A program made the translations under genes and the position numbers. From assembly GCF_005160265.1 (NCBI RefSeq), contig NZ_CP039865.1:3248828-3312827 (forward strand): a DNA stretch of 64,000 nt, given 5' to 3'. Shown here piece after piece: positions 1 through 64,000 of this stretch (positions are counted from its first letter, which is position 1; each line of letters begins with the position of its first letter). The notes beneath the pieces are model-generated. The model was not told the DNA's origin. It made no database searches and worked only from the letters and a program-made list of their open reading frames with translations. Source of the stretch: Phreatobacter aquaticus (GTDB lineage Bacteria > Pseudomonadota > Alphaproteobacteria > Rhizobiales > Phreatobacteraceae).

Positions 1-797
1 AGCGCCACGTCATAGGTTGCGCGGGCTGCCGGATGGAACAGCGTGTCGGCAGGATACGGGCCGGTGGCGTCGATGCCCAGCGCCTTCAGCTCGGCGATGG
101 CCGGGCGGATGACATCGTCCTCCTCGTGACCGAGCAGCCCGTCCTCGCCGGCATGCGGATTGAGCCCGCAAATCGCCAGCCGCGGCCGGGCCATGCCGAA
201 CCGCGTCCGCATGTCGTGATCGACGATGGCCGCGGTGTCGACGATCAGCGCTTTTGTCAGGCGCTGCGGCACCTCCGCGAGCGGCATGTGGATGGTCACC
301 GGCACCACGGCGAGATCACGGCTCCAGATCAGCATGACCGGCCGCGACGGGCCCTGGCGGAAGGTGCGGGCGAGTTCGCCGAGATATTCCGTATGGCCGG
401 GATGGGCAAAGCCCGCGGCGGCCAGCACCGACTTGGCGATGGGGTTGGTGACGATCGCCCGCGCGCGGCCCATGCGCACGTCCTCGACGCCCGAACGGAT
501 GGATTCGATGACGAGGCCGCCGGTCGCCGGATCAGGCACGCCGGGCCTGTCGGCGGCGCTGCCCGACACTGCGACGACGGGAAGGCCATAGGGGAAGGTC
601 TCGAAGGCCTCGTGAACCTCCACCGGCACCACGGGCACACCGATGCCGAGCCGCGCGGCGCGGGCCTCCATCAGGTCTGGATCGCCGATCAGATAGAAGG
701 GCGGCAGATTGTTGGCGGCGCGGTCGCGCCAGGCCATCAGCGCGATATCCGGCCCAATTCCGGCCGGTTCGCCCATCGTCACGGCAAGTGGCAGCAT
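1..797 (-). CDS. pdxA: 4-hydroxythreonine-4-phosphate dehydrogenase, 3' end outside window
   Basis: PdxA oxidises 4-phospho-hydroxy-L-threonine in the DXP-dependent pyridoxal phosphate pathway. About 265 N-terminal residues are present and the C-terminal fifth runs off the left edge. Visible signatures are the N-terminal TMGEPAGIGPD, TNPIAK near residue 130, PGHTEYLGEL, VTIHMPL and NPHAGEDG, which carry the family's substrate and metal-binding histidines, plus GPYPADTLF. The ATG lies one base after the surA stop (TGA-C-ATG), so it is translationally coupled as the last visible gene of the lptF-lptG-lptD-surA-pdxA operon. In related genomes rsmA (ksgA) usually follows, but that would lie outside this window. 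Confidence 0.95.
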   Translation of the reverse strand, partial: MLPLAVTMGEPAGIGPDIALMAWRDRAANNLPPFYLIGDPDLMEARAARLGIGVPVVPVEVHEAFETFPYGLPVVAVSGSAADRPGVPDPATGGLVIESIRSGVEDVRMGRARAIVTNPIAKSVLAAAGFAHPGHTEYLGELARTFRQGPSRPVMLIWSRDLAVVPVTIHMPLAEVPQRLTKALIVDTAAIVDHDMRTRFGMARPRLAICGLNPHAGEDGLLGHEEDDVIRPAIAELKALGIDATGPYPADTLFHPAARATYDVA

Positions 798-798
798 G

Positions 799-1746
799 TC
801 AGTTGAGCGGCCGGTGGCCGTTCTTGTACTCGATCACCGCGGTTCGGCGGATGCGGGCGAGATAATCGTTCGAGATGCGCCGCATCTCGGCCGTGGTGAT
901 CTCTTCGCGTACCTGGTTGCGGGTGGCGGTGTCGTCGGAGCTTGCTGGCTGCTTGGAGCACACCGCCACCATCTCGATGCCCTGCGGCGTGCGGGAGGGC
1001 GGCGTCAGTTTGCCGATCGCGGTCTGATCCAGAATGGTGCGGAAGGCCGGGCTGAGATCGGTCGAGGTGCGGCGGATCGGGTCGCGCACGGCCGCGTCCG
1101 ACATGGTGCGGACCTGGTCGATATCGGCGACGCAATTGCTGAACCGCCCGCGCAGCGCATTGGCTTCACCCATGCGGCGGGCGACGACGGCGGGCGCCGC
1201 GGTCTGCGGCACCAGCAGGATCACCTGGCGCAGGTTATATTCCATCAGCTGGGCATTGCCGGTTGAACGGCGCGAGATGGCATTGGCGAGCTGGGTGTCG
1301 GTCACGAAGATGGTGCGGCCGAAACGGGCGCCCACAATGTTCGACCAGGAGAGATCGGCGCGGATCTTGCCGCGATAGACGCGCGGCTCGATGCCCTGCG
1401 AGCGCAGAACCTGGTCGAAGGCGCGCACATCGATGCCCGAGCGGCTGGCGACCTGGGCATAGGCGGCATTGACCTGGGCCTCATTGGCCTCGACGCGGAA
1501 GCGCCGGGCCTCGGCGAACTTGACGCGGTCGTTGATCAGGTCGTCGAGCGCCTGGGCCGCGGTGAAGGGCCGGCCTTCGCGCAATTGCAGCAGCCGCTGG
1601 CGCTGCGGGATATCGAAGGACGTGATCGGCACGCCATTGACGACGACGGCGACACTGCCCTCCTGCGCCCGGACGGGGGCGGCGGCAGTCATCACCATCA
1701 ACCCCAGCGCGGCAGCGACGGTCATGAGGGGACGCGAAAGGTCCAT
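799..1746 (-). CDS. surA: SurA-like periplasmic chaperone
   Basis: Periplasmic folding factor for outer-membrane proteins. The 315-residue product starts with a Sec signal peptide (MDLSRPLMTVAAALGLMVM, then a cleavage-like APVRAQ). A SurA N-terminal chaperone segment follows (VNGVPITSFDIPQRQRLLQL, ALDDLINDRVKFAEA) and then a divergent parvulin-like region around residues 170-270. The start was chosen because AGGAA sits about 9 bases upstream and the signal peptide then has normal length; an in-frame start 18 codons upstream (1800) is possible. It lies between lptD and pdxA, the classical context for supplying LptD and other barrel proteins. The PPIase domain is poorly conserved, so chaperone activity is the safer inference than isomerase activity. 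Confidence 0.88.
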   Translation of the reverse strand: MDLSRPLMTVAAALGLMVMTAAAPVRAQEGSVAVVVNGVPITSFDIPQRQRLLQLREGRPFTAAQALDDLINDRVKFAEARRFRVEANEAQVNAAYAQVASRSGIDVRAFDQVLRSQGIEPRVYRGKIRADLSWSNIVGARFGRTIFVTDTQLANAISRRSTGNAQLMEYNLRQVILLVPQTAAPAVVARRMGEANALRGRFSNCVADIDQVRTMSDAAVRDPIRRTSTDLSPAFRTILDQTAIGKLTPPSRTPQGIEMVAVCSKQPASSDDTATRNQVREEITTAEMRRISNDYLARIRRTAVIEYKNGHRPLN

Positions 1747-1827
1747 GGGCGACGTTCCTAGCAGGCGGGTGAGGATGATCCTGCCTCGTCCCTTGCGCAA
1801 GACGGTGGCGCAATCAGGGCAGGGCGG

Positions 1828-4476
1828 TCAGTTCACGGGCGGATTGAACCAGTTCGACACGTTCTGCGAGACGCCGATCTCGCCGACGGTACGGACATTG
1901 AAGCGGAACATGAAGCGGTGGACATCGCGCGTCTCCGAAGCGCCGCTCGAGGTCACGACGGTGGATGCGAAGTCACGCGAATAGAAGAAGCCGAACTGGA
2001 AGCAGTCGTCGAGATAGTTCACGCCGACAGTCACGCCTTCGATCTTGTTGCGCTCGGCGATCGCGATCGTCGGGTCGAGATAGGTCGCGGACAGGTTCTG
2101 GCGCTGGAAGGAGAAGCGGGCGGCGCCGTAGAGCGTCCAGTTCTGCGAGACGTTGTACGAAACGGCCGCGCCAATGCCGCTGCGCGGCACCTGGTAGCCG
2201 AGGATCGGCTGCTCGGCGAGATAGGCATAGGTGCCGGTAAGCGCGAAAGCGCCGAACCGGCCGGTCGCCTCGATCTCGCCGCGCTGCACGGCCAGCGTCC
2301 GCTCGTCGAAGCGCCCGCGTGCCGAGAAGCGGAAATTCGGGTTCATCTGATAGGTGAACCGGGCAACATAGTCGGAGCGGGCCTTGTCGAGGCCGGAATT
2401 GGCGCCGGCGCCCGTCGGATCATAGGAACCGGCGACGGTCGGATCGCCATAGGCGAACGAGTTCAGCCCGAACAGGCTGACCGACTGGCCGAACATCACG
2501 TTGACCGTCGAGCCGTTGACGAAGCGATGGGTGATGTTGGCGCCATAGTTCAGGCGGCCGCCGCCCTCGATCCGGTCCCAGCCAGAAAACTTGTTGTAGG
2601 AGAACAGGTTGGTGTCGTCGAACACCAGGCTCTGCGAGTCCTCGTTGGGCAGCCGGCCGATCAGCGTCTCGCTCGGGCGGGCGATGAACTGGACAATCGG
2701 CTCCACCGTCGTCGTGCCGTATTCGGTCGCCGCGATCCACGGATAGCGATAGGTGAGCCCGACCGTCGGCATGAAGCGGGTGAAAACCCGCTCGTCATTG
2801 CTGAGATTGGTGAACGAGCCGAGCACGCTGCCGACATTGCGCAGCTGGTAGCCGGCGACGTCGCCGCGCACCGAGACGAAGGGTTCCCAGACCTGGCCGA
2901 GCGCATCGGTGATCCGGCGGCGCCAGGCAACCTCAAGCGATGCACGCGTATAGGTGCCGTCAATGCCATTCACCAGGCAATTCGAGCGGGTCAGATTCGA
3001 CGCGCTGGGCGCCAGTGCCGTGTTGCAGGTGATCGGCACGCGCGGGTCGCGCACGCTCACATCGGCGGATTCGCGCGTCAGGCTGACAACGCTCGAACGC
3101 CACGAGAACTCGCCACCCAGCACTGACTGGTCGAGCACCTTGAAATAGTCGAGGACCGGATGGGTCGTCGGCAGGACCTTGTTGTTCACATCGGTCGCGG
3201 TGATGCCGACATAGCGCGTGGTCGACAGATCGAACCAGCTTCTTGGACCCTGGCCGCGCAGGTAGAGCCTGGAATTGGCTTCCGTCTGACCCGGCAGCAT
3301 CAACGAATAATCGCGCAGGAAGGCGGCATCCGAGAGGATATTGACCTCCCAGCCCATCTGCCAGCGCTCGGTGATGCGGAACATGCCGGTTGACTGCAGG
3401 ACCCCGCGGAACGTGCGGTTGCCGACTTCCGGAGTGCCATCCGAATAGGAGAAGACCGAAGGGTCCTTCTGCCAGATCGCGGCGCCGCGCAGCGTGTAAT
3501 AGCCGCTCTCGAAGCCATGCCGCCATTCGGCCACCGGCATGAAGCCCTGGCGCGAATAATAGCGCGGCGAGATCAGCAGGTCGTAATTCGGCTGGATGTT
3601 CCAGAAATAGGGGATCTCGACGCCGGCGCCCGTGCGGTTCGAACTCGAGATCGTCGGGAACAGGAAGCCGGACGCCTTCCTGACCGTCGGGTCGGGCGAC
3701 CACATATAGGGCACATAGGCGATCGGCACGCCGAGGATCTCGACGCGCGATTCCTCGAAATAGATCGTCCGCTCGCTCTCGCGATGGATGATCCGCTTGG
3801 ATTTGATCTGCCAGGACGGGGGCCGCGTCGTATCCGTGCGGCAGGCCTCGCAGGCCGTGTAGACCGCGCGGTCGAAGATCGTGGTCTCGCCACCCTCGCG
3901 GGTCACGTTCGCGGCGCCGATATAGCGCCGGTCCGGCGTTTCCAGGTTCAACGAACGGACAAAGCCGTTCTGGAAGCTCTGATCGAAATCGAGTTCCTGC
4001 GCGTGGGCGATATTGCCCGAGGGCTCCGTCACCCGGACATTGCCGACGGCGCGCACGCGGTTGGCGGTGCGGTCGTAGATGACCTCGTCGGCCTCGATGG
4101 TCCGGCCATCATAATAGATCTGGACCCGGCCACGCGCCGTCACGCGCTGGGTGCGCTCGTCATAGACCAGCTGGTTGGCATTGACCTGCATGGCCGCGTT
4201 GCGGCTTGGCGTCGAGGCAAAGGTCGGAGCGGTCGCTGGCGACGACACCGTCGGCATGCCCGCGGCATTGCGCGACGGCTCGATCGGCAGGACCTGTGTC
4301 GGGTCGCCGATCAGAACCGAGCGGGGCACGGGCTGGCCATCAGCGGAAATCTGGGCGCGCAGGGGCGCGAGCCCGCCCGACGCGACGATCAGCGCACAAG
4401 CGCTGACGGCTGCGGCCGTGACGGACCGGGCGATTCGGGCCGAGAAGCCGGTCAGGCGGGTTGGTGCGTTCAGCAT
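1828..4476 (-). CDS. lptD: LPS-assembly protein LptD (OstA/Imp)
   Basis: Outer-membrane beta-barrel that, with LptE, inserts LPS into the outer leaflet. It is 882 residues long: a signal peptide ending near LRAQ, an OstA/LptA-like jellyroll at about 90-230 (NANQLVYDERTQRVTARGRV, YDRTANRVRAVGNVRV), then the barrel. A CEAC pair follows the jellyroll and one further cysteine lies near the C-terminus (LDDCFQFGFF), as expected for inter-domain disulfides. The lptG stop overlaps the ATG (TGATG), so the two are coupled. A TTG one codon upstream is a less likely start. Confidence 0.96.
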   Translation of the reverse strand: MLNAPTRLTGFSARIARSVTAAAVSACALIVASGGLAPLRAQISADGQPVPRSVLIGDPTQVLPIEPSRNAAGMPTVSSPATAPTFASTPSRNAAMQVNANQLVYDERTQRVTARGRVQIYYDGRTIEADEVIYDRTANRVRAVGNVRVTEPSGNIAHAQELDFDQSFQNGFVRSLNLETPDRRYIGAANVTREGGETTIFDRAVYTACEACRTDTTRPPSWQIKSKRIIHRESERTIYFEESRVEILGVPIAYVPYMWSPDPTVRKASGFLFPTISSSNRTGAGVEIPYFWNIQPNYDLLISPRYYSRQGFMPVAEWRHGFESGYYTLRGAAIWQKDPSVFSYSDGTPEVGNRTFRGVLQSTGMFRITERWQMGWEVNILSDAAFLRDYSLMLPGQTEANSRLYLRGQGPRSWFDLSTTRYVGITATDVNNKVLPTTHPVLDYFKVLDQSVLGGEFSWRSSVVSLTRESADVSVRDPRVPITCNTALAPSASNLTRSNCLVNGIDGTYTRASLEVAWRRRITDALGQVWEPFVSVRGDVAGYQLRNVGSVLGSFTNLSNDERVFTRFMPTVGLTYRYPWIAATEYGTTTVEPIVQFIARPSETLIGRLPNEDSQSLVFDDTNLFSYNKFSGWDRIEGGGRLNYGANITHRFVNGSTVNVMFGQSVSLFGLNSFAYGDPTVAGSYDPTGAGANSGLDKARSDYVARFTYQMNPNFRFSARGRFDERTLAVQRGEIEATGRFGAFALTGTYAYLAEQPILGYQVPRSGIGAAVSYNVSQNWTLYGAARFSFQRQNLSATYLDPTIAIAERNKIEGVTVGVNYLDDCFQFGFFYSRDFASTVVTSSGASETRDVHRFMFRFNVRTVGEIGVSQNVSNWFNPPVN

Positions 4477-5561
4477 CAACCGTCCTCCTGCTTCAATAGA
4501 ACCATGAAACCCATTAACGCACCGATGAATGCGGGCGACCAGGCCGCGAGCATGGGAGGCACCAGATTGGAGCGCCCCAGGTTCCCGGCAAGTTCGGATC
4601 CCACGTAAAGCAAAAATCCGGCGACCACGCCACCCAGAATCGTCCGGCCCAGTCCACCAAGGCGTGCGAAGCGCAGACTTGCCGCAGCGGCAACCAGCAC
4701 CATGGCGACCAGAAGCAGCGGCCGCGCCAGCAGCAATTGGTACTGCAATTCGAACCGGGCGCTGGGAAGTCCCGATTTTCGGGCAATCTCAATGAATTGC
4801 GGCAGTTCCCAGAAGGACACCTGTTCCGGCATCACGAAACTCTGGCGCACCTGCTCGGCTGTGAGCTGGGTCGCCAGTCGATAGGTCGCATGGGTCTCTG
4901 GCTCACGGTCGAGCGGTGTCACCCGTGCCTTGGCGAGGTCCCAATAGCCATTGCCGAGTTCGGCGGTCTCGGCGTCGATCCGTTCCTTGAAATGGCCGTC
5001 GACGTCATAGACCAGCACGCTGACGCCGGAGAGACGCTGGCCGCGGTCGGTGGCCGCCGCCGCATTGATCACGGCCTGGCCGCCGGGCATGGCCTGGCGG
5101 AGCCAGAAATCGGTGCGGGACTCGCCGAGATAGGCGCGTCCGAACAATTGCGATTCAAGGCGCAGTCCGCGCTCCCGGAAGTCCGAGGCGACGGGATTGT
5201 AGACGGTTGCCGCGAACACGCCGGTCAGCCCCGCCACCACGAGGGCTGGCGCTAGGAATTGCCAGGCGGAGAGGCCGGCCGCGCGCGCCACCACCAGTTC
5301 AAGCTTCCTCGACAGGCCGAGGAAGCACAGCATGGCGCCGACCAGCACGGCAAAGGGCAGGATCAGCTCGACGAAAGCCGGCACTCGGTAGAGCGCCAGC
5401 AGGGCCACGAGCTGGGTCGGGGCGCGCCGGGAATCCTCGACGCGCCGGAGCTGTTCGACGAAATCCACCACCAGGACCAGGCCGAACGTCCCCAGAAACG
5501 CGCCGGCGACGGCGGCCGAGAACTTCCGGGTCATGTAGCGCTGGAAGGTGGAGACGATCAT
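4476..5561 (-). CDS. lptG: LPS export permease LptG
   Basis: Inner-membrane half of the LptB2FG ABC exporter that pulls LPS from the membrane (YjgP/YjgQ family). 361 residues with six predicted membrane helices: three near the N-terminus (one around TFGLVLVVDFV, one around LILPFAVLVGAMLCFLGLS) and three at the C-terminus, separated by a large periplasmic jellyroll. The family's coupling segment LSRKLELVVARAAGLS is present. The start is fixed by the ATGA overlap with the lptF stop at 5558-5561, and the stop overlaps lptD. The ATPase partner lptB is not in the window. Confidence 0.95.
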   Translation of the reverse strand: MIVSTFQRYMTRKFSAAVAGAFLGTFGLVLVVDFVEQLRRVEDSRRAPTQLVALLALYRVPAFVELILPFAVLVGAMLCFLGLSRKLELVVARAAGLSAWQFLAPALVVAGLTGVFAATVYNPVASDFRERGLRLESQLFGRAYLGESRTDFWLRQAMPGGQAVINAAAATDRGQRLSGVSVLVYDVDGHFKERIDAETAELGNGYWDLAKARVTPLDREPETHATYRLATQLTAEQVRQSFVMPEQVSFWELPQFIEIARKSGLPSARFELQYQLLLARPLLLVAMVLVAAAASLRFARLGGLGRTILGGVVAGFLLYVGSELAGNLGRSNLVPPMLAAWSPAFIGALMGFMVLLKQEDG

Positions 5562-6736
5562 GAGCCGCCGTTCGCCGCAAAGCGGGCCGCGAAGCGCTCG
5601 GCCATCCGGTCGGTGAACTCGCCGAAGGCGCGGCTGATCGATTGCGGCACGCGCAGCCGGACCCAGCCGAGCGCCATGGCGCCGAACAGCACGATGGCGA
5701 TCAGCGGCACGCCATAGACGAGCGGAATGGCCCAGGGCCGCGTCGCGACCATGCCGGAGACCGCGAAACCCAGACCGCGCACCACCACCATGGCGGTGAT
5801 GGCGCCGGCAACCGCGGTGCCGCGGCTTTGCCGCGTCGTACGTGCATGTCCCAGCATGGCGAACGCAATACACATCAGAGCCAGTGGGTAGAGCGGCGCG
5901 GCGAAACGGTCGTGCAGCTCCTGGCGAAACCGCCCCTGCCACCGTTCGAACATCGGATCGGCAGGGTTCGGATTCATGAGTTCGGAAGTGTAGCGTTCAG
6001 ATGGTCTATAAATCGTTTCCGCCGTCTGCGTCAGCTTCGACAGGTCGAAGGCGTAGCGCTCGAACACCACGATGGACGCCTGCCCGGTCTTGGTGTCGCG
6101 GCGCTGCAGATTGCCGTTCTCCAGCACGAAGAACGTGCCCTGCGGCTGCTCGCTGATCAGGCCGCGCTCGGCCACATAGGTCATGTGGACGGCGGCATCG
6201 CGCGTGTCCGACACCACGATGCCGAGCAGCACGCCGCCAGGCGCCCGGTCGCGGATATGGAAGGTCAGGCCTCGCTCGGCCTGGGTGAACTGGCCGGGCC
6301 TGACGATAGCGGTGAGCATGTTCGCCTGGACCTGGGTCAGGAGCAGGCGGAAATAGCGGATGGAGGAGGGGGTCAGGTGCAGCGACAGGGCGCCGACCGC
6401 CACCATCACGATCACCGTCAGCATCATCAGGGGCCGCATGATCCGGCTCGGCGGCACGCCGGCCGCCGACATGACGATCAGCTCGGAATCGCCGTTCAGC
6501 TTGTTCAGCGTCTGCACGCAGGCCATGAACATGGCGATGGGGGCAATCAGCGCCAGCAGCACGGGAATGCCGAGGCTGGTCATCAGGAAGAACAGCAGGA
6601 TCGTCTGGCCGCTATTGGTGACGAGATCGAGCCGCTGCAGAACCTGGGTGATCCAGACGATCAGGGTCAGCACGAACAGGCCGCCCGCGAAGGCAACGGC
6701 CGCTTGCCGGAAGATGTAGCGTTCGAGCGATCCCAT
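5558..6736 (-). CDS. lptF: LPS export permease LptF
   Basis: Partner of LptG in the LPS exporter. The core begins [19 protein letters not shown] and has two C-terminal and several N-terminal hydrophobic helices around a periplasmic domain. The coupling-helix sequence [20 protein letters not shown] is typical of LptF. With this start it has 392 residues; in-frame ATGs at 6763 and 6802 would add 9 or 22 residues, and no start has a convincing Shine-Dalgarno. First gene of the leftward operon and divergent from pepA, so its promoter lies in 6737-6942. Confidence 0.93.
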
Positions 6737-6942
6737 TCCCGGCCCGATATCCCCGGCAAGCATGCACTGAGGAGCGCGGCGGGCGCGATCCTGTTCCGAC
6801 ATTCAGCCGTAGAAGGCGATCATGGCGGCGGCAAGATGGCGGAGCCGATTCCCAACGGACCGTCTCCCGTCCGCCACATCGCCGCTGTAGTGTGAAACCA
6901 TACGTCGCTTCGTCGATTCTGTCCCTTGCCCAAGCTTGGACC

Positions 6943-8439
6943 ATGCCAGACACCATCAAGATCGCCTTCCAGCCCCTCGCCACTCCGGTCTCGGGCCTCG
7001 CCGTCATCCTCGTCGGGTCGGACCTGAAGCCGTCAAAGAATGCGGCGGCGCTCCTTGCGCCAGCGAAGGACCTGCTCGCCAAGGCTGCAGCGGCCGACGG
7101 GTTCAAGGGCAAGGGCGGGTCGTTCCTCGACATCCTGGCGCCCGACAAGGTGGCGGCCGACCGGGTGCTCGTGGCCGGGGTCGGCAAGCCCGCCGACTGG
7201 AAGGGCATCGACATCGTCAAGCTCGGCGGCCAGATCACCGCCCGCCTGCCGGACGCAATCTCCGAGGCAACCGTTCTGCTGGACACGGCCGAAGGGCCGC
7301 TGACGCCCGATCAGGCGGCCGAGGTCGCGCTCGGCATCCGCCTGCGCTTCTATGCCTTCGACCGCTACAAGACCAAGAAGAAGGACGGCGACGAGGGCCC
7401 GAAGAAGCGCACCATCACCTTGCTGGTCGGCGACGAGAAGGCTGCCCGCAAGGCCTTCAAGACCCGCGAGGCCATTGCCGATGGCGTCGATCTCGCCCGC
7501 GAACTGGTCAACGAGCCGCCGAATGTGCTGTTCCCGGCGGAATTCGCCAAGCGTATCGAGGCCCTCGACAAGCTTGGCGTCGATGTCGAGATCCTCGGCG
7601 AGAAGGAGATGAAGAAGCTCGGCATGGGCGCGCTGCTGGCGGTTGGCCAGGGCTCGCGCCGCGACAGCCAGATGGCGGTCATGCGCTGGGATGGCGGCAA
7701 GGACGGCGAGGCGCCGATCGCCTTCATCGGCAAGGGCGTCTGCTTCGACACCGGCGGCATCTCGATCAAGCCGGGCGAAGGCATGCAGGACATGAAGGGC
7801 GACATGGGCGGCGCTGCCGCCGTCACCGGCCTCATGCATGCGCTGGCCGCCCGCAAGGCCAAGGTCAATGTCGTGGGCCTGGTCGGCCTCGTCGAGAACA
7901 TGCCGGACGGCAATGCCTACCGCCCCGGCGACATCGTCACCTCGATGTCCGGCCAGACCATCGAGATCATCAATACCGACGCCGAGGGCCGTCTCGTGCT
8001 CGCCGATGTGCTCTGGTACGCGAAAGAGCACTTCAAGCCGAAGATGATGATCAACCTGGCAACCCTGACCGGCGCCATCATGGTGGCGCTTGGCCAGGAG
8101 CATGCCGGCCTGTTCTCCAACGACGACAAGCTTGCCTCAGCCCTTGGCGAGGCCGGCCTTGCCACCGGCGAGAAGGTTTGGCGGATGCCGCTGACGCCCG
8201 AATATGACAAGATCATCGACAGCCAGTTCGCCGACATGAAGAATTCCGGCGGCAGGCTGGCGGGGGCCATCACGGCCGCGCAATTTCTTCAGCGCTTCGT
8301 CGACACCACGCCCTGGGCTCATCTCGATGTCGCCGGCACCGCGATGAACAGCATCAAGGGCGATCTCAACCGCTCCTGGGGCGGCGGCTGGGGCGTGCGC
8401 CTGCTCGACCGGCTGGTGGCCGACCATTACGAGAAGTGA
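6943..8439 (+). CDS. pepA: Leucyl aminopeptidase (M17)
   Basis: Cytosolic two-metal aminopeptidase, 498 residues. The C-terminal catalytic domain shows the metal-binding and catalytic blocks [27 protein letters not shown] and the M17 signature [16 protein letters not shown]. The poorly conserved N-terminal alpha/beta domain covers about 1-170. The start ATG was preferred to a GTG 17 codons upstream because the family usually begins close to this point. Divergent from lptF, as in many Hyphomicrobiales. PepA of E. coli also acts as a DNA-binding protein in site-specific recombination; nothing here tests that role. Confidence 0.96.
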
Positions 8440-8547
8440 GGCGGGCGACGCCCTTCCGCACCGCAGCAATTCCGGCTGCGTGCCATGTGCGCAAAGGCAT
8501 GACACGGGACGCGTCTCTCGGCATATGATCGGCTGAGAGGCGCCCCC

Positions 8548-9000
8548 GTGACGGAAATCCTGTTCTATCATCTGCTGAACCAGCCGCTGGAGAAAGTGCT
8601 GCCGACGCTTGTCGAGCGCTCCTACGAACGCGGCTGGAAGGTGGCGATCGAGGCGACATCGCAGGAGCGGGTCGAGGCTCTGGACAGCCTCCTCTGGACC
8701 TTTGCCGAGGAGAGCTTCCTGCCGCACGGCACCGACCGCGAGCCCGATGCCGGCACCCAGCCGATCCTGGTCACCAGCCGTGCCGACCTCGCAACCGACG
8801 CCGCCGTGCGCTTCCTCGTCGATGGCGCGAGCCTGCCGGACAATGCCGGCAGCTATCAGCGCGTGGTCCTGATGTTCGACGGCAATGATCCCGACGCCGT
8901 CGATCGCGCGCGCAACGACTGGCGCCAGGCCAAGGCCGGCGGCCATGCCTGCACCTATTGGCAGCAGGGCGATACCGGGCGCTGGGAGAAGAAGGCGTGA
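8548..9000 (+). CDS. holC: DNA polymerase III chi subunit
   Basis: Clamp-loader accessory subunit that links the replisome to SSB. 150 residues with the family pattern: TEILFYHL near the N-terminus, LPTLVERSYERGWKVAIEA, LDSLLWTFAEESFLPHG, QPILVTS, and a C-terminal VVLMFDGNDPDAVDRARNDW block followed by CTYWQQ. GTG start. It overlaps the following MFS gene (GTGA), and it follows pepA by about 110 bases. pepA-holC adjacency is common in proteobacteria, which supports the call. Confidence 0.93.
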   Translation: MTEILFYHLLNQPLEKVLPTLVERSYERGWKVAIEATSQERVEALDSLLWTFAEESFLPHGTDREPDAGTQPILVTSRADLATDAAVRFLVDGASLPDNAGSYQRVVLMFDGNDPDAVDRARNDWRQAKAGGHACTYWQQGDTGRWEKKA

Positions 9001-10190
9001 GCAGCGAGCCGGTCGCGCCGCCGCTCGCGCCCGAACCGCCGACCCGCGGCTTCATCGACACACTCGCCCGCTCGGAATTCATCCGCCTCGGCATCATCCT
9101 GTTCCTCACCGCCATGACCAACCAGCAGGCCGTGCTGCTGGCGGTGATCTGGGAGCATGTCGGCTTCAGCCACGCCAATATCGGCATTCTGCTGGCGATC
9201 TATGGCGTGCCGCTGGTGGTGATGAGTTTCCTGTCTGGCGCGGTTGCCAACCGTATCGGGCTGATCGCGACGATGAAGCTCGGCTGCGCGCTGACGACCT
9301 TCGGTCTGGCGAGCCTCTATGTCACCCACGATTCATTCGCGGGGTCGCTTGCCTCGCGGCTGATCCAGGGCTGCGGCTTCGCGCTGTTCCATGCGCCCAC
9401 CATGACCTATGGCACCACGCGTCTGACGCAGGCGCGGTTCATCCAGCTGTTCGGCATTCTCTCGGCCATGGCGCCGCTGCCCTATGCCTTCGCCCCCGTA
9501 CTGGCCGAGGCGATCTTCCACACATTCGGCCCGAGCGTGTTCTTCCTCATCGGCTCGCTGCCGGGTCTCATCGCGTTGCCCATGCTGTTCACGCTGCGCC
9601 AGGTCGAGAAGGCCGGCCCGGAAGTTGGCGGCATGCGGGCTCTCTTCAAGGCGGGACGCATCGTCCTGCCGATGATCGCGGCCGTGGTCTATGGCGGCAT
9701 GTTCGGCTTCGTTGCGGCCTATATGGCGCCGGTTCTGATCGACCGCGGCATGTCGATCGGCGTCTTCTTCACCAGCTTCACCCTGTCGATCTTCGTCGTG
9801 CGCCTCGGTCTTCTCAGCCCGCTGGAGCGGGTCGACCGTCGGCTGGTCGTCGCCGGTGGCGCGGTCATCCTCGGCGCCGGCATGATCATGGCGGCCTTCG
9901 CCCAATCGGTCCCAATGGCGGTGCTGGCCGGAGCCGTGTTCGGGCTCGGCCATTCCATCGGCTTTCCGGTGCTGTCGGCGTGGATCTGCGATGGCATTCC
10001 CCCGGAGCGCCGGGCAACGCCGCTTGCGCTGTTCAACGCCACTTTCTTCGCCGCGATCTACATGATCGCGCTGCCGGCGAGCGTCGCCATCGAGGCGGCT
10101 GGCTATGTGCCGGTCATGATCGCGATCGGTGCGTCAGGCTTCGTGCTGGCCGTCGGCATGGTGCTGGTCTGGGCGAAACGGTTCGATTGA
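8997..10190 (+). CDS. MFS transporter
   Basis: Major facilitator superfamily permease of 397 residues with about twelve hydrophobic helices, including LGIILFLTAM, ILLAIYGVPLVVMSFLSG, IVLPMIAAVVYGGMFGFVA and the C-terminal MIAIGASGFVLAVGMVLVW. The half-turn after helix 2 reads SGAVANRIG, a weak form of the MFS motif A. The start is a GTG overlapping the holC stop, implying co-translation. The substrate cannot be inferred; the neighbours are housekeeping genes. The gene ends 86 bases before a convergent ABC-F gene, with a palindromic repeat in the gap. Confidence 0.88.
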   Translation: MSSEPVAPPLAPEPPTRGFIDTLARSEFIRLGIILFLTAMTNQQAVLLAVIWEHVGFSHANIGILLAIYGVPLVVMSFLSGAVANRIGLIATMKLGCALTTFGLASLYVTHDSFAGSLASRLIQGCGFALFHAPTMTYGTTRLTQARFIQLFGILSAMAPLPYAFAPVLAEAIFHTFGPSVFFLIGSLPGLIALPMLFTLRQVEKAGPEVGGMRALFKAGRIVLPMIAAVVYGGMFGFVAAYMAPVLIDRGMSIGVFFTSFTLSIFVVRLGLLSPLERVDRRLVVAGGAVILGAGMIMAAFAQSVPMAVLAGAVFGLGHSIGFPVLSAWICDGIPPERRATPLALFNATFFAAIYMIALPASVAIEAAGYVPVMIAIGASGFVLAVGMVLVWAKRFD

Positions 10191-10230
10191 GACAAAGGGT
10201 CAGTCTCGCATTGCGTCCGCGATGGTGACG

Positions 10231-10262
10231 CTCACCTATCCCCGCCTGCGGGGAGAGGTGAG
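10231..10262. repeat. Dispersed palindrome type I, copy 1
   Basis: An imperfect palindrome (CTCACCTATCCCCGC, two bases, then GCGGGGAGAGGTGAG) between the convergent MFS and ABC-F genes. A near-identical perfect copy occurs at 24615-24640. It could act as a bidirectional terminator hairpin, but the shared sequence rather than only shared structure points to a dispersed repeat family. Confidence 0.8.
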
Positions 10263-10276
10263 TGCCCATCCCGGAC

Positions 10277-12181
10277 TCACCCCACCGCTTCCAGTTCCTC
10301 GCTCACCGCCAGCCATTCCTCTTCCGCGCTCGCCAACTGGTCGGCCTTGACCGCCCGGATCCGGGTGGCCTCGGTCGCATTGTTCGGATGCGCCTGGAAA
10401 TAGCCGGGCTGGGCGAGGATGCGGTCGATCTTGTCGATCTCGGCCTTGAGCTTGGCCATCTGCGCCTCGATCTCGCCGATCCGGCGGGCAAGACCCTTGG
10501 CGTCGAGCCGAGGGGCGGCGGGCTTCGCTGCGCTGACCGCCTCGGCGGCGGCACTGGCTTCCGCCTTCTCGGCGGCCTTGCCCGTGCCCTTGCCGGGCTT
10601 GGCGTTGGGCGAAGCCGGCCCGCTCAGCACGATCTTGCGGTAATCGTCGAGATCGCCGTCGAACGGCTTCACCGTGCCGTCATTGACCAGCCAGAGCCGG
10701 TCGACGGTCGCCTCCAGGAGGTGGCGATCATGCGACACGATCATCACGGCGCCCGGATAGCCGTTCAGCGCATCGACGAGAGCCGCGCGGCTGTCGATGT
10801 CGAGATGGTTGGTCGGCTCGTCGAGGATCAGAAGGTGAGGGCCCTCGGCTACCGCGAGCGCGAACAGGAGGCGCGCCTTCTCGCCGCCGGACAGCGAGGC
10901 GACCTTGGTGTCGGCGCGGTCGGACGAGAAGCCGGTGCGGGCGGCAGCCGAGCGCACCTTGGCCTCCGGCGCATCCGGCATCAGCCGGCGCATGTGCTGG
11001 TAGACGCTCTCCTGGGGCCTCAGCTCGTCCAGCTGGTGCTGGGCGAAATAGGCGATCTTCATCTTCTCGGCGCGCACGACGCGGCCGCCCATCGGCTTCA
11101 GCCGGTCGGAAATGAGCTTCAGGAAGGTCGACTTGCCGTTGCCGTTGGATCCGAGCAGACCGATGCGGTCGTCATCGTCGATCCGGAGGCTAAGTTGGGT
11201 GAGGATCGGCTTGCCCGGCTCGTAGCCGACGGAGGCGCCCTCCAGATTGATGATCGGCGGCGAGGCCTTCCGCTCCGGCGGCGGGATGATGAAAGGCGGC
11301 ACATCGGTTTCGACGATGGCCGTCACCGTATCCATCTTCTCCAGCATCTTCAGACGCGACTGGGCCTGGCGGGCCTTGGAGGCCTTGGCGCGGAACCGGT
11401 CGACGAAGGCCTGCAGATCGGCGCGCTTGTCCTCCTGCTTGCGCACGGCCTTCTCGCGCACCGCGATCTCGATGGCGCGCGACTTGGCGAAGGTCGAGTA
11501 GGAACCCCGCCACAGCGTCAGCTTGCGCTGGTCGAGATGCAGGATGAAGTCGACCGAGGCATCGAGCAGGTCGCGGTCATGGCTGATCAGCAGGATCGAA
11601 TGCGGGTAGGTCGCAAGATATTGCTGCAGCCAGAGCGTGCCTTCGAGATCGAGATAGTTGGTCGGCTCGTCGAGCAGCAGAAGGTCGGGCTCGGCGAACA
11701 GCACCGCGGCCAGCGCCACGCGCATCCGCCAGCCGCCGGAAAAATCCGAACAGGGCCGCGCCTGTGCCTCCGCGTCGAAGCCGAGGCCGGCAAGAATGAT
11801 CGCCGCACGGGCAGGGGCCGAATGGGCGTCGATATCAGCGAGCCTGGTCTGCACCTCGGCGATGCGGTTGGGGTCGGTCGCGGTTTCGGCTTCGGCGAGC
11901 AGCGCGGCGCGCTCCTTGTCGGCCTTCAGCACGAAGTCGATCAGCGTCTCGGGTCCGCCGGGCGCTTCCTGGGCGACACCGCCGATCTTGGCGCGCGCCG
12001 GCAGCTTCACCGTGCCCTCGTCGGCGCCATAGTCGCCGGTGATCACCTTGAAGAGCGTGGTCTTCCCCGTGCCGTTGCGCCCGAGGAAGCCGACGCGCGC
12101 ATTCGGCGGCAGCGCGACGGAGGCCTTGTCAATGAGGACACGGCCGGCAACCCGGACAGTAAGGTCGTTGATCTGGAGCAT
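10277..12181 (-). CDS. ABC-F family ATPase (YheS/Uup type)
   Basis: Soluble duplicated ATPase of 634 residues without membrane segments. It has two ABC domains: Walker A GRNGTGKTTL (about 34) and GSNGNGKSTF; signatures FSGGWRMR and LSGGEKARL; Walker B LLLLDEPTNYLD and LLILDEPTNHLD. Between them lies the charged inter-domain linker typical of ABC-F ribosome-associated factors. A coiled-coil rich C-terminal tail (MAKLKAEIDKIDRIL) resembles the YheS/Uup extension. Known ABC-F proteins act at the ribosomal E site; which subgroup this is would need a tree. Confidence 0.93.
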   Translation of the reverse strand: MLQINDLTVRVAGRVLIDKASVALPPNARVGFLGRNGTGKTTLFKVITGDYGADEGTVKLPARAKIGGVAQEAPGGPETLIDFVLKADKERAALLAEAETATDPNRIAEVQTRLADIDAHSAPARAAIILAGLGFDAEAQARPCSDFSGGWRMRVALAAVLFAEPDLLLLDEPTNYLDLEGTLWLQQYLATYPHSILLISHDRDLLDASVDFILHLDQRKLTLWRGSYSTFAKSRAIEIAVREKAVRKQEDKRADLQAFVDRFRAKASKARQAQSRLKMLEKMDTVTAIVETDVPPFIIPPPERKASPPIINLEGASVGYEPGKPILTQLSLRIDDDDRIGLLGSNGNGKSTFLKLISDRLKPMGGRVVRAEKMKIAYFAQHQLDELRPQESVYQHMRRLMPDAPEAKVRSAAARTGFSSDRADTKVASLSGGEKARLLFALAVAEGPHLLILDEPTNHLDIDSRAALVDALNGYPGAVMIVSHDRHLLEATVDRLWLVNDGTVKPFDGDLDDYRKIVLSGPASPNAKPGKGTGKAAEKAEASAAAEAVSAAKPAAPRLDAKGLARRIGEIEAQMAKLKAEIDKIDRILAQPGYFQAHPNNATEATRIRAVKADQLASAEEEWLAVSEELEAVG

Positions 12182-12256
12182 ATAGGGCTTTTGGCCGAGG
12201 CGACCGCGGGATGCAAGTCACGCTACCAATCACAAACCGGGATGGTACAAAGCGTC

Positions 12257-12646
12257 ATGCGATTCCGCCGCTCCCTCGCTGCCGTTGTTCTGGCGTTTCT
12301 GCCCGCCGCCGCAGAGGCTCAGGAGGCTGTCCGCCTGAAAAGCGCCGAGGCCCGCTGGCAGTCCGGCGTGGTGCATGTGGTGGTCCAGACCGACGTCCCC
12401 GACCCCTGCATCCGGCTTGGACGCGCGCGCCCCGTCGGCGTCGTCCGCAACACCCTCTCAATTGATGTGCCGGTGCTGCGCGATACCACGCCTGCGTGCC
12501 GGTCGCGTGCCGCAGGCCCGCAATCGAGCGACTACAATTTCCCGAGCATCGCCCGCGCTGCCAACACGGTCGCCCTGCGCCTGGTGCGCGATGGGGCGGA
12601 GATCGCCCGCGACACCGTCCCGATCCGCCCCGCCGCCTTGCGATGA
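12257..12646 (+). CDS. Small secreted protein of unknown function
   Basis: 129 residues with a clear Sec signal peptide (MRFRRSLAAVVLAFLPAAAE, cleavage near AEAQ) and a mature part of about 107 residues containing two cysteines (DPCIRLG and TPACRSR) that could form a disulfide. I do not recognise a named domain. An in-frame ATG at 12242 is an alternative start. It stands alone between the divergent ABC-F gene and the aquaporin gene. Called real because reading-frame composition, signal peptide and a stop 112 bases before aqpZ are all consistent with expression. Confidence 0.7.
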   Translation: MRFRRSLAAVVLAFLPAAAEAQEAVRLKSAEARWQSGVVHVVVQTDVPDPCIRLGRARPVGVVRNTLSIDVPVLRDTTPACRSRAAGPQSSDYNFPSIARAANTVALRLVRDGAEIARDTVPIRPAALR

Positions 12647-12758
12647 GCGAAGTGCGCGACAGCCATTCCCCGGTGCTGACGGCCATGCCGCTCCGGCCGG
12701 GCCCATTCTCAACCCCCTGCGGCCGTATCAAGAGCCGCGCCGTCGACAGGACCACGCC

Positions 12759-13469
12759 ATGAGCACATCCATGCAGAAATATACCGCCGAGTTCATCGGC
12801 TCGGCCGCGCTGGTCATCGTCGGTTGCGGCGCGATCACGATGGGAGGCCTCGGCGGCGTGCTTGGCTCCGGCCAGCCCTTCGCCAGCCTCGCCATCCTGC
12901 CGATCGGGCTCGCCTTCGGCCTGACGGTCATGGCCATGGCCTATGGCATCGGCCCGATCTCGGGCTGCCACATCAATCCGGCCGTGACGGTCGCCGCCTT
13001 CGTCGCCGGCCGCATGCCGGCCTCCGATGTGCCCGGCTACATCATCGCCCAGTTCCTCGGCGCGATCGTTGGCGCGGGCCTGCTCTACGTGATGCTGGCT
13101 GGCAAGGTGACCGGCTATGACGTCACGGCCGCGGGTCTCGGCCAGACCGGCTGGTCGAGCTTCTCGCTGAGCTCGGCCGTGCTCGCCGAATTCATTGCCA
13201 CGTTCCTGTTCATCGTGGTCATCCTCGGCGCAACCTCCAAGGCTGGCACCACGCCGGTCGCGGGCCTGGCCATCGGCCTGACGCTCGCCGTGCTTCACCT
13301 CGCCTTCGTGCCAGTCTCGGGCAATTCGCTCAATCCGTCGCGCTCGTTCGGCCCGGCTGTCTTCGTCGGCGGCCAGGCGCTCGCCCAGGTCTGGATGTTC
13401 CTGATCGTGCCGACGATTGCCGGCGCGGTGGCTGGTCTCCTGTTCCGCAACAAGACGCTCGAAGCCTGA
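12759..13469 (+). CDS. aqpZ: Aquaporin Z-like water channel
   Basis: MIP-family channel of 236 residues with six membrane helices and two half-helices. The first pore motif is canonical (HINPAVT, NPA at 73-75); the second is NPS rather than NPA (SLNPSRSFGPA, 192-195) but keeps the selectivity-filter arginine. Aligned by eye with E. coli AqpZ, the filter Phe (GLAFGLTV) and His (VLHLAF, 180) are kept, while the Thr position reads Asn. AqpZ-type pores pass water rather than glycerol. The Asn and Ser changes at the filter make substrate range worth checking. A strong terminator follows. Confidence 0.92.
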   Translation: MSTSMQKYTAEFIGSAALVIVGCGAITMGGLGGVLGSGQPFASLAILPIGLAFGLTVMAMAYGIGPISGCHINPAVTVAAFVAGRMPASDVPGYIIAQFLGAIVGAGLLYVMLAGKVTGYDVTAAGLGQTGWSSFSLSSAVLAEFIATFLFIVVILGATSKAGTTPVAGLAIGLTLAVLHLAFVPVSGNSLNPSRSFGPAVFVGGQALAQVWMFLIVPTIAGAVAGLLFRNKTLEA

Positions 13470-13502
13470 TCCCGTCGCGTCCACACCACCACTGAAACGA
13501 GC

Positions 13503-13536
13503 GACGCGCCGTCCCGGATGTCCGGGGCGGCGCGTC
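13503..13536. terminator. Strong hairpin between aqpZ and convergent gene
   Basis: Near-perfect 16-bp stem, GACGCGCCG then TCCCGGA, a 2-base TG loop and the complementary arm ending CGGCGCGTC. No U-run follows on the plus strand, so it may work as a bidirectional or transcript-stabilising structure between aqpZ and the leftward gene at 13599. Confidence 0.65.
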
Positions 13537-13598
13537 TCTGTCAGCGCGGGAACGAAGGTGGGGCCAGGTTTATCCCGCGCAACTACTGAATTGGCGTG

Positions 13599-13919
13599 TC
13601 AGCGGCAGACGCGGACCGGGCGGGGACGCGGACCCCAGGGCGTTTCGACCCAGCGGCGTTCGACCCAGCAATGGCGCGGCGGGGGCGGGCCCCAACGCGG
13701 CGGCGGCGGGCGGTAGAAGCCCGGAGGCGGGCCATCCCAGTGCCGGCGGGGACCCCAGTCGCCACGATAGGGCGGCGGGTAATATTGCACCGGCTCGGCG
13801 ATCATCGGGCTGGCGATGCCGAAGCCGATCGCCACCTGCGCGTCGGCCTTGGAGGGGGCGGCCGCCACGGCGCCGAGGCCGGCGACGGCAGCAAGGGCTG
13901 TGAGAACCAGTCTGCGCAT
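13599..13919 (-). CDS. Small secreted Pro/Trp/Arg-rich protein
   Basis: 106 residues with a Sec signal peptide (MRRLVLTALAAVAGLGAVAA, cleavage near ADAQ). The mature part is dominated by proline, aromatic and arginine residues (YYPPPYRGDW, GFYRPPPPRWGPPPPRHC) with two cysteines near the end. AAGGAG lies 8 bases upstream of the ATG. Such low-complexity exported proteins are common in Hyphomicrobiales and have no assigned function; an extracellular or periplasmic structural role is only a guess. A second secreted protein of similar build is at 36939. Confidence 0.78.
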   Translation of the reverse strand: MRRLVLTALAAVAGLGAVAAAPSKADAQVAIGFGIASPMIAEPVQYYPPPYRGDWGPRRHWDGPPPGFYRPPPPRWGPPPPRHCWVERRWVETPWGPRPRPVRVCR

Positions 13920-14167
13920 TGTCTGTCTCCTTCGACGGCGGGGGGCTCGGGGAGGGCCTGTCCGTCATGAGGTCAAAGCTAGGCGCCGCGCGCTGAACCC
14001 ATTCTGATGCGTCGTTTCATCAGGGGTTCATGTCTGTAACGTTGGGTCACTGACGCCGCGCGGCTCCGCTGCGTCCTGACGCGGGCAGGGAGATTGCGAC
14101 CGGCGTGGCGCGCTGGTAGAAGCGCGCCACCTCATCCCTTTCAACCGGCATCCAAGGACCTCAACCG

Positions 14168-14593
14168 ATGGCCATCGAGCGCACGTTCTCCATCCTCAAG
14201 CCTGACGCAACGACCCGCAACCTCACCGGCGCGATCAACGCCGTCATCGAGAAGGCCGGTCTCAAGATCGTCGCCCAGAAGCGCATGCGCATGTCGCTGC
14301 CCGAGGCGCGCCGCTTCTATGCCGTTCACAGCGAGCGTCCGTTCTTCGGCGAGCTCGTCGACTTCATGGTCTCGGCCCCGGTCGTCGTCCAGGTGCTGGA
14401 AGGCGAGAACGCCATCGCCAAGTACCGCGAAGTCATGGGCGCCACCAACCCGGCCCAGGCCGCCGAGGGCACCATCCGCAAGCTGTTCGCCCTGTCGGTC
14501 GGCGAGAACTCGGTCCACGGTTCGGACTCGGCCGACAACGCCAAGATCGAGATCGCCCAGTTCTTCTCCGAGAACGAGATCATCTCGGCCTGA
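14168..14593 (+). CDS. ndk: Nucleoside diphosphate kinase
   Basis: Cytosolic enzyme that balances NTP and dNTP pools by phosphate transfer through a histidine. 141 residues, the full family length, with TFSILKPDA at the N-terminus and the active-site histidine 117 in [14 protein letters not shown] precedes the ATG by about 10 bases. It stands alone and is followed by a canonical intrinsic terminator, so it is likely a single-gene transcription unit. Confidence 0.98.
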
Positions 14594-14616
14594 CATCGAC
14601 GAAATCGGCTTCATGC

Positions 14617-14642
14617 AAAGGCGGGCTTCGGCCCGCCTTTTT
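14617..14642 (+). terminator. Intrinsic terminator of ndk
   Basis: AAAGGCGGGC-TTCG-GCCCGCCTTT followed by a short T-run: GC-rich 10-bp stem with a TTCG tetraloop, 23 bases after the ndk stop. Confidence 0.93.
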
Positions 14643-14693
14643 CGTTGGAACAGTTCTGGCATAGGATCGGGGACGAACGGAGTGTCCCCCGCC

Positions 14694-16796
14694 ATGAACG
14701 CCCAGCCGAAGATCGAGCGCCACCCCTCGACCTGCCCGCATGATTGCCCGTCTGCCTGCTCGCTGCAGGTGGAGGTGATCGACGGCAAGACCATCGGCCG
14801 CGTCCATGGCGATCCCGCCCAGAGCTACACGGCCGGCGTCATCTGCGCCAAGGTCGCCCGCTATGCCGAGCGCATCCACCATCCTGACCGCCTGCTGCAC
14901 CCGCTGATCCGAAAAGGTCCGAAGGGCTCCGGCGAGTTCCAGCGCATTTCCTGGGACGAGGCGCTGGCCATGACCGCCGAGCGGTTCCTGGAGGCGGAGA
15001 AGCGCTACGGCTCGGAGACCGTCTGGCCCTATTATTACGCGGGCACGATGGGCTTCGTGCAGCGCGATGGCATCAACCGGCTGCGCCACGCCAAGAATTA
15101 TTCCGGCTTCTTCTCCACCATCTGCGTGAACATGGCCTGGTCGGGTTTCATCGCCGGGACCGGACGGCTCGCTGGCGTCGATCCGCGTGAGATGGCGAAG
15201 TCCGATGTCGTGGTGATCTGGGGCACCAATCCCGTCTCCACCCAGGTCAATGTGATGACCCACGCCATGAAGGCCCGCAAGGAGCGCGGCGCCAAGATCG
15301 TGGTCATCGACCTCTATCGTACCGACACGCTGAAACAGGCCGATCTCGGCCTCGTCGTGCGCCCTGGCACTGACGGCGCGCTCGCCTGCGCGGTCATGCA
15401 TGTGCTGTTCCGCGATGGCTTCGCCGATCGGGAATATCTCCGCGATTTCACAGACGTACCGGAAGAACTGGAATCACATCTTCAATCCCGCGATCCCGCC
15501 TGGGCCGCCGCCATCACCGGCCTGACGGTCGAGGAGATCGAGGCTTTCGCCAAACTGGTCGGCGAGAACAAGCGCACCTATCTGCGCCTCGGCTATGGCT
15601 TCGGCCGGCAGCGCAACGGCGCAGTCAACATGCATGCGGCCTCCTGCATCGCGGCCGTCACCGGCTCCTGGAAAGTCGAGGGCGGCGGCGCCTTCCACAA
15701 CAATGGCGCGATCTATCATTGGCGGAAATCGCTGATCGAGGGGCTCGATATCCGCAACCCCAGGATCCGCATGCTCGACCAGTCGCGCATTGGCCCGATC
15801 CTGGTCGGCGAGCCGGACGCGCTCCGCCGCCCCGATGGTTCCGACGGGCCGCCGGTCACCGCGCTGCTCATCCAGAACACCAACCCGGTGAATGTCGCGC
15901 CCGAACAGGCCAAGGTGGTCCGCGGCTTTGCCCGCGAGGACCTGTTCACCGTGGTCCACGAGCAGTTCATGACCGATACGGCGAAAATGGCCGATCTGGT
16001 CCTGCCGGCGACCCAGTTCATGGAACATGACGACATGTACCAGGGCGGCGGCCACCAGCACATCATGCTCGGCCTGAAACTGGTCGAGCCGCCCGGCGAA
16101 TGCCGCTCCAACCATGATCTCATCTGCGATCTTGCCCGCCGCCTCGGCGCCGAGCACGAGGGCTTCGCGATGAACGAGCGCGAGATCATCGACTGGACGC
16201 TGCAGAATTCCGGCTGGGGCACCTTCGACGAGCTCGCCACCGGCAATTTCCGCGATGTCCAGCCGAGCTTCGAGGAGGCGCACTACCTCAAGGGCTTCGC
16301 CTATGGCGACAAGCGCTTCAAGTTCAAGCCGGACTGGCCGAAAGTGCCCTTCGCCAATATCGGGCCGCTCGGCCCGTGGAAGGACATGCCGGGCCTGCCG
16401 GACCACTGGGCGGTGACGGAGGAGCCGGATGCCGAACATCCCTTCAAGCTCGCGACCTCGCCGGCCCGCTCCTTCCTCAATTCCACCTTCGTCGAGACGC
16501 CATCTTCCAAAAAGCGGGAAGGGCGCCCGGAGGTGATGATCAATCCGGCTGATGCTGCCCGTCTCGCCATTGCCGACGGCGCGAAGGTCGAACTCGGCAA
16601 TGTCAGGGGCACGGTGATCCTCCACGCCAAGCTCACCGAGCAGACCAGGGCCGGTACGCTGGTCGCCGAGGGTATCTGGCCGAACGATGCCCATGAGGGC
16701 GGCCGTGGGATCAACACGTTGACCAGTGCCGATGCGGTCGCGCCCTTCGGTGGCGCCGCCTTCCACGACAACAAGGCGTGGATCCGCCCGCTCTGA
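14694..16796 (+). CDS. Molybdopterin (bis-MGD) oxidoreductase
   Basis: Catalytic subunit of the DMSO-reductase superfamily (COG0243), 700 residues. The N-terminus carries a 4Fe-4S site with C14, C18, C22 (CPHDCPSAC) and C51 (GVICAK). Then come the molybdopterin-binding region (VWPYYYAGTMGFVQRDG, VVVIWGTNPVSTQVN) and the C-terminal molydopterin dinucleotide-binding barrel (ATSPARSFLNSTF). There is no Tat signal, so it is cytoplasmic. No electron-transfer or membrane-anchor gene and no cofactor gene lies beside it; ndk is upstream and a PilZ gene downstream. The substrate cannot be inferred from sequence or context. Confidence 0.93.
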   Translation: MNAQPKIERHPSTCPHDCPSACSLQVEVIDGKTIGRVHGDPAQSYTAGVICAKVARYAERIHHPDRLLHPLIRKGPKGSGEFQRISWDEALAMTAERFLEAEKRYGSETVWPYYYAGTMGFVQRDGINRLRHAKNYSGFFSTICVNMAWSGFIAGTGRLAGVDPREMAKSDVVVIWGTNPVSTQVNVMTHAMKARKERGAKIVVIDLYRTDTLKQADLGLVVRPGTDGALACAVMHVLFRDGFADREYLRDFTDVPEELESHLQSRDPAWAAAITGLTVEEIEAFAKLVGENKRTYLRLGYGFGRQRNGAVNMHAASCIAAVTGSWKVEGGGAFHNNGAIYHWRKSLIEGLDIRNPRIRMLDQSRIGPILVGEPDALRRPDGSDGPPVTALLIQNTNPVNVAPEQAKVVRGFAREDLFTVVHEQFMTDTAKMADLVLPATQFMEHDDMYQGGGHQHIMLGLKLVEPPGECRSNHDLICDLARRLGAEHEGFAMNEREIIDWTLQNSGWGTFDELATGNFRDVQPSFEEAHYLKGFAYGDKRFKFKPDWPKVPFANIGPLGPWKDMPGLPDHWAVTEEPDAEHPFKLATSPARSFLNSTFVETPSSKKREGRPEVMINPADAARLAIADGAKVELGNVRGTVILHAKLTEQTRAGTLVAEGIWPNDAHEGGRGINTLTSADAVAPFGGAAFHDNKAWIRPL

Positions 16797-17053
16797 CCTC
16801 AGGGCGGGCTGCGGCACGCCCGTCAGCACGATCCAGTCCATGACATGACGCGCCCCGCCGCCATGGCCGGGGGGCGGACGCCCGCGTGCGTCATGGTATT
16901 CGGGTGCTGTTCCGGCCTGTGATGACGTTGGGGAACTGTATCGCCGAAAGCCTTACGTTACGAAAACACAAGATTGCAAGAAAACCAGGCAATAGATTCA
17001 AGTTTGACGAGTCTCTTAAATCTCCTTTATTTTGCCGGCAGGCATATCGGCGC

Positions 17054-17734
17054 ATGTTTCGCACAAACCTATCGTTCTCGGGCGCCCCAATGCATCGGGA
17101 CAACGATCCACGATCGGATATTGGTGATTTCGTCAGCGTCGAGCGGCGCGCCGAAGTCCGCGTCATCATGAGCCTGCCTGGAACCTATTCGCTGGCCTCC
17201 AGCCGCGACGAGGCCGGCCGCCGCCGCGAGTTCCGCTGCCGCGTCATCAACATGTCGAGCAAGGCGGCGATGATCGCCTGTCCGGTCAAGGGACCGGTCG
17301 GCGATCGCGCCATCGTCTATGTCTCCGCCTTCGGCAAGCTGTCGGGCCGCATCATCCGGGTGCTCGAGGGCGGCTTCGTCATGAGCCTGGTCATGACCGA
17401 TGACGCCCGCCAGCGCCTGTTCGGGCAATTGGCCTGGATGGAGGACCACAAGAACCACGACACCCACGACATGAGGCTTCATGCCCGCGTCGTGCCGCGC
17501 GATCCCTTTTCCATGCTGACCTTCGCCGATGGTGGGGTGCTGTCCTGCCTGATCATGGACATGTCGGCGACCGGGGCTGCCATCTCCGCCGATATCGTAC
17601 CGGAGATCGGCACGTTGCTGATTGTCGGACGGTTGCGCGCGCGCGTCTGCCGGCACTTCCCGGAAGGATTCGCGGTCGAATTCCTCGACACGATCGAACC
17701 GGCGTCCCTGGAGCGACTGCTGCTGCAGAAGTGA
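17054..17734 (+). CDS. Tandem PilZ-domain protein
   Basis: About 226 residues with two PilZ-like modules. The first (about 30-110) has RxxxR in ERRAEVR and NMSSKAAMI in place of the usual (D/N)xSxxG; the second (about 135-220) has RLHAR and DMSATGAAIS, a complete c-di-GMP-binding signature. No membrane segment or output domain is seen, so it is probably a cytosolic c-di-GMP effector. ATG at 17090 is an alternative start. The preceding 16920-17050 is markedly AT-rich compared with the surroundings, as expected of a promoter or leader region. An EAL phosphodiesterase gene lies about 4 kb away. Confidence 0.85.
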   Translation: MFRTNLSFSGAPMHRDNDPRSDIGDFVSVERRAEVRVIMSLPGTYSLASSRDEAGRRREFRCRVINMSSKAAMIACPVKGPVGDRAIVYVSAFGKLSGRIIRVLEGGFVMSLVMTDDARQRLFGQLAWMEDHKNHDTHDMRLHARVVPRDPFSMLTFADGGVLSCLIMDMSATGAAISADIVPEIGTLLIVGRLRARVCRHFPEGFAVEFLDTIEPASLERLLLQK

Positions 17735-17756
17735 GAGGCCCACCGCGCGCCGCGGG

Positions 17757-18344
17757 TTAGATCAGCTTGTATTCTGTCGCGATCATCCGCAGCGCCTGCG
17801 GATAGATCTCATGCTCGACCTTGAGCACACGCGCAGCCAGCGTCTCCGGCGTGTCGCCGGGAACCACGTCAACCTCGCCCTGGAGGATGACGTCGCCGGC
17901 ATCGAGCTCGGCGGTGACGAAATGGACGGTCGCGCCATGTTTCGTCACGCCGTCGGCAATCGCGCGGGCATGGGTATCGAGACCCTTGTAGGCCGGCAGG
18001 AGCGAGGGATGGATGTTGATCATCCGCCATTCCCATTGGCCGACCAGCCAGGGGGTGAGGATGCGCATGAAACCGGCGAGACAGACGATGTCGATCCGGT
18101 GTTCGACCAGATGTGCCTGCACTGCGCGTTCGAAGGCCTCGCGGTCGCGGCCGAACGGCTTCTGGTCGACGGTGACGGCGGCGATGCCGTTCGCCTCCGC
18201 CGTGGCAAGGCCGCCGGCGCCCGGAATGTTCGAGATGACCAGCACGATCTCGGCGGGATAATCCGCGGCCCTGGCCGCCTCGATCAGCGCGGCCATGTTG
18301 GATCCGCGCCCCGAGATCAGGACGGCAACCCGCTTGCGGCTCAC
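17757..18344 (-). CDS. purN: Phosphoribosylglycinamide formyltransferase
   Basis: Transfers formyl from 10-formyl-THF to GAR in the third step of purine synthesis. 195 residues with [16 protein letters not shown] at the N-terminus, LAGFMRIL around residue 90, the catalytic [13 protein letters not shown] (N, H) and [13 protein letters not shown] with the catalytic Asp. GTG start inside the purM stop (GTGA overlap), so the pair is one operon and coupled. This is the standard alphaproteobacterial purM-purN arrangement. Confidence 0.97.
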
Positions 18345-19417
18345 AGCGAGAGAGCCCCGGTGAAGGTCACGCGCGGCTCGGCGGCGGCTTCCGTCACCTG
18401 GCCGAGGCGCACCACCGTTTCGCCCGAGGCCTGAAGTGTCGCGATCAGATGGTCGGCATCGGCGGCGGTCGTCACCGCCACCATGCCGATGCCGCAGTTG
18501 AACGTGCGGACCATTTCCGACTGTTCCAAGCCGCCGACCTTGGCGAGCCAGCCGAAGACCGGCGGCACTGGCACGGCCGAGAGATCGACCTCGACGCCGA
18601 AGCCCTCGGGCAGGACGCGCGGAATGTTATCGACAAAGCCGCCGCCGGTGATGTGCGCTAGCGCCTTGATCGTGCCGGTCGCGCGATGGGCTGCGATCAG
18701 GCTCTTCACATAGATGCGGGTCGGCTCCAGCAGCGCTTCGCCAAGGCTCACCTCCGGCTTGAACGGGGCCGGCGCGTCCCAGGCAAGGCCCGAGAGCTCG
18801 ACGATCTTGCGCACCAGCGAATAGCCGTTGGAATGGACGCCGGAGGAGGCAAGTCCGAGCACGACATCGCCGACCTTCAGGTCGCCGCGCGGCAGGAGCG
18901 TGCCGCGTTCGGCAGCGCCCACCGAGAAGCCGGCGAGATCATAGTCGCCATCGGCATAGAGGCCCGGCATTTCGGCGGTCTCGCCGCCGATCAGGGCGCA
19001 GCCCGCTTCCTTGCAGCCCAGCGCGATGCCCTTGACCACCTGGGCGGCAGCCTCCGGCGAGAGTTTGCCGGTCGCGAAATAGTCGAGGAAGAACAGCGGC
19101 TCGGCGCCCTGGACCACCAGGTCGTTGACGCACATGGCGACGAGATCGATGCCGATCGTGTCGTGCTTGCCCGTCTCGATGGCGATCTTGATCTTGGTGC
19201 CGACGCCGTCATTGGCGGCGACCAGGACCGGATCCTTGAAGCCCGCGGCCTTCAGGTCGAACAGGCCGCCGAATCCGCCGATCTCGGCATCGGCGCCGGG
19301 ACGCGCGGTGGCGCGCACCAGCGGCTTGATCATGTCGACCATGCGGTTGCCGGCATCGATGTCGACGCCTGCCTCGGCATAGGTGAGGCCGTTCTTGCGT
19401 TTCTCAGTGTCTGTCAC
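18341..19417 (-). CDS. purM: Phosphoribosylformylglycinamidine cyclo-ligase (AIR synthase)
   Basis: ATP-dependent ring closure to AIR, the fifth purine step. 358 residues: [18 protein letters not shown] at the N-terminus, [18 protein letters not shown], the long conserved [14 protein letters not shown] and [18 protein letters not shown], then [19 protein letters not shown] start chosen because GGAAAG sits about 10 bases upstream and the family N-terminus falls here. It leads the purM-purN operon and is divergent from the malic enzyme gene, with about 195 bases between the starts. Confidence 0.97.
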
Positions 19418-19612
19418 GGGCTGACTTTCCGGTTCAGAGGACCGGATAACCCCTGCGCGCGCCGCCCGCAACGGCCAAGGGGCGTGGCCTTGTCTTTTCC
19501 CCCGTGGCAAGGATGCTCGTCACATCAGAGTCGTTCTGCCTCAGCATGAATCCTGACAGAGTTGACCCGGCGCGTCTTGCAGGCGCATCACCGCCTGACG
19601 GGGGTATTTTCC

Positions 19613-21895
19613 ATGTCCAAGACCATCACCGACGATCTGAAAACCGGCGCACTGGTCTACCACCGGCTGCCGAAGCCCGGAAAACTGGAGATCCAGGCAA
19701 CCAAGCCGCTCGGCAACCAGCGTGATCTGGCGCTGGCCTATTCGCCGGGCGTTGCGGCTGCCTGCGAGGCGATCGTCGCCGATCCCTCGGCTGCCGCCGA
19801 ACTGACCATCCGCGCCAATCTCGTCGCCGTCATTTCCAACGGCACCGCGGTCCTCGGCCTCGGCAATATCGGCCCGCTCGCCTCCAAGCCGGTCATGGAG
19901 GGCAAGGCGGTCCTGTTCAAGAAATTCGCCGGCATCGACGTCTTCGATATCGAGATCGACGCGCTCGAGATCGACCGCATCGTCGATGTGGTGGCAGCGC
20001 TGGAGCCGACCTTCGGCGGCATCAATCTCGAGGACATCAAGGCCCCGGAATGTTTCGAGGTCGAGCGGCGCCTGCGCGAGCGCATGGCGATCCCGGTGTT
20101 CCATGACGACCAGCACGGCACCGCCATCATCGTCGGCGCGGCCGTCACCAATGCGCTGGAACTGATGGGCAAGAAATTCGAGGACGTGAAGATCGTCGCG
20201 TCCGGCGCGGGCGCTGCGGCCATCGCCTGCCTCAATCTGCTCCGCGAACTCGGAGCCAAGGTCGAGAACATCTGGGTCTCTGACCTTGAGGGCGTGGTCT
20301 ACAAGGGCCGCGAGAAGCTGATGGACCCCTACAAGGAGGTCTATGCCAAGGACACCAACGCCCGCACCCTCGACGACATCATCGGCGATGCCGACATCTT
20401 CCTCGGCGTCTCGGCCGCCAATGTGCTGAAGCCCTCCATGGTCCAGAAGATGGCCAAGGGCCCGCTGATCATGGCGCTCGCCAACCCCAATCCGGAGATC
20501 ATGCCGGACGAGGCGCGCGCCGTGCGTCCGGATGCCATGATCTGCACCGGACGGTCGGATTTCCCCAACCAGGTCAACAACGTCCTCTGCTTCCCCTACA
20601 TCTTCCGCGGCGCGCTGGATTGCGGCGCGACCGCCATCAACGAGCCGATGAAGCTCGCAGCCGTGCGCGCCATTGCGGGCCTTGCCCGCGAAGCGCCGTC
20701 CGATGTGGTGGCGCGTGCCTATGGCGGCGAGGTCGGAACCTTCGGATCGGGCAGCCTGATCCCGTCGCCCTTCGACCCCCGGCTGATCCTGCGCATCGCG
20801 CCGGCTGTCGCGAAGGCGGCCATGGAGACCGGCGTCGCCACCCGCCCGATCAAGGATTTCGACGCCTACCACGCCGAGCTCTCGCGCTTCGTGTTCCGCT
20901 CCGGCCTCCTGATGAAGCCGGTCTTCGACAAGGCCAAGCAGGCGCCGAAGCGCGTCATCTATGCCGAGGGCGAGGACGAGCGCATCCTGCGCGCCGCCCA
21001 GGTCGTGGTCGAGGACGGGCTGGCCTTCCCGGTGCTCATCGGCCGCCCGGCGGTGGTCGAGCAGCGCTTGGAGCGCTTCGGCCTGTCGATCAAGATCGGC
21101 CGCGACTTCGAGCTGATCGATCCGCAATCCGATCCGCGCTACCGCGACTATGTCGCGACCTACAACGAGCGTGTCGGCCGGCGCGGCGTCACCCCCGATG
21201 CTGCGCGCACCATCATTCGCACGTCGAACTCGGCAATCGCTGCGGTTGCACTGCAGCGTGGCGACGTCGACGCGTTGATCTGCGGCGTGGAAGGCCGGTT
21301 CAACACCCATCTGCGCCATATCCGCCAGGTGATCGGCCTGAAGCAGGGGGCCAACGCCCTTGCCGCGCTGTCCTTGCTGATCACGTCCAAGGGGCCGCTG
21401 TTCATCGCCGACACCCATGTCAGCACCAATCCGACGCCGGCCGAACTGGCCGACATGACGATCGCCGCCGCCGCCCATGTCCGCCGCTTCGGCCTCGAGC
21501 CGAAGATCGCCATGGTCAGCCATTCGGATTTCGGCTCCTACGACGATGCCGACGCCGAGAAGCTGCAGCTGGCGCTGAAGATGATCTGGGAGCGCGCGCC
21601 GGAACTGGAGGTCGACGGCGAGATGCACGCCGACACGGCACTGCTGCCGGACCTGCGCGAGCGCGTCTTCCCGCAGTCGCGCCTCACCGGCGTCGCCAAT
21701 GTCATGATCATGCCCAACATGGCGGCTGCCAATATTGCTTTCCAGGTCATCAAGGTGCTGGCCGACGCACTGCCTGTTGGCCCGATCCTGATCGGCCAGG
21801 CCAAGCCCGCCCATATCCTGACCTCGTCGGTGACCGCGCGCGGCGTCGTCAACATGACCGCGCTCGCCGTCGTGGAAGCCCAGGGCCGCGAGTGA
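19613..21895 (+). CDS. maeB: NADP-dependent malic enzyme with phosphotransacetylase domain
   Basis: Decarboxylates malate to pyruvate with NADPH formation. 760 residues, the typical MaeB chimera. The malic domains (about 1-420) show [44 protein letters not shown] and the Rossmann [15 protein letters not shown]. The C-terminal 330 residues are a PTA/PTB-like domain ([37 protein letters not shown]), which in MaeB proteins is regulatory rather than a working transacetylase. The ATG at [12 protein letters not shown] was taken as start. Monocistronic, as far as can be seen. Confidence 0.96.
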
Positions 21896-21902
21896 TTCAG
21901 CT

Positions 21903-21917
21903 GTTACATGACGTAAC
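21903..21917. promoter_or_regulatory. Inverted repeat upstream of EAL gene
   Basis: GTTAC-ATGAC-GTAAC, a perfect 5-bp inverted repeat with 5-bp spacer, 36 bases before the GTG start of the EAL-domain gene. It could be an operator, but no family can be named. Confidence 0.3.
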
Positions 21918-21952
21918 GGCAGTCAAGGGACCATTAAGGCGATCCATCTAAA

Positions 21953-23611
21953 GTGCTGAATTGTCTTGTTGATCTCCCGGCTGGTCGGGGGTCGCGGAGA
22001 CAGCGCAGCGGGGCTGCTTTGGGCGCGGATTTCGGGGCAAGGGGCCTGAATCTTCTGGCGGCCGCGGTCATCGCGGTTTTGGCGCCCGTGACCGGCTATG
22101 TCGGCGCCGAAACCTATCTGCACTATGGCTTGCAGCAGCATCTTGCCGCCACCGCTGAACTGGTTGTTCAGCGCATCGACGGATCGATCGACCGCGCATC
22201 CGCCAATCTGCGCACGCTTGCGGCCAGCCCCGACGATGTCTGCGGCCCGCAAGCGCGCGATCGTCTCCGGCTGCTGGTGTTCAACTCGCCGGTCCTGAAG
22301 GAAGTCGCCGTTTTCGGGCCGGACGACAGGATCCGCTGCAGCAACAACGTCGATATCATGCAGATGCAGACAATCGGCACCATGCAGCCGACGTCTCAGC
22401 AGGACATCTTTTTGTCGATCGCAGTCGTGCCGCCGACAGATCGCCGCGTGCTGCGCGTCATCATGAGGCGCGATCGCCAGCAGGCTTTCGGCGGGCTCAT
22501 TCCGGTCGAACTGTTCGTGCCATCGACCATGATCCGCACGGGAGAGACCGGGCTCGGGGTCCAGATCGAGGCGGGCGAAAGCGTTCGCATGATCTCGGAG
22601 GGCTTCGAGGGCGCCGAGAACAGCGGCAAGGACACCCGTGGCGCAGCAACGTCCCGCCGCTATCCGGTCCGCGTGCTGGTCGCAGCCTCGGGGCAGGTCT
22701 GGCGGCAGGCGCACTCCCACGTCTACCTCATCGCCATCGCCATTGCCGGTGCCTTCGGTCTGCTGATTGCCTGGCTGATCGTGCTCAACGCCCGCCGTCG
22801 CGGCGATGACCCGATCGCCGGCATGCAACGCGCTCTCGATCGCGGCGAGTTCATTCCCTATTACCAGCCGATCGTCGACATCGACACCGGCCGCATCTGC
22901 GGCTGCGAGGTGCTGGTGCGCTGGCGCAAGGCCGATGGGCAGATGATCCCGCCGGGCTCGTTCATCGGCGAGGCCGAGCGGTCCGGCTTCATCTTCCCGC
23001 TGACTCTGTCGCTGATGCGCCAGGCCGCCGCCGAACTCGGACCGTCCTACGCAACGCGCCCGTCGCTCAAATGCGGCTTCAACCTGTGCGCCGCCCATTT
23101 CCAGGACGACAAGATCGTCGACGACGTTCAGGAGATCTTCCAGCGCTCGCAGATGCACCTGAGCCAGGTGCTGCTCGAGGTGACGGAGCGCGATGCGCTG
23201 CCGGACATGGACACGGCCCGCAACATCATCGCCAGCCTGCAGGCCATGGGGGTCCGCGTGGCCCTTGACGACGTCGGCACCGGCCACGGCGGCATGAGCT
23301 ATCTCCTCAAGCTCGGTGTCGATGTCATGAAGATCGACAAGCTGTTCATTGACGCGCTGGGCGCCGAGCGCCAGTCGACCGCCATCGTCGACAGCCTGAT
23401 CGACCTTGCCGCCCATCTCAACATGGACGTGGTCGCCGAAGGCGTCGAGACCTTCGCCCAGGTCGAGGCCCTGCGCCGCCGCGGTGTCCGCCAGGCCCAG
23501 GGCTATGTGTTCTCGCCGCCACTGCCGGGCTCGTCCTTCGTGCAACTGGTCGAGGCCATGGAGCCGGCGGTCACCGACAGCCAGCCGGTCAAGAAAGCGC
23601 TCCGCGGCTGA
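21953..23611 (+). CDS. Membrane c-di-GMP phosphodiesterase, CSS-motif plus EAL
   Basis: 552 residues: a membrane helix (LNLLAAAVIAVLAPVTGYVG), a periplasmic sensory region with two cysteines (DDVCGP about 98 and IRCSNN about 126) like CSS-motif redox-sensing domains, a second helix (LIAIAIAGAFGLLIAWLIV), then EAL from about 288. The EAL motif reads EVL (CEVLVRW). Catalytic and metal residues are otherwise intact: GFNLCAAHF, LLEVTERD, LDDVGTGHGG, MKIDK and VAEGVET. It probably hydrolyses c-di-GMP in response to a periplasmic signal, often disulfide state in this family. No GGDEF domain. GTG start. Confidence 0.9.
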   Translation: MLNCLVDLPAGRGSRRQRSGAALGADFGARGLNLLAAAVIAVLAPVTGYVGAETYLHYGLQQHLAATAELVVQRIDGSIDRASANLRTLAASPDDVCGPQARDRLRLLVFNSPVLKEVAVFGPDDRIRCSNNVDIMQMQTIGTMQPTSQQDIFLSIAVVPPTDRRVLRVIMRRDRQQAFGGLIPVELFVPSTMIRTGETGLGVQIEAGESVRMISEGFEGAENSGKDTRGAATSRRYPVRVLVAASGQVWRQAHSHVYLIAIAIAGAFGLLIAWLIVLNARRRGDDPIAGMQRALDRGEFIPYYQPIVDIDTGRICGCEVLVRWRKADGQMIPPGSFIGEAERSGFIFPLTLSLMRQAAAELGPSYATRPSLKCGFNLCAAHFQDDKIVDDVQEIFQRSQMHLSQVLLEVTERDALPDMDTARNIIASLQAMGVRVALDDVGTGHGGMSYLLKLGVDVMKIDKLFIDALGAERQSTAIVDSLIDLAAHLNMDVVAEGVETFAQVEALRRRGVRQAQGYVFSPPLPGSSFVQLVEAMEPAVTDSQPVKKALRG

Positions 23612-23748
23612 GGTGACCTGCCGCGCCCTTCAGGCGTCGCCCTCCGCGCAGAAGGCACTTGTCTACCGAAGGCGACTTCCGTTACGTCAGATCGACGATG
23701 GTCGACGAGGCATCGCTCCGGGCGATCCCTTGCGCAGCGGGGGTGGCG

Positions 23749-24441
23749 ATGCTGGACATCATCAAGGTGACATTGCGCCAGATTGCCTCGCCGGAATTCC
23801 GGCATGTCCTGGCCAAATCGGTGATGCTGGCGGTCGTCCTGCTGGTGGCGCTGTGGGGCCTGCTTTATCTGGCCTATCGCTGGTGGCTGCTCGGCTGGCT
23901 GGCCAGCCATGCCTGGGTTGCGCCCGACGGCTGGGCGGCGACCGTCCTCAACCTCGCTGCGGGCCTCGGCCTCGTCGTGTTGATGATCGCGCTGACGCTG
24001 CCGGTTCTCCGCTTCGTTGCCGGCAATTACCTGAATGAGGTTGCTGCCCTCGTCATTCCGCCGACGCTCGCGTCCGGCCTTTCGCGGCGTCAGGGGCCGG
24101 ACGGGGCAAGCAACCTCGGTGCCTCGGCGGGTCTCGCGACCAGAAGCCTGCTGACCAATCTGGTCATGCTGCCGTTCGCGCTGGTCCCGGTCGTCGGCCC
24201 GGCGGCGATCTTCCTGGTGAACAGCCGCAATGTCGGTCGAAGCTACTTCGCGATGGTCAATGCATCCCGTTCGGACGAGGAGAGGGCGCGCCTGATGGCG
24301 CAGTTTCGCTGGGCAATCTGGGCTGCGGGTGGAGCGATCGTCGCGCTGTCGGCCGTGCCGGTGATCAACGTGGTCGTGCCGACATTTGGCAGCACGCTGA
24401 TGATCCATCTGTCCCAGCGCTTGATGGATGAGCCGTCCTGA
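23749..24441 (+). CDS. EI24-domain (CysZ-like) membrane protein
   Basis: 230 residues with four to five hydrophobic stretches (LAKSVMLAVVLLVALWGLL, VLNLAAGLGLVVLMIALTL, LLTNLVMLPFALVPVVGP, IVALSAVPVINVVVPTFG). The arrangement, including FVAGNYLNEVAALV and the ARLMAQFRW segment near the end, fits the EI24/CysZ family. CysZ of E. coli is a sulfate channel, but many EI24 members in alphaproteobacteria are uncharacterised, and no sulfur gene is nearby. Start chosen with GGGGG six bases upstream; ATG at 23698 is possible. Confidence 0.75.
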   Translation: MLDIIKVTLRQIASPEFRHVLAKSVMLAVVLLVALWGLLYLAYRWWLLGWLASHAWVAPDGWAATVLNLAAGLGLVVLMIALTLPVLRFVAGNYLNEVAALVIPPTLASGLSRRQGPDGASNLGASAGLATRSLLTNLVMLPFALVPVVGPAAIFLVNSRNVGRSYFAMVNASRSDEERARLMAQFRWAIWAAGGAIVALSAVPVINVVVPTFGSTLMIHLSQRLMDEPS

Positions 24442-24614
24442 GCCTTCCGGCATCGGACCGCTGAATCCGTTTCTGAAGCAGCGGAATCAGAATCAGAAGT
24501 TCAACGCAGCCGCTCAAGTGATTCAGAATGTGAGCGAATTTCGCCAAATGCGAATCTGGATATGAAAGGGTGGAATCTGGATCTGCACGGCCGAAAAGCC
24601 ACGCGCGGTGCTTT

Positions 24615-24640
24615 ACCTCTCCCCGCGCGCGGGGAGAGGT
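24615..24640. repeat. Dispersed palindrome type I, copy 2
   Basis: A perfect 26-bp palindrome (ACCTCTCCCCGCG followed by its exact complement) in the 260-base gap between the convergent EI24 and slt genes. It matches the copy at 10231-10262. The rest of the gap (24442-24600) is comparatively AT-rich with repeated GAATC motifs and has no gene. Confidence 0.85.
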
Positions 24641-24701
24641 GAGAAGCGCGCCCGGCGTTTCAGGCGTTCAAGGACCCCCATTCGCCGGGGGCCGCCCGCC
24701 C

Positions 24702-26810
24702 TCAGTTGGTCCGGCCGCGCCGCAGATCGGCCTCGATCCGGAGCCCCGACCCGCCGCCGAGGCGGGCGCGATAGACCTGCACATTCTCCATCACGCGCTG
24801 CACGTAGTTGCGGGTCTCCGAGAAGGGGATGCGCTCGACCCAGTCGACCGGATCGACGTTCGGGCTGCGCGGATCGCCGTATTTCTCGATCCATTCGCGG
24901 GCCCGCGACCGGCCGGCATTGTAGGCGACGAAGGTCAGGATGTAGCTGCCGTTGAACTCGGCCACGAGCTCGCCGAGATGGGCAGCGCCGATCCGCGCAT
25001 TGTAGGCGGGGTCGGAAAGCAGCCGGGCCTGGTCGAAGGCGACGCCATAGGTGCGGGCGGTCGCGCGTGCGGTAGCCGGCATGAGCTGCAGCAGGCCGCG
25101 GGCCCCGGCATGGCTAAGGGCGCGCGGGTCGAACGTCGATTCCTGGCGCGCGATGGCATAGACCACGGACCGGTCGATCTCCGGCCCGACATGGGTATAG
25201 GCGGGAATGCCGAGCGTCGGGAAGGCATGGGTGTCAAAGGGCAGGCCGCGATTGTTGGCGAGCTTGCCAAGGGTCAAAACCCCCTTGGCGTCATTGTTGC
25301 GCGCTGCGATCTCGGCGGCGCCGCTCAACTGGCCCTGGTCGGTGGCGCGCAGTCCGAGATCGGCGAGGATCACACGTGCCAGATCCGGTTCGCCCGCTGC
25401 ATAGAGCAGATTGACGGCGCGGACGAGCGGGCCGCCCATTTCTGCGGATTCCTGCGGGCGGCGGACGGGCAGGTCGGTCAGGCCGAGTTTGGCGCGGGCG
25501 AGCTGGCCGTAATAGTGGGTTGAATGGCGGGCCGCCTGCTCATAGGCGCGGCGGGCCTCGGCCTGGTGGCTCTGCGCCTCATGGGCCCGGCCGATCCAGT
25601 AGAGGGCACGCGACTGCGACATGGGCGTGTGGGCAGCGGCGCGGGCGGCCTCGAAATGGCGGAGGCCGGCGCCGGCATCGTTGAGATGGCGCAAAGCGAC
25701 CCAACCGGCATGGAACTCGGCATCGACGCGCGACGCGCCCTCGCGCACCGCATGGGTGGAGGCGACCCGGTAAGCGGTGCGCGCGTCGCCGGCATCGATC
25801 AGCTTGCGCACCATGACGCGCCGCTCGGTCCACCAGTCCTCGGCCTTGCCAAGGATGGCGGGATCGCGCGGGGCATTGATCAGGATGGCTGCGGCTTCCG
25901 TCGCCCGGTCCTCGCGGCGGAGCCACTGGGCCTTCGCGAACAGATAGGCGGGGTCATGGTGCAGCGAGGCCGGCACATGGGCGAGAAGCGCGCCACCATT
26001 GGAGCGGCGGGCGCCGATGGCCAGGAAGGCGCGGGCGATTGCCACCTGTCCGGGGCCAAGCCGTTGCGCGGCACGGATCGCGGTCGCCTCCTGCTCCTCG
26101 TGCAGCATGCGATCCATCCGGGCCTTGTGGTCGGCATGGCTGATCGCCGAGGCAAAGCCGCCGAGCAGGGCCTGTTCGGTCTCGGCCGAGAGATCGAATG
26201 CGCGCCAGGTCTCGCGGGCGAGCCGGTTCGCCCGCTCCGTGTCGCCAGCCCGCTTCAGGGCCAGCGCCAGCGCGATGCGTCCCTTGGCGGAGGTCGGCTG
26301 GCGGTTGCCATAGAAGGCGCGGACGGTGGCGCCGTCGATATTCTCTTCCAGCAGCGTGCCCTCGGCCCGCATGCGGATGCGCTGTGCCGCAGGAAAGCCG
26401 GGATTCTCGCGTAGGAAGGCCGAAAGACGGGCAAAGCCCGGAGTTTCGGCCGAACGCAGGATCGCCCATTCGGCGACCACGCGCGCGACCGGGTCGGTTA
26501 GCTGGCCTCGGGCCGCGGTCGCCTGTTCGATCCGGCCGGCCTTGGCCGCTGCAATGATCCGTCCAAGGGCCGCGGCATCCGCCGTGCCCGTCGACGGACC
26601 GGTCGGGCGCCAGGCGCGTTCGGCCGCGCTCACCGAGCCGGTCGTGTCCGGGGCGGTGTTGCGGGCAAAGGTGAGGAGATGCAGCGGCGTGTCGCCGTCG
26701 CTCTCCTGGGCAAGGGCGGAGGAGGAGAAAGGTTCGCGCAGCACGATCGCGCCGACGACCAGGCCGGCGGACAATAAAAAGCGGGGCAGACGGCCACTAA
26801 TCGGCACCAT
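24702..26810 (-). CDS. slt: Soluble lytic murein transglycosylase
   Basis: Cleaves peptidoglycan glycan strands in the periplasm to give 1,6-anhydro ends. 702 residues: N-terminal signal/anchor (RFLLSAGLVVGAIVL, then ALAQ), a long helical superhelix (about 60-520, with TPR-like LYWIGRAHEAQSHQAEARRA), and a C-terminal SLT domain with catalytic Glu in ARQESTFDPRALS (about 556), GLLQLMPATA and YNAGRSRAREWIEKYG. An in-frame ATG at 26849 is an alternative start. Divergent from dapA. Confidence 0.94.
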   Translation of the reverse strand: MVPISGRLPRFLLSAGLVVGAIVLREPFSSSALAQESDGDTPLHLLTFARNTAPDTTGSVSAAERAWRPTGPSTGTADAAALGRIIAAAKAGRIEQATAARGQLTDPVARVVAEWAILRSAETPGFARLSAFLRENPGFPAAQRIRMRAEGTLLEENIDGATVRAFYGNRQPTSAKGRIALALALKRAGDTERANRLARETWRAFDLSAETEQALLGGFASAISHADHKARMDRMLHEEQEATAIRAAQRLGPGQVAIARAFLAIGARRSNGGALLAHVPASLHHDPAYLFAKAQWLRREDRATEAAAILINAPRDPAILGKAEDWWTERRVMVRKLIDAGDARTAYRVASTHAVREGASRVDAEFHAGWVALRHLNDAGAGLRHFEAARAAAHTPMSQSRALYWIGRAHEAQSHQAEARRAYEQAARHSTHYYGQLARAKLGLTDLPVRRPQESAEMGGPLVRAVNLLYAAGEPDLARVILADLGLRATDQGQLSGAAEIAARNNDAKGVLTLGKLANNRGLPFDTHAFPTLGIPAYTHVGPEIDRSVVYAIARQESTFDPRALSHAGARGLLQLMPATARATARTYGVAFDQARLLSDPAYNARIGAAHLGELVAEFNGSYILTFVAYNAGRSRAREWIEKYGDPRSPNVDPVDWVERIPFSETRNYVQRVMENVQVYRARLGGGSGLRIEADLRRGRTN

Positions 26811-27167
26811 GGGAAGACCCGTCCTGATACGCGACGCGAACGGGCCCATCGCAAACGGCGATACCGGCCCTTGTGAGCTTGGTTATCAGGCTGTTTTCCT
26901 TGACGAGTCCTGAACGGACAGGGGGGCGTTCGGCGAACCTGGTTAAGCATTGGTTAGTGGCGAGGTCAGGGCGACGAGGTGGAGCGACACCTCTCTCCTG
27001 TTCCAGGTCGGCTCCTGATCGCCGCGCCTGTGGCCACCGCGCCCCGGCCCTGCGGCCCCTCGGCTTGAGCCATGATGTACTTGACCTTTTGGCGGCTTCG
27101 GGGCTTTGTGTCCGGCCGCAGCGCACCGGGCTCGTCCGGAGCGCGATCTCCCGTTCCGGAGCTCGTT

Positions 27168-28055
27168 ATGTCCGCCAATCCGTTCAAGGGTTCGATCCCC
27201 GCCCTCGTCACCCCGTTCAAGGACGGCAAGGTCGACGAGAAGGCCTTTCGCGCCCATGTGGACTGGGTCATCACCGAGGGCTCGCATGGCATCGTGCCGG
27301 TCGGCACCACGGGCGAGAGCCCGACGCTGACCCATGACGAGCACAAGCGCGTCATCGAGATGGCGATCGACGAGGCGCGCGGCCGCGTGCCGGTGATCGC
27401 CGGCGCCGGCTCCAACAACACGCTCGACGCGATCGAGTTCTCCCAGCATGCGGAGAAGGTGGGCGCGCAGGCGCTGCTGCATGTCACGCCTTACTACAAC
27501 AAGCCCAGCCAGGAGGGTTTGTTCCAGCATTTCAAGGCGATAGCCGAGGCGACCAGCCTGCCGATCTTCATCTACAACATCCCGCCGCGCTCGGTGGTGG
27601 ACATGTCGGTGGAGACCATGGCCAGGCTCGCCGCGATCCCGAATATCGTCGGCGTCAAGGACGCCACCGCCAAGCTCGACCGCGTCTCGGCCCAGCGTGA
27701 GGCCTGTGGCGCCGACTTCATCCAGCTCTCGGGCGAGGACGGCACCGCGCTCGCGCACATGGCCCATGGCGGCCATGGCTGCATCTCGGTGACGGCCAAT
27801 GTCGCGCCTAGGCTTTGCGCCGAGTTCCAGAACGCCTGCATGGCCGGTGACTATGCCAAGGCGCTCAAGCTGCAGGACAAGCTCTTCCCGCTGCACCAGG
27901 CCGTGTTCCTCGAGCCGAACCCGTGCCCGTCCAAGGCGGCGCTTGCCATGCTTGGCCGCATGTCGGACGAGGTGCGCCTGCCCATGGTCGGCGTCACCAG
28001 CCAGACCCGCGACGCCTTGAAGAAGGCGCTCGTCCACGCCGGTCTGATGAACTGA
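27168..28055 (+). CDS. dapA: 4-hydroxy-tetrahydrodipicolinate synthase
   Basis: Condenses pyruvate with aspartate semialdehyde, committing to lysine and meso-diaminopimelate. 295 residues with [10 protein letters not shown] (Thr47, Thr48), Tyr136 in IYNIPPRS and the Schiff-base Lys164 in VGVKDAT, plus [10 protein letters not shown]. The ATG at MSANPFKGS is preferred to an in-frame start 32 codons upstream. Its TGA overlaps the smpB ATG (TGATG), so both are cotranscribed; dapA-smpB is a conserved pair in Hyphomicrobiales. Confidence 0.98.
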
Positions 28056-28528
28056 TGGCGCCGAAGGCCGAACCCAAGATCAAGTCGATCGCGGAGAACC
28101 GGCGCGGTCGCTATGACTATGAGATCATGGAGACCTTCGAGGCCGGCCTGTCGCTGACCGGCACCGAGGTGAAGTCGCTCCGCGCCTCCAAGGCGACGAT
28201 CGCCGAGAGCTATGCCGGCCCGTCTGGCGGCGAGTTCTTCCTGTTCAACTGCAACATCCCCGAATATCTGCAGGCCAACCGGTTCAACCACGAGCCGCGC
28301 CGGCCTCGCCGCCTTCTCCTGCACAAGAAGGAGATCGCCAAGCTGATCGGCGGCGTCCAGCGCGAGGGCATGACCGTCATCCCGCTCAAGATGTACTTCA
28401 ACGAGCAGGGCAGGGCGAAGCTGCAGATCGCGCTCGCCCGCGGCAAGAAGCTGCACGACAAGCGCGATACCGAGAAGAAGCGCGACTGGCAGCGCGACCA
28501 GGCCCGCATCATGCGGGAGCGCGGCTGA
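28055..28528 (+). CDS. smpB: SsrA-binding protein SmpB
   Basis: Binds tmRNA and brings it to stalled ribosomes for trans-translation. 157 residues of OB-fold: [47 protein letters not shown], and the basic C-terminal tail [18 protein letters not shown] that enters the decoding centre. Translationally coupled to dapA. The tmRNA gene itself is not in the window. Confidence 0.98.
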
Positions 28529-28547
28529 CCCTTTCCGGAGCGATATC

Positions 28548-28934
28548 ATGGCCTTCAAGCTCGACCACGTCGTCATCCATGTGAGCGACTGGGCGCTCTC
28601 CAACGCGTTCTACCGCGACGTGTTCGATGCCGAGATCGTGCCGAGGGGCGCGGGCTTTGCCTACAAGATCGGCGACATCCGCCTGAACTGTCATGGCCCG
28701 GGCATCGGCCACGTCAATGCGGTGGCCAAGGTGCCGGTCATGCCCGGCAATTCCGACATCTGCTTCGAATGGGAAGGCCCGATCGAAGGCGCCGCCGCGC
28801 GTCTGAAGGCGCTCGGTGTCGACGTCGAACTCGGGCCGGTCGCGACCAATGGTGTGCGCGGGCCGGCGATCAGTGTCTACTTCCGCGATCCCGATGGCTC
28901 GCTGCTGGAATTCCTCAGCTATCACAAGGCATAA
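28548..28934 (+). CDS. VOC-family (glyoxalase/bleomycin-resistance fold) protein
   Basis: 128 residues with a single VOC fold: FKLDHVVIHVSDWALSNAFY at the start, SVYFRDPDGSLLEFLSY at the end with the usual metal-ligand Glu. The first strand carries a His (LDHVV) in the metal position. Many VOC proteins are dioxygenases, isomerases or drug-binding proteins; the substrate cannot be told. It follows smpB by 19 bases and is probably the third gene of the dapA operon. Confidence 0.85.
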   Translation: MAFKLDHVVIHVSDWALSNAFYRDVFDAEIVPRGAGFAYKIGDIRLNCHGPGIGHVNAVAKVPVMPGNSDICFEWEGPIEGAAARLKALGVDVELGPVATNGVRGPAISVYFRDPDGSLLEFLSYHKA

Positions 28935-28952
28935 GCCCTTGCTCTAACGAAA

Positions 28953-28974
28953 ACGCCGCCCCTGAGGGCGGCGT
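28953..28974 (-). terminator. Hairpin between VOC gene and sod
   Basis: ACGCCGCCC-CTGA-GGGCGGCGT: a perfect 9-bp stem. Read leftward it is followed by TTTTCGTT, so it best terminates the leftward sod transcript, and it may also stop the rightward dapA operon. Confidence 0.88.
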
Positions 28975-29019
28975 GTCGTTGGCGTGCGGCGAGGGGGGCT
29001 GTTTCGCCGCCCTGCCGGA

Positions 29020-29736
29020 TCAGCCCATGGCCTTGGCGAAGTTGGCCTGTGCCTTGGTCCAGTTGACCGTGTTCCACCAGGACGTAACGTAGTCCGGGCG
29101 GCGGTTCTGGTACTTGAGGTAGTAGGCGTGCTCCCACACGTCGACGCCGAGCACCACGCCCTTGACACCGTCCATGAGCGGGTTGTCCTGGTTCGGCGTC
29201 GAGACGATGGCGAGCTTGCCGTCCTTGTCGACCACCAGCCAGGCCCAGCCCGATCCGAAGCGGCCCACGGCTGACGCCTGGAACTGCTGGCGGAACTTGG
29301 CATGGTCGCCGAAGGTCGAGTTGATCGCGGCGGCCAGCGTACCGGTCGCTTCCTTGGCACCGCCCGGCGTCATGATGTCCCAGAAGAACACGTGGTTCCA
29401 CAGGCCGCCGGCATTGTTGCGCACGCCGGTGCGGATGCCCTCCGGCACGTCCGACAGCTTGCGCAGCACCGGCTCGATCGTATCAGGCTTCAGCGCGGCA
29501 TACTGGCCGGCAAAGGTGTTGAGGTTGCCGATGAAGGCACCCTCGTGGCGCTGGTGGTGAATGGTCATGGTCTGCGTGTCGATATGCGGCTCGAGCGCCT
29601 CATAGGCATAGCCGAGCGGCGGCAGCGTGAACGGGCCGCTGGCGGCCTGCGCAAACACGCGGTGCGCGGCGGGGATCGGCAGGGTGGCTCCGATGGCAGC
29701 AGCGCCAAACAGCTTCAAGGCAAGACGACGGTTCAT
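29020..29736 (-). CDS. sodB: Exported Fe/Mn superoxide dismutase
   Basis: Dismutates superoxide. 238 residues, about 35 more than cytosolic SODs because of an N-terminal export signal with twin arginines ([17 protein letters not shown]) ending near VFAQ, suggesting Tat export of a folded metalloenzyme. Metal ligands H60, H115, D199 and H203 are present ([24 protein letters not shown]). Gln183 in PNQDNP together with GG before LWNH fits the Mn or cambialistic pattern rather than strict Fe. GGGAGAG precedes the ATG. The family is certain; metal preference and the symbol are less so. Confidence 0.92.
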
Positions 29737-29849
29737 TGGTTCTCTCCCGTAGGTCGTTTGCCGCGCCTCGCAGCACGGTCCATTGGCTTACACGCCCGAC
29801 ACGACAGTTGGACGCCTCATGCATTCATCACGAAACCGTGAGCCCCATG

Positions 29850-30488
29850 TCAGGCCGCATCGAGATGGGCCTTGAGCTGGGAGAACACGGTGCGGAACAT
29901 GTCTGGCGTCAGCACCCGCGTGTTGGTGTTGTAGCGCGAGCAATGATAGCTCGAAAACAGCGTCACCGCGCCGATCCGATGCATGCCGCCATGCTTGAAA
30001 GGAACCCGCGAAGGGCGCTCGCCCAGCGCTCTTACGACGCTGTCATGGCCGATCTTGCCAAGCGCCAGAACCGCCTTCAGCGCACCCATCTCGGCAAGGG
30101 TGGCGGAGAGGAAGGGTCGGCACGTGTGGATTTCCTCGGTGGTCGGCTTGTTCTCCGGCGGAACGCAGCGCACCGCGTTGGTGATCCGTGTCCCGACAAG
30201 GGCCAGCCCATCGTCGGGTCGCTGGCCATAGGTGCCTGTGGCAAGCCCGAAGCCGATCAGCGTCTCGTACAGCAGGTCGCCGGCATAGTCGCCGGTGAAC
30301 GGCCGCCCGGTCCTGTTGGCCCCCTGCAGGCCCGGCGCGAGCCCGACGATCAGCAGTTTGCCATCCGCCGACCCGAAGGAGGGGACGGGGGCGTTCTGCC
30401 AATCCGGATGGGCGGCGCGCTGGCGCTGGCGAAACGCCACCAGCCGCGGGCAGAGCGGGCAGTCTCGACCGGGATCGGTTGCAGCCAT
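29850..30488 (-). CDS. Family-5 uracil-DNA glycosylase (UDGb)
   Basis: Removes uracil and some deaminated bases from DNA. 212 residues with the family 4/5 Fe-S cysteines (CPLC at the start, VRCVPP, HTCRPF) and active-site motif 1 GLAPGLQGANRTGRPFTGD, which lacks the catalytic Asp of family 1 as in UDGb. Motif 2 reads SSYHCSRYNTNTR near the C-terminus. The start follows the NYN gene stop by 4 bases, so the two are cotranscribed. Confidence 0.9.
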   Translation of the reverse strand: MAATDPGRDCPLCPRLVAFRQRQRAAHPDWQNAPVPSFGSADGKLLIVGLAPGLQGANRTGRPFTGDYAGDLLYETLIGFGLATGTYGQRPDDGLALVGTRITNAVRCVPPENKPTTEEIHTCRPFLSATLAEMGALKAVLALGKIGHDSVVRALGERPSRVPFKHGGMHRIGAVTLFSSYHCSRYNTNTRVLTPDMFRTVFSQLKAHLDAA

Positions 30489-30492
30489 CGTC

Positions 30493-31152
30493 TCAGCGAT
30501 CGGCGAAATCGTCGTCGGGACCGGATCCGGCGGGTGTCGTCGGCGCGATCGGCCGGGCCGGCGGGCGGGGGCGCTCGCGCACGAAGCCAGGCACGTCCTG
30601 CCCGGCCTGGCGTGCAACGCGCTCGCTCGGGTCGCGGCCGACCCGCTGGGACAGATGGGCGAGATCGATGAACTCGTCGGCCTGGCGGCGCAGTTCATCG
30701 GCAATCATCGCGGGCTGGACGGCAACCGTCGAGACGACCGAGACCTTGACGCCCTTGCGCTGCAGCGCCTCGACCAGCGAGCGGAAGTCGCCATCGCCCG
30801 AGAAGAGCACGATATGGTCGATCCGGGGCGCGAGTTCCATGGCATCGACGGCGAGTTCGATGTCCATATTGCCCTTCACCTTCCGCCGGCCCATGGAATC
30901 GGTGAATTCCTTGGCCGTCTTGGTGATGACGGTGAAGCCATTGTAGTCCAGCCAGTCGATCAACGGCCGGATCGAGGAATATTCCTGATCCTCGATCAGC
31001 GCGGTGTAATAGTAGGCGCGCAGCAGATAGCCGCGGCCCTGGAACTCACGCAGCAGGCGCCGGTAATCGATGTCGAAGCCAAGCGCCTTGGCCGTGGCGT
31101 AGAGGTTGGCGCCATCAATGAAGAGGGCGATGCGTTCCTGTCCTTGCGACAT
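30493..31152 (-). CDS. NYN-domain (LabA/DUF88, PIN-like) protein
   Basis: 219 residues. The PIN-fold acidic residues are visible: ALFIDGANLY, KGNMDIELAVDAM and LFSGDGDFRSLVEAL. NYN proteins are predicted or shown Mg-dependent RNases; LabA-type members are named from a cyanobacterial clock protein. The last 45 residues are Pro/Arg rich and disordered (ERPRPPARPIAPTTP). It is immediately upstream of the uracil-DNA glycosylase gene; a shared nucleic-acid quality role is an inference only. Confidence 0.88.
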   Translation of the reverse strand: MSQGQERIALFIDGANLYATAKALGFDIDYRRLLREFQGRGYLLRAYYYTALIEDQEYSSIRPLIDWLDYNGFTVITKTAKEFTDSMGRRKVKGNMDIELAVDAMELAPRIDHIVLFSGDGDFRSLVEALQRKGVKVSVVSTVAVQPAMIADELRRQADEFIDLAHLSQRVGRDPSERVARQAGQDVPGFVRERPRPPARPIAPTTPAGSGPDDDFADR

Positions 31153-31326
31153 GGTCGCTCCTTGTCAGGCGATGCGGCGCGGGCGCTGGGGGTAGCAAGG
31201 AATCTCAGCCACGCGGCGGCAATGGGTTTTCGCAGAATTCGGCCGGGCGCAATTGCCCGCCGCTTGTCTAGCACGTGAAGCCGCTCGGGCGCCAAGGCCT
31301 TGCGATCTGGGGTGTTGCATATCGCC

Positions 31327-32322
31327 TCAGCGGGTGCGCAGGCCGGTCGCGGTGCCCAGGGGCGCGATCTGTGCTTCGCGGATGACCTTCTCCCAACGAG
31401 TGTCCTCGGCCGCAATCTTGGCTGCGAATTCTGCCGGACCGAGTGGGGCCGGCAGCCCGCCAATCTCCATCATGGCGGTGCGCACGTCCGGTAATGCGAG
31501 GGCATGCAGCGTGGCCGCAGCAATCTGCTGAACCACAGACGGGGCTGTGGCTGCGGGCGCAAGCAGGCCGAACCACGCAGCTATATCGAGCCCATGGAGG
31601 CCGAGCTCGGCGAAGGTCGGCACATCCGGAAGGATCGCGAGGCGTTCCCTGGCCATGACGCCGATTGTCTGGAGCCGCCCCTCGCGCAGATGCTGGACGA
31701 CATTCGAGCCCGTCTCGCAGACGACATCCAGCGCGCCCTTCACCAATGCTTCCTGAAGGGGGCCACCGCCTGCGAAGGGAATATGCAGGGTCGGGAAGCC
31801 GAGCGCGCGCCGCAGCACCTCGCTTGCCAGATGCTGGATCGATCCATTGCCCGATGAGCCGGTCACCAGGGCCCGGTTTCGGCCGGCGGCCACGACGTCC
31901 TCAAGCCGCGTGATCTTCAGCCGCTCATGGGCGCAGACCACGATCGGAAACGAGATGACCTGGGCGACCGGCGCCAGATCCTTCAGCGGATCGAAGAAGT
32001 GCTGGGAGAGCAGGTAATGGTTGATCGCGAGTGGCCCGGCATGGCCGAACAGCAGCGTGCGTCCGTCCGCCGGGGCACCGACGACGGTCAGAGCCGCGAC
32101 GTCGCCGCCGGCGCCTGGCTTGTAGTCGAGGTGAACAGGCCCCCCGAGAGCCGCCGTCAGAGGGGCCAGCAGCGGTCGCATAGACGCGGTGCTGGTGCCG
32201 CCGGGCGGGAAGGCGATCACCACACGCGTCACCTGGCTGGTCGCGTGCGCAGCAGCCATCGGTGGCAGTGCCGCAAGACCTGCGATCAGCCGGCGCCGTG
32301 AAAGCCGGGGGAGGGTGAACAT
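31327..32322 (-). CDS. Tripartite tricarboxylate transporter receptor (Bug family)
   Basis: 331-residue periplasmic solute-binding protein of the TctC/Bug type. It has an export signal with consecutive arginines (RLSRRRLIAGLAALPPMAAA), then the family blocks RVVIAFPPGGTSTASMRPL, DYKPGAGGDVAALTV, GSSGNGSIQHLASE, HIPFAGGGPLQEAL and DVPTFAELG. No TctA/TctB membrane gene is adjacent, which is usual for these orphan receptors in Hyphomicrobiales and Burkholderiales. The ligand is unknown; carboxylates are typical. Confidence 0.9.
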   Translation of the reverse strand: MFTLPRLSRRRLIAGLAALPPMAAAHATSQVTRVVIAFPPGGTSTASMRPLLAPLTAALGGPVHLDYKPGAGGDVAALTVVGAPADGRTLLFGHAGPLAINHYLLSQHFFDPLKDLAPVAQVISFPIVVCAHERLKITRLEDVVAAGRNRALVTGSSGNGSIQHLASEVLRRALGFPTLHIPFAGGGPLQEALVKGALDVVCETGSNVVQHLREGRLQTIGVMARERLAILPDVPTFAELGLHGLDIAAWFGLLAPAATAPSVVQQIAAATLHALALPDVRTAMMEIGGLPAPLGPAEFAAKIAAEDTRWEKVIREAQIAPLGTATGLRTR

Positions 32323-32501
32323 GGGGTGAGCCGGTTTGCAGGGGGAACATCCGCTGAACGATAGCCAATGGGTCGCTGTCGGTCGAGGCTGGAAAGCACC
32401 CGTGATCGATCTTCGCTTGCTCCAAGGGCCTGACGCGTCTATACAGCCCGACTTTCCGGACATCCGCCCCGCCTGTGGGCGCTGCCAAGAGGATCGGACC
32501 C

Positions 32502-32894
32502 ATGGCCCGCGTCACTGTCGAAGATTGCATCGAAAAGGTCGACAACCGTTTCGAGCTGGTCCTCCTTTCCAGCCACCGCGCCCGCATGCTGGCGGCCGGC
32601 GCGCCCCTGACCATCGATCGCGATCGCGACAAGAATCCGGTCGTGGCATTGCGCGAGATCGCCGATTCGACGGTGTCGCCCGACGATCTCAAGGAAGACC
32701 TGATCCACTCGCTGCAGAAATATGTCGAGGTCGACGAGCCCGAGGCCGAGACCGTTCCGATGATCGCCGCCCCCGGCGGTTCGGATTCCGATGATTCGAA
32801 CGTCGCCCTCGACCGTATGAGCGAGGAAGACCTGCTGCGCGGTCTCGAAGGCCTGAAGCCGCCGGAAGATACCGACGAAGACGACGGTCTCTGA
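32502..32894 (+). CDS. rpoZ: RNA polymerase omega subunit
   Basis: Small RNAP subunit that aids beta-prime folding and carries part of the (p)ppGpp site in proteobacteria. 130 residues with [28 protein letters not shown] and [14 protein letters not shown], then a long acidic tail ending [15 protein letters not shown] upstream supports the ATG. It is followed by a terminator and then rsh, the conserved rpoZ-rsh neighbourhood. Confidence 0.98.
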
Positions 32895-32921
32895 CGCGGC
32901 GCATGGCGCGCAGGATTGAAC

Positions 32922-32946
32922 AAAGGCGGCCTCCGGGCCGCCTTTT
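32922..32946 (+). terminator. Intrinsic terminator of rpoZ
   Basis: AAAGGCGGCC-TCC-GGGCCGCCTTTT, a GC-rich stem with a T-run, 28 bases after the rpoZ stop; it should partly or fully separate rpoZ from rsh. Confidence 0.9.
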
Positions 32947-33086
32947 GCGTTTGGAGCCGGAGGGAAACGAGTGCACTCCCGGCATCGTGAGCCAGCAATG
33001 ACTTGCGGTCATTGGCAGCGGGGGTGATATCGTTGCTCGAGGCGGCCATGGAGGCCCTGGTCGCCGGTGGAGTCGATTAGCCTGAC

Positions 33087-35264
33087 ATGATGCGGCAATA
33101 CGAGCTGGTGGAGCGCGTCAAACGCTACAACCCGAAGGCAGATGAGGCTCTGCTCGACCGCGCCTATGTCTATGCCATGCTGGCCCATGGCAACCAGAAG
33201 CGCGCCTCGGGCGACCCCTATTTCTCCCATCCGCTGGAAGTCGCGGCGATCCTCACCGACCTGAAGCTCGACGATGCCACCATCGTGGCGGCGCTGCTCC
33301 ACGACACGATCGAGGATACCGACGCCACCAAGGACGACATTCGCGAGAAGTTCGGCGAGAACATCGCTGAACTGGTCGACGGTCTGACCAAGCTGAAGAA
33401 GCTCGATCTCGTCTCGAAACAGGCCGTGCAGGCCGAAAACCTGCGCAAGCTTCTGCTCGCCATCACGTCCGATGTGCGCGTCCTGTTGGTGAAACTCGCC
33501 GACCGCCTGCACAACATGCGCACCCTGCACTATGTGCCGCCGGCCAAGCGCAACAGGATTGCCCAGGAAACCCTCGACATCTATGCCCCGCTTGCCGGGC
33601 GCATGGGCATGCATGACATGCGCGAGGAGCTCGAGGACCTCGCCTTCCGGCAGATCAACGCGGTCGCCCACAGCGCGCTGACCGCAAGGCTCGACCGGCA
33701 GCGCGAGCTCTACGCGCAGATCATCGCCGAGATCGAGGGGCAGCTGACAGCCAAGCTTGCGGGCGAGGGGATCACGGCGGAGGTCTCGGGGCGCGCCAAG
33801 CTGCCTTACTCGATCTATCGCAAGATGGAGCGCAAATCGGTCTCCTTCGAGCAATTGTCCGACATCGTCGGCTTCCGGGTGGTCGTGGAGACCCTTGCGG
33901 ATTGCTACCGGGCGGTTGGCGTCGTCCACACCACATGGCCGGCCGTGCCGCAGCGCTTCAAGGACTATATCTCGACACCAAAGGCCAACGACTACCGCTC
34001 GATCCACACCACTGTCATCGGACCGCGCAGCCAGCGCGTGGAAATGCAGATCCGGACGCGCGCCATGCACGACGTCGCGGAATATGGCATCGCCGCCCAT
34101 GCGCTCTACAAGGACGGCGCTGAACTCGGGACCTTCGAGAACGAGAGCAATGCCTATGCCTGGCTGAGGCATACAGTGGAGATGCTCGCCCATGGCGACA
34201 ATCCCGAGGAGTTCCTCGAGCACACCAAGCTCGAGCTGTTCTCCGACCAGGTCTATTGCTTCACGCCCAAGGGGCGCCTGATCGCCCTGCCGCGCAAGGC
34301 CAATTGCATCGACTTTGCCTATGCGGTCCACACCGACATCGGCAATCGCTGCTCTCGCGCCCGCATCAACGGCGTCGAGCGGCCTCTGGTCACCGAGCTG
34401 CAGAACGGCGACGAGGTGGAGATCATCACCGACATTCATGCCACGCCGTCGCCGGCCTGGGAAAACATTGTGGTCACAGGCCGGGCCCGGTCCGCGATCC
34501 GCCGGGCGACCCGTGCCGCAACCCGTGCGCAATATCTCGAACTTGGCCGGCGCATCGTCCAGAGCCTGTTTGCCCGAGCCGGCAAGCCTTTCTCCGACGA
34601 CATCCTCAAGCTCGGCTTGAAGCGGTTGGCACGCTCCTCGGTGGAGGACGTCTATTGGGCGGTCGGGCGCGATGAGATCCCGGCTGACGACGTGATGAAG
34701 GCAGTCCATCCCGATTTCAAGGCGGCACCGAGCCTCGGCCCGAAGCCGACGGAAGGCTGGTTCGGGGTCGGTTCCACCGAGGCGTTGAAGTTCCAGGTGC
34801 CGGCGACCGAGGGCGCCATCCCGATCCGCGGCATCAATTTCGATCTGCCCGTGCACTTCGCGGCCGATGGCGGCGCAGTGCCCGGCGACCGCATCGTCGG
34901 GATCATGACGCCGGGCGAGGGGATCACGATCTATCCGATCCAGTCGCCGGCGCTGGCTGCCTACGACAATGAGCCGGATCGCTGGCTGGATGTCCGCTGG
35001 GACATCGAGGGTGCGGTCCCGAGCCGCTATCCCGTGCGCATCGCCGTGAAATCCCGGAACGAGCCGGGATCGCTTGCCCGGATCACCCAGATCATCGCCG
35101 ACAATGACGGCAATATCGACAACCTACGCATGCACCGCAAAGCCGCGGACTATACCAATGTGATGATCGACCTGGAGGTCTGGGACCTGAAGCACCTCAA
35201 CGCGATCATCGCCGGCATCAAGAGCCTGGCGATCGCCGCCGACGCCCACCGCGTCTTCGAGTGA
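33087..35264 (+). CDS. rsh: Bifunctional (p)ppGpp synthetase/hydrolase (RSH)
   Basis: The stringent-response enzyme, 725 residues. Hydrolase HD domain: SHPLEVA (about 48) and HDTIED (about 71), intact. Synthetase domain: GRAKLPYSIYRKM, RFKDYISTPKANDYRSIHT (about 289) and EMQIRTRAMHDVAEYGIAAH. The RFKD sequence is the RxKD type of bifunctional SpoT/Rel enzymes, not the ExDD of RelA. TGS at about 386-446 (QVYCFTPKGRLIALP) and a C-terminal ACT domain (about 645-725) follow. Alphaproteobacteria usually have one such enzyme. Upstream rpoZ and downstream pyrE fit the conserved order. Confidence 0.97.
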   Translation: MMRQYELVERVKRYNPKADEALLDRAYVYAMLAHGNQKRASGDPYFSHPLEVAAILTDLKLDDATIVAALLHDTIEDTDATKDDIREKFGENIAELVDGLTKLKKLDLVSKQAVQAENLRKLLLAITSDVRVLLVKLADRLHNMRTLHYVPPAKRNRIAQETLDIYAPLAGRMGMHDMREELEDLAFRQINAVAHSALTARLDRQRELYAQIIAEIEGQLTAKLAGEGITAEVSGRAKLPYSIYRKMERKSVSFEQLSDIVGFRVVVETLADCYRAVGVVHTTWPAVPQRFKDYISTPKANDYRSIHTTVIGPRSQRVEMQIRTRAMHDVAEYGIAAHALYKDGAELGTFENESNAYAWLRHTVEMLAHGDNPEEFLEHTKLELFSDQVYCFTPKGRLIALPRKANCIDFAYAVHTDIGNRCSRARINGVERPLVTELQNGDEVEIITDIHATPSPAWENIVVTGRARSAIRRATRAATRAQYLELGRRIVQSLFARAGKPFSDDILKLGLKRLARSSVEDVYWAVGRDEIPADDVMKAVHPDFKAAPSLGPKPTEGWFGVGSTEALKFQVPATEGAIPIRGINFDLPVHFAADGGAVPGDRIVGIMTPGEGITIYPIQSPALAAYDNEPDRWLDVRWDIEGAVPSRYPVRIAVKSRNEPGSLARITQIIADNDGNIDNLRMHRKAADYTNVMIDLEVWDLKHLNAIIAGIKSLAIAADAHRVFE

Positions 35265-35324
35265 GGTTGACAGGCCGGGCGGTTCGGCGTTGATCCCGCC
35301 AAACTCACGAAGGAAACTGACGCC

Positions 35325-35918
35325 ATGACCCCGGACGACGTGCTCGCCGAATTCCGCGCCGCGGGCGCCCTGCTCGAAGGCCATTTCATACTGTCGTCGG
35401 GGCGCCGCAGCCCGGTCTTCCTGCAGAAGATGTTCGTGTTCATGGATCCGGAGCGCACCGCCAGGCTGTGTGCGGCGCTGGCTGAGAAGGTGAAGGCGAC
35501 GTTCGGTCAGATCGACTATGTCGTCTCGCCGGCCGTTGGCGGCATCGTTCCCGGCTACGAGACGGCGAGGCAGCTCGGCGCCAAGGCGATCTTTGTCGAG
35601 CGCGAGGACGGCAAGTTCAAGCTGCGCCGGGGCTTCGAGATCCCGCCGGGCGCCCGCGTGCTGGTCGTCGAGGATATCGTCACCACCGGCCTCTCGACCC
35701 GCGAATGCCTGGAGGCGATCGAGGGCCATCTCGGAACCACCGTCGGCGCCGCTGTGCTGGTCGACCGCTCGGGTGGCAAGGTTGACGTCGGCGTGCCGCT
35801 GGTCTCGCTTCTGTCGTGGTACGTCCCGGATTTCGCGGCCGATGCTCTGCCTGAAAACCTCGCCAGGCTGCCGGCCGTCAAACCTGGCTCGCGCAGCATC
35901 CAGGGCGTCAAGGCATGA
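35325..35918 (+). CDS. pyrE: Orotate phosphoribosyltransferase
   Basis: Makes OMP from orotate and PRPP in pyrimidine synthesis. 197 residues, with [38 protein letters not shown] and the PRPP-binding loop [22 protein letters not shown] lies upstream of the ATG. Its stop overlaps the ATG of the following membrane-protein gene (ATGA), so a pyrE-35915-acpS operon is likely. Confidence 0.97.
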
Positions 35919-36367
35919 GCATGCCGGCTGAAACCGGCGCGGGGCCGAGCCGCACCAAACTGACGGTTGCGCTGCTCGTGCTGGTCACCGGCCTCATCGT
36001 GCTGGCCCCCAATGCCTGGGTGATCATCCAGTTCTGGCGGGTAGACACCAGCGAGACGGTCACCGCGCGCTGGGTGTCCTCCGTCGTGACCCATTCATCG
36101 CGCGATACGGTTGCCGTGCCGGCCTATGCATTCGAGCGCCGGATCGGCCCGATGGTCCAGGAGTGCAAGGTCGACATTCCCCGCTACCGCCATGCGCCCG
36201 ATGGTAAGCCCCTGCGCGAGACGCTGCGCCTGGTGGCCGGCACGACCTGCGAGGATGTGACCGTGCTCGACGACCCGCCGCGCGAGCGCTTTCCTCTGGT
36301 TCTGCTTGGCCTCGCAATATCCGCCGCTGGCCTGGCGCTTGCCTGGCTTGCCCTGCGGAGGCCGTGA
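35915..36367 (+). CDS. Two-helix membrane protein of unknown function (DUF3592-like)
   Basis: 150 residues with one helix near the N-terminus ([20 protein letters not shown]) and one at the C-terminus ([20 protein letters not shown]), enclosing an extracytoplasmic segment of about 80 residues with two cysteines (QECKVD and TTCEDV) that may pair. This layout resembles DUF3592 proteins, but the match is only by shape. It overlaps pyrE by 4 bases and precedes acpS by 3, so it sits within a metabolic operon without an obvious link. Confidence 0.72.
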
Positions 36368-36370
36368 TCC

Positions 36371-36784
36371 ATGATCCTTGGCATCGGCTCGGACCTCATC
36401 GACATCCGCCGGATCGAGAAGTCGCTTGAGCGCCATGGTGAGAGGTTCACCCACCGCCTGTTCACTGAGGTTGAAAGGGCGCGGGCCGAGGGCCGAGCCC
36501 ATCGTGCCGCGACCTATGCGAAGCGCTTCGCCGCCAAGGAGGCCTGCGCGAAGGCGCTCGGCACAGGGATTCGCGGCGGGGTATTCTGGCGGGATATGGG
36601 GGTTGCCAATCTGCGGTCCGGACAACCGACCATGGTCCTGACCCACGGCGCACTCGATCGGCTGAACTCCATGATTCCGCCGGGGCATCAGGCCAGGATC
36701 CACCTCACGATTACCGATGATTATCCGCTGGCACAGGCCTTCGTGATCATCGAGGCTGTTGCCGAGGTCGAAGGGCAGGCGTGA
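36371..36784 (+). CDS. acpS: Holo-[acyl-carrier-protein] synthase
   Basis: Transfers phosphopantetheine from CoA to apo-ACP. 137 residues with [19 protein letters not shown], the Mg and CoA-binding [17 protein letters not shown], and [14 protein letters not shown]. In many alphaproteobacteria lepB-rnc-era follow acpS; here a secreted Tyr/Pro-rich protein gene and a terminator follow, so that linkage is broken. Confidence 0.95.
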
Positions 36785-36938
36785 ACGTCCGTTGAGCGCA
36801 GCCGTGATCCGGTCTGTGTCCATTCAGGAGCCGTTCACGGAGGAACTTCTAAGGTTGCCACACGTTTGACGAGAGAACTTGATGTCGAGGCGCGTCGCGC
36901 CACGGAGTTTTCAGGCAAACGACGAAAGGAGCATTCTC

Positions 36939-37406
36939 ATGCTTTCCCGCTCTTTCAAGGCGCTCGTTGTGGGTGCGGTCGTCGCCGCAGGTGTTGCCAT
37001 CTCGGTCGATCCGGCCGCCGCCCAGTACCGCCGCTATCATCGGGGCTACAATTACGGCCCGGCGGTTGGTGCAGGTGTGGCGCTCGGAATCATTGGTCTC
37101 GCCGGTGCGGCAATCGCCGCCGATCAGCGGCGCCAGGTCCGTGACGAATATTACGGCTATGGCCGCGGCTACTACGCTCCCCCGCCGCGCGTCTATTACG
37201 AGCCGGCACCTCGCGCCTACTATGCCCCGCCGCCGCGGGTCTACTATCGCGATGACGGCTATGGCCCTGCTCCGCGGCGCTACTATCGCCCGGAGGTCGA
37301 TCGTCATGCCCCGGTGAATGGCAGCAATCGTCCCGGTTATGGCGGCTATCGTCCCGGCTATGGCAGCAGTCGTCCCGGTTATGGCGACGGCGTGCCGATG
37401 CCGTAA
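36939..37406 (+). CDS. Secreted Tyr/Pro/Gly-rich repeat protein
   Basis: 155 residues. Signal peptide MLSRSFKALVVGAVVAAGVA, cleavage near AAAQ, preceded by a perfect AAAGGAG Shine-Dalgarno. The mature part has one hydrophobic glycine-rich segment (GAGVALGIIGLAGAAIAA) that could span or associate with a membrane. Then come tyrosine-rich repeats (YYAPPPRVYYE and YYAPPPRVYYR), and a tail of three RPGYG repeats. Function unknown; repeats of this type occur in exported or surface proteins of Hyphomicrobiales. Confidence 0.82.
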   Translation: MLSRSFKALVVGAVVAAGVAISVDPAAAQYRRYHRGYNYGPAVGAGVALGIIGLAGAAIAADQRRQVRDEYYGYGRGYYAPPPRVYYEPAPRAYYAPPPRVYYRDDGYGPAPRRYYRPEVDRHAPVNGSNRPGYGGYRPGYGSSRPGYGDGVPMP

Positions 37407-37428
37407 GGCATTGATCTGAGGACTGAAG

Positions 37429-37456
37429 AAAGGGCGGCCTTCGGGTCGCCCTTTCT
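37429..37456 (+). terminator. Intrinsic terminator between secreted protein gene and AEC gene
   Basis: AAAGGGCGGCC-TTCG-GGTCGCCCTTT, then CTCTTTT: a long stem with TTCG loop, 22 bases after the stop. It lies between convergent genes and may serve both. Confidence 0.88.
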
Positions 37457-37471
37457 CTTTTGCGCTTGGCG

Positions 37472-38398
37472 TCAGCCGCCGAAGGCGAGCACCAGAGGGA
37501 CTGTCAGCACGGCAACCAGCGTCTGGACCGTCAGGATTTCCGCCATCAGCGGTGCGTCGCCGCCCATCTGTCGGGCCAGGATGTAAGAGCCGGAGGCTGT
37601 TGGCATGCCCGCCGACAGAAGCACCACCTGCATCGGTGCACCAGTCACACCCAGCGCATAGGCGATGCTGCCGGCCATGGCCGGCATGAGGGCGAGCTTC
37701 AGGACCGTGGTGATCCACGTGAGCATGCGCGGCTTGAGGGCCGCCTTGACGTCGAGGCCCGCGCCGACCAGCAACAGCCCCGCGCCCAGCGCTGCTGCAC
37801 CCAGGATATCGCCGAACCGCATTGCGATCATCGGAACCGGGAGCCCCGACGCATTGATGACGATGCCGATGAACGACGACCAGATGAACGGGTTGGTGAC
37901 GATGGCTTTGAGCGTCGGCCCCAGCACGACGGTGCGGCTTTGGGCAAAATGCTGAAGCATCACAACGGCGAGGATGTTCAGGAGCGGGATCATCGCGGCG
38001 ACCGCGATCGCGGTCAGTGTCAGGCCGAGCTGGCTGTAGAGCGCGCCGGCGGTGGCAATCGCCACAAACGAGTTCCACCGTGTTGCGCCCTGGAACACCG
38101 AGGTGAAGGCCGGCCCGTCCATCCCGGTCCACCGGGCAAGCACAGGGCGCAGAGCCAGCAGCAGCACCGTCATGATCAGGATCGCGCCGATCAGCGAGAC
38201 CGCGACTGCCAGAACGGGAACAGTTCTGAGATCTGCCTTGGCCAGCGTCATGATGATCATGGCAGGGAAGAAGATGTAATAGGTCGCCCGCTCCAGGCCG
38301 ACCCAGCCGGCTTCCGCCATCAATCCGCGCCAATGCAGGATGGCCCCGAGCACGATGATCAGGAAGACCGGAGCGAGGCTGACGACGATCGGAGGCAT
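37472..38398 (-). CDS. AEC-family transporter
   Basis: 308 residues, about ten hydrophobic helices in two five-helix halves typical of the auxin-efflux-carrier family (VVSLAPVFLIIVLGAILHW, ALGAGLLLVGAGLDVKAAL, ILTVQTLVAVLTVPLVLAFGG). Conserved family features include FFPAMIIMTLAKADL in helix 2 and PTASGSYILARQMGGDAPL near the C-terminus. Bacterial AEC proteins export or import organic acids such as malate; the substrate cannot be inferred. Divergent from the cfa-like gene; the 273-base gap holds no gene or hairpin that I can see. Confidence 0.88.
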   Translation of the reverse strand: MPPIVVSLAPVFLIIVLGAILHWRGLMAEAGWVGLERATYYIFFPAMIIMTLAKADLRTVPVLAVAVSLIGAILIMTVLLLALRPVLARWTGMDGPAFTSVFQGATRWNSFVAIATAGALYSQLGLTLTAIAVAAMIPLLNILAVVMLQHFAQSRTVVLGPTLKAIVTNPFIWSSFIGIVINASGLPVPMIAMRFGDILGAAALGAGLLLVGAGLDVKAALKPRMLTWITTVLKLALMPAMAGSIAYALGVTGAPMQVVLLSAGMPTASGSYILARQMGGDAPLMAEILTVQTLVAVLTVPLVLAFGG

Positions 38399-38671
38399 GG
38401 GGACGGGCTATCGGGGCTTGGAGATGGCGCCAATGGCGCATCGGCGCCGGACGGGGCGGCACACAAGCACGGCGCATGGCCCATGGCGAGCCCCCGTTCA
38501 GACAGATGTGGCGTGCTGTGCTCCGGCGCGCTGGACACAGTCGAGCCATGACGCGACTATCTATAGCCTCCGTGGTCGGGGCAGCCTTGGCATCAGGGCT
38601 ACCTGCTCACGATCGGTCCGTCGCCAACCATCCGGCGCGGACGGGCTTTCGAGCTTGAAGGGCATTCCCCC

Positions 38672-39919
38672 ATGAGCATGCTTGGTCACCTCCTCACACG
38701 CTTTGTCCGGAACGGCCGCCTGACGGTCATTCACGCCGATGGCAGCCGCGAGAGCTTCGGCTCCGGCAGGGATGGTCCGGAGGTCACGGTCCGGTTGCAC
38801 GATGACAAGGTGCAGCGGCAGCTGTTCTTCAATCCCGAGCTCGCCTCAGCCGAGGCCTATATGGACGGCCGCCTGACGGTGGAGGAGGGCGGCAGGATTC
38901 TCGATCTCCTGACGCTGTTCTCGATCAACCGCTCAGGCCTTGGATCGCATCCGGTTCAGCAGGCCCTGCGCAAGGTCTGGCGCCTGCTGAAGCGCCGGCA
39001 CCAGTCGAATGCCGTCGGTCAGGCTGCCTCCAATGTCTCCAGCCATTACGACCACCCCAAGGCCTTCTACGAGCTCTGGCTCGATGAGACGATGAGCTAT
39101 TCCTGCGCTTACTTTCAGCAGCCGGACATGGCCCTGAAGGACGCCCAGGTCGCCAAGATGCGCCATATCGCAGCGAAGCTACGGCTGGAGCCGGGCATGA
39201 CGGTCGCCGAGATCGGCTCGGGCTGGGGTGGCCTTGCGACCTATCTGGCCGCCGTCTGCGGCGTCCATGTCACCGCCATCAATGTCTCGCCGGAACAGCT
39301 CGCCGCCTCCCGCGCGCGGGTCGAAAGCGCAGGCGTCGCCGACAAGGTCACCTTCTTCGAGAAGGACTACCGCGAACTCACAGGCCGCTTCGACCGCGTG
39401 GTCTCCGTAGGCATGATGGAACATGTCGGAGTGGGGCATTTCGACGACTACTTCTCCACCGTCCGCCGGCTGCTCGCGCCGGGCGGTTCGGCGATGATCC
39501 ACGCCATCGGCCGCATGTCGCCCCCGGGGACAACCGCCCCCTTCATCCGCAAGTACATTTTCCCGGGGGGCTATGTTCCAGCCCTCTCGGAGGTCTTCGC
39601 CTCCACCGAGCGCACGGGCCTATGGGTCGCCGATTGCGAGGTGCTGCGCCTCCACTATTACTGGACCATCAAGGCCTGGCGCGAGCGGTTCGAGGCGGTG
39701 CGCGCTGAGGTTGTCACCATGCAGGGCGAGCGCTTCGCTCGCATGTGGGAGTTCTATCTCGCCGCCGTCGAGCTCGGCTTCCTCAACGGCTCCAACATGG
39801 TCTACCAGCTCCTGCTGGCCGAGACCCGCGACGCGGTCCCGGTGACCCGCGACTTCATCACCCAGGCCGAGGCCGAACTGAAGACGCGGGAAGGGGCGTT
39901 GCCGTGGCGATCCACCTGA
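38672..39919 (+). CDS. cfa: Cyclopropane-fatty-acyl-phospholipid synthase family methyltransferase
   Basis: SAM-dependent enzyme acting on unsaturated acyl chains of membrane lipids. 415 residues. The N-terminal lipid-binding segment (FNPELASAEAYMDGRLTVEE) is followed by SSHYDHPKAFYELWLDETMSYS, the SAM site VAEIGSGWGGLATYLA, the carbonate-ligand region GMMEHVG, and FIRKYIFPGGYVP. An N-terminal portion shorter than in E. coli Cfa is usual in the alphaproteobacterial subgroup. The 3' end overlaps acyP by 16 bases. Confidence 0.92.
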   Translation: MSMLGHLLTRFVRNGRLTVIHADGSRESFGSGRDGPEVTVRLHDDKVQRQLFFNPELASAEAYMDGRLTVEEGGRILDLLTLFSINRSGLGSHPVQQALRKVWRLLKRRHQSNAVGQAASNVSSHYDHPKAFYELWLDETMSYSCAYFQQPDMALKDAQVAKMRHIAAKLRLEPGMTVAEIGSGWGGLATYLAAVCGVHVTAINVSPEQLAASRARVESAGVADKVTFFEKDYRELTGRFDRVVSVGMMEHVGVGHFDDYFSTVRRLLAPGGSAMIHAIGRMSPPGTTAPFIRKYIFPGGYVPALSEVFASTERTGLWVADCEVLRLHYYWTIKAWRERFEAVRAEVVTMQGERFARMWEFYLAAVELGFLNGSNMVYQLLLAETRDAVPVTRDFITQAEAELKTREGALPWRST

Positions 39920-40191
39920 AGATCACAGGCCTCGTGCAGGGCGTCGGCTACCGGCAGTGGTTCCGCCGGCATGCCGAAGCGCACGGTGCGTCCGGCTGGG
40001 TGCGAAACCGCGCCGATGGGTCGGTCGAGGCCCTTCTCCTGGCCAACGATCAGGCGCTGGAAGCGCTCATGCGCGAGGCAATGACCGGCCCGCTCGGCGC
40101 CAAGGTCGACAGCATCGACCAGACCTTCGTCACCCTGTCCGATCCCGAGCGCACACAGGTCGCAGGCTTCGAGATTCGCGCGACAATCTGA
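39904..40191 (+). CDS. acyP: Acylphosphatase
   Basis: Hydrolyses carboxyl-phosphate bonds. 95 residues, the usual size, with LVQGVGYRQWF (catalytic Arg17) and GWVRNRADGSVEA (catalytic Asn35), ending GFEIRATI. The GTG start lies inside the end of the cfa-like gene, implying translational coupling. No biological substrate is firmly established for bacterial acylphosphatases. Confidence 0.93.
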   Translation: MAIHLKITGLVQGVGYRQWFRRHAEAHGASGWVRNRADGSVEALLLANDQALEALMREAMTGPLGAKVDSIDQTFVTLSDPERTQVAGFEIRATI

Positions 40192-40196
40192 ACGGC

Positions 40197-40871
40197 CTAT
40201 GCAGCGGCCGTCGCTCCGAACCGCTGTTCAAACTCCGCCCTCAGCACCGAATCGACCTCTTCCATCGTCACCGGCAGGCCGAGATCGACGAGGCTGGTGA
40301 TGCCATAGCGCGGGTCGGCGATGCCGCATGGCACGATCCCGTCGAAATGGCTGATATCGGGCTCCACATTGAGCGAAATGCCGTGAAGCGTCACCCAGCG
40401 CTTCACGCGGATGCCGATGGCGGCGATCTTGTCTTCGTGGCCCACGCCCTTGTCGGGCCGCTTGACCCAGACGCCGACGCGGTCCTCGCGCCGCTCGCCG
40501 CGCACGTTGAAGGCGGCGAGTGTGCCGATGATCCAGTCTTCCAGGGCTGCCACGAACAGACGGAGGTCGCGCCTGCGGCGGTTGAGGTCCAGCATCACAT
40601 AGGCGACCCGCTGGCCCGGCCCGTGATAGGTCATCTGCCCTCCACGGCCGGCCTCGAACACCGGAAAGCGGTCATCGCGCAGGCCGCCGGCGCCCGTGCT
40701 GGTGCCGGATGTGTAAAGCGGCGGATGCTCGATCAGCCAGACCTGTTCGCGTGCCCCGCCCTCGTGAATGGCGGCAACGCGCGCTTCCATGGCGGCGAGT
40801 GCCGCTTGATAGCCGATGAGGCCCTCGGCGATCGCCCATTCCACCGGCGCCGAACCGTCCGACGGCAGCAT
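40197..40871 (-). CDS. lipB: Octanoyltransferase LipB
   Basis: Moves octanoate from ACP to lipoyl domains, the first step of lipoate synthesis. 224 residues from the chosen [33 protein letters not shown], Lys148 in HEDKIAAIG and the acyl-enzyme Cys182 in GIVPCGI. In-frame starts exist up to 41003, but would overlap the divergent fliN-like gene. Convergent with acyP, only 5 bases apart. Confidence 0.95.
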
Positions 40872-40953
40872 GGACCCTGCAAGATCGTCCCGGCTGTTTA
40901 CCACTCGTTCACCATGTTTCGTCAGGGTGGAAGCCTTCCCGCATGAGGCATGC

Positions 40954-41196
40954 ATGGCGCAGCTTGAAACAGTCTCTCTCGACATCTCGGTGGTTCTCGG
41001 CACGACGAAGATGCCGATTCACCAGATGCTCCGCATGGCTCGCGGCGCCGTCATCGAACTCGATGCCACGGAGGACGACGAGGTGCAAATCCTGGCCAAT
41101 GACATGCCCATCGCCCGTGGTCAGGTGGTGATCAACGGGAACAGAATCGGCGTCCAGATCACCGAGATGCTCCCGCGTCCTGTCGAACTGCGCTGA
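40954..41196 (+). CDS. fliN: FliN-type flagellar motor switch protein (SpoA domain only)
   Basis: 80 residues consisting of a single SpoA/FliN C-terminal domain: [40 protein letters not shown] and [18 protein letters not shown]. In FliN this domain forms the C-ring base and binds FliM. There is no flagellar operon beside it: lipB is divergent and a MarR-GNAT gene follows. A lone short FliN next to lipB is a recurrent arrangement in Hyphomicrobiales, so it may be a second FliN rather than the main one. Confidence 0.88.
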
Positions 41197-41203
41197 GAAA
41201 TAA

Positions 41204-41216
41204 TTGACTCCGTCAA
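41204..41216. promoter_or_regulatory. Palindrome upstream of MarR-GNAT gene, possible autoregulatory operator
   Basis: TTGAC-TCC-GTCAA, a perfect 5-bp inverted repeat within a longer partly symmetric AATTGAC/CAAGTAATT stretch, 52 bases before the chosen start. TTGACT could double as a -35 element. MarR proteins commonly bind such palindromes over their own promoters. Confidence 0.45.
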
Positions 41217-41268
41217 GTAATTGGACGACCCTTCTCCCTTAATTTGGGGTCTGGGAGCGCGACGCGTC

Positions 41269-42198
41269 GTGGAACAGGACAGACATGTCGCTCCGGTTCG
41301 CCGGTTCAACCGGTTCTACACCCGCGCAGTCGGGCTGATCGGCCGCTATCTCGGCTCCTCGCTGACGCTGGCCGAGGCACGCGTCCTCTACGAACTCTAC
41401 ACCCGCGACGCGCTGACGGGGGCAAGTCTGGCAACCGAGCTCGCCCTCGACGCTGGCTATCTGTCGCGCATCCTCAAGCGGTTCGAGGATCAGGGCTGGA
41501 TCGCGCGCACCCCGTCACCAGATGACGGCCGCCAGAACCTGATCGCGCTGACACCCGAGGGCCGGGCCTATTTCGCCCCGTTTGACGCGGCCTCGCGTGT
41601 CGAGATCGCCAGCCATATCGCCCATCTGGACGAGCCCGCCCGCGACCGGCTGGTCGCAGCCATGGGCCTCATAGAGCGGTTGATCTCGGGCACGCCCGAG
41701 GAGATCGTCATCCGGCCGCATCGGTCAGGCGATATCGGCGCGGTCATTGCCGGCCAGGCCAGGGTCTATACCCAGGAATATGGCTGGAACGACGAGTTCG
41801 AGGCCCTGGTCGCCGAGATCGGCGCGGCCTTCCTCAAGGCCAACGATCCCGCGCGTGAGCGCGCCTTCATTGCCGACCGGGCAGGCGAAGTGGTCGGTTC
41901 GGTCTTCTGCGTCGATGCGGGCGAGGGGATGGCTAAGCTCCGCATGCTCTATGTCGACCGCTCGACGCGCGGCACCGGTCTCGGCAAGCGGCTGGTGGCC
42001 GAGTGCATCGGCTTTGCCAAGGATGCCGGCTACCGGCGCATGACGCTCTGGACCAATGACATCCTCAGCGCGGCGCGGAAGATCTACCTGGCCGAGGGCT
42101 TCGGGCTGGTGGCGGAAGAGAACCACCATTCCTTCGGCGTCGATCTCGTCGGCCAGAACTGGGAGCTGGACCTGACGACGTGGCGGCCCGCGGGGTGA
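41269..42198 (+). CDS. MarR-GNAT fusion protein
   Basis: 309 residues. The N-terminal winged-helix MarR domain (about 1-140) includes LTLAEARVLYELYTRDALTG, LALDAGYLSRILKRFEDQGW and SPDDGRQNLIALTPEGR. The C-terminal GNAT acetyltransferase (about 150-309) has the acetyl-CoA loop STRGTGLGKRLVAECIGFA and LRMLYVDRSTRG. Such fusions are widespread and thought to couple ligand or acetyl-CoA sensing to transcription; substrate and regulon are unknown. The GTG start was chosen with GGGAG upstream; an in-frame TTG at 41221 is possible but would include part of the putative promoter. Confidence 0.9.
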   Translation: MEQDRHVAPVRRFNRFYTRAVGLIGRYLGSSLTLAEARVLYELYTRDALTGASLATELALDAGYLSRILKRFEDQGWIARTPSPDDGRQNLIALTPEGRAYFAPFDAASRVEIASHIAHLDEPARDRLVAAMGLIERLISGTPEEIVIRPHRSGDIGAVIAGQARVYTQEYGWNDEFEALVAEIGAAFLKANDPARERAFIADRAGEVVGSVFCVDAGEGMAKLRMLYVDRSTRGTGLGKRLVAECIGFAKDAGYRRMTLWTNDILSAARKIYLAEGFGLVAEENHHSFGVDLVGQNWELDLTTWRPAG

Positions 42199-42271
42199 TG
42201 GGGCTGGCGGGGCGCTCCTGCCGCACTTGTGCCTGACCTCACCCTGGGGTGCACCGGATCGAAGCGACGGT

Positions 42272-42350
42272 GCCTCGAAGGGCGCCCTTCCGCTGCCGGA
42301 ATGCAAAGAGGTCCTTCGAGGCTCGCTGTCGCTCGCTCCTCAGGATGAGG
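42272..42350. repeat. Dispersed repeat type II (CTCAGGATGAG family)
   Basis: GCCTCGAAGG (42272-42281) and its complement CCTTCGAGGC (42313-42322) bracket a spacer. They are followed by a small hairpin CCTCA-GGA-TGAGG (42338-42350). The same words recur genome-wide in many Hyphomicrobiales. It lies between the convergent MarR-GNAT and ruvX genes; the remaining gap (42199-42437) has no gene. Confidence 0.72.
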
Positions 42351-42437
42351 TGTGCAGAGATCGCTCCTGTCGCGGCCACGCCCACATATCAAGCCATCAT
42401 GACGGGCATCCATGTCGGCCGGCGCCAGATCACGCGA

Positions 42438-42911
42438 TCACTCGCTCTGGAAATCGCCATATCCCAGCCGGTCGAGCGCGCCCTGCAGGATATAGGCGGC
42501 CGCCATCTTGTCGACGAGCTCGGCGCGCCGGGCCCGCGAGGCATCGGCCGCCAGCAGCGTCCGTGTCACCGCCGCAGTCGACATGCGCTCGTCCCAGAAC
42601 ACGATGGGCAGCGGCGTCTTTGGCACGAGGTTGCGCACGAAGGAGCGGGTCGATTGCGCGCGCGGCCCCTCGGTGCCGTCCATGTTCTTCGGCAGGCCGA
42701 TTACCAGTGCGCCGACATCGAATTTCGCAGCGATCGCCAGCAGCGCCTCGACATCCGGGGTGAATTTGACCCGCTTGATGGTCTCGAGCGGGGTTGCGAT
42801 CTGCCAGTTCACGTCCGACAGCGCCAGCCCGATGGTCTTGGTGCCAAGGTCGAGGCCCAGCAGGCGGCGGCCATTGGTCACAAGGGCGCGGAGGTCGGCA
42901 AGTTCGGTCAA
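42438..42911 (-). CDS. ruvX: Putative Holliday junction resolvase RuvX (YqgF)
   Basis: 157 residues of RNase-H-like fold: [17 protein letters not shown] with catalytic Asp21, [35 protein letters not shown] and the C-terminal [17 protein letters not shown]. coli YqgF acts in 16S rRNA 5'-end processing, while other members resolve Holliday junctions, so the substrate is not settled. Divergent from the metallo-hydrolase gene at 42996. Confidence 0.95.
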
Positions 42912-42995
42912 TGGGTCGCCCCTTCGGCTCCGTTGAGCCCTGGATGAACCGGTCTATAGTGCGCGCCCGGTCGCATCCCCATACAGGAGCCTGTC

Positions 42996-43694
42996 ATGAA
43001 ACTCACCTGGTTCGGCCATTCGGCCTTCCGCATCGAGATCGGCAAGGCCGTCGTCCTGCTCGATCCGTTCCTCACCGGCAATCCGTCGTTTACCGGCAAC
43101 CGAGCCGAGGCGATCGCCGGCGCGACCCATGTGCTGCTGACGCACGGCCATTCCGACCATGTCGGCGACGCCCTGTCGATTGCCGAGGAAACCGGCGCCA
43201 AGGTCGTCACCAACTACGACCTCTGCATGTATCTCGCCGCCAAGGGCCTCAAGGCCTTCGACCCGATGAATTGCGGCGGCACCACCGACCAGGGCGATTT
43301 CACGGTCACGCTGACCAATGCGCTCCATTCCTCGTGCGACTTCCATGACGGCATCAGCCATGCGCTGGGCAATCCGAACGGGCTGATCATCAAGCAGAAG
43401 GGCGGGGTGGTGCTCTATGCGATGGGTGACACCGACATGATGCCGGACATGGGCCTGATCGCAGAATATCACAAGCCGACCCACGCGCTGGTGCCGGTCG
43501 GCGACCGTTTCACCATGGGCGGCGATGCCGCGGCCTTCGCCTGCCGCAAGTTCTTCAATTTCGACACCGTCCTGCCCTGCCACTACGCGACCTTCGGCCT
43601 GCTCGACCAGACGGCCGACAAGTTCGTCGCGGGTATGTCGGGTTCTAAGACCAGGGTCGCGGTGCCGAAGTCGGGCGACAGCGTCACGTTCTGA
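42996..43694 (+). CDS. UPF0173-type metal-dependent hydrolase
   Basis: 232-residue metallo-beta-lactamase-fold protein without signal peptide. The metal site is LLTHGHSDHVGDA (HxHxDH), with further ligands likely in VLYAMGDTDMMPDMG and LPCHYATFG. Start KLTWFGHSAFRIEI and the overall length match the UPF0173 family closely. The family's natural substrate is unknown. It is monocistronic and divergent from ruvX. Confidence 0.93.
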   Translation: MKLTWFGHSAFRIEIGKAVVLLDPFLTGNPSFTGNRAEAIAGATHVLLTHGHSDHVGDALSIAEETGAKVVTNYDLCMYLAAKGLKAFDPMNCGGTTDQGDFTVTLTNALHSSCDFHDGISHALGNPNGLIIKQKGGVVLYAMGDTDMMPDMGLIAEYHKPTHALVPVGDRFTMGGDAAAFACRKFFNFDTVLPCHYATFGLLDQTADKFVAGMSGSKTRVAVPKSGDSVTF

Positions 43695-43731
43695 GGGAGT
43701 AAGGCGCCGCTGCAGCGGGATGCTTCCGTTC

Positions 43732-43824
43732 GTCATGGCCGGCCTTGTGCCGGCCATCCACGACTTAAAATAACGAAGGTCAGAAGGAAAAGACGTGGAT
43801 GCCCGCCACAAGGGCGGGCATGAC
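43732..43824. repeat. REP-like pair A (two 31-bp palindromes, inverted)
   Basis: Left unit 43732-43762: GTC, then hairpin ATGGCCGG-CCTTGTG-CCGGCCAT, then CCACG. Right unit 43794-43824, in inverse orientation: CGTGG, hairpin ATGCCCGCC-ACAAG-GGCGGGCAT, GAC. The units share loop and flanks but differ in stem sequence, and are separated by 31 bases. The pair lies between the convergent genes for the UPF0173 hydrolase and FolE. Confidence 0.9.
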
Positions 43825-43874
43825 GACGATCAGTGGCAGACCTGACGGCTATTCCGTGCGTTGCCCGCCTTAGC

Positions 43875-44507
43875 TCAGCTCCTGAAGCCGCGCACCATGG
43901 TCATGAAGCGCACCTGTTCGGTGGCGTCGTCCTTGAACAGACCGGTGAATCCGGTGGTGACCGTCGAGACGCCCTGCTTCTGCACGCCGCGCATCGACAT
44001 GCACATGTGCTCGGCCTCCACCAGCACGGCGAGGCCGCGCGGCCGCAGCGTCTCCTCGATGACGTTGGAGATCTCGGCCGTCATGTTCTCCTGCGTCTGC
44101 AGGCGGCGGGCGAAGATATCGACAACCTTGGCGAGCTTGGAGAGCCCCACCACGCCCTCGCGGGGGTAATAGGCGATATGCGCGCGGCCCATGATCGGCA
44201 CGATATGGTGCTCGCAATGGGAGAAGAACGGGATGTCGCGCACCAGCACGATGTCGCCATAGCCGCCGACTTCCTCGAAGACGGTGCCGAGTTCCTTTTC
44301 CGCCGACTGGCCATAGCCGCGGAACAGGTCTTCCCAGGCCTTCGCCATGCGGCGCGGCGTATCAACCAGACCTTCGCGGTCCGGGTCGTCGCCAACCCAT
44401 TCGATCAGCGTGCGGACGGCGGCCTCCGCTTCCTCGCGGGATGGGCGGCGCCGGTGCTTGACGTCGGATCCCTTGCCGACGGGAAGGGTCGTTACGACGG
44501 CGTCCAT
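43875..44507 (-). CDS. folE: GTP cyclohydrolase I
   Basis: First enzyme of tetrahydrofolate synthesis, GTP to 7,8-dihydroneopterin triphosphate. 210 residues; zinc-binding [12 protein letters not shown] (Cys, His) and the second cysteine in [36 protein letters not shown] and [12 protein letters not shown] are all present, so it is the zinc-dependent type IA enzyme. Divergent from the IscU-like gene. Confidence 0.97.
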
Positions 44508-44580
44508 GACTCAACACTCCGAAACGGGCGGCGGGACTCTTCGCTCATAACGTCGCAGAAGCTGAACAGTTACGCGGGCG

Positions 44581-44598
44581 CGCGCATTTATTTGCGCG
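44581..44598. promoter_or_regulatory. Inverted repeat in folE/IscU-like intergenic region
   Basis: CGCGCA-TTTATT-TGCGCG, a perfect 6-bp inverted repeat with an AT loop, in the 231-base divergent region. Possible operator or small hairpin; no regulator can be named. Confidence 0.3.
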
Positions 44599-44698
44599 TC
44601 GGCGAACGGATCCTCCCCTACGTGAGCCCAGTCCGATCTCAGGCCGGACTTTAAGGACTACACGCGACGCATATATGATGGATGCATCTGAACGGCCC

Positions 44699-44714
44699 AT
44701 GAACGATTGTTCAT
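44699..44714. promoter_or_regulatory. Inverted repeat upstream of IscU-like gene
   Basis: ATGAAC-GATT-GTTCAT, a perfect 6-bp inverted repeat, 24 bases before the GTG start of the IscU-like gene, at a place where a repressor could block transcription. The region just upstream (TATATGATGG) could hold a -10 element. Confidence 0.4.
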
Positions 44715-44738
44715 CTGGCGCCCCGCGAGGTTCTGTCC

Positions 44739-45185
44739 GTGATCAACGACATCTACAACCGCCGCATCCTGGAACTGGCCGCCGAAATCCCCCGTCAGGG
44801 GCGACTTGCCGCGCCGGATGCGAGTGCCACCGCCCATTCCAAGCTCTGCGGCTCGACCGTCACCATCGACCTCTCGATGGATGGCGACCGCGTCACCGAT
44901 TTCGCCCATGAGGTGAAGGCCTGCGCGTTGGGGCAGGCCTCGTCCTCGATCATGGCGCGCCATGTGGTTGGCTCGACCGCGGAGGAGCTCCGCGCGCTGC
45001 GCGACACTGTCCGCCGCATGTTGAAGGAGGGCGGCAGCGCGCCCGAGGGCAAATGGGCCGATATCGCGGTCCTGGAGCCGGTGCGCGACTACAAGGCGCG
45101 CCATGCCTCCACGCTGCTGACCTTTGACGCCGTGGTCGATGCCATTGGCAAGATCGAGGCGGCGCGAGTGCAGGCTGCCGAATAG
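44739..45185 (+). CDS. IscU/NifU-N-like Fe-S scaffold homologue lacking the third cysteine
   Basis: 148 residues of IscU fold. Two of the three cluster-ligand cysteines are present: C37 (KLCGS, without the usual following Asp) and C62 (VKACALGQAS). The third position, expected near residue 124 after the Arg of YKARHAS, holds no cysteine. The rest of the domain (IYNRRILELAAEIP, DFAHEVKACALGQASSSIM) is well kept. It is therefore probably an accessory scaffold or carrier rather than a standard IscU. In relatives such proteins sit next to yidD; here a leftward FAD enzyme gene separates the two. Confidence 0.85.
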   Translation: MINDIYNRRILELAAEIPRQGRLAAPDASATAHSKLCGSTVTIDLSMDGDRVTDFAHEVKACALGQASSSIMARHVVGSTAEELRALRDTVRRMLKEGGSAPEGKWADIAVLEPVRDYKARHASTLLTFDAVVDAIGKIEAARVQAAE

Positions 45186-45191
45186 GACCGG

Positions 45192-46340
45192 TCAGGCCGC
45201 GGTGTGCGGCGGCGGCGCACCGCCGAACAGATCGGCCACCGTCTCCTCGGCAATGGCGAAGGAGGTCGAGGCGCCGGTGCCGCTGGTGACCATGACGAGG
45301 CGGACATTCGGTTCCGGCGCGTCGGTGAACATGACGCCCGGGCCGGAAGGATAAATGCCAGTCCAGCGCTCAGCGATCCGGCGGCCCGGCAGATCCAGCA
45401 CCGCGTCGAGTTCGCCCATGATCAGGTCGTCGACGCTGGTCGGCGCGAAAGGATCGGGCGTTGGGCCGTAGTGATGGCTGTCGCCGACCACCAGCGAGCC
45501 GTCGGCCGATTGCACCGCGATCAGGTGGATGCCGTTGTCGAGCATGTCCGATCGCTCGGCCTTGAGCCGGGCTTTCAGCGGGGTGGCGGCGTCGAGATCG
45601 GCATAGCCGGCATAGCGCACCAGGCCGAAATCCGACATGACGGCCGCCCCGAGCGTCAGGGGGCGGGCAGGGGCGACGCGCATCATGTGCAGCTTGCACT
45701 TGGTGGGGCCGCGCGCCGCGATCCGATCGGCATAGAGGGTTAGGAAATCATCGTTCGGACAGACGATGACGGCGCCGGCCTCGAACACGCCCGCCGAGGT
45801 GTCGATCCGGGGCGGCTGGACGGCGGTGACCGCCACCTGCCGGCGGATCGTCACGCCATGGGCTTCTTCCAGATAGGCCGCGAGCTTGGGGATTGCGGTC
45901 CGGCTTTCGACGCGGATCTCCTCGTCGGACCAGAGCACTTCGCCAAGCGTTTCGCGGCGCAGCGCCGGCACCTTCTCCAGCGCCTCGGCGGTGGTCAGCA
46001 GCCGGCAGCGCTCTGCCATTTCGGTTGCGAGGAAGGCGGCAAGCACCTGGCGCGACTCGTCAAAGCGCGTCGCGACCGCGAGGCCCCGGTGCTCCACTGC
46101 GATCCCCGCCTTGGGCGCGATTTCCGCCCAGATGTCGCGCGAGCGTCGCGCCCGCCGCCAGGGCAGGCCGCGTTCCTGACCGGTGACGGTGACGAAGCCG
46201 AAATTGCGTACCGAGGCGCCGTTCGCCTGGGCGTCGCGGTCGAGCACGACGACCCGCAGCCCCCGCCTGGCGGCGGCAAGGGCATGGGCAAGGCCGAGAA
46301 TGCCGGCACCGACAACGGCGAGATCGAAGATGTTGCTCAT
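45192..46340 (-). CDS. FAD-dependent oxidoreductase (DAO family, HpnW/TIGR03364-like)
   Basis: 382 residues. N-terminal FAD-binding motif DLAVVGAGILGLAHALAAA followed by VVVLDRDAQANGASVRNFGFVTVTG, and the C-terminal VMVTSGTGASTSFAIAEE block of glycine/D-amino-acid oxidase folds. SVRNFGF after the dinucleotide site recalls the subfamily linked elsewhere to phosphonate degradation genes (TIGR03364), but no phosphonate gene is present here. It lies on the opposite strand between the IscU-like gene and yidD, interrupting a pairing common in relatives. The substrate is probably an amine or amino acid; not determinable. Confidence 0.85.
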   Translation of the reverse strand: MSNIFDLAVVGAGILGLAHALAAARRGLRVVVLDRDAQANGASVRNFGFVTVTGQERGLPWRRARRSRDIWAEIAPKAGIAVEHRGLAVATRFDESRQVLAAFLATEMAERCRLLTTAEALEKVPALRRETLGEVLWSDEEIRVESRTAIPKLAAYLEEAHGVTIRRQVAVTAVQPPRIDTSAGVFEAGAVIVCPNDDFLTLYADRIAARGPTKCKLHMMRVAPARPLTLGAAVMSDFGLVRYAGYADLDAATPLKARLKAERSDMLDNGIHLIAVQSADGSLVVGDSHHYGPTPDPFAPTSVDDLIMGELDAVLDLPGRRIAERWTGIYPSGPGVMFTDAPEPNVRLVMVTSGTGASTSFAIAEETVADLFGGAPPPHTAA

Positions 46341-46409
46341 GCCAACCCGCTTAGCCGCGCTGCGTGACGGCTTCAACACCGCTCGCCGCTGTCATGCTAG
46401 ACAACCGCC

Positions 46410-46775
46410 ATGTCCGACCTCGACCGCCTGTTCGACGACATGCGTCCCCGCCGCTGGCCGCGGCTGATCGGGCACGGGCTCATCCGCACCTATCAGCTGA
46501 CCATCTCCATGCTGGTCGGCCGCTGGTGCCGCCACATGCCGACCTGCTCGGCCTATATGGACGAGGCCATGCTGCGCCACGGCTTCTGGGCCGGCGGCTG
46601 GATGGGCGCTGCCAGGCTCTGCCGCTGCCATCCGCTGGGCACTGGCGGCATCGACAACCCGCCGACCGCTTTGCCGAGCAACGCCCGTTGGTTCCTGCCC
46701 TGGCGCTATGGCACCTGGCGCTGGAACCGCGGCGGACCGGTCTGCGAACCCCTCAGAAATCCGGATCCTTTGTGA
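46410..46775 (+). CDS. yidD: Membrane protein insertion efficiency factor YidD
   Basis: 121 residues, with the YidD core: IRTYQLTISMLVGRWCRHMP, TCSAYMDEAMLRHGFWAGGW and LCRCHPLGTGGIDNPP. YidD assists YidC-dependent membrane protein insertion as a small membrane-associated factor. It has longer N- and C-terminal ends than E. coli YidD (85 residues), as in other alphaproteobacteria. Its 3' end overlaps the convergent gene at 46753 by 23 bases. yidC itself is not in the window. Confidence 0.93.
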   Translation: MSDLDRLFDDMRPRRWPRLIGHGLIRTYQLTISMLVGRWCRHMPTCSAYMDEAMLRHGFWAGGWMGAARLCRCHPLGTGGIDNPPTALPSNARWFLPWRYGTWRWNRGGPVCEPLRNPDPL

Positions 46776-47448
46776 CCAGGCCATAGGTCTCCATCAGGCC
46801 GCGGGTCGGATAGAACGGCTCGTAGCGGTCGCCGTCGAGATAGACCGACAGCGTCGGGTCGAGCCCCATTTCAGTCAGATAGGCGCGCACGCGCTCCAGG
46901 GCCGCTCCGATCAGGCGGGCGCGCAGCGCATCGGGCAATTCGCCGCCGGCCTGATGCTTGAAGTCCACCGGTGCGATCGAGATCGTGGCGCCGGGCGCCG
47001 CCGACCGGTTCACACCCGCCGCCAGCAGGTAGAAGCAGGCGGCGTGACAATCGCCATCCATCGTGAGTGCGGGCATCTCGCCCGAGCGGTCCGTGCGGGC
47101 GACGATCGTGTCGAGGCCGGCGCGCCGCACGATACGGCCGAGCGCCAGCGTCACGTCGACGATCCCACCCTGCGAGTGGATGACCAGTGGCGGCCGGGCG
47201 CCGCCCAATTGCCGCGCGAAGGCGTCGAACGCGACCACGGTCCCCGGCAGCACGACGCCCTCCGCGACGATCCAGCTGGAACATCCGGGGCCGCAGGCAT
47301 CCGCCGTCCCGGTGATCAGAGTGAAGGTCATGGCGACCGGCAGAGCGGGCGCCGGCGGCGCGGGCAGCGCGTTCTGCTGCTGGGCCAGCGCTCCACCCAG
47401 CCCGGCAAGGAGCGCGATCAGCAGCGGCAGGGCGGCGCGAGTCGTCAT
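46753..47448 (-). CDS. Periplasmic ClpP/crotonase-fold-like protein (COG3904 type)
   Basis: 231 residues with a signal peptide (RAALPLLIALLAGLGGALA, then QQQ). The mature part shows PLVIHSQGGIVDVTLALGRI and a later DCHAACFYLLAAGVNR. These are the two blocks typical of COG3904 periplasmic proteins, which have a ClpP-like fold with a possible serine (SQGG) nucleophile position. Four cysteines (ACGPGCSS and DGDCHAAC) could make disulfides. Catalytic activity is unproven for the family. GTG at 47457 is an alternative start. Convergent and overlapping with yidD. Confidence 0.75.
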   Translation of the reverse strand: MTTRAALPLLIALLAGLGGALAQQQNALPAPPAPALPVAMTFTLITGTADACGPGCSSWIVAEGVVLPGTVVAFDAFARQLGGARPPLVIHSQGGIVDVTLALGRIVRRAGLDTIVARTDRSGEMPALTMDGDCHAACFYLLAAGVNRSAAPGATISIAPVDFKHQAGGELPDALRARLIGAALERVRAYLTEMGLDPTLSVYLDGDRYEPFYPTRGLMETYGLVTKDPDF

Positions 47449-47672
47449 GCCCCGCACTCTAGGGGTTCGGCGGCGGCGCCGGAACGGCGTGGAAGTTCGG
47501 ATGGAGCCGTGCGCGCCGCCGATTGCCCTTGGCGTCCCGGTCGGTTATTCCGGCGCCTCGGCCCTTGCGGGATGCTGCTTGTTCGTGCGCGGCAAGTCCT
47601 CTGACGGCCGTTCAACCCTGAAGACCAACCCCTTACCTGCTCTGTCGGCAGGAGTGAGCGGAGAGACCCAAA

Positions 47673-49640
47673 ATGCCCGTCCTGACCTTCCCTGATGGCG
47701 CCAGCCGCACCTACGATGCCGGAATGAGCGGCCTCGATGTCGCCAAGGCCATCGCCCCCTCGCTTGCCAAGCGTTCCATTGCCGTGAAGCTCGATGGTGT
47801 CGTCACCGACATCACCGATCCGATCCTGCATGACGCGAAGATCGAATTCCTCACCCGCGAGAGCGCGGAAGCCCTCGAGCTGATCCGTCACGACGCCGCC
47901 CATGTGATGGCGGAAGCGGTGCAGAAGCTGTGGCCGGGCACCCAGGTGACCATCGGCCCGGTGATCGAGAACGGCTTCTACTATGATTTCTTCCGCGCCG
48001 AGCCGTTCACGCCCGATGATTTCGCGGCGATCGAGGCCGAGATGCGCAAGATCATCCAGGCCAACAAGCCCTTCACCAAGCGCGTCGTGTCGCGCGAGGA
48101 GGCCATGCAGATCTTCCGCGACAAGGGCGAGGCCTTCAAGGTCGAGCTCGTCGAGGCGATCCCGGGCAACCAGGACATCAAGCTCTACGACCAGGGCGGC
48201 TGGTTCGACCTCTGCCGCGGGCCGCACATGGCCTCCACGGGCCAGATCGGGAATTCCTTCAAGCTGATGAAGGTTGCCGGCGCCTATTGGCGTGGCGATT
48301 CCAACAATCCGATGCTGACGCGCATCTACGCCACCGCCTGGCGCACCGACGACGAGCTCAAGGCCTATACCCACATGCTGGAAGAGGCCGAGAAGCGGGA
48401 TCACCGCAAGCTTGGCCGGGAACTCGACCTGTTCCACTTCCAGGAGGAAGGGCCGGGCGTCGTGTTCTGGCATCCCAAGGGCTGGTCGATGTTCCAGACG
48501 CTGGTGGCCTATATGCGCCGCCGCCTTGCCGAACACGGCTATGACGAGGTCAACGCGCCGCAGTTGCTCGACAAGTCGCTATGGGAGACCTCGGGTCACT
48601 GGGGCTGGTATCGCGAGGCCATGTTCGCGGCCCAGTCGGCCGGCGACGAGGCCGAGGACAAGCGCTGGTTCGCCCTCAAGCCGATGAACTGCCCGGGCCA
48701 TGTGCAGATCTTCAAGCACGGCCTGAAGTCCTATCGCGACCTGCCGATGAAGCTTGCCGAATTCGGTGCGGTCCATCGCTACGAGCCGTCGGGCGCGCTT
48801 CACGGTCTGATGCGCGTGCGCGGCTTCACCCAGGACGACGCGCATGTGTTCTGCACCGACGAGCACATGGCCTCCGAGTGCATCCGCATCAACGACCTGA
48901 TCCTGACGACCTATGCCGATTTCGGCTTCGACGAGATCGTGGTGAAACTGTCCACGCGCCCTGAAAAGCGCGTTGGCACCGATGCGATGTGGGATCGCGC
49001 CGAAAGCGTGATGAGCGAGGTCCTTCAGACCATCGCCGACCAGTCGGGCGGACGGATCAAGACCGCGATCAATCCGGGCGAGGGCGCCTTCTATGGCCCG
49101 AAGTTCGAATATGTGCTGCGCGACGCCATCGGCCGCGACTGGCAGTGCGGCACGACCCAGGTCGATTTCAACCTGCCGGAACGCTTCGGCGCCTTCTATA
49201 TCGGCTCGGACGGCGAGAAGACCACGCCGGTGATGATCCATCGCGCCATCTGCGGCTCGATGGAGCGGTTCATCGGCATTCTCATCGAGAATTTCGCCGG
49301 TCATTTCCCGCTCTGGTTCGCACCGAAGCAGGCGGTGATCTGTCCGATCACCTCCGAGGCCGACGATTACGGCACCGAAGTGCTGGCGGCCTGCCGGAAG
49401 GCTGGGCTCCGGGTCGATGCGGATCTTCGCAACGAAAAGATCTCCTACAAGGTGCGCGAGCACTCGCTGCAGAAGATCCCGGTCATCATCGCGGTCGGCA
49501 AGAAGGAAGCGGCCGAGCGGACCGTCTCCATCCGACGCCTGGGAAGCCAGGCGCAGGAGACCATGACCCTCGACGCCCTGATCGCGACACTGGTGGAAGA
49601 GGCCCTGCCGCCGGATGTGAGGCGCAAGCGCGGGAATTGA
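47673..49640 (+). CDS. thrS: Threonyl-tRNA synthetase
   Basis: Charges tRNA-Thr. 655 residues with N-terminal TGS domain (about 1-62), editing domain with [11 protein letters not shown] (about 73), and class II core. That core shows the zinc ligand cysteine in [43 protein letters not shown] (motif 2) and [20 protein letters not shown] (motif 3), then an anticodon-binding domain (about 550-650). No T-box or operator hairpin is evident in the 215-base leader. A tRNA-Thr(UGU) gene lies 14 kb downstream. Confidence 0.98.
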
Positions 49641-49698
49641 GGCTGGGTCGCAGCGACGTCTTGGGGGGGCTCTGTTCTTTTGCCCAGTCCTCTCCATC

Positions 49699-49729
49699 GT
49701 CATGGCCGGGCTTGTCCCGGCCATCCACG
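49699..49729 (+). repeat. REP-like unit B-left
   Basis: 31-bp palindromic unit: GTC, hairpin ATGGCCGGG-CTTGT-CCCGGCCAT, CCACG. Same class as the left members at 43732 and 50199. It ends 3 bases before the stop codon of the GIY-YIG gene. Confidence 0.92.
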
Positions 49730-49732
49730 CCT

Positions 49733-50023
49733 TCAATGGAGCGTCTCGTATAGGTCCGTCCAATCGGGATTGATCGCCATGATTGTGCGAACTTTCCAAG
49801 CGCGAGGCCATCGTTTCATCGAGGTCTCACGTTGGATGGCATCGCGGATGTCGTCGAAGCGCTCAAACCAGACCAGGTGCTTGAGACGATGGCGCCGTGT
49901 GAAGCCCGGTAGTGTTCCCTCACGATGCTCAAAGCATCTGCGCGACAAGTCACTGGTCACGCCAAGATAGAGCGTCCCATTGGGCCGATTGGTCATGATG
50001 TAAACCCAGCCGCCGCGCTCCAC
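49733..50023 (-). CDS. GIY-YIG nuclease-domain protein between REP-like units
   Basis: 96 residues, one GIY-YIG domain (UPF0213/YhbQ-like size). The first motif is VYI at 7-9 (GWVYIMTNRPNG), the second YLG at 19-21 (LYLGVTSDLSRR). The catalytic-type Arg is at 28-29, and the metal-binding Glu at 66 (QRETSMKRW), so the active site looks intact. GTG start with GGAGG 8 bases upstream. The gene fills almost the whole 340-base interval between inverted 31-bp palindromes. Standalone GIY-YIG proteins are DNA-nicking or cleaving enzymes of mostly unknown role; the context suggests a link with repeat maintenance or spread. Confidence 0.88.
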   Translation of the reverse strand: MERGGWVYIMTNRPNGTLYLGVTSDLSRRCFEHREGTLPGFTRRHRLKHLVWFERFDDIRDAIQRETSMKRWPRAWKVRTIMAINPDWTDLYETLH

Positions 50024-50069
50024 CGCGTCCCTCCGCCGACTTCGCGAAAAGCGGCTTCAGCATGCAAGA

Positions 50070-50100
50070 CGTGGATGCCCGCCACAAGGGCGGGCATGAC
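50070..50100 (-). repeat. REP-like unit B-right
   Basis: 31-bp unit in inverse orientation: CGTGG, hairpin ATGCCCGCC-ACAAG-GGCGGGCAT, GAC, identical to the right member at 43794-43824. It lies 47 bases upstream of the GIY-YIG start codon. Confidence 0.92.
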
Positions 50101-50198
50101 GCGGAGGGTTGGTGACCAAGCGGGGGCGTTGCTGACGCGCGAAGCAGCCAGGGCGCCATAGTGTCGGACGACCACGCTTGAGTTCAATCCTATCCACC

Positions 50199-50287
50199 GT
50201 CATGGCCGGGCTTGTCCCAGCCATCGACGCCTTTGCTTCTGTGGGCAGGTTTGAGACGTGGCTACGCCCCACGAGGGCGGGCATGAC
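50199..50287. repeat. REP-like pair C (degenerate)
   Basis: Left unit 50199-50229 matches unit B-left with two changes (CCAGCCATCGACG). Right unit 50257-50287 is a decayed form of the right class (CGTGGCTACGCCCCACGAGG then GCGGGCATGAC), with a broken stem. Spacer 27 bases. It lies between the GIY-YIG element and the convergent secreted-protein gene. Confidence 0.85.
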
Positions 50288-50318
50288 GGGGAGGGAGCGC
50301 GGCGAACGAAGCTGGCGC

Positions 50319-51401
50319 CTACCGCGCCACGACCTCGATCTGCAGGTCCTTGCCGGCTTCCACCTGGAACTTCCGGTTGAACACGCGGCCCTCGTGGCGG
50401 GCGATGGCGAGATATTCGCCTTCCTGCAGCACCATCTGCGGATAGGCGCCGATCGATTCCTTGATCACGTCGCCGCCTGGCGTCAGCACGGTCCAGGCGG
50501 CATTGCCGATTGGCTCGCCGCCCTCGCGGCCCTGTACCAGCCGGAGGCTGATATTGGCGGCGCGGTGATGGATGGTCGCATCCGTCACCTGGCCCGCGCG
50601 GATGCGAATGTCGGCGCGGATCAAGGCATTGGCGTCGCCATAGACCGAGACCACGTGATAGGTGCCCTCGGGCAGCGCGATCAGGTCGCCGGCCGGAGCC
50701 TGGCGCATGACGAGCTTGGGCTCACCGCCCTCGAACAGGCCGCCGGAAAAGATGTCGAACGACAGGCGGGCATTGCCAATGCCACGGTCACCGACCTTGC
50801 CGGCCAGCCGCAGCGCGCCCGCATTCATGGCAACCGTATCGCGGAACGGCTGGGTGCCGATCTCCATCCGCCTGGCGATGGCATAGGTGCCATAGGCGGC
50901 ATGCAGGATATAGCCGCCGGGCCTGAGCGCGAAGGTCGGCGCGGCGTCGCGCGATTCGGCGACCAGCGCGAAGGCGCCATCGGCTTCGGGCCGGTCGGAA
51001 AACACCCGCCAATAGAGCCCGTCGCGGATATATTGGCCGTTGGCTCCGAATTTGGCGTCGAGGGCCACCGGCGTCCGGTCGGTGAATTGCGGCGTCACCG
51101 CATTGGGCCGAGGTTGCGTGCCCGGCAACATCAGCGCCGGGTTGGTGCCGGTCTGCGGTGCAAAGGGCAGGGCGGTGTCCGGCAGGGAGAAGAAGGGAGC
51201 CGCGGCTCCGCCCGGCGTGTGACGGCGCCGGCGCAGCGGTTCATTGACCAGCGGCGCCAGTTCGTTGCGGTTTTCCTGGGTCAGCGGCCGTCCGACGCGA
51301 TTGGAAAAGGGGTCTCTGTCCTGCGCGACCGCAGGCAAGGCGGCGGCGACTAGCGCGGCGGCCATGACGAGACGGAAAAGGCGAAGCGGTGCCGGAGCCA
51401 T
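50319..51401 (-). CDS. Secreted protein with three repeated beta modules
   Basis: 360 residues with a signal peptide (LFRLVMAAALVAAALPAVAQ). After a Pro-rich linker (about 25-110) come three related segments: LRPGGYILHAAYGTYAIARR, LPEGTYHVVSVYGDANALIR and LQEGEYLAIARHEGRVFNRK. Each has a (P/E)G-(T/E)Y turn, followed by beta strands ending in hydrophobic runs such as ANISLRLV and LQIEVVAR. This suggests tandem immunoglobulin-like or transthyretin-like sandwiches. No enzymatic motif is seen. Function unknown. Confidence 0.8.
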   Translation of the reverse strand: MAPAPLRLFRLVMAAALVAAALPAVAQDRDPFSNRVGRPLTQENRNELAPLVNEPLRRRRHTPGGAAAPFFSLPDTALPFAPQTGTNPALMLPGTQPRPNAVTPQFTDRTPVALDAKFGANGQYIRDGLYWRVFSDRPEADGAFALVAESRDAAPTFALRPGGYILHAAYGTYAIARRMEIGTQPFRDTVAMNAGALRLAGKVGDRGIGNARLSFDIFSGGLFEGGEPKLVMRQAPAGDLIALPEGTYHVVSVYGDANALIRADIRIRAGQVTDATIHHRAANISLRLVQGREGGEPIGNAAWTVLTPGGDVIKESIGAYPQMVLQEGEYLAIARHEGRVFNRKFQVEAGKDLQIEVVAR

Positions 51402-51553
51402 GGCGCGAACATCTCGCGGTGGAATGTGGCCTTTTTGGTGCCTTGGCTCCAAGGAGGCAAGCGCAAAGCGCCACGCACCCAACTGTGAGCATCCGCCCCC
51501 TTGGCGAGGCGCGGGAAGACACGTAGGGGAAGGACGCAGATGAGAGACCGCAC

Positions 51554-52132
51554 ATGAGCCGCAATGCCTTGCTGACCGACTATCTGAAGACCCGCCGTTC
51601 CGTGCCGTTTCCGCTGATGGCGGAGCCCGGCCCCGATGCCGCGACACTGGCCGAGATGCTCGAGATCGCCGCGCGCGTGCCGGATCACGGCAAGCTCGCG
51701 CCCTGGCGATTCCTGATCATCGATCGCGCTGCCGGCGCGAAGCTCGCCGACAGGCTGGAAATGCTGGTGCGCGAGAAGGACCCGGAGGCCGACGCCAAGC
51801 GGATCGAGATGGAGCGCGGCCGGTTCACCCGCGCGCCGGTCTGCGTCGCCGTGATCTCACGTGCCGGTCCCCATGTGAAAATCCCCGAATGGGAGCAGGT
51901 GCTCTCGGCCGGCGCGGTCTGTCTCAACCTGCTGCATGCCGCCGTCGGCTTCGGCTTCGGCGGCAATTGGGTCACCGAATGGTGCGCCTATGACCGCCGC
52001 TTCCTCGATAGTCTCGGGCTCGCGCCGGATGAGAAGCTCGCCGGTTTCGTCCATCTGGGAGCCCCCACCGCCAAGGCCGAAGACCGGGTGCGCCCGGACA
52101 TGGCCGCCATCACCTCCCGTCTCGAGATCTGA
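51554..52132 (+). CDS. Nitroreductase-family protein
   Basis: 192 residues, FMN-dependent nitroreductase fold of the YdjA-like short type: LKTRRSVPFPLM, IAARVPDHGKLAPWRFLII, EQVLSAGAVCLNLLHAAVGFGFGGNWVTEW and GFVHLGAP. Members reduce nitro-compounds, quinones or flavins with NAD(P)H. Followed after 9 bases by a flavin reductase-like gene, likely an operon, so flavin-dependent redox chemistry on a shared small molecule is plausible but unproven. Confidence 0.9.
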   Translation: MSRNALLTDYLKTRRSVPFPLMAEPGPDAATLAEMLEIAARVPDHGKLAPWRFLIIDRAAGAKLADRLEMLVREKDPEADAKRIEMERGRFTRAPVCVAVISRAGPHVKIPEWEQVLSAGAVCLNLLHAAVGFGFGGNWVTEWCAYDRRFLDSLGLAPDEKLAGFVHLGAPTAKAEDRVRPDMAAITSRLEI

Positions 52133-52141
52133 GCACCCCCC

Positions 52142-52771
52142 ATGCATTACAATGTCACCGCCGCCGATCATGGCCTGCCGCACGACCCGTTCAAGGCGCT
52201 GGTGGCGCCGCGCCCCATCGGCTGGATCACGGCGATGGACGGCCAGGGCCGGCTCAATTGCTCGCCCTATTCGTTCTTCAATGCCATTTCCGACCGGCCG
52301 CACATGGTTGCCTTCGGCAGCGGCGGCGTGAAGGACGCCCAGGCTTTCATCGAGGAGACCGGTGAATTCACCTGCTCGATGGTGACCTGGGATCTGCGCG
52401 ACGAGATGAACAAGACCTCCGCGCCTTTGCCACGCGGCGAGAGCGAATTCGCCTTCGCAGGCCTTGAGACGGCGCCGTCGTCATTCGTCAAGCCGCCGCG
52501 CGTCAAGGCGTCGCCTGCGGCGCTGGAGTGCAAGTGGCTGCAGACCGTGCCGCTCGTGTCGCTCGAAGGCCTCCAGCCCTATTCGCTGATCATCGGCCAG
52601 GTTGTCGGCATCTATATCGATGACGCCTTCATCAAGGACGGCCAGGTCGATACCGCCGCCATGGGGCCGATCATGCGCGCCGGCTACGACCAGTATTTCA
52701 AGGTCGGTCCCGACCAGATGTTCCGCATGACGCGGCCGCCGGGCGGCGGCAATTTCAACGAGCGCCGCTGA
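52142..52771 (+). CDS. Flavin reductase-like (FMN-binding split barrel) protein
   Basis: 209 residues: ALVAPRPIGWITAMDGQGRL, CSPYSFFNAISDRPHMVAFG and GEFTCSMVTWDLRDEMNKTS match the flavin-reductase-like split-barrel family (DIM6/NTAB). The later IIGQVVGIYIDDAFIKDG is typical of the subfamily. It sits 9 bases after the nitroreductase gene. No partner monooxygenase is nearby. It ends 6 bases from the convergent CoA-ester lyase gene. Confidence 0.9.
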   Translation: MHYNVTAADHGLPHDPFKALVAPRPIGWITAMDGQGRLNCSPYSFFNAISDRPHMVAFGSGGVKDAQAFIEETGEFTCSMVTWDLRDEMNKTSAPLPRGESEFAFAGLETAPSSFVKPPRVKASPAALECKWLQTVPLVSLEGLQPYSLIIGQVVGIYIDDAFIKDGQVDTAAMGPIMRAGYDQYFKVGPDQMFRMTRPPGGGNFNERR

Positions 52772-52777
52772 CGCTTC

Positions 52778-53647
52778 TCACGCTCCGGCGCGCGCCAGCA
52801 GACGCTCGGCGCGCGTCAGGTGAGGGCGGTCGAACATCTCGCCGCCAATATTGACGACCCCGGCGCTTGGCTGGGCGGCAAACGCCGCCACCACCGCGCG
52901 GGCCTCCGCGATCGCCTCGGGCGTCGGGGTGAACACGGCGTTGATGATGGGCACCTGCGCCGGGTGGATCGCCATCTTGGCGAGAAACCCGTCACGGCGG
53001 GCTTCCTCGCATTCGATCCTCAGGCCCTCCGAATCGCGAAACGCCGGAAAGACCGTGTCGATCGGCTGGACGCCAGCTGCGACCGCGCCGAACAGGCAGA
53101 GCGAGCGCGCCATCCGGAATGGCTCGGTGTGGCGGCCATCGGTGCCGCGATTGGTCTCCGAGCCGATATCGGCCGAGAGATCCTCCGCCCCCCATGTCAG
53201 GCCCGACAGCCTTGGGCTTGATCCCTGGTAGCTGCCGAGGCCGAAGATCGCCTTCGCCGTCTCGGTCGCCACGACCAGGATCTTGATCGCGCCGTCATCT
53301 AGGCCGTGGATCGCCTCCTGCACCGTCAGCTTGGCGTCGAGCAGCGTGACGTCGGCGCCCTTTTCCGATTTCGGCAGCATGATCGCATCGGGCCTCGCCC
53401 CGACCACCGCCTCGAGATCGGCATCGGTCAGCCCGGTATCGAGCGCATTGACCCTGACCATCAGGAGCGGCCGGTCGGTCCGGCCGGCATGGGCGGCGAG
53501 GAACGCGCGGGCGGTCTCGCGGGCCAGCGGCTTGTTGGCCAGGCTGACCGAATCCTCGATGTCGAGGATCAGCGCGTCGGCACCCGATTCCAGCCCCTTG
53601 GCGAGCTTCTTCTCCGAATCGGCTGGAACGAACAGCAGCGAGCGCAT
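52778..53647 (-). CDS. CoA-ester lyase (HpcH/HpaI, CitE-like)
   Basis: 289 residues of TIM-barrel fold: RSLLFVPADSEKKLAKGLES, ADALILDIEDSV (metal-binding acidic), LMVRVNALDTGLTDADLEAV, ILVVATETAKAIFGL and LTWGAEDLSADIG, with CCoA-lyase-type HPAQVPIINAVF near the end. Related enzymes cleave citramalyl-, malyl- or beta-methylmalyl-CoA. It lies 4 bases after a MaoC-fold hydratase gene, so both probably act in successive steps on a C4-C5 acyl-CoA. No full pathway is adjacent. Confidence 0.9.
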   Translation of the reverse strand: MRSLLFVPADSEKKLAKGLESGADALILDIEDSVSLANKPLARETARAFLAAHAGRTDRPLLMVRVNALDTGLTDADLEAVVGARPDAIMLPKSEKGADVTLLDAKLTVQEAIHGLDDGAIKILVVATETAKAIFGLGSYQGSSPRLSGLTWGAEDLSADIGSETNRGTDGRHTEPFRMARSLCLFGAVAAGVQPIDTVFPAFRDSEGLRIECEEARRDGFLAKMAIHPAQVPIINAVFTPTPEAIAEARAVVAAFAAQPSAGVVNIGGEMFDRPHLTRAERLLARAGA

Positions 53648-53651
53648 CGGG

Positions 53652-54146
53652 TCAGGCCGGCTTCTTGAGAACGAGAGACTGGCGCGTGCATTCCGCCACC
53701 AGCTTGTCGTTCTGGTTAAAGGCGCGGTGATGGAACTCGATCACGCCCATGGTCGGGCGCGACTTGGAGTCGCGCTTGGCCGTCACCGTGCTCTCGCAGC
53801 GCACCGTGTCGTTCTCGAACAGGGGATGGGGGAACTTGACATCGGTCATGCCGAGATTGGCGAACAGCGTGCCGTTGGTCGTGTCAGGCACGGAAATGCC
53901 GATCATCAGGCCGAGCGTGAACAGCGAGTTCATCAAGGGCTGGCCCCATTCGGAGGCCTCCGAGAACTGGCGGTCGATGTGCAGCGGCTGCGGGTTCATC
54001 GTCATGTTCGAGAACAGGACATTGTCCATCTGGGTCACCGAACGGGTGAAGCGATGGCGGATCAACTGGCCGACTTCGAAATCGTCGAAATAGATGCCGC
54101 CGCGCGGGTGGCGCATGGCGTCGGTGATGAGCGTGGTCTGGGTCAT
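53652..54146 (-). CDS. MaoC-family (R)-hydratase
   Basis: 164 residues, single hot-dog domain: GGIYFDDFEVGQLIRHRFTR, SNMTMNPQPLHIDRQFSEAS with the active-site Asp/His region, and FENDTVRCESTVTAKRDSKS. The ATG at MTQTTLITDAM is preferred; an in-frame start at 54188 would add 14 residues. It is upstream of the CoA-ester lyase gene, a pair often seen for hydration then cleavage of branched unsaturated dicarboxyl-CoA. It is half the length of the double-domain mesaconyl-CoA hydratase, so that identity is not assumed. Confidence 0.88.
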   Translation of the reverse strand: MTQTTLITDAMRHPRGGIYFDDFEVGQLIRHRFTRSVTQMDNVLFSNMTMNPQPLHIDRQFSEASEWGQPLMNSLFTLGLMIGISVPDTTNGTLFANLGMTDVKFPHPLFENDTVRCESTVTAKRDSKSRPTMGVIEFHHRAFNQNDKLVAECTRQSLVLKKPA

Positions 54147-54236
54147 GTCAGTCTCTGCAGAAGGCCGCGTTACGAATTCATTTACCATAATGAACGAGGA
54201 TGAATCGTGGAGGTTTTCCTCCGGGGTCCAGCCAGA

Positions 54237-55355
54237 ATGAATCTCTTCAGTTCGATCGCCGAACCGCAGAGCCGCCCGACATCCGCGGCGGAAGCGGGGG
54301 TGAATCGTGTTCTGGGCGCGATCCAGACCGCTGCCGAGAAGACCGGCGCGAGCTTCTCATATCTGCTGCGCACGGCTCAGCGCGAGTCGAGCCTCCAGCC
54401 GGCCGCGCAGGCATCGACTTCGTCGGCCCGTGGCCTCTACCAGTTCATCGATTCAACCTGGCTCACCATGATGCGCGACGAGGGCCGCAATCTCGGCCTG
54501 TCCGCCGTTGCCTCGCAGATCGGCTCCAACGCCAGCGGTCAGCCGGTGGTGGCCGATGCCTCCACCCGCCAGCAGATCCTCGCGCTGCGCGACGATCCGC
54601 AGGTTGCCGCCCTCATGGCCGGCGCACTCACCAACCGCAATGCCCAGAGCCTTCGCTCCGCCACCGGCCGCGATCCGACCGAAGGCGAGCTCTACATGGC
54701 GCATTTCCTCGGGTCGGCGGGCGCTGCCAGACTGATCAGCCTCAATGAGACCAATCCCCAGGGGACGGCGGCGCGCGCCTTCCCGGAGGCGGCAAGCGCC
54801 AATCGCCGCATTTTCTTCGATCAGGGTCGGCCGCGCACGGTGTCGGAGGTCTATTCGGTTCTCGCCGGGGGGCAGTCGAGCACAGTCGCCGCTTCGTCCG
54901 GGACGACCCAGACGCCCGCGACCAGCGGGCAGGCGGCCACCACCGCGACGACCGCAGCCCGCAGCGCCGTCCAGACCGATCCGGATCCGGGCTCCTGGTC
55001 GCCGGTAGCGCGCATCAATGCCGACCCGAACAAGCCGTTCCACTCGATGTTCTCGGGCAATGGCGGTCCGATCAACGCCTTCGTCGCGGCAACCTGGGCA
55101 TCGCTCGGCCGCAGCAATGCCCAGCAGCCGTCGGTCGCCGTGCCGACCGCGCTGAGCAGCAGCCAGACAAGCGCATCGACGACCAGCACGGCTTCACTCG
55201 GGGGGGCCTCCTCGATCGGAACCGCAGCCTCGATCGCCAATGCCACGACCGCCACCGCCGTTGGTGGCCCCTACCTGCCGGTCCGGGTCTATCAGCAGGC
55301 CCGCTCAACCCCCCTCGATCTCTCGCAGTTCCTGCGCGCGCAGAGCAGCCGCTGA
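54237..55355 (+). CDS. Lytic transglycosylase-like protein (possibly flagellar)
   Basis: 372 residues. The N-terminal SLT-like domain is at about 20-190: SYLLRTAQRESSLQPAAQ with the catalytic-type Glu-Ser, SARGLYQFIDSTWL and GELYMAHFLGSAGAARL. The C-terminal half is a low-complexity Thr/Ser/Ala linker with no recognised fold, ending TPLDLSQFLRAQSSR. No signal peptide is visible, as in peptidoglycan hydrolases exported by the flagellar or another specialised route. GTG at 54207, with AGGA upstream, is an alternative start. A DUF2336-Hpt-CheY group lies downstream. Confidence 0.85.
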   Translation: MNLFSSIAEPQSRPTSAAEAGVNRVLGAIQTAAEKTGASFSYLLRTAQRESSLQPAAQASTSSARGLYQFIDSTWLTMMRDEGRNLGLSAVASQIGSNASGQPVVADASTRQQILALRDDPQVAALMAGALTNRNAQSLRSATGRDPTEGELYMAHFLGSAGAARLISLNETNPQGTAARAFPEAASANRRIFFDQGRPRTVSEVYSVLAGGQSSTVAASSGTTQTPATSGQAATTATTAARSAVQTDPDPGSWSPVARINADPNKPFHSMFSGNGGPINAFVAATWASLGRSNAQQPSVAVPTALSSSQTSASTTSTASLGGASSIGTAASIANATTATAVGGPYLPVRVYQQARSTPLDLSQFLRAQSSR

Positions 55356-55483
55356 GCCGCGGCTCCCGGAAAAAATCCCTTAAAGGTCATGGTGAACGCT
55401 TTGTTAAGGCAGGCCCGGTTAGCCTTGCCCTGTGATGGCGTTCTGCCATCGCCTGGTGTCTCCCGCGTGGTTTATTCGATCCC

Positions 55484-56671
55484 ATGATCGTGCGTCATTT
55501 CCTCAGGTGGATTCAGACCGCGCCGGCCGGTGACCGCGCGGATGCGACATCGGCGCTTGCGCGCGCCTTTCTCCATTCCGATCTGTCGGGCGACGATGCG
55601 GCCGCCACCGAAGCCGCTATGATCGTGCTGCTGGATGATCCCTCGCCGCTGGTGCGCCGCGCCCTTGCCGACGCGCTGGCAACCTCGGAAGAGGCGCCCC
55701 ACACGGTTTTGGCCGGCCTCCTGCAGGACCAGCCCGAGATCGCCTCGATCGTCGCGCGCTACTCGCCACTGCTGATGGATGCCGAGCTGGTCGATCTTGT
55801 CGGCGCCGGCGAACCTCTCGTCCAATACGCCATTGCCCGGCGGGCCCATGTGCCGCCGCCGGTCGCCGCCGCCCTCGCCGAGGTCGGTTGCCTTGAGGCG
55901 TGCCTGGCCGTTGTCTCGCTCGACAGCGTGGAGGTCCCGGCCTTCTCGGTCGACCGGATCGTCGAGCGCTTCGGCGACCATGCCGATATCCGCGAAGCGC
56001 TGTTTGCCCGCGAGGACCTGTCGCCGGGCGCCCGCCAGGCGCTGGTGGTCAAGCTGTCCAAGGCGCTGTCGAGCTTCGTTGCCGGCCGCGCCTGGCTTGG
56101 CGCCGACCGTGCCGAGCGGATCGTCAAGGAAGCCGCCGAGAAGGCGACCGTGGCCATTGCCTGCGGTGCAGAACATGATCTCAGCCCGCTGGTCCGCCAT
56201 CTGCGCAAGTCCGGCCAGTTGACCACCGGTCTTGTGCTGCGGGCACTGCTGTCGGGCCATGTCCGGCTGTTCGAGGAGGCGCTGGGCGAACTGTCCGGAT
56301 TTGGCGTCAGGCGTGCGAGTGGCCTCATCCACGATCGCCGCGGTGCCGGCTTCCGGGCCCTCTACGATCAGGCCAAGCTCCCCGCCGCCGCCTATCCGGC
56401 CTTCCGGGCAGCGCTCGACGCCTGGCATGCGGATGGCGGCTTCAGCCTCAGGGGCGGGGATTCGCAACTTCGCCGCCGCATGGTCGAGCGGGTCCTCACC
56501 GCCTATGCGCCGCTTGCCGAGGGCGATCTCGACCAATTGCTCGCGCTGCTCCGCCGTTTCGCGGCCGAGGCTGCCCGCGACGAGGCGCGCGCCTTCACGC
56601 GCGACCTGATCGCCGGCAATGACGCTGTCGATGACGAGGATCTGGCGTTTCCGCTGGTGGCAGCCGCCTGA
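55484..56671 (+). CDS. DUF2336 protein
   Basis: 395 residues, all-helical with HEAT-like character (DDPSPLVRRALADALATS, IARRAHVPPPVAAALAEVG, EDLSPGARQALVVKLSKAL), matching DUF2336 proteins of alphaproteobacteria. Function unknown. Members frequently occur with two-component or motility genes, as here: a transglycosylase gene upstream and convergent Hpt and CheY-like genes downstream. The 128-base leader contains GTTAAGG and GGTTAG words, but no spacing that fits a full CtrA site. Confidence 0.85.
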   Translation: MIVRHFLRWIQTAPAGDRADATSALARAFLHSDLSGDDAAATEAAMIVLLDDPSPLVRRALADALATSEEAPHTVLAGLLQDQPEIASIVARYSPLLMDAELVDLVGAGEPLVQYAIARRAHVPPPVAAALAEVGCLEACLAVVSLDSVEVPAFSVDRIVERFGDHADIREALFAREDLSPGARQALVVKLSKALSSFVAGRAWLGADRAERIVKEAAEKATVAIACGAEHDLSPLVRHLRKSGQLTTGLVLRALLSGHVRLFEEALGELSGFGVRRASGLIHDRRGAGFRALYDQAKLPAAAYPAFRAALDAWHADGGFSLRGGDSQLRRRMVERVLTAYAPLAEGDLDQLLALLRRFAAEAARDEARAFTRDLIAGNDAVDDEDLAFPLVAAA

Positions 56672-56709
56672 GGCGGGGCTGCCAACGTTTGCCGCAAGCG
56701 GTGTCCGGC

Positions 56710-57294
56710 CTAGCTGGGAGCGAGCGGCGGTGAGCCGGTAAGAGCCACGAGTGCGTCCGATGTCACCGAGACAAGCCGGTCACGCAGGGCAAGCGCAATC
56801 GGATGATTGTCGCCCTTGGCGCTTTCACGCACGATGGCGCGGATGGCATCCACATGCTGAAGCACAAGGCTGACCGGCACCCGGTCGGTCTCTGGAATGC
56901 CGTCGAGCAGCCCGCACAGGCTGTCAGCGATATGGCCGGCCAGCGGATAGCCGAAGGTCGCCGCTTCGCCCTTGATGTCATGTGAAGCGGTGTAGACTGC
57001 CGCGCGTATCGCGGCCGTCATGCCGTTCGCGGCATCGTCGCGGGCCGCGACCAGGCGGGCAACTTCCATGTCCATCCAGCTGTCGAACTCGCTCGACAAC
57101 TCGGCAAGGGCTGCTTCCGCCCGCTCGATCGCGTCAAAATCGATCCCGCCCGAGCTATCGTCCCCGGTGTCCATCTTGCGGGCAAAATTGCGCAATGTGT
57201 GGCTTGGCGTGATGACCTCGTGATCGAGAAAGCCCTTCACATCGGCTTCATCGAGCTTCTTGGTCGGGCGTTTGGCGCCTGGCGACTTGCTCAC
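56710..57294 (-). CDS. Hpt-domain phosphotransfer protein
   Basis: 194 residues with a histidine phosphotransfer helix YTASHDIKGEAATFGYPLAG; H105 is the likely phospho-acceptor. About 50 N-terminal residues are lysine-rich and probably disordered. GTG start with GAGGAC upstream inside the end of the CheY-like gene, 10 bases away, so the pair is translationally close and very likely partners in one phosphorelay. No histidine kinase is nearby. Confidence 0.88.
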   Translation of the reverse strand: MSKSPGAKRPTKKLDEADVKGFLDHEVITPSHTLRNFARKMDTGDDSSGGIDFDAIERAEAALAELSSEFDSWMDMEVARLVAARDDAANGMTAAIRAAVYTASHDIKGEAATFGYPLAGHIADSLCGLLDGIPETDRVPVSLVLQHVDAIRAIVRESAKGDNHPIALALRDRLVSVTSDALVALTGSPPLAPS

Positions 57295-57304
57295 CGGGAT
57301 GTCC

Positions 57305-57850
57305 TCATGACGAGCTCTTGGTCTTGTCCAGCAGCGGCTGGACCTTGATCATCTCGGCCTTCTCGCCCTTGCGGCGCTCGGGGCCGACATAGCTGGAATG
57401 GTGGTTGCGGCGCCGGCAGGGGCCGAAGAAGGTCTTGGTCTTGATGAACGGGCGCGGATTGACCACGACGTTCAGAATGCGCTGGTAGAGCGCCTTGGCC
57501 GAGATCGGCTTGGCGAGGAATTCGGTGACCCCCGCATCGCGCGCTTCCAGCACTCGCTTCTTCTCCGAATGGCCGGTCAGCATGATGATGGCCACGTAAG
57601 GATTGGCATTGGCGCCGGGCTGGCGGATCATGCTGGTCAGTTCAAGACCATCGAAGATCGGCATCGCCCAGTCGGTGATGACGATGTCTGGCATGTAGTG
57701 CGTGAAGCCTTCAAGCCCGGCCGCGCCGTCTTCCGCTTCGTAAACCTCACGCGCGCCGAAGCCATGGAGCAGCGTTCGCACGATCCGGCGCATGTGCGCG
57801 TTATCGTCGATCACCAGGAATCGCAGGCGGTTGAAGTCGATGCGGATCAT
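57305..57850 (-). CDS. CheY-like response regulator with basic C-terminal tail
   Basis: 181 residues. Receiver domain about 8-128 with acidic pair D15/D16, phospho-acceptor D60 (IVITDWAMP), T92 and K114 (FLAKP). The C-terminal 50 residues form a basic extension with two GPxRR words (FFGPCRRRNHHSS and YVGPERRKGEK), and no DNA-binding domain. This type of tail recurs in alphaproteobacterial single-receiver proteins. It leads a two-gene operon with the Hpt gene and has a CtrA-like box upstream. Confidence 0.92.
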   Translation of the reverse strand: MIRIDFNRLRFLVIDDNAHMRRIVRTLLHGFGAREVYEAEDGAAGLEGFTHYMPDIVITDWAMPIFDGLELTSMIRQPGANANPYVAIIMLTGHSEKKRVLEARDAGVTEFLAKPISAKALYQRILNVVVNPRPFIKTKTFFGPCRRRNHHSSYVGPERRKGEKAEMIKVQPLLDKTKSSS

Positions 57851-57874
57851 CGATTCTGATGCTACCGGCGTCCT

Positions 57875-57890
57875 GTTAACGAAGCGCTAA
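57875..57890 (-). promoter_or_regulatory. Candidate CtrA box upstream of response regulator
   Basis: Read leftward: TTAG-CGCTTCG-TTAAC, one mismatch from the full consensus TTAA-N7-TTAAC, with exact spacing, 25 bases upstream of the ATG. CtrA controls flagellar and cell-cycle genes in Hyphomicrobiales, which fits the neighbouring genes. Confidence 0.6.
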
Positions 57891-57922
57891 GGCTGATGGC
57901 AGATTGGCGATCTGCCGCAAGG

Positions 57923-58714
57923 TCACTCGCCGAATTGCTCGCGCAGAATCCGTTCGTCGAGCGAATGGCCCGGGTCGTGCAGCAGGACCATCGAGCGCGT
58001 GCGGTCCATCACGATGTCGACCTGCGCCACGTCGCGCACTTCGAAATGGTCGGCAGTGGCACTGACCGGCCGCTTCGGCGCTTCGAGCACTTCGATGCGC
58101 ACCGGCACCCGGTCGGGCAGCAGCGCCCCGCGCCAGCGCCGGGGGCGGAACGGCGAGATCGGGGTGAGGGCGAGGAGAGGGGTGTTCAAGGGCAGGATCG
58201 GGCCATTGGCCGACAGGTTGTAGGCGGTCGAGCCGGCGGGCGTCGCCACCAGTAGGCCGTCGCAGGTCAGTTCGCCCATGCGTTCATGGTTGTCGACCAG
58301 GATGCGCAGCTTGGCCGCCTGGAACGACTGACGCAGCAGCGAGACCTCGTTGATCGCCAGCGCAAAGCTCTTCTCGCCGTGGATATCGACCGTGGTCATG
58401 GCGAGGGGATGGATCACCGATCGCTCGGCGTTCCAGATGCGCTCGACCAGCGCATCCTCCGCGAACTCGTTCATGAGGAAGCCGACCGAGCCGCGGTTCA
58501 TGCCGTAGATCGGTTTGCCGGTGTCGATGAACCTGTGCAGCGTCTGCAGCATCAGGCCATCGCCACCTAGCGCCACCACCACGTCGGCATCGTCCGGCTC
58601 GACCGCGCCATAGCGCAGGGACAGCCGCTCTAGCGCCTCTTCGGCATCCCGCGCTGTCGATGCGACGAAGGCGATCTTGTTCGGATCTGGACGGAGGTCC
58701 TGCATGAAGGCCAT
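57923..58714 (-). CDS. nadK: NAD kinase
   Basis: Phosphorylates NAD to NADP. 263 residues with the defining GGDG at 50-53 ([15 protein letters not shown]), [44 protein letters not shown] and [14 protein letters not shown]. Short N-terminus as in other alphaproteobacterial enzymes. No operon partner is evident: the response regulator promoter lies downstream and 177 bases without a gene lie upstream. Confidence 0.96.
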
Positions 58715-58891
58715 CGGGCGAGACGTAAGGGAAAAGGTGTCGCCCGGAGGACGCCGGACGACATCGTGCTGGTCTGTGCTGTGGCGGCGACCCTCGGCGA
58801 GGCCGCGCCCATTGTCCAGCGGGTGATTGGCTCAGGCCACGGGGCCTGCGTCAACCACCTTGAGAGGGATCGGAAAGTCGGCTGACCGGTC

Positions 58892-59638
58892 TTAGCCGCG
58901 GCCGACGAAGGGCATGTCGTTCGCCATGACGGTCATGGTCAGCACGTTCACGTCGAGCGGCAGATTGGCAACATGGACCACCGCGTCGGCCACGTGCTTG
59001 ACGTCCATGCGGGGCTCGACCTTCACGGAGAAATCGGCCTGCAGCACGCCATTGGTCATCCGCTCGGTCATTTCGGTGGCGGCATTGCCGACATCGATCT
59101 GCGAGCAGACGATCCGGTCGGCGCGTCCATCGAGCGAGATCGCCTTGGTCAGGCCGAGCACGGCGTGCTTGGTGGCGGTATAGGGCGCCGAATAGGGGCG
59201 GGGGGCATAGGCCGAGATCGAGCCATTGTTGATGATGCGGCCACCCTTCGGGTTCTGCACGCGCATCATTTTCATTGCCTCGCGGGCGCACAGGAACGAG
59301 CCCGTGAGATTGACATCGACCACCTGGCGCCACTTCTCGATCGGCAGCTCGTCGAGCGGTACAGCCTGGGCGCCCATGCCGGCATTGTTGAACAGAACGT
59401 CGATCCGGCCGTACTTGTCCTTCACCGCCTTGAATAGGGCGGCGACCGAGGCCTCATCCGAGACGTCGGTCGGAACCGCGATCACCGTTCCGCCGGTGGC
59501 AGCGGCCACGGTCTTGTCGAGCTCGTCCTTGCGGCGGCCCGCGACGAACACGGCGTAGCCGGCCTTGGCAAGCGCCAGCGCCGACGCCCGCCCGATGCCC
59601 GAACCTGCTCCCGTGACCACGGCAATGCGCTGCGACAT
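58892..59638 (-). CDS. SDR-family oxidoreductase
   Basis: 248 residues, classical short-chain dehydrogenase: [19 protein letters not shown] (cofactor site), [31 protein letters not shown] with the catalytic Ser, Tyr and Lys. [13 protein letters not shown] after the second strand has Arg residues favouring NADP(H). GGAGGA sits upstream of the chosen ATG. Substrate unknown. Confidence 0.92.
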
Positions 59639-59766
59639 GATAGTCCTCCCATGACGGTCCTCGACCGTCCGATTTGATTGGGCCGCAGACTGTCGCAAAG
59701 CCGCGCGCCTGTCGACAGGCGCGCGGCATCGCAGCGATGCGAAACGTTTGAAATTGGTCTAGCGGC

Positions 59767-61791
59767 TCATTCGCCGCCGAGCTTCACCCGCATGCCGGCA
59801 TAAACGGCGGCGCCTGGCGACTGGTAGCCGTAGACCTGCTGGTAGCGCTGCCCGAGGAGGTTCTCGCCGCGGATATAGGCGGTGGCGTTGCGGGTCACGT
59901 CATAGCTCAGCTGGGCGCTGACCAGGGTGTAGGAGCCAAGCGTCACGTCAGTGGTGGCGAACGGGCCGAAGAAGCGGTCGCGCATCGGGCCGTTATGCGA
60001 CAACCCCATGGTGAAGCGGGCGCGGTTCTCGGCGAACAGCGCGGTCGCCGACAGGCTGCCCGCGTGCTTCGGCCGGCGCAAGGCTTCCTTGAAATTGTAG
60101 CCGCCGAGGCCATCGCCCTCGGCGCTGCGGGTGTCGGTATAGGTGTAGGACGCCGTGACGCTCAGCCAGTCGAAGGGCTTGGCGGTCGCTGTCGCCTCGA
60201 TGCCCTGGCGCGACGTGCCGAAGGGCAGGTTGGTGACCGTCGTGCCGGAGCCGACGATCTCGTTTTGCAGGCTGGCGCGGAAATAGGTGAGGTCGGTGAC
60301 GAAGCGGCCGCCGAACCAGCGCTGTTCGATGCCGGCATCCCAGCCGATCGAGCTTTCCGGCGTCAGATTGGGATTGCCGACGAAAGTGTTGGAGAAGCCG
60401 AACTGCTCGAAGAAGGTGGGATTGGTGACGCCCTTGCCGATGGAGGCGTGGAGCTTGGTGCCCGTCCCGAAGGTCTGCGCCGCGGTCAGGCGCCAGGTGA
60501 GCGCATTGCGGAACGACGAGTTCCAGTCGTTGCGCAGCGCCGCCGACACCGAGAACCCGGTATTGAGCGCCAGCAGATACTCGCCATAGAGGCCCTTGCG
60601 CTCGCGGAACTGGCCGGCACCGGCATAGCCATTGTTCACATAGGGCCCGAAGAAGCCGTCGCTCTCGTAATAGTAGCGGAAATGTTCGCGCGAGAAATCG
60701 GCTCCGCCGACCACCGTGTGCTTGGCGCCGAGGAAGCTCGGCGTGTCGAACGTGTAGGCGGTGCGATATTCGGCGCGGTTGCGCTGGGTCGCCGACCAGA
60801 ATGTCTGGCTCTCCAGGAAGCCGAAGTCGCTGGTATAGGAATCGCGAGCATTGGTCGTCTGCTGCGAGGAATCGGCCGAGAAGCGATGCGTCCAGGCGCC
60901 GTCGAGCAGCTTGAAAGTGCCCACGATGCGGCCCTGCGTGTCATTGGCGACATTGCGGCCAATCCCGTTGGCCAGGAATCCGTAGTTCGGATCGGCCACG
61001 AAGCCTGGCCCGAAGGCCGTGTTGCTCGGATTGTAGAACCCCGTGCGGCTGACCATCCGGAGCGTGCCCTCCAGGTTGAACCAGTCGGAGAGATCGACGC
61101 CGAGACGGGCATTGAGCGAGCCCATCTCCGAACCATTCGGGCGCGTCGTGCCCGGCGCGACGACGGTGCCGCCGGAGCGGAGACCGGAGATGGTCAGCGC
61201 GCCATAGAACGGGCCCTGCGCGCCGCGCACGCCGACCGACCCCTGCACCGTGCCGAACGAGCCGCCCTCGATACGGGCCGTCATCTCGGGCTTCGCCATG
61301 CCACGTCCGGATTTGGTGGTGATCGAAATCACGCCGGCCTGGGCGTTGGGACCCCAGATGCCGGATTGCGGGCCGCGGATCACCTCGATCCGCTCGATCG
61401 AGTCGACCGGCAGGTTGGCGAGATCGGCATCGCCGGAATTGACGTCATTGATCGGCATGCCGTCGACGACGACGAGCGTGTGATTGGCTTCCGCGCCGCG
61501 CACGCGCGTCTGGGTCAGGCCGCCACGGCCGCCGGACTGGTTGACCGCGAGGCCCGGGACCAGACGCAGCAGGTCGGGAACCGAGCTCGCTCCCTGGTTG
61601 CGGATGTCCTGCTCGGTGATGACCGTCACCGAGGAGCCGACGCGGGCCGAATCGATCGGCACGAGGCTCGCGCCATAGACCGTGATGTCGGGCAGGGCGG
61701 TCGGAGCCGTGCGGGATGCATCCTGCGCCAGCGCGGGAAGAGAAACGAAGGCTGAGGAGATTGTCAGAATCGAGAGAATGCGGCGCGACAT
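59767..61791 (-). CDS. btuB: TonB-dependent receptor, BtuB-like (probable cobalamin uptake)
   Basis: 674-residue outer-membrane receptor. Signal peptide ISSAFVSLPALAQ, TonB-box-like DITVYGASL, plug domain (SVTVITEQDIRNQGASSVPD, RGAEANHTLVVVDGMPIND, IERIEVIRGPQSGIWG), then a 22-strand barrel ending AAVYAGMRVKLGGE. GGAGG precedes the ATG. The ligand call rests mainly on the cobalamin riboswitch in its leader. No BtuFCD transporter or corrinoid synthesis gene is in the window. Confidence 0.9.
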   Translation of the reverse strand: MSRRILSILTISSAFVSLPALAQDASRTAPTALPDITVYGASLVPIDSARVGSSVTVITEQDIRNQGASSVPDLLRLVPGLAVNQSGGRGGLTQTRVRGAEANHTLVVVDGMPINDVNSGDADLANLPVDSIERIEVIRGPQSGIWGPNAQAGVISITTKSGRGMAKPEMTARIEGGSFGTVQGSVGVRGAQGPFYGALTISGLRSGGTVVAPGTTRPNGSEMGSLNARLGVDLSDWFNLEGTLRMVSRTGFYNPSNTAFGPGFVADPNYGFLANGIGRNVANDTQGRIVGTFKLLDGAWTHRFSADSSQQTTNARDSYTSDFGFLESQTFWSATQRNRAEYRTAYTFDTPSFLGAKHTVVGGADFSREHFRYYYESDGFFGPYVNNGYAGAGQFRERKGLYGEYLLALNTGFSVSAALRNDWNSSFRNALTWRLTAAQTFGTGTKLHASIGKGVTNPTFFEQFGFSNTFVGNPNLTPESSIGWDAGIEQRWFGGRFVTDLTYFRASLQNEIVGSGTTVTNLPFGTSRQGIEATATAKPFDWLSVTASYTYTDTRSAEGDGLGGYNFKEALRRPKHAGSLSATALFAENRARFTMGLSHNGPMRDRFFGPFATTDVTLGSYTLVSAQLSYDVTRNATAYIRGENLLGQRYQQVYGYQSPGAAVYAGMRVKLGGE

Positions 61792-61920
61792 GGCGACCTC
61801 CGCTGGGATCACACGGGAATCGCGGAGGCCTGTTCGGCCCAAATCTGAGCGTGGAAGCTCCGCGACGGCTCGGTGTCACGGAAAAGCGGATGACCGCTCC
61901 CGAACGCGCCATCCCGCACG

Positions 61921-62118
61921 TACGGATAGTGACGTCGCGCCGGCCGGTCTCCTGGCTTGCGGGTCGTCGCCGGCGCTCCGCCTTCCCGAGAGCCATGATG
62001 GCCGTCAGTGGCATTTGTGGAGCCGGCTCGCCGCTTACAGTTGCGGGGGCAGCTGCGGACTAGCGCTCATGCCCCGGAGGGGCGCTCGCGCTCACCGCAT
62101 TCCCGTGGCCGATCCGTA
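61921..62118 (-). promoter_or_regulatory. Cobalamin (AdoCbl) riboswitch upstream of btuB
   Basis: Read leftward from 62118, in order: a P1 strand TACGGAT, GGGAATGCGGTGAG, the highly conserved CTGCCCCCGCAACTGTAAGC, a CCACTG/GGGAAGG arm, and the B12 box AGCCAGGAGACCGGCC (near 61941-61957), closing with ATCCGTA, complementary to the first strand. This is a full class-I cobalamin riboswitch. The start codon of btuB is 130 bases further on, so the expression platform lies in 61792-61920. The remaining 62119-62200 has no gene. Confidence 0.96.
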
Positions 62119-62200
62119 TCCGGAGCGGCCGCCGTCGCGAGGCCGGCAAAATGCGGCGAGAAGGCGGCAGATGTCAATCGGTCGCAGGGCGTGATCCCAA

Positions 62201-62235
62201 AGAAGAACCCGCTCCCCTGGGCAGGAGAGCGGGTC
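62201..62235 (-). terminator. Intrinsic terminator of the metallo-beta-lactamase-fold gene
   Basis: Read leftward: ACCCGCTCTCCTG-CCC-AGGGGAGCGGGT, a long stem followed by TCTTCTTT. It lies 35 bases after the stop of the upstream gene and before the btuB riboswitch, so btuB must have its own promoter between 62119 and 62200. Confidence 0.88.
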
Positions 62236-62269
62236 TGGAGCGATGTCGTTCAGGCGCCAGGGCGCTGGA

Positions 62270-63280
62270 TCAGATGGCCGGCGTCCACTGCAGCGGCACC
62301 AGCTGGTAGCCCGTGCCGTCCTTGACGATGTGGCCGGCTGCCGGGAACGGCGCATGATAGAAATGCACCTGCGTCTTTTCGGTCGCAGCCATGTCGAGCA
62401 TGCGGCGGCGGGTCGCCCGCGCCATGTCCGCATCCTGATCGAACACCGCCGACCAGTCGGGATGGCGCACGAACAGGGCCGGATGATTGGTCACATCCGA
62501 CATGTTCAGAAGCTTGGCATTGCCGGACGCGATGACAAAGGCCGTGTGGCCCGGCGAATGGCCGAAGGCCGCAACCGAGGTGATGCCCGGCGCCACTTCC
62601 ACGCCCGGATTGTACTTCTTCACCTGGGCTTCGATCGGCTTGAACACCCGGCGGACATTCTGGAACGCGCCGCGCATGGCTTCCGGCGCCTGGTTCATAC
62701 GCTCGTCCGACATCCAGAACGCCCATTCAGGTGCGGGCACCTGAACCTCGGCATTCGGGAACTGGGCCGTGCCGTCGCGCAGGCGGATGCCGTTGATGTG
62801 GTCGCCGTGGAAATGGCTGATGACGACCGTGTCGACCTTGGCGGGGTCGAAGCCGGCGGCCTTGAAATTGGTCATCCAGACCCGCGAGGTCGGCGCGCCG
62901 GAATCGCCGTTGCCGGTATCGATCACCACGGTCTTGCCGCCGGTCTGCACCACCAGGGTGTTGAACGGAATCGGCAGGGCGGTGGTCGGCAGGAAGGCCG
63001 CGCTCATCGCCTGCTGGACGGCGGGCAATTGGGCGTTGCGCACGAAGCCTTCCAGCGGGCGCATGGCGAAGCCGTCGTTGATCGCGGTGACGGTGATGCT
63101 GCCGACCTTGTAGCGGTAGAAGCCGGGCGCCTGGGTGGCGGCCGCGGCGGCAGGGGCCGCGGGGGCAGCCGGCGCGGCTGGCGTGGTCTGGGCCTGGGCC
63201 TCGAGGCCTGCGACGAGGGCAGGCGCGGCGAGCGCGGCGGCGCCGGCGGCCAGGGCGTGACGGCGGGAGAGAACGGTCAT
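62270..63280 (-). CDS. Exported metallo-beta-lactamase-fold hydrolase
   Basis: 336 residues. Twin-arginine export signal (SRRHALAAGAAALAAPALVA), an Ala/Pro-rich linker (APAAPAAPAAAAATQAP), then the catalytic domain with VVIDTGNG, ISHFHGDHINGIRL (HxHxDH) and GHSPGHTAFV as further metal ligands. Related proteins include quorum-quenching lactonases, arylsulfatase-like and glyoxalase II-like enzymes; specificity cannot be assigned. GGAGGC upstream of the ATG. An alternative start 6 codons earlier exists. Confidence 0.9.
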   Translation of the reverse strand: MTVLSRRHALAAGAAALAAPALVAGLEAQAQTTPAAPAAPAAPAAAAATQAPGFYRYKVGSITVTAINDGFAMRPLEGFVRNAQLPAVQQAMSAAFLPTTALPIPFNTLVVQTGGKTVVIDTGNGDSGAPTSRVWMTNFKAAGFDPAKVDTVVISHFHGDHINGIRLRDGTAQFPNAEVQVPAPEWAFWMSDERMNQAPEAMRGAFQNVRRVFKPIEAQVKKYNPGVEVAPGITSVAAFGHSPGHTAFVIASGNAKLLNMSDVTNHPALFVRHPDWSAVFDQDADMARATRRRMLDMAATEKTQVHFYHAPFPAAGHIVKDGTGYQLVPLQWTPAI

Positions 63281-63442
63281 GGAAGCCTCCGGGTGCACGG
63301 CAGGCAGGGCCTGCCGAAAGAATTGTTGGCGACGCTGTTACGAGCGCAAGCGGCTGGGAGATTGCGACGAACCCCGCCCGCTGTCCCTATCCGTAACGGC
63401 ACGTAACGCAGTTGTGAATATGCGCCGGGAAAGGCGAAAAAA

Positions 63443-63517
63443 TGGTGCCGGCGGAGAGGATCGAACTCCCGACCTTCGGTTTACAAAACCGCTGCACTAC
63501 CGCTGTGCTACGCCGGC
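63443..63517 (-). tRNA. tRNA-Thr (anticodon UGU)
   Basis: 75 bases with encoded CCA. Acceptor GCCGGCG pairs with CGCCGGC, short D-arm GCACAGCGGTAGTGC, anticodon loop TTTGTAA with anticodon TGT between GCGGT and ACCGA, and T-arm GGGAG-TTCGATC-CTCTC. Reads ACA codons. It is one of the few RNA genes detectable by eye here. Confidence 0.96.
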
Positions 63518-63726
63518 CCTGCGACACTGAAAGCCAGTGTCACGTCGGTATCCGTCAGGACCAGGCGCGGGATGCGCGCAGGATGCGGACGGCCTATCAG
63601 GCTCCAGTCCACCGTTCGTCGTCTGCGCGACATGCGGCGTGGCCCTCAGCCCATCGCCTAGCAATGGCAGCCGCCCGATGCAAGAGCACAGGGGCGCGAT
63701 GCCGGTCCATCCCTCGGTCTGAGGAC

Positions 63727-63759
63727 AAAAGAAAAGCGCCGGGGCGAACCCCGGCGCTT
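63727..63759 (-). terminator. Intrinsic terminator of the right-edge gene
   Basis: Read leftward: AAGCGCCGGGG-TTCG-CCCCGGCGCTT then TTCTTTTG: an 11-bp perfect stem with a T-run, 29 bases after the stop of the partial gene. The stretch between it and the tRNA gene (63518-63726) has no recognisable feature. Confidence 0.92.
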
Positions 63760-63788
63760 CGTTGTGTCAGGCCTGTGGGCCTGGGAGT

Positions 63789-64000
63789 TCAGCTGCCGAA
63801 GCCGTTACCCTGCGGCCACTCGGCCTGATAACCGGACTGGCTGGCCGGTGCGGCCGGACGCGACACGTTGCGCAGCGTGAATTCGCGCGGCGACGACACG
63901 TTGGTCACGGCCTGTTCGGCAGTGACCGGGCTCGAGAAGCTGCCGGCTTCCTGGGCCATGGCGGCCGAGCCGAGGGCGAGGGGAGCAAGCAGCGAGGCAG
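63789..64000 (-). CDS. Small exported protein, 5' end outside window
   Basis: The last 70 codons of a leftward gene. They begin within a signal peptide (ASLLAPLALGSAAMAQ), followed by about 54 mature residues rich in Ser, Pro and Gln (EAGSFSSPVTAEQAVTNV, SSPREFTLRNVSRP, SGYQAEWPQGNGFGS). The frame is open to the edge and followed by a strong terminator, so it is a real small secreted protein. No family recognised. Confidence 0.72.
   Translation of the reverse strand, partial: ASLLAPLALGSAAMAQEAGSFSSPVTAEQAVTNVSSPREFTLRNVSRPAAPASQSGYQAEWPQGNGFGS

Follow-up and report, generated by a model that had tools for sequence, protein, structure and literature searches.

A GIY-YIG nuclease gene framed by inverted CGTC-type REP-like hairpins in Phreatobacter aquaticus, a candidate partner enzyme for these repeats

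The window, a 64,000-nucleotide stretch of the Phreatobacter aquaticus genome that was analysed as a whole, carries a small nuclease gene between two hairpin repeats in the gap that follows thrS (47673-49640, + strand). This gene was found in 12 of the 12 genomes of the genus and served as the left neighbour for the comparison with empty sites. The first repeat, a CGTC-type REP unit at 49699-49729 on the + strand, lies downstream of the nuclease gene and is made of a 9-bp stem, ATGGCCGGG, a CTTGT loop and a CCACG tail, with the C of its CGTC tag at 49698. The nuclease gene itself (49733-50023, - strand) encodes a protein of 96 aa that matches the GIY-YIG domain PF01541; it starts with GTG and stops 3 bp from the downstream unit. 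The other CGTC-type unit, upstream of the gene at 50070-50100 on the - strand (stem ATGCCCGCC, loop CTTGT), is inverted relative to the first. Two 31-bp units in opposite orientation enclose exactly 340 bp, 291 bp of which are the gene, just as the initial annotation had described. The right neighbour used for the empty-site comparison is a 442-aa ORF on the - strand (50319-51647).

Further units of the same kind lie close by. Directly beside the gene-bearing pair is a second, gene-free pair on which the initial annotation is silent, composed of a degenerate unit at 50199-50229 (+ strand; one stem mismatch and an altered tail) and its degenerate partner at 50257-50287 (- strand), recognised from its sequence; since the two pairs adjoin, the thrS gap holds two elements. 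Another gene-free pair, at 43732-43824, had been described as made of the same two units as the gene-bearing one. This is nearly right, not strictly so: by sequence, the unit at 43794-43824 (- strand) is identical to that at 50070-50100, whereas the unit at 43732-43762 (+ strand) is not quite the same as its counterpart at 49699-49729, one stem pair having changed with compensation.

A survey by Di Nocera et al. (2013, PMC3733652) describes CGTC repeats as having an unpaired CGTC (or TGTC/CCTC) tag, a stem of 8-9 bp beginning with AT, a loop of 4-5 nt and a CCA tail; they occur mainly in alphaproteobacteria and for the most part as head-to-head dimers. In the window pair, each unit has an unpaired CGTC at one end; the stem ATGGCCGGG starts with AT and is followed by the loop CTTGT and the tail CCA; and the units are multicopy (59 places) and mostly head-to-head dimers (36 of the 55 listed units are paired). 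By sequence, the window units are CGTC-tagged REPs and fit the published description in every point.

A generic unit pattern matched 59 places genome-wide, two of which resemble chance matches by eye, and its reversed form, used as a control, matched none; likewise, a unit search with up to three mismatches gave 49 places in the genome and none when reversed. Leaving out two 28-mers and the two chance matches, we typed 55 regular units, of which 18 pairs stand head to head with their starts under 450 bp apart. The outer length is 77-96 bp in 17 of these pairs, and the remaining one, of 402 bp, is the pair that contains the nuclease gene. Stem positions covary among the 55 units (at one position, for example, C-G in 27, G-C in 25, A-T in 2 and a mismatch in 1), and such compensated changes at several positions indicate that the hairpin is conserved, beyond mere sequence. 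An Rfam RNA was rejected as the identity of the hairpins, given that a search of 43500-50600 returned only sub-threshold matches to microRNA precursors. Among these, the gene-free pair (43731-43825) matched mir-5882 on both strands, at 32.5 and 32.4 bits against a gathering threshold of 95, which is probably a chance likeness between hairpins.

The encoded protein belongs to the GIY-YIG superfamily, with its PF01541 domain (47.6 bits, cut-off 22.6) and the catalytic Tyr, Arg, His and Glu. Two features that the initial annotation had read from the letters, a good Shine-Dalgarno and an intact-looking active site, were both borne out: GGAGG precedes the GTG start, and in an alignment of 202 sequences, the window protein included, Tyr8 is conserved in 198, Tyr19 in 197, Arg29 in 202, His33 in 201 and Glu66 in 199, as is Lys70 in 200. 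We take the first five of these to be the residues usual for the GIY-YIG catalytic site. The closest solved structures by sequence are UPF0213 proteins, PDB 1zg2 (E = 2e-16) and 1ywl (E = 9e-13). The window genome has two other GIY-YIG genes. One lies within a 684-aa frame, taken for UvrC; the other (L001/L260) is also small and is framed by hairpin pairs of the family TCATCCTGAGGTGCGAG, which is found at 79 places in this genome.

The association of the nuclease with hairpins extends well beyond the window. From a scan of genome contigs, we kept the best 80 of 538 relatives, mostly alphaproteobacterial, and took the other ORFs at the same loci as controls. At 35 of these 80 loci, strict CGTC units were present within 400 bp on both sides of the gene, an arrangement seen for 5 of the 749 control ORFs (p = 4e-34); units on any side were present at 50 of the 80 loci and for 34 of the 749 control ORFs. 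The nuclease-hairpin association is not due to chance, and the expectation in the initial annotation that GIY-YIG homologues would be flanked by the units far more often than other genes was confirmed. An enzyme gene flanked by inverted REPs, a feature of the RAYT REPtron, is seen in the window and at the 35 loci; the nearest units face inward at 21 of these 35, and the other arrangements account for 5, 5 and 4 of them. The strict scan left 30 of the 80 loci without a unit; 24 of these 30 were inspected by eye, and most of them have longer or variant hairpins that were left uncounted. Six of the 80 loci have titles from outside the alphaproteobacteria (Bacteroidetes, Parcubacteria, Dehalococcoidia, Armatimonadetes, Nomurabacteria and Ignavibacteria), and at least one strict unit is found at each of them; all six are metagenome assemblies, so contamination is possible.

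A test independent of the motif gave a similar picture. Inverted similarity between the 250-bp flanks was detected at 55 of 77 loci (the best 80 of 538, minus three with short flanks) against 42 of 774 control ORFs; among controls that, like the nuclease genes, could be compared over intergenic sequence to the left and right, it was detected in 10 of 225. With flanks of 300 bp, a comparable test was passed by 77 of 128 different GIY-YIG genes drawn from 150 order genomes; these 128 remained from 143 places after removal of duplicates and short flanks, and were chosen by us among the matches listed in a way that favours multi-copy genomes. Three of the 128 (L011, L020 and L031), which we take to be of the YhbQ-like type, scored only 8-10 in the flank test.

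Within the genus, nuclease clades and repeat families go together. The 12 genomes hold 15 homologues in three clades, A (six genes), B (five) and C (four). Each of the 15 genes is accompanied, at no more than 400 bp, by units of the repeat family that belongs to its clade; in 11 genes these units stand on both sides. The motif finder found no unit of the other families among the three beside any of the 15. Both clade-A copies of G156 were missed by the motif finder, and their units were read by eye (on both sides of one copy, and upstream only of the other). Four of the 15 genes (L259 in clade A; L256, L257 and L261 in clade B) have cognate units on one side only and so stand beside, not within, a pair. 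The pairing is kept where two or three clades coexist, as in G000 (the window genome, whose second small nuclease, L260, belongs to clade B), G019, G101 and G156. The two clade-A genes of G156, L259 and L262 (C1:93717-96089), are near-identical and about 2.1 kb apart, which looks like a tandem duplication including flanking sequence.

The 15 genes are spread over 10 different sites, as judged by comparing some 1.5 kb of flanking sequence. Sites are shared only among G065, G101 and G155 (clade A), between G019 and G153 (clade B) and between G019 and G154 (clade C), and units are present in all three of these groups, which comprise seven of the 15 genes. Homologues that share a locus without flanking units, which the initial annotation had named as a finding that would speak against it, were not seen among them. 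Beyond the genus, the TCATCCTGAGG repeat family (family B) accompanies eight of eight genes for proteins with the motif LRC[ARS]DG, against 1 of 194 other homologues, the protein motif and the repeat motif both having been chosen after examples were seen; five bacterial families are represented among the eight genes, and three of these genes belong to the genus. A crude test of whether similar proteins have similar flanks, run across bacterial families, was negative (121 of the 128 genes; 48 wins against 50 losses, with 23 ties; rho 0.04), and we therefore claim the pairing only within the genus and the LRC[ARS]DG group. We think that the similarity measure of this test is dominated by short chance matches.

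The coding sequences appear to be maintained. The dN/dS ratio is 0.04-0.35 in 19 of the 22 within-clade pairs that were computable, with dS saturated in several, and 0.10-0.35 in 8 of the 10 clade-A pairs with computable dS; this set comprises five of the six clade-A genes, one clade-A and one clade-B gene having been omitted. Such ratios indicate that the nuclease genes are under purifying selection. Two decayed copies were noticed, L263 of G101, with an internal TAG, and the copy of TomTYG73, in which one base is missing.

The number of units tracks the nuclease gene only loosely. Among 150 genomes of the order, the median number of CTTG-loop units is 6 in those with a homologue (n = 91) and 1 in those without (n = 59; Mann-Whitney p = 5e-4, a value that, like those below, ignores species kinship), and at least 10 such units are found in 35 of the 91 genomes with a homologue and in 12 of the 59 without. 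In the genus, family-A units number 44, 44, 50, 59 and 102 in genomes with a clade-A gene and 14, 15, 18, 20, 36, 41 and 103 in those without (p = 0.025). Family-B units number 48, 48, 76, 79 and 83 with the clade-B gene and 8, 14, 19, 20, 28, 53 and 60 without (p = 0.017, the decayed G101 copy being scored as present), and for family C there is no significant relation with the clade-C gene in the genus (p = 0.24). The largest count of family A, 103 units, is that of G154, from which the clade-A gene is absent; similarly, G152 has 111 family-C units and lacks the clade-C gene. The idea that unit number would follow the gene is loosely borne out in the order sample and for families A and B, but not for family C, for G154 and G152, or for the 12 gene-less genomes of 59 with at least 10 units.

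Comparison with relatives shows that the gene-bearing pair is a presence/absence variant. Within the stretch of up to about 1.5 kb downstream of thrS, the nuclease gene was found in none of 11 relatives, and the 442-aa right neighbour in 10 of 11, with at least 1 kb of other sequence in between in G065, G153 and G154. The thrS gap of G156 and G150 contains a gene-free pair of the window family, degenerate in G150, and that of G152 a family-C pair. G132 has a single fused hairpin in this gap, and G019 a similar single hairpin ending in ATGAG. Fused hairpins with GTCAT at both ends occur at 37 sites in 10 of the 12 genus genomes, against none in the reversed control, and none was found in the window genome. 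These 37 symmetric GTCAT...ATGAC palindromes resemble two joined outer halves of units, and may be scars of excision, products of slippage or targets.

Outside the genus, a comparable variant was found in Sphingobium plasmids, in the gap between fnrL and a regulator gene, where the gene, with a unit on either side, is present in seven records, four of which have the same sequence across the query, and absent from four others. We aligned four of the seven filled sequences and all four gene-free ones. Two of the four gene-free sites (TomTYG64 and, with imperfect arms, TomTYG74) consist of one palindrome made from the outer halves of both units, and this palindrome is absent from the other two. 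From its sequence, the palindrome could either be a deletion product between repeated arms or represent a palindromic target as it was before insertion. In Shinella, of the gene-free plasmids three have no units and diverged borders and three have a short gap only, so the exact target was not obtained; in Rhizobium, no exact empty site was found among the matches listed (40 of 142 and 30 of 295 records). In none of these comparisons did we see an insertion, with exact borders, at a site free of repeats. Fused hairpins could also arise by replication slippage between repeated arms, for which the nuclease is not needed.

We propose that the gene and its two units form one element, a CGTC-type REPIN with a nuclease spacer in a RAYT-like layout, whose nuclease acts on cognate hairpins; we hold this reading with moderate confidence. 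A REPIN is a pair of REP hairpins placed head to head, and here the spacer would carry the GIY-YIG nuclease gene. The nuclease would most probably recognise its own hairpin family when this is single-stranded, as at replication forks or during DNA uptake, and nick the cognate hairpin at one set position. The pairs of that family that lack a gene would be non-autonomous copies acted on in trans. When both units are nicked, the segment between them could be freed or copied, or a single fused hairpin could be left behind. Such a layout would parallel the action of RAYTs on GTAG-tagged REPs, although the enzymes are unrelated. That the nuclease binds and nicks the hairpins, prefers single strands and drives the spread of the repeats is our inference. 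It is likely that the nuclease recognises the hairpins specifically, and plausible, if somewhat doubtful, that it drives the spread of the repeats in RAYT fashion. More broadly, and with similar reserve, we suggest that GIY-YIG nucleases might be the missing mobilisers of CGTC REPs and thereby a second class of REP-mobilising system, of unrelated chemistry, with each clade moving only its own family, several such pairs coexisting in a genome and the fused hairpin as the scar of excision. The initial annotation had already raised a RAYT-like role for the nuclease. The association with flanking units, the pairing of clades with families, the absence of PF01797 and the presence/absence variant all favour this role, but the loose relation between unit number and gene does not.

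Hairpin recognition may instead serve the cell, by limiting DNA uptake or recombination or by clearing hairpins at forks, and mobilise nothing, with the gene held amid its targets by autoregulation or selection. The purifying selection and the loose relation between gene and unit number would suit such a service, as would the Neisseria relative Ssn, which reportedly modulates transformation. However, a gene of the host should keep to a single conserved locus, and the 10 sites of the 15 genus genes, always beside matching units, together with the presence/absence variation, count against this explanation, which we consider rather unlikely. GIY-YIG is also a classical homing endonuclease fold, and the nuclease might cut gene-free hairpins and have its gene copied in by repair, while the REPINs spread by other means. 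Gene-free and gene-bearing pairs do have common ends, and over about the first 30 residues the protein gives weak matches to profiles of group I intron and phage homing endonucleases. Yet efficient homing should fill many pairs, and 1 of the 18 listed head-to-head pairs is occupied; same-clade genes of relatives are, moreover, often at unrelated places. We consider homing improbable.

Two further explanations carry far less weight. The units might be ordinary REPs moved in trans by a RAYT, the GIY-YIG gene being a passenger; RAYTs are held to move GTAG REPs, according to the accessible part of PMC3733652, but the same part of that survey reports no tyrosine transposase gene flanked by CGTC repeats. 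The RAYT domain PF01797 had no match in the window genome, nor in 10 of the 11 relatives, a set that includes draft assemblies, and RAYT action is therefore no explanation here. As the pairing of clades with repeat families also speaks against it, this possibility is very slight, and it is largely refuted for the window genome. Chance flanking supposes that REPs fill so many intergenic spaces that some gene ends up between two of them, and the units of the window genome do lie mostly between genes, as judged by inspection. The controls drawn from the same loci refute it, and its probability is negligible. Transcription terminators alone were likewise rejected, because they would leave the clade-matched repeat families unexplained.

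Few repeats are as common in bacterial genomes as REP elements, and the 2013 survey, in its accessible part, found no enzyme for the CGTC portion of them, which "apparently lack a dedicated transposase" (PMC3733652). The window nuclease makes a good candidate for the enzyme that CGTC REPs seemed to lack, and the pairing of clades with hairpin families makes the question of the enzyme testable with small proteins and oligonucleotides. If our proposal is true, the RAYT way of life would have arisen with two unrelated enzymes, and there would be many nuclease-target pairs of predictable specificity. Separately, we observed another type of GIY-YIG protein, starting with MWYVYI or MFYVYL. In each of the four cases inspected (L004, L006, L008 and L186), its gene follows a tRNA gene at a distance of about 100-300 bp; the first three were noticed before the tRNA scan and the fourth was picked by protein type. 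The tRNAs are tRNA-Ala (twice), tRNA-Leu and tRNA-Tyr, and by eye a palindrome begins right after the CCA end of each. It is possible that this type is a second repeat-linked family, one that uses tRNA ends.

The suggestion in the initial annotation that no system of this composition is known was too strong, since CGTC REPs had already been published (PMC3733652). GIY-YIG single-strand nucleases specific for a repeat (Ssn) have also reportedly been described, in 2025. In our literature searches, GIY-YIG was not found jointly with "repetitive extragenic palindromic", with CGTC and REP, or with dRS3, and a wider search found no link from GIY-YIG to REPs among the matches listed. "GIY" was not found in the accessible text of the 2025 RepRanger paper (PMC12306157) or of the 2018 HUH survey (PMC6006769), and PMC10928387, a candidate for a GIY-YIG/RAYT link, was discarded as "rayt" is an author name in the part of it that is accessible.

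The window element resembles the CGTC REP superfamily in its CGTC tag, 9-bp stem starting with AT, 5-nt loop, CCA tail, head-to-head dimers and occurrence in alphaproteobacteria. It differs in that PMC3733652, as far as its accessible part goes, has no dedicated transposase or partner nuclease for these repeats, whereas here a GIY-YIG nuclease is both cargo and statistical partner. With RAYT/REPIN systems, the window element shares a repeat-flanked enzyme gene, many gene-free pairs and few enzyme genes per genome, all of which are general properties of RAYT systems. The differences lie in the enzyme, which matches PF01541 and not the unrelated PF01797 of the HUH Y1 transposases, and in the tag, which is CGTC in place of GTAG. 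Free-standing GIY-YIG homing endonucleases have the same catalytic domain, but the window gene lies inside a multicopy hairpin pair, and no intron or intein was seen there. The UPF0213 proteins (1zg2 and 1ywl) are the best solved relatives by sequence, but the presumably YhbQ-like L011, L020 and L031 stand apart by their low flank-test scores.

Another parallel is Ssn, site-specific single-strand GIY-YIG nucleases that reportedly recognise a repeat in Neisseria (Chenal et al., 2025, Nature Communications). To our knowledge, that paper does not contain a mobile-element reading. Like the window protein, Ssn is a small single-domain GIY-YIG protein. A homologue in Neisseria gonorrhoeae, which may be ssn, agrees with the window protein at 40 of 89 residues and sits in an array of CGTC-1/dRS3-like units, in keeping with that account. 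Single-strand specificity and a cut site, reported for Ssn, would be predictions for the window clade. If that account of Ssn is right, recognition of cognate hairpins by this nuclease family is largely established, and what would remain new is how the element is built, the matching of clades to repeat families within genomes, the alleles that lack the gene or consist of a fused hairpin, and the connection with the question of an enzyme for CGTC REPs.
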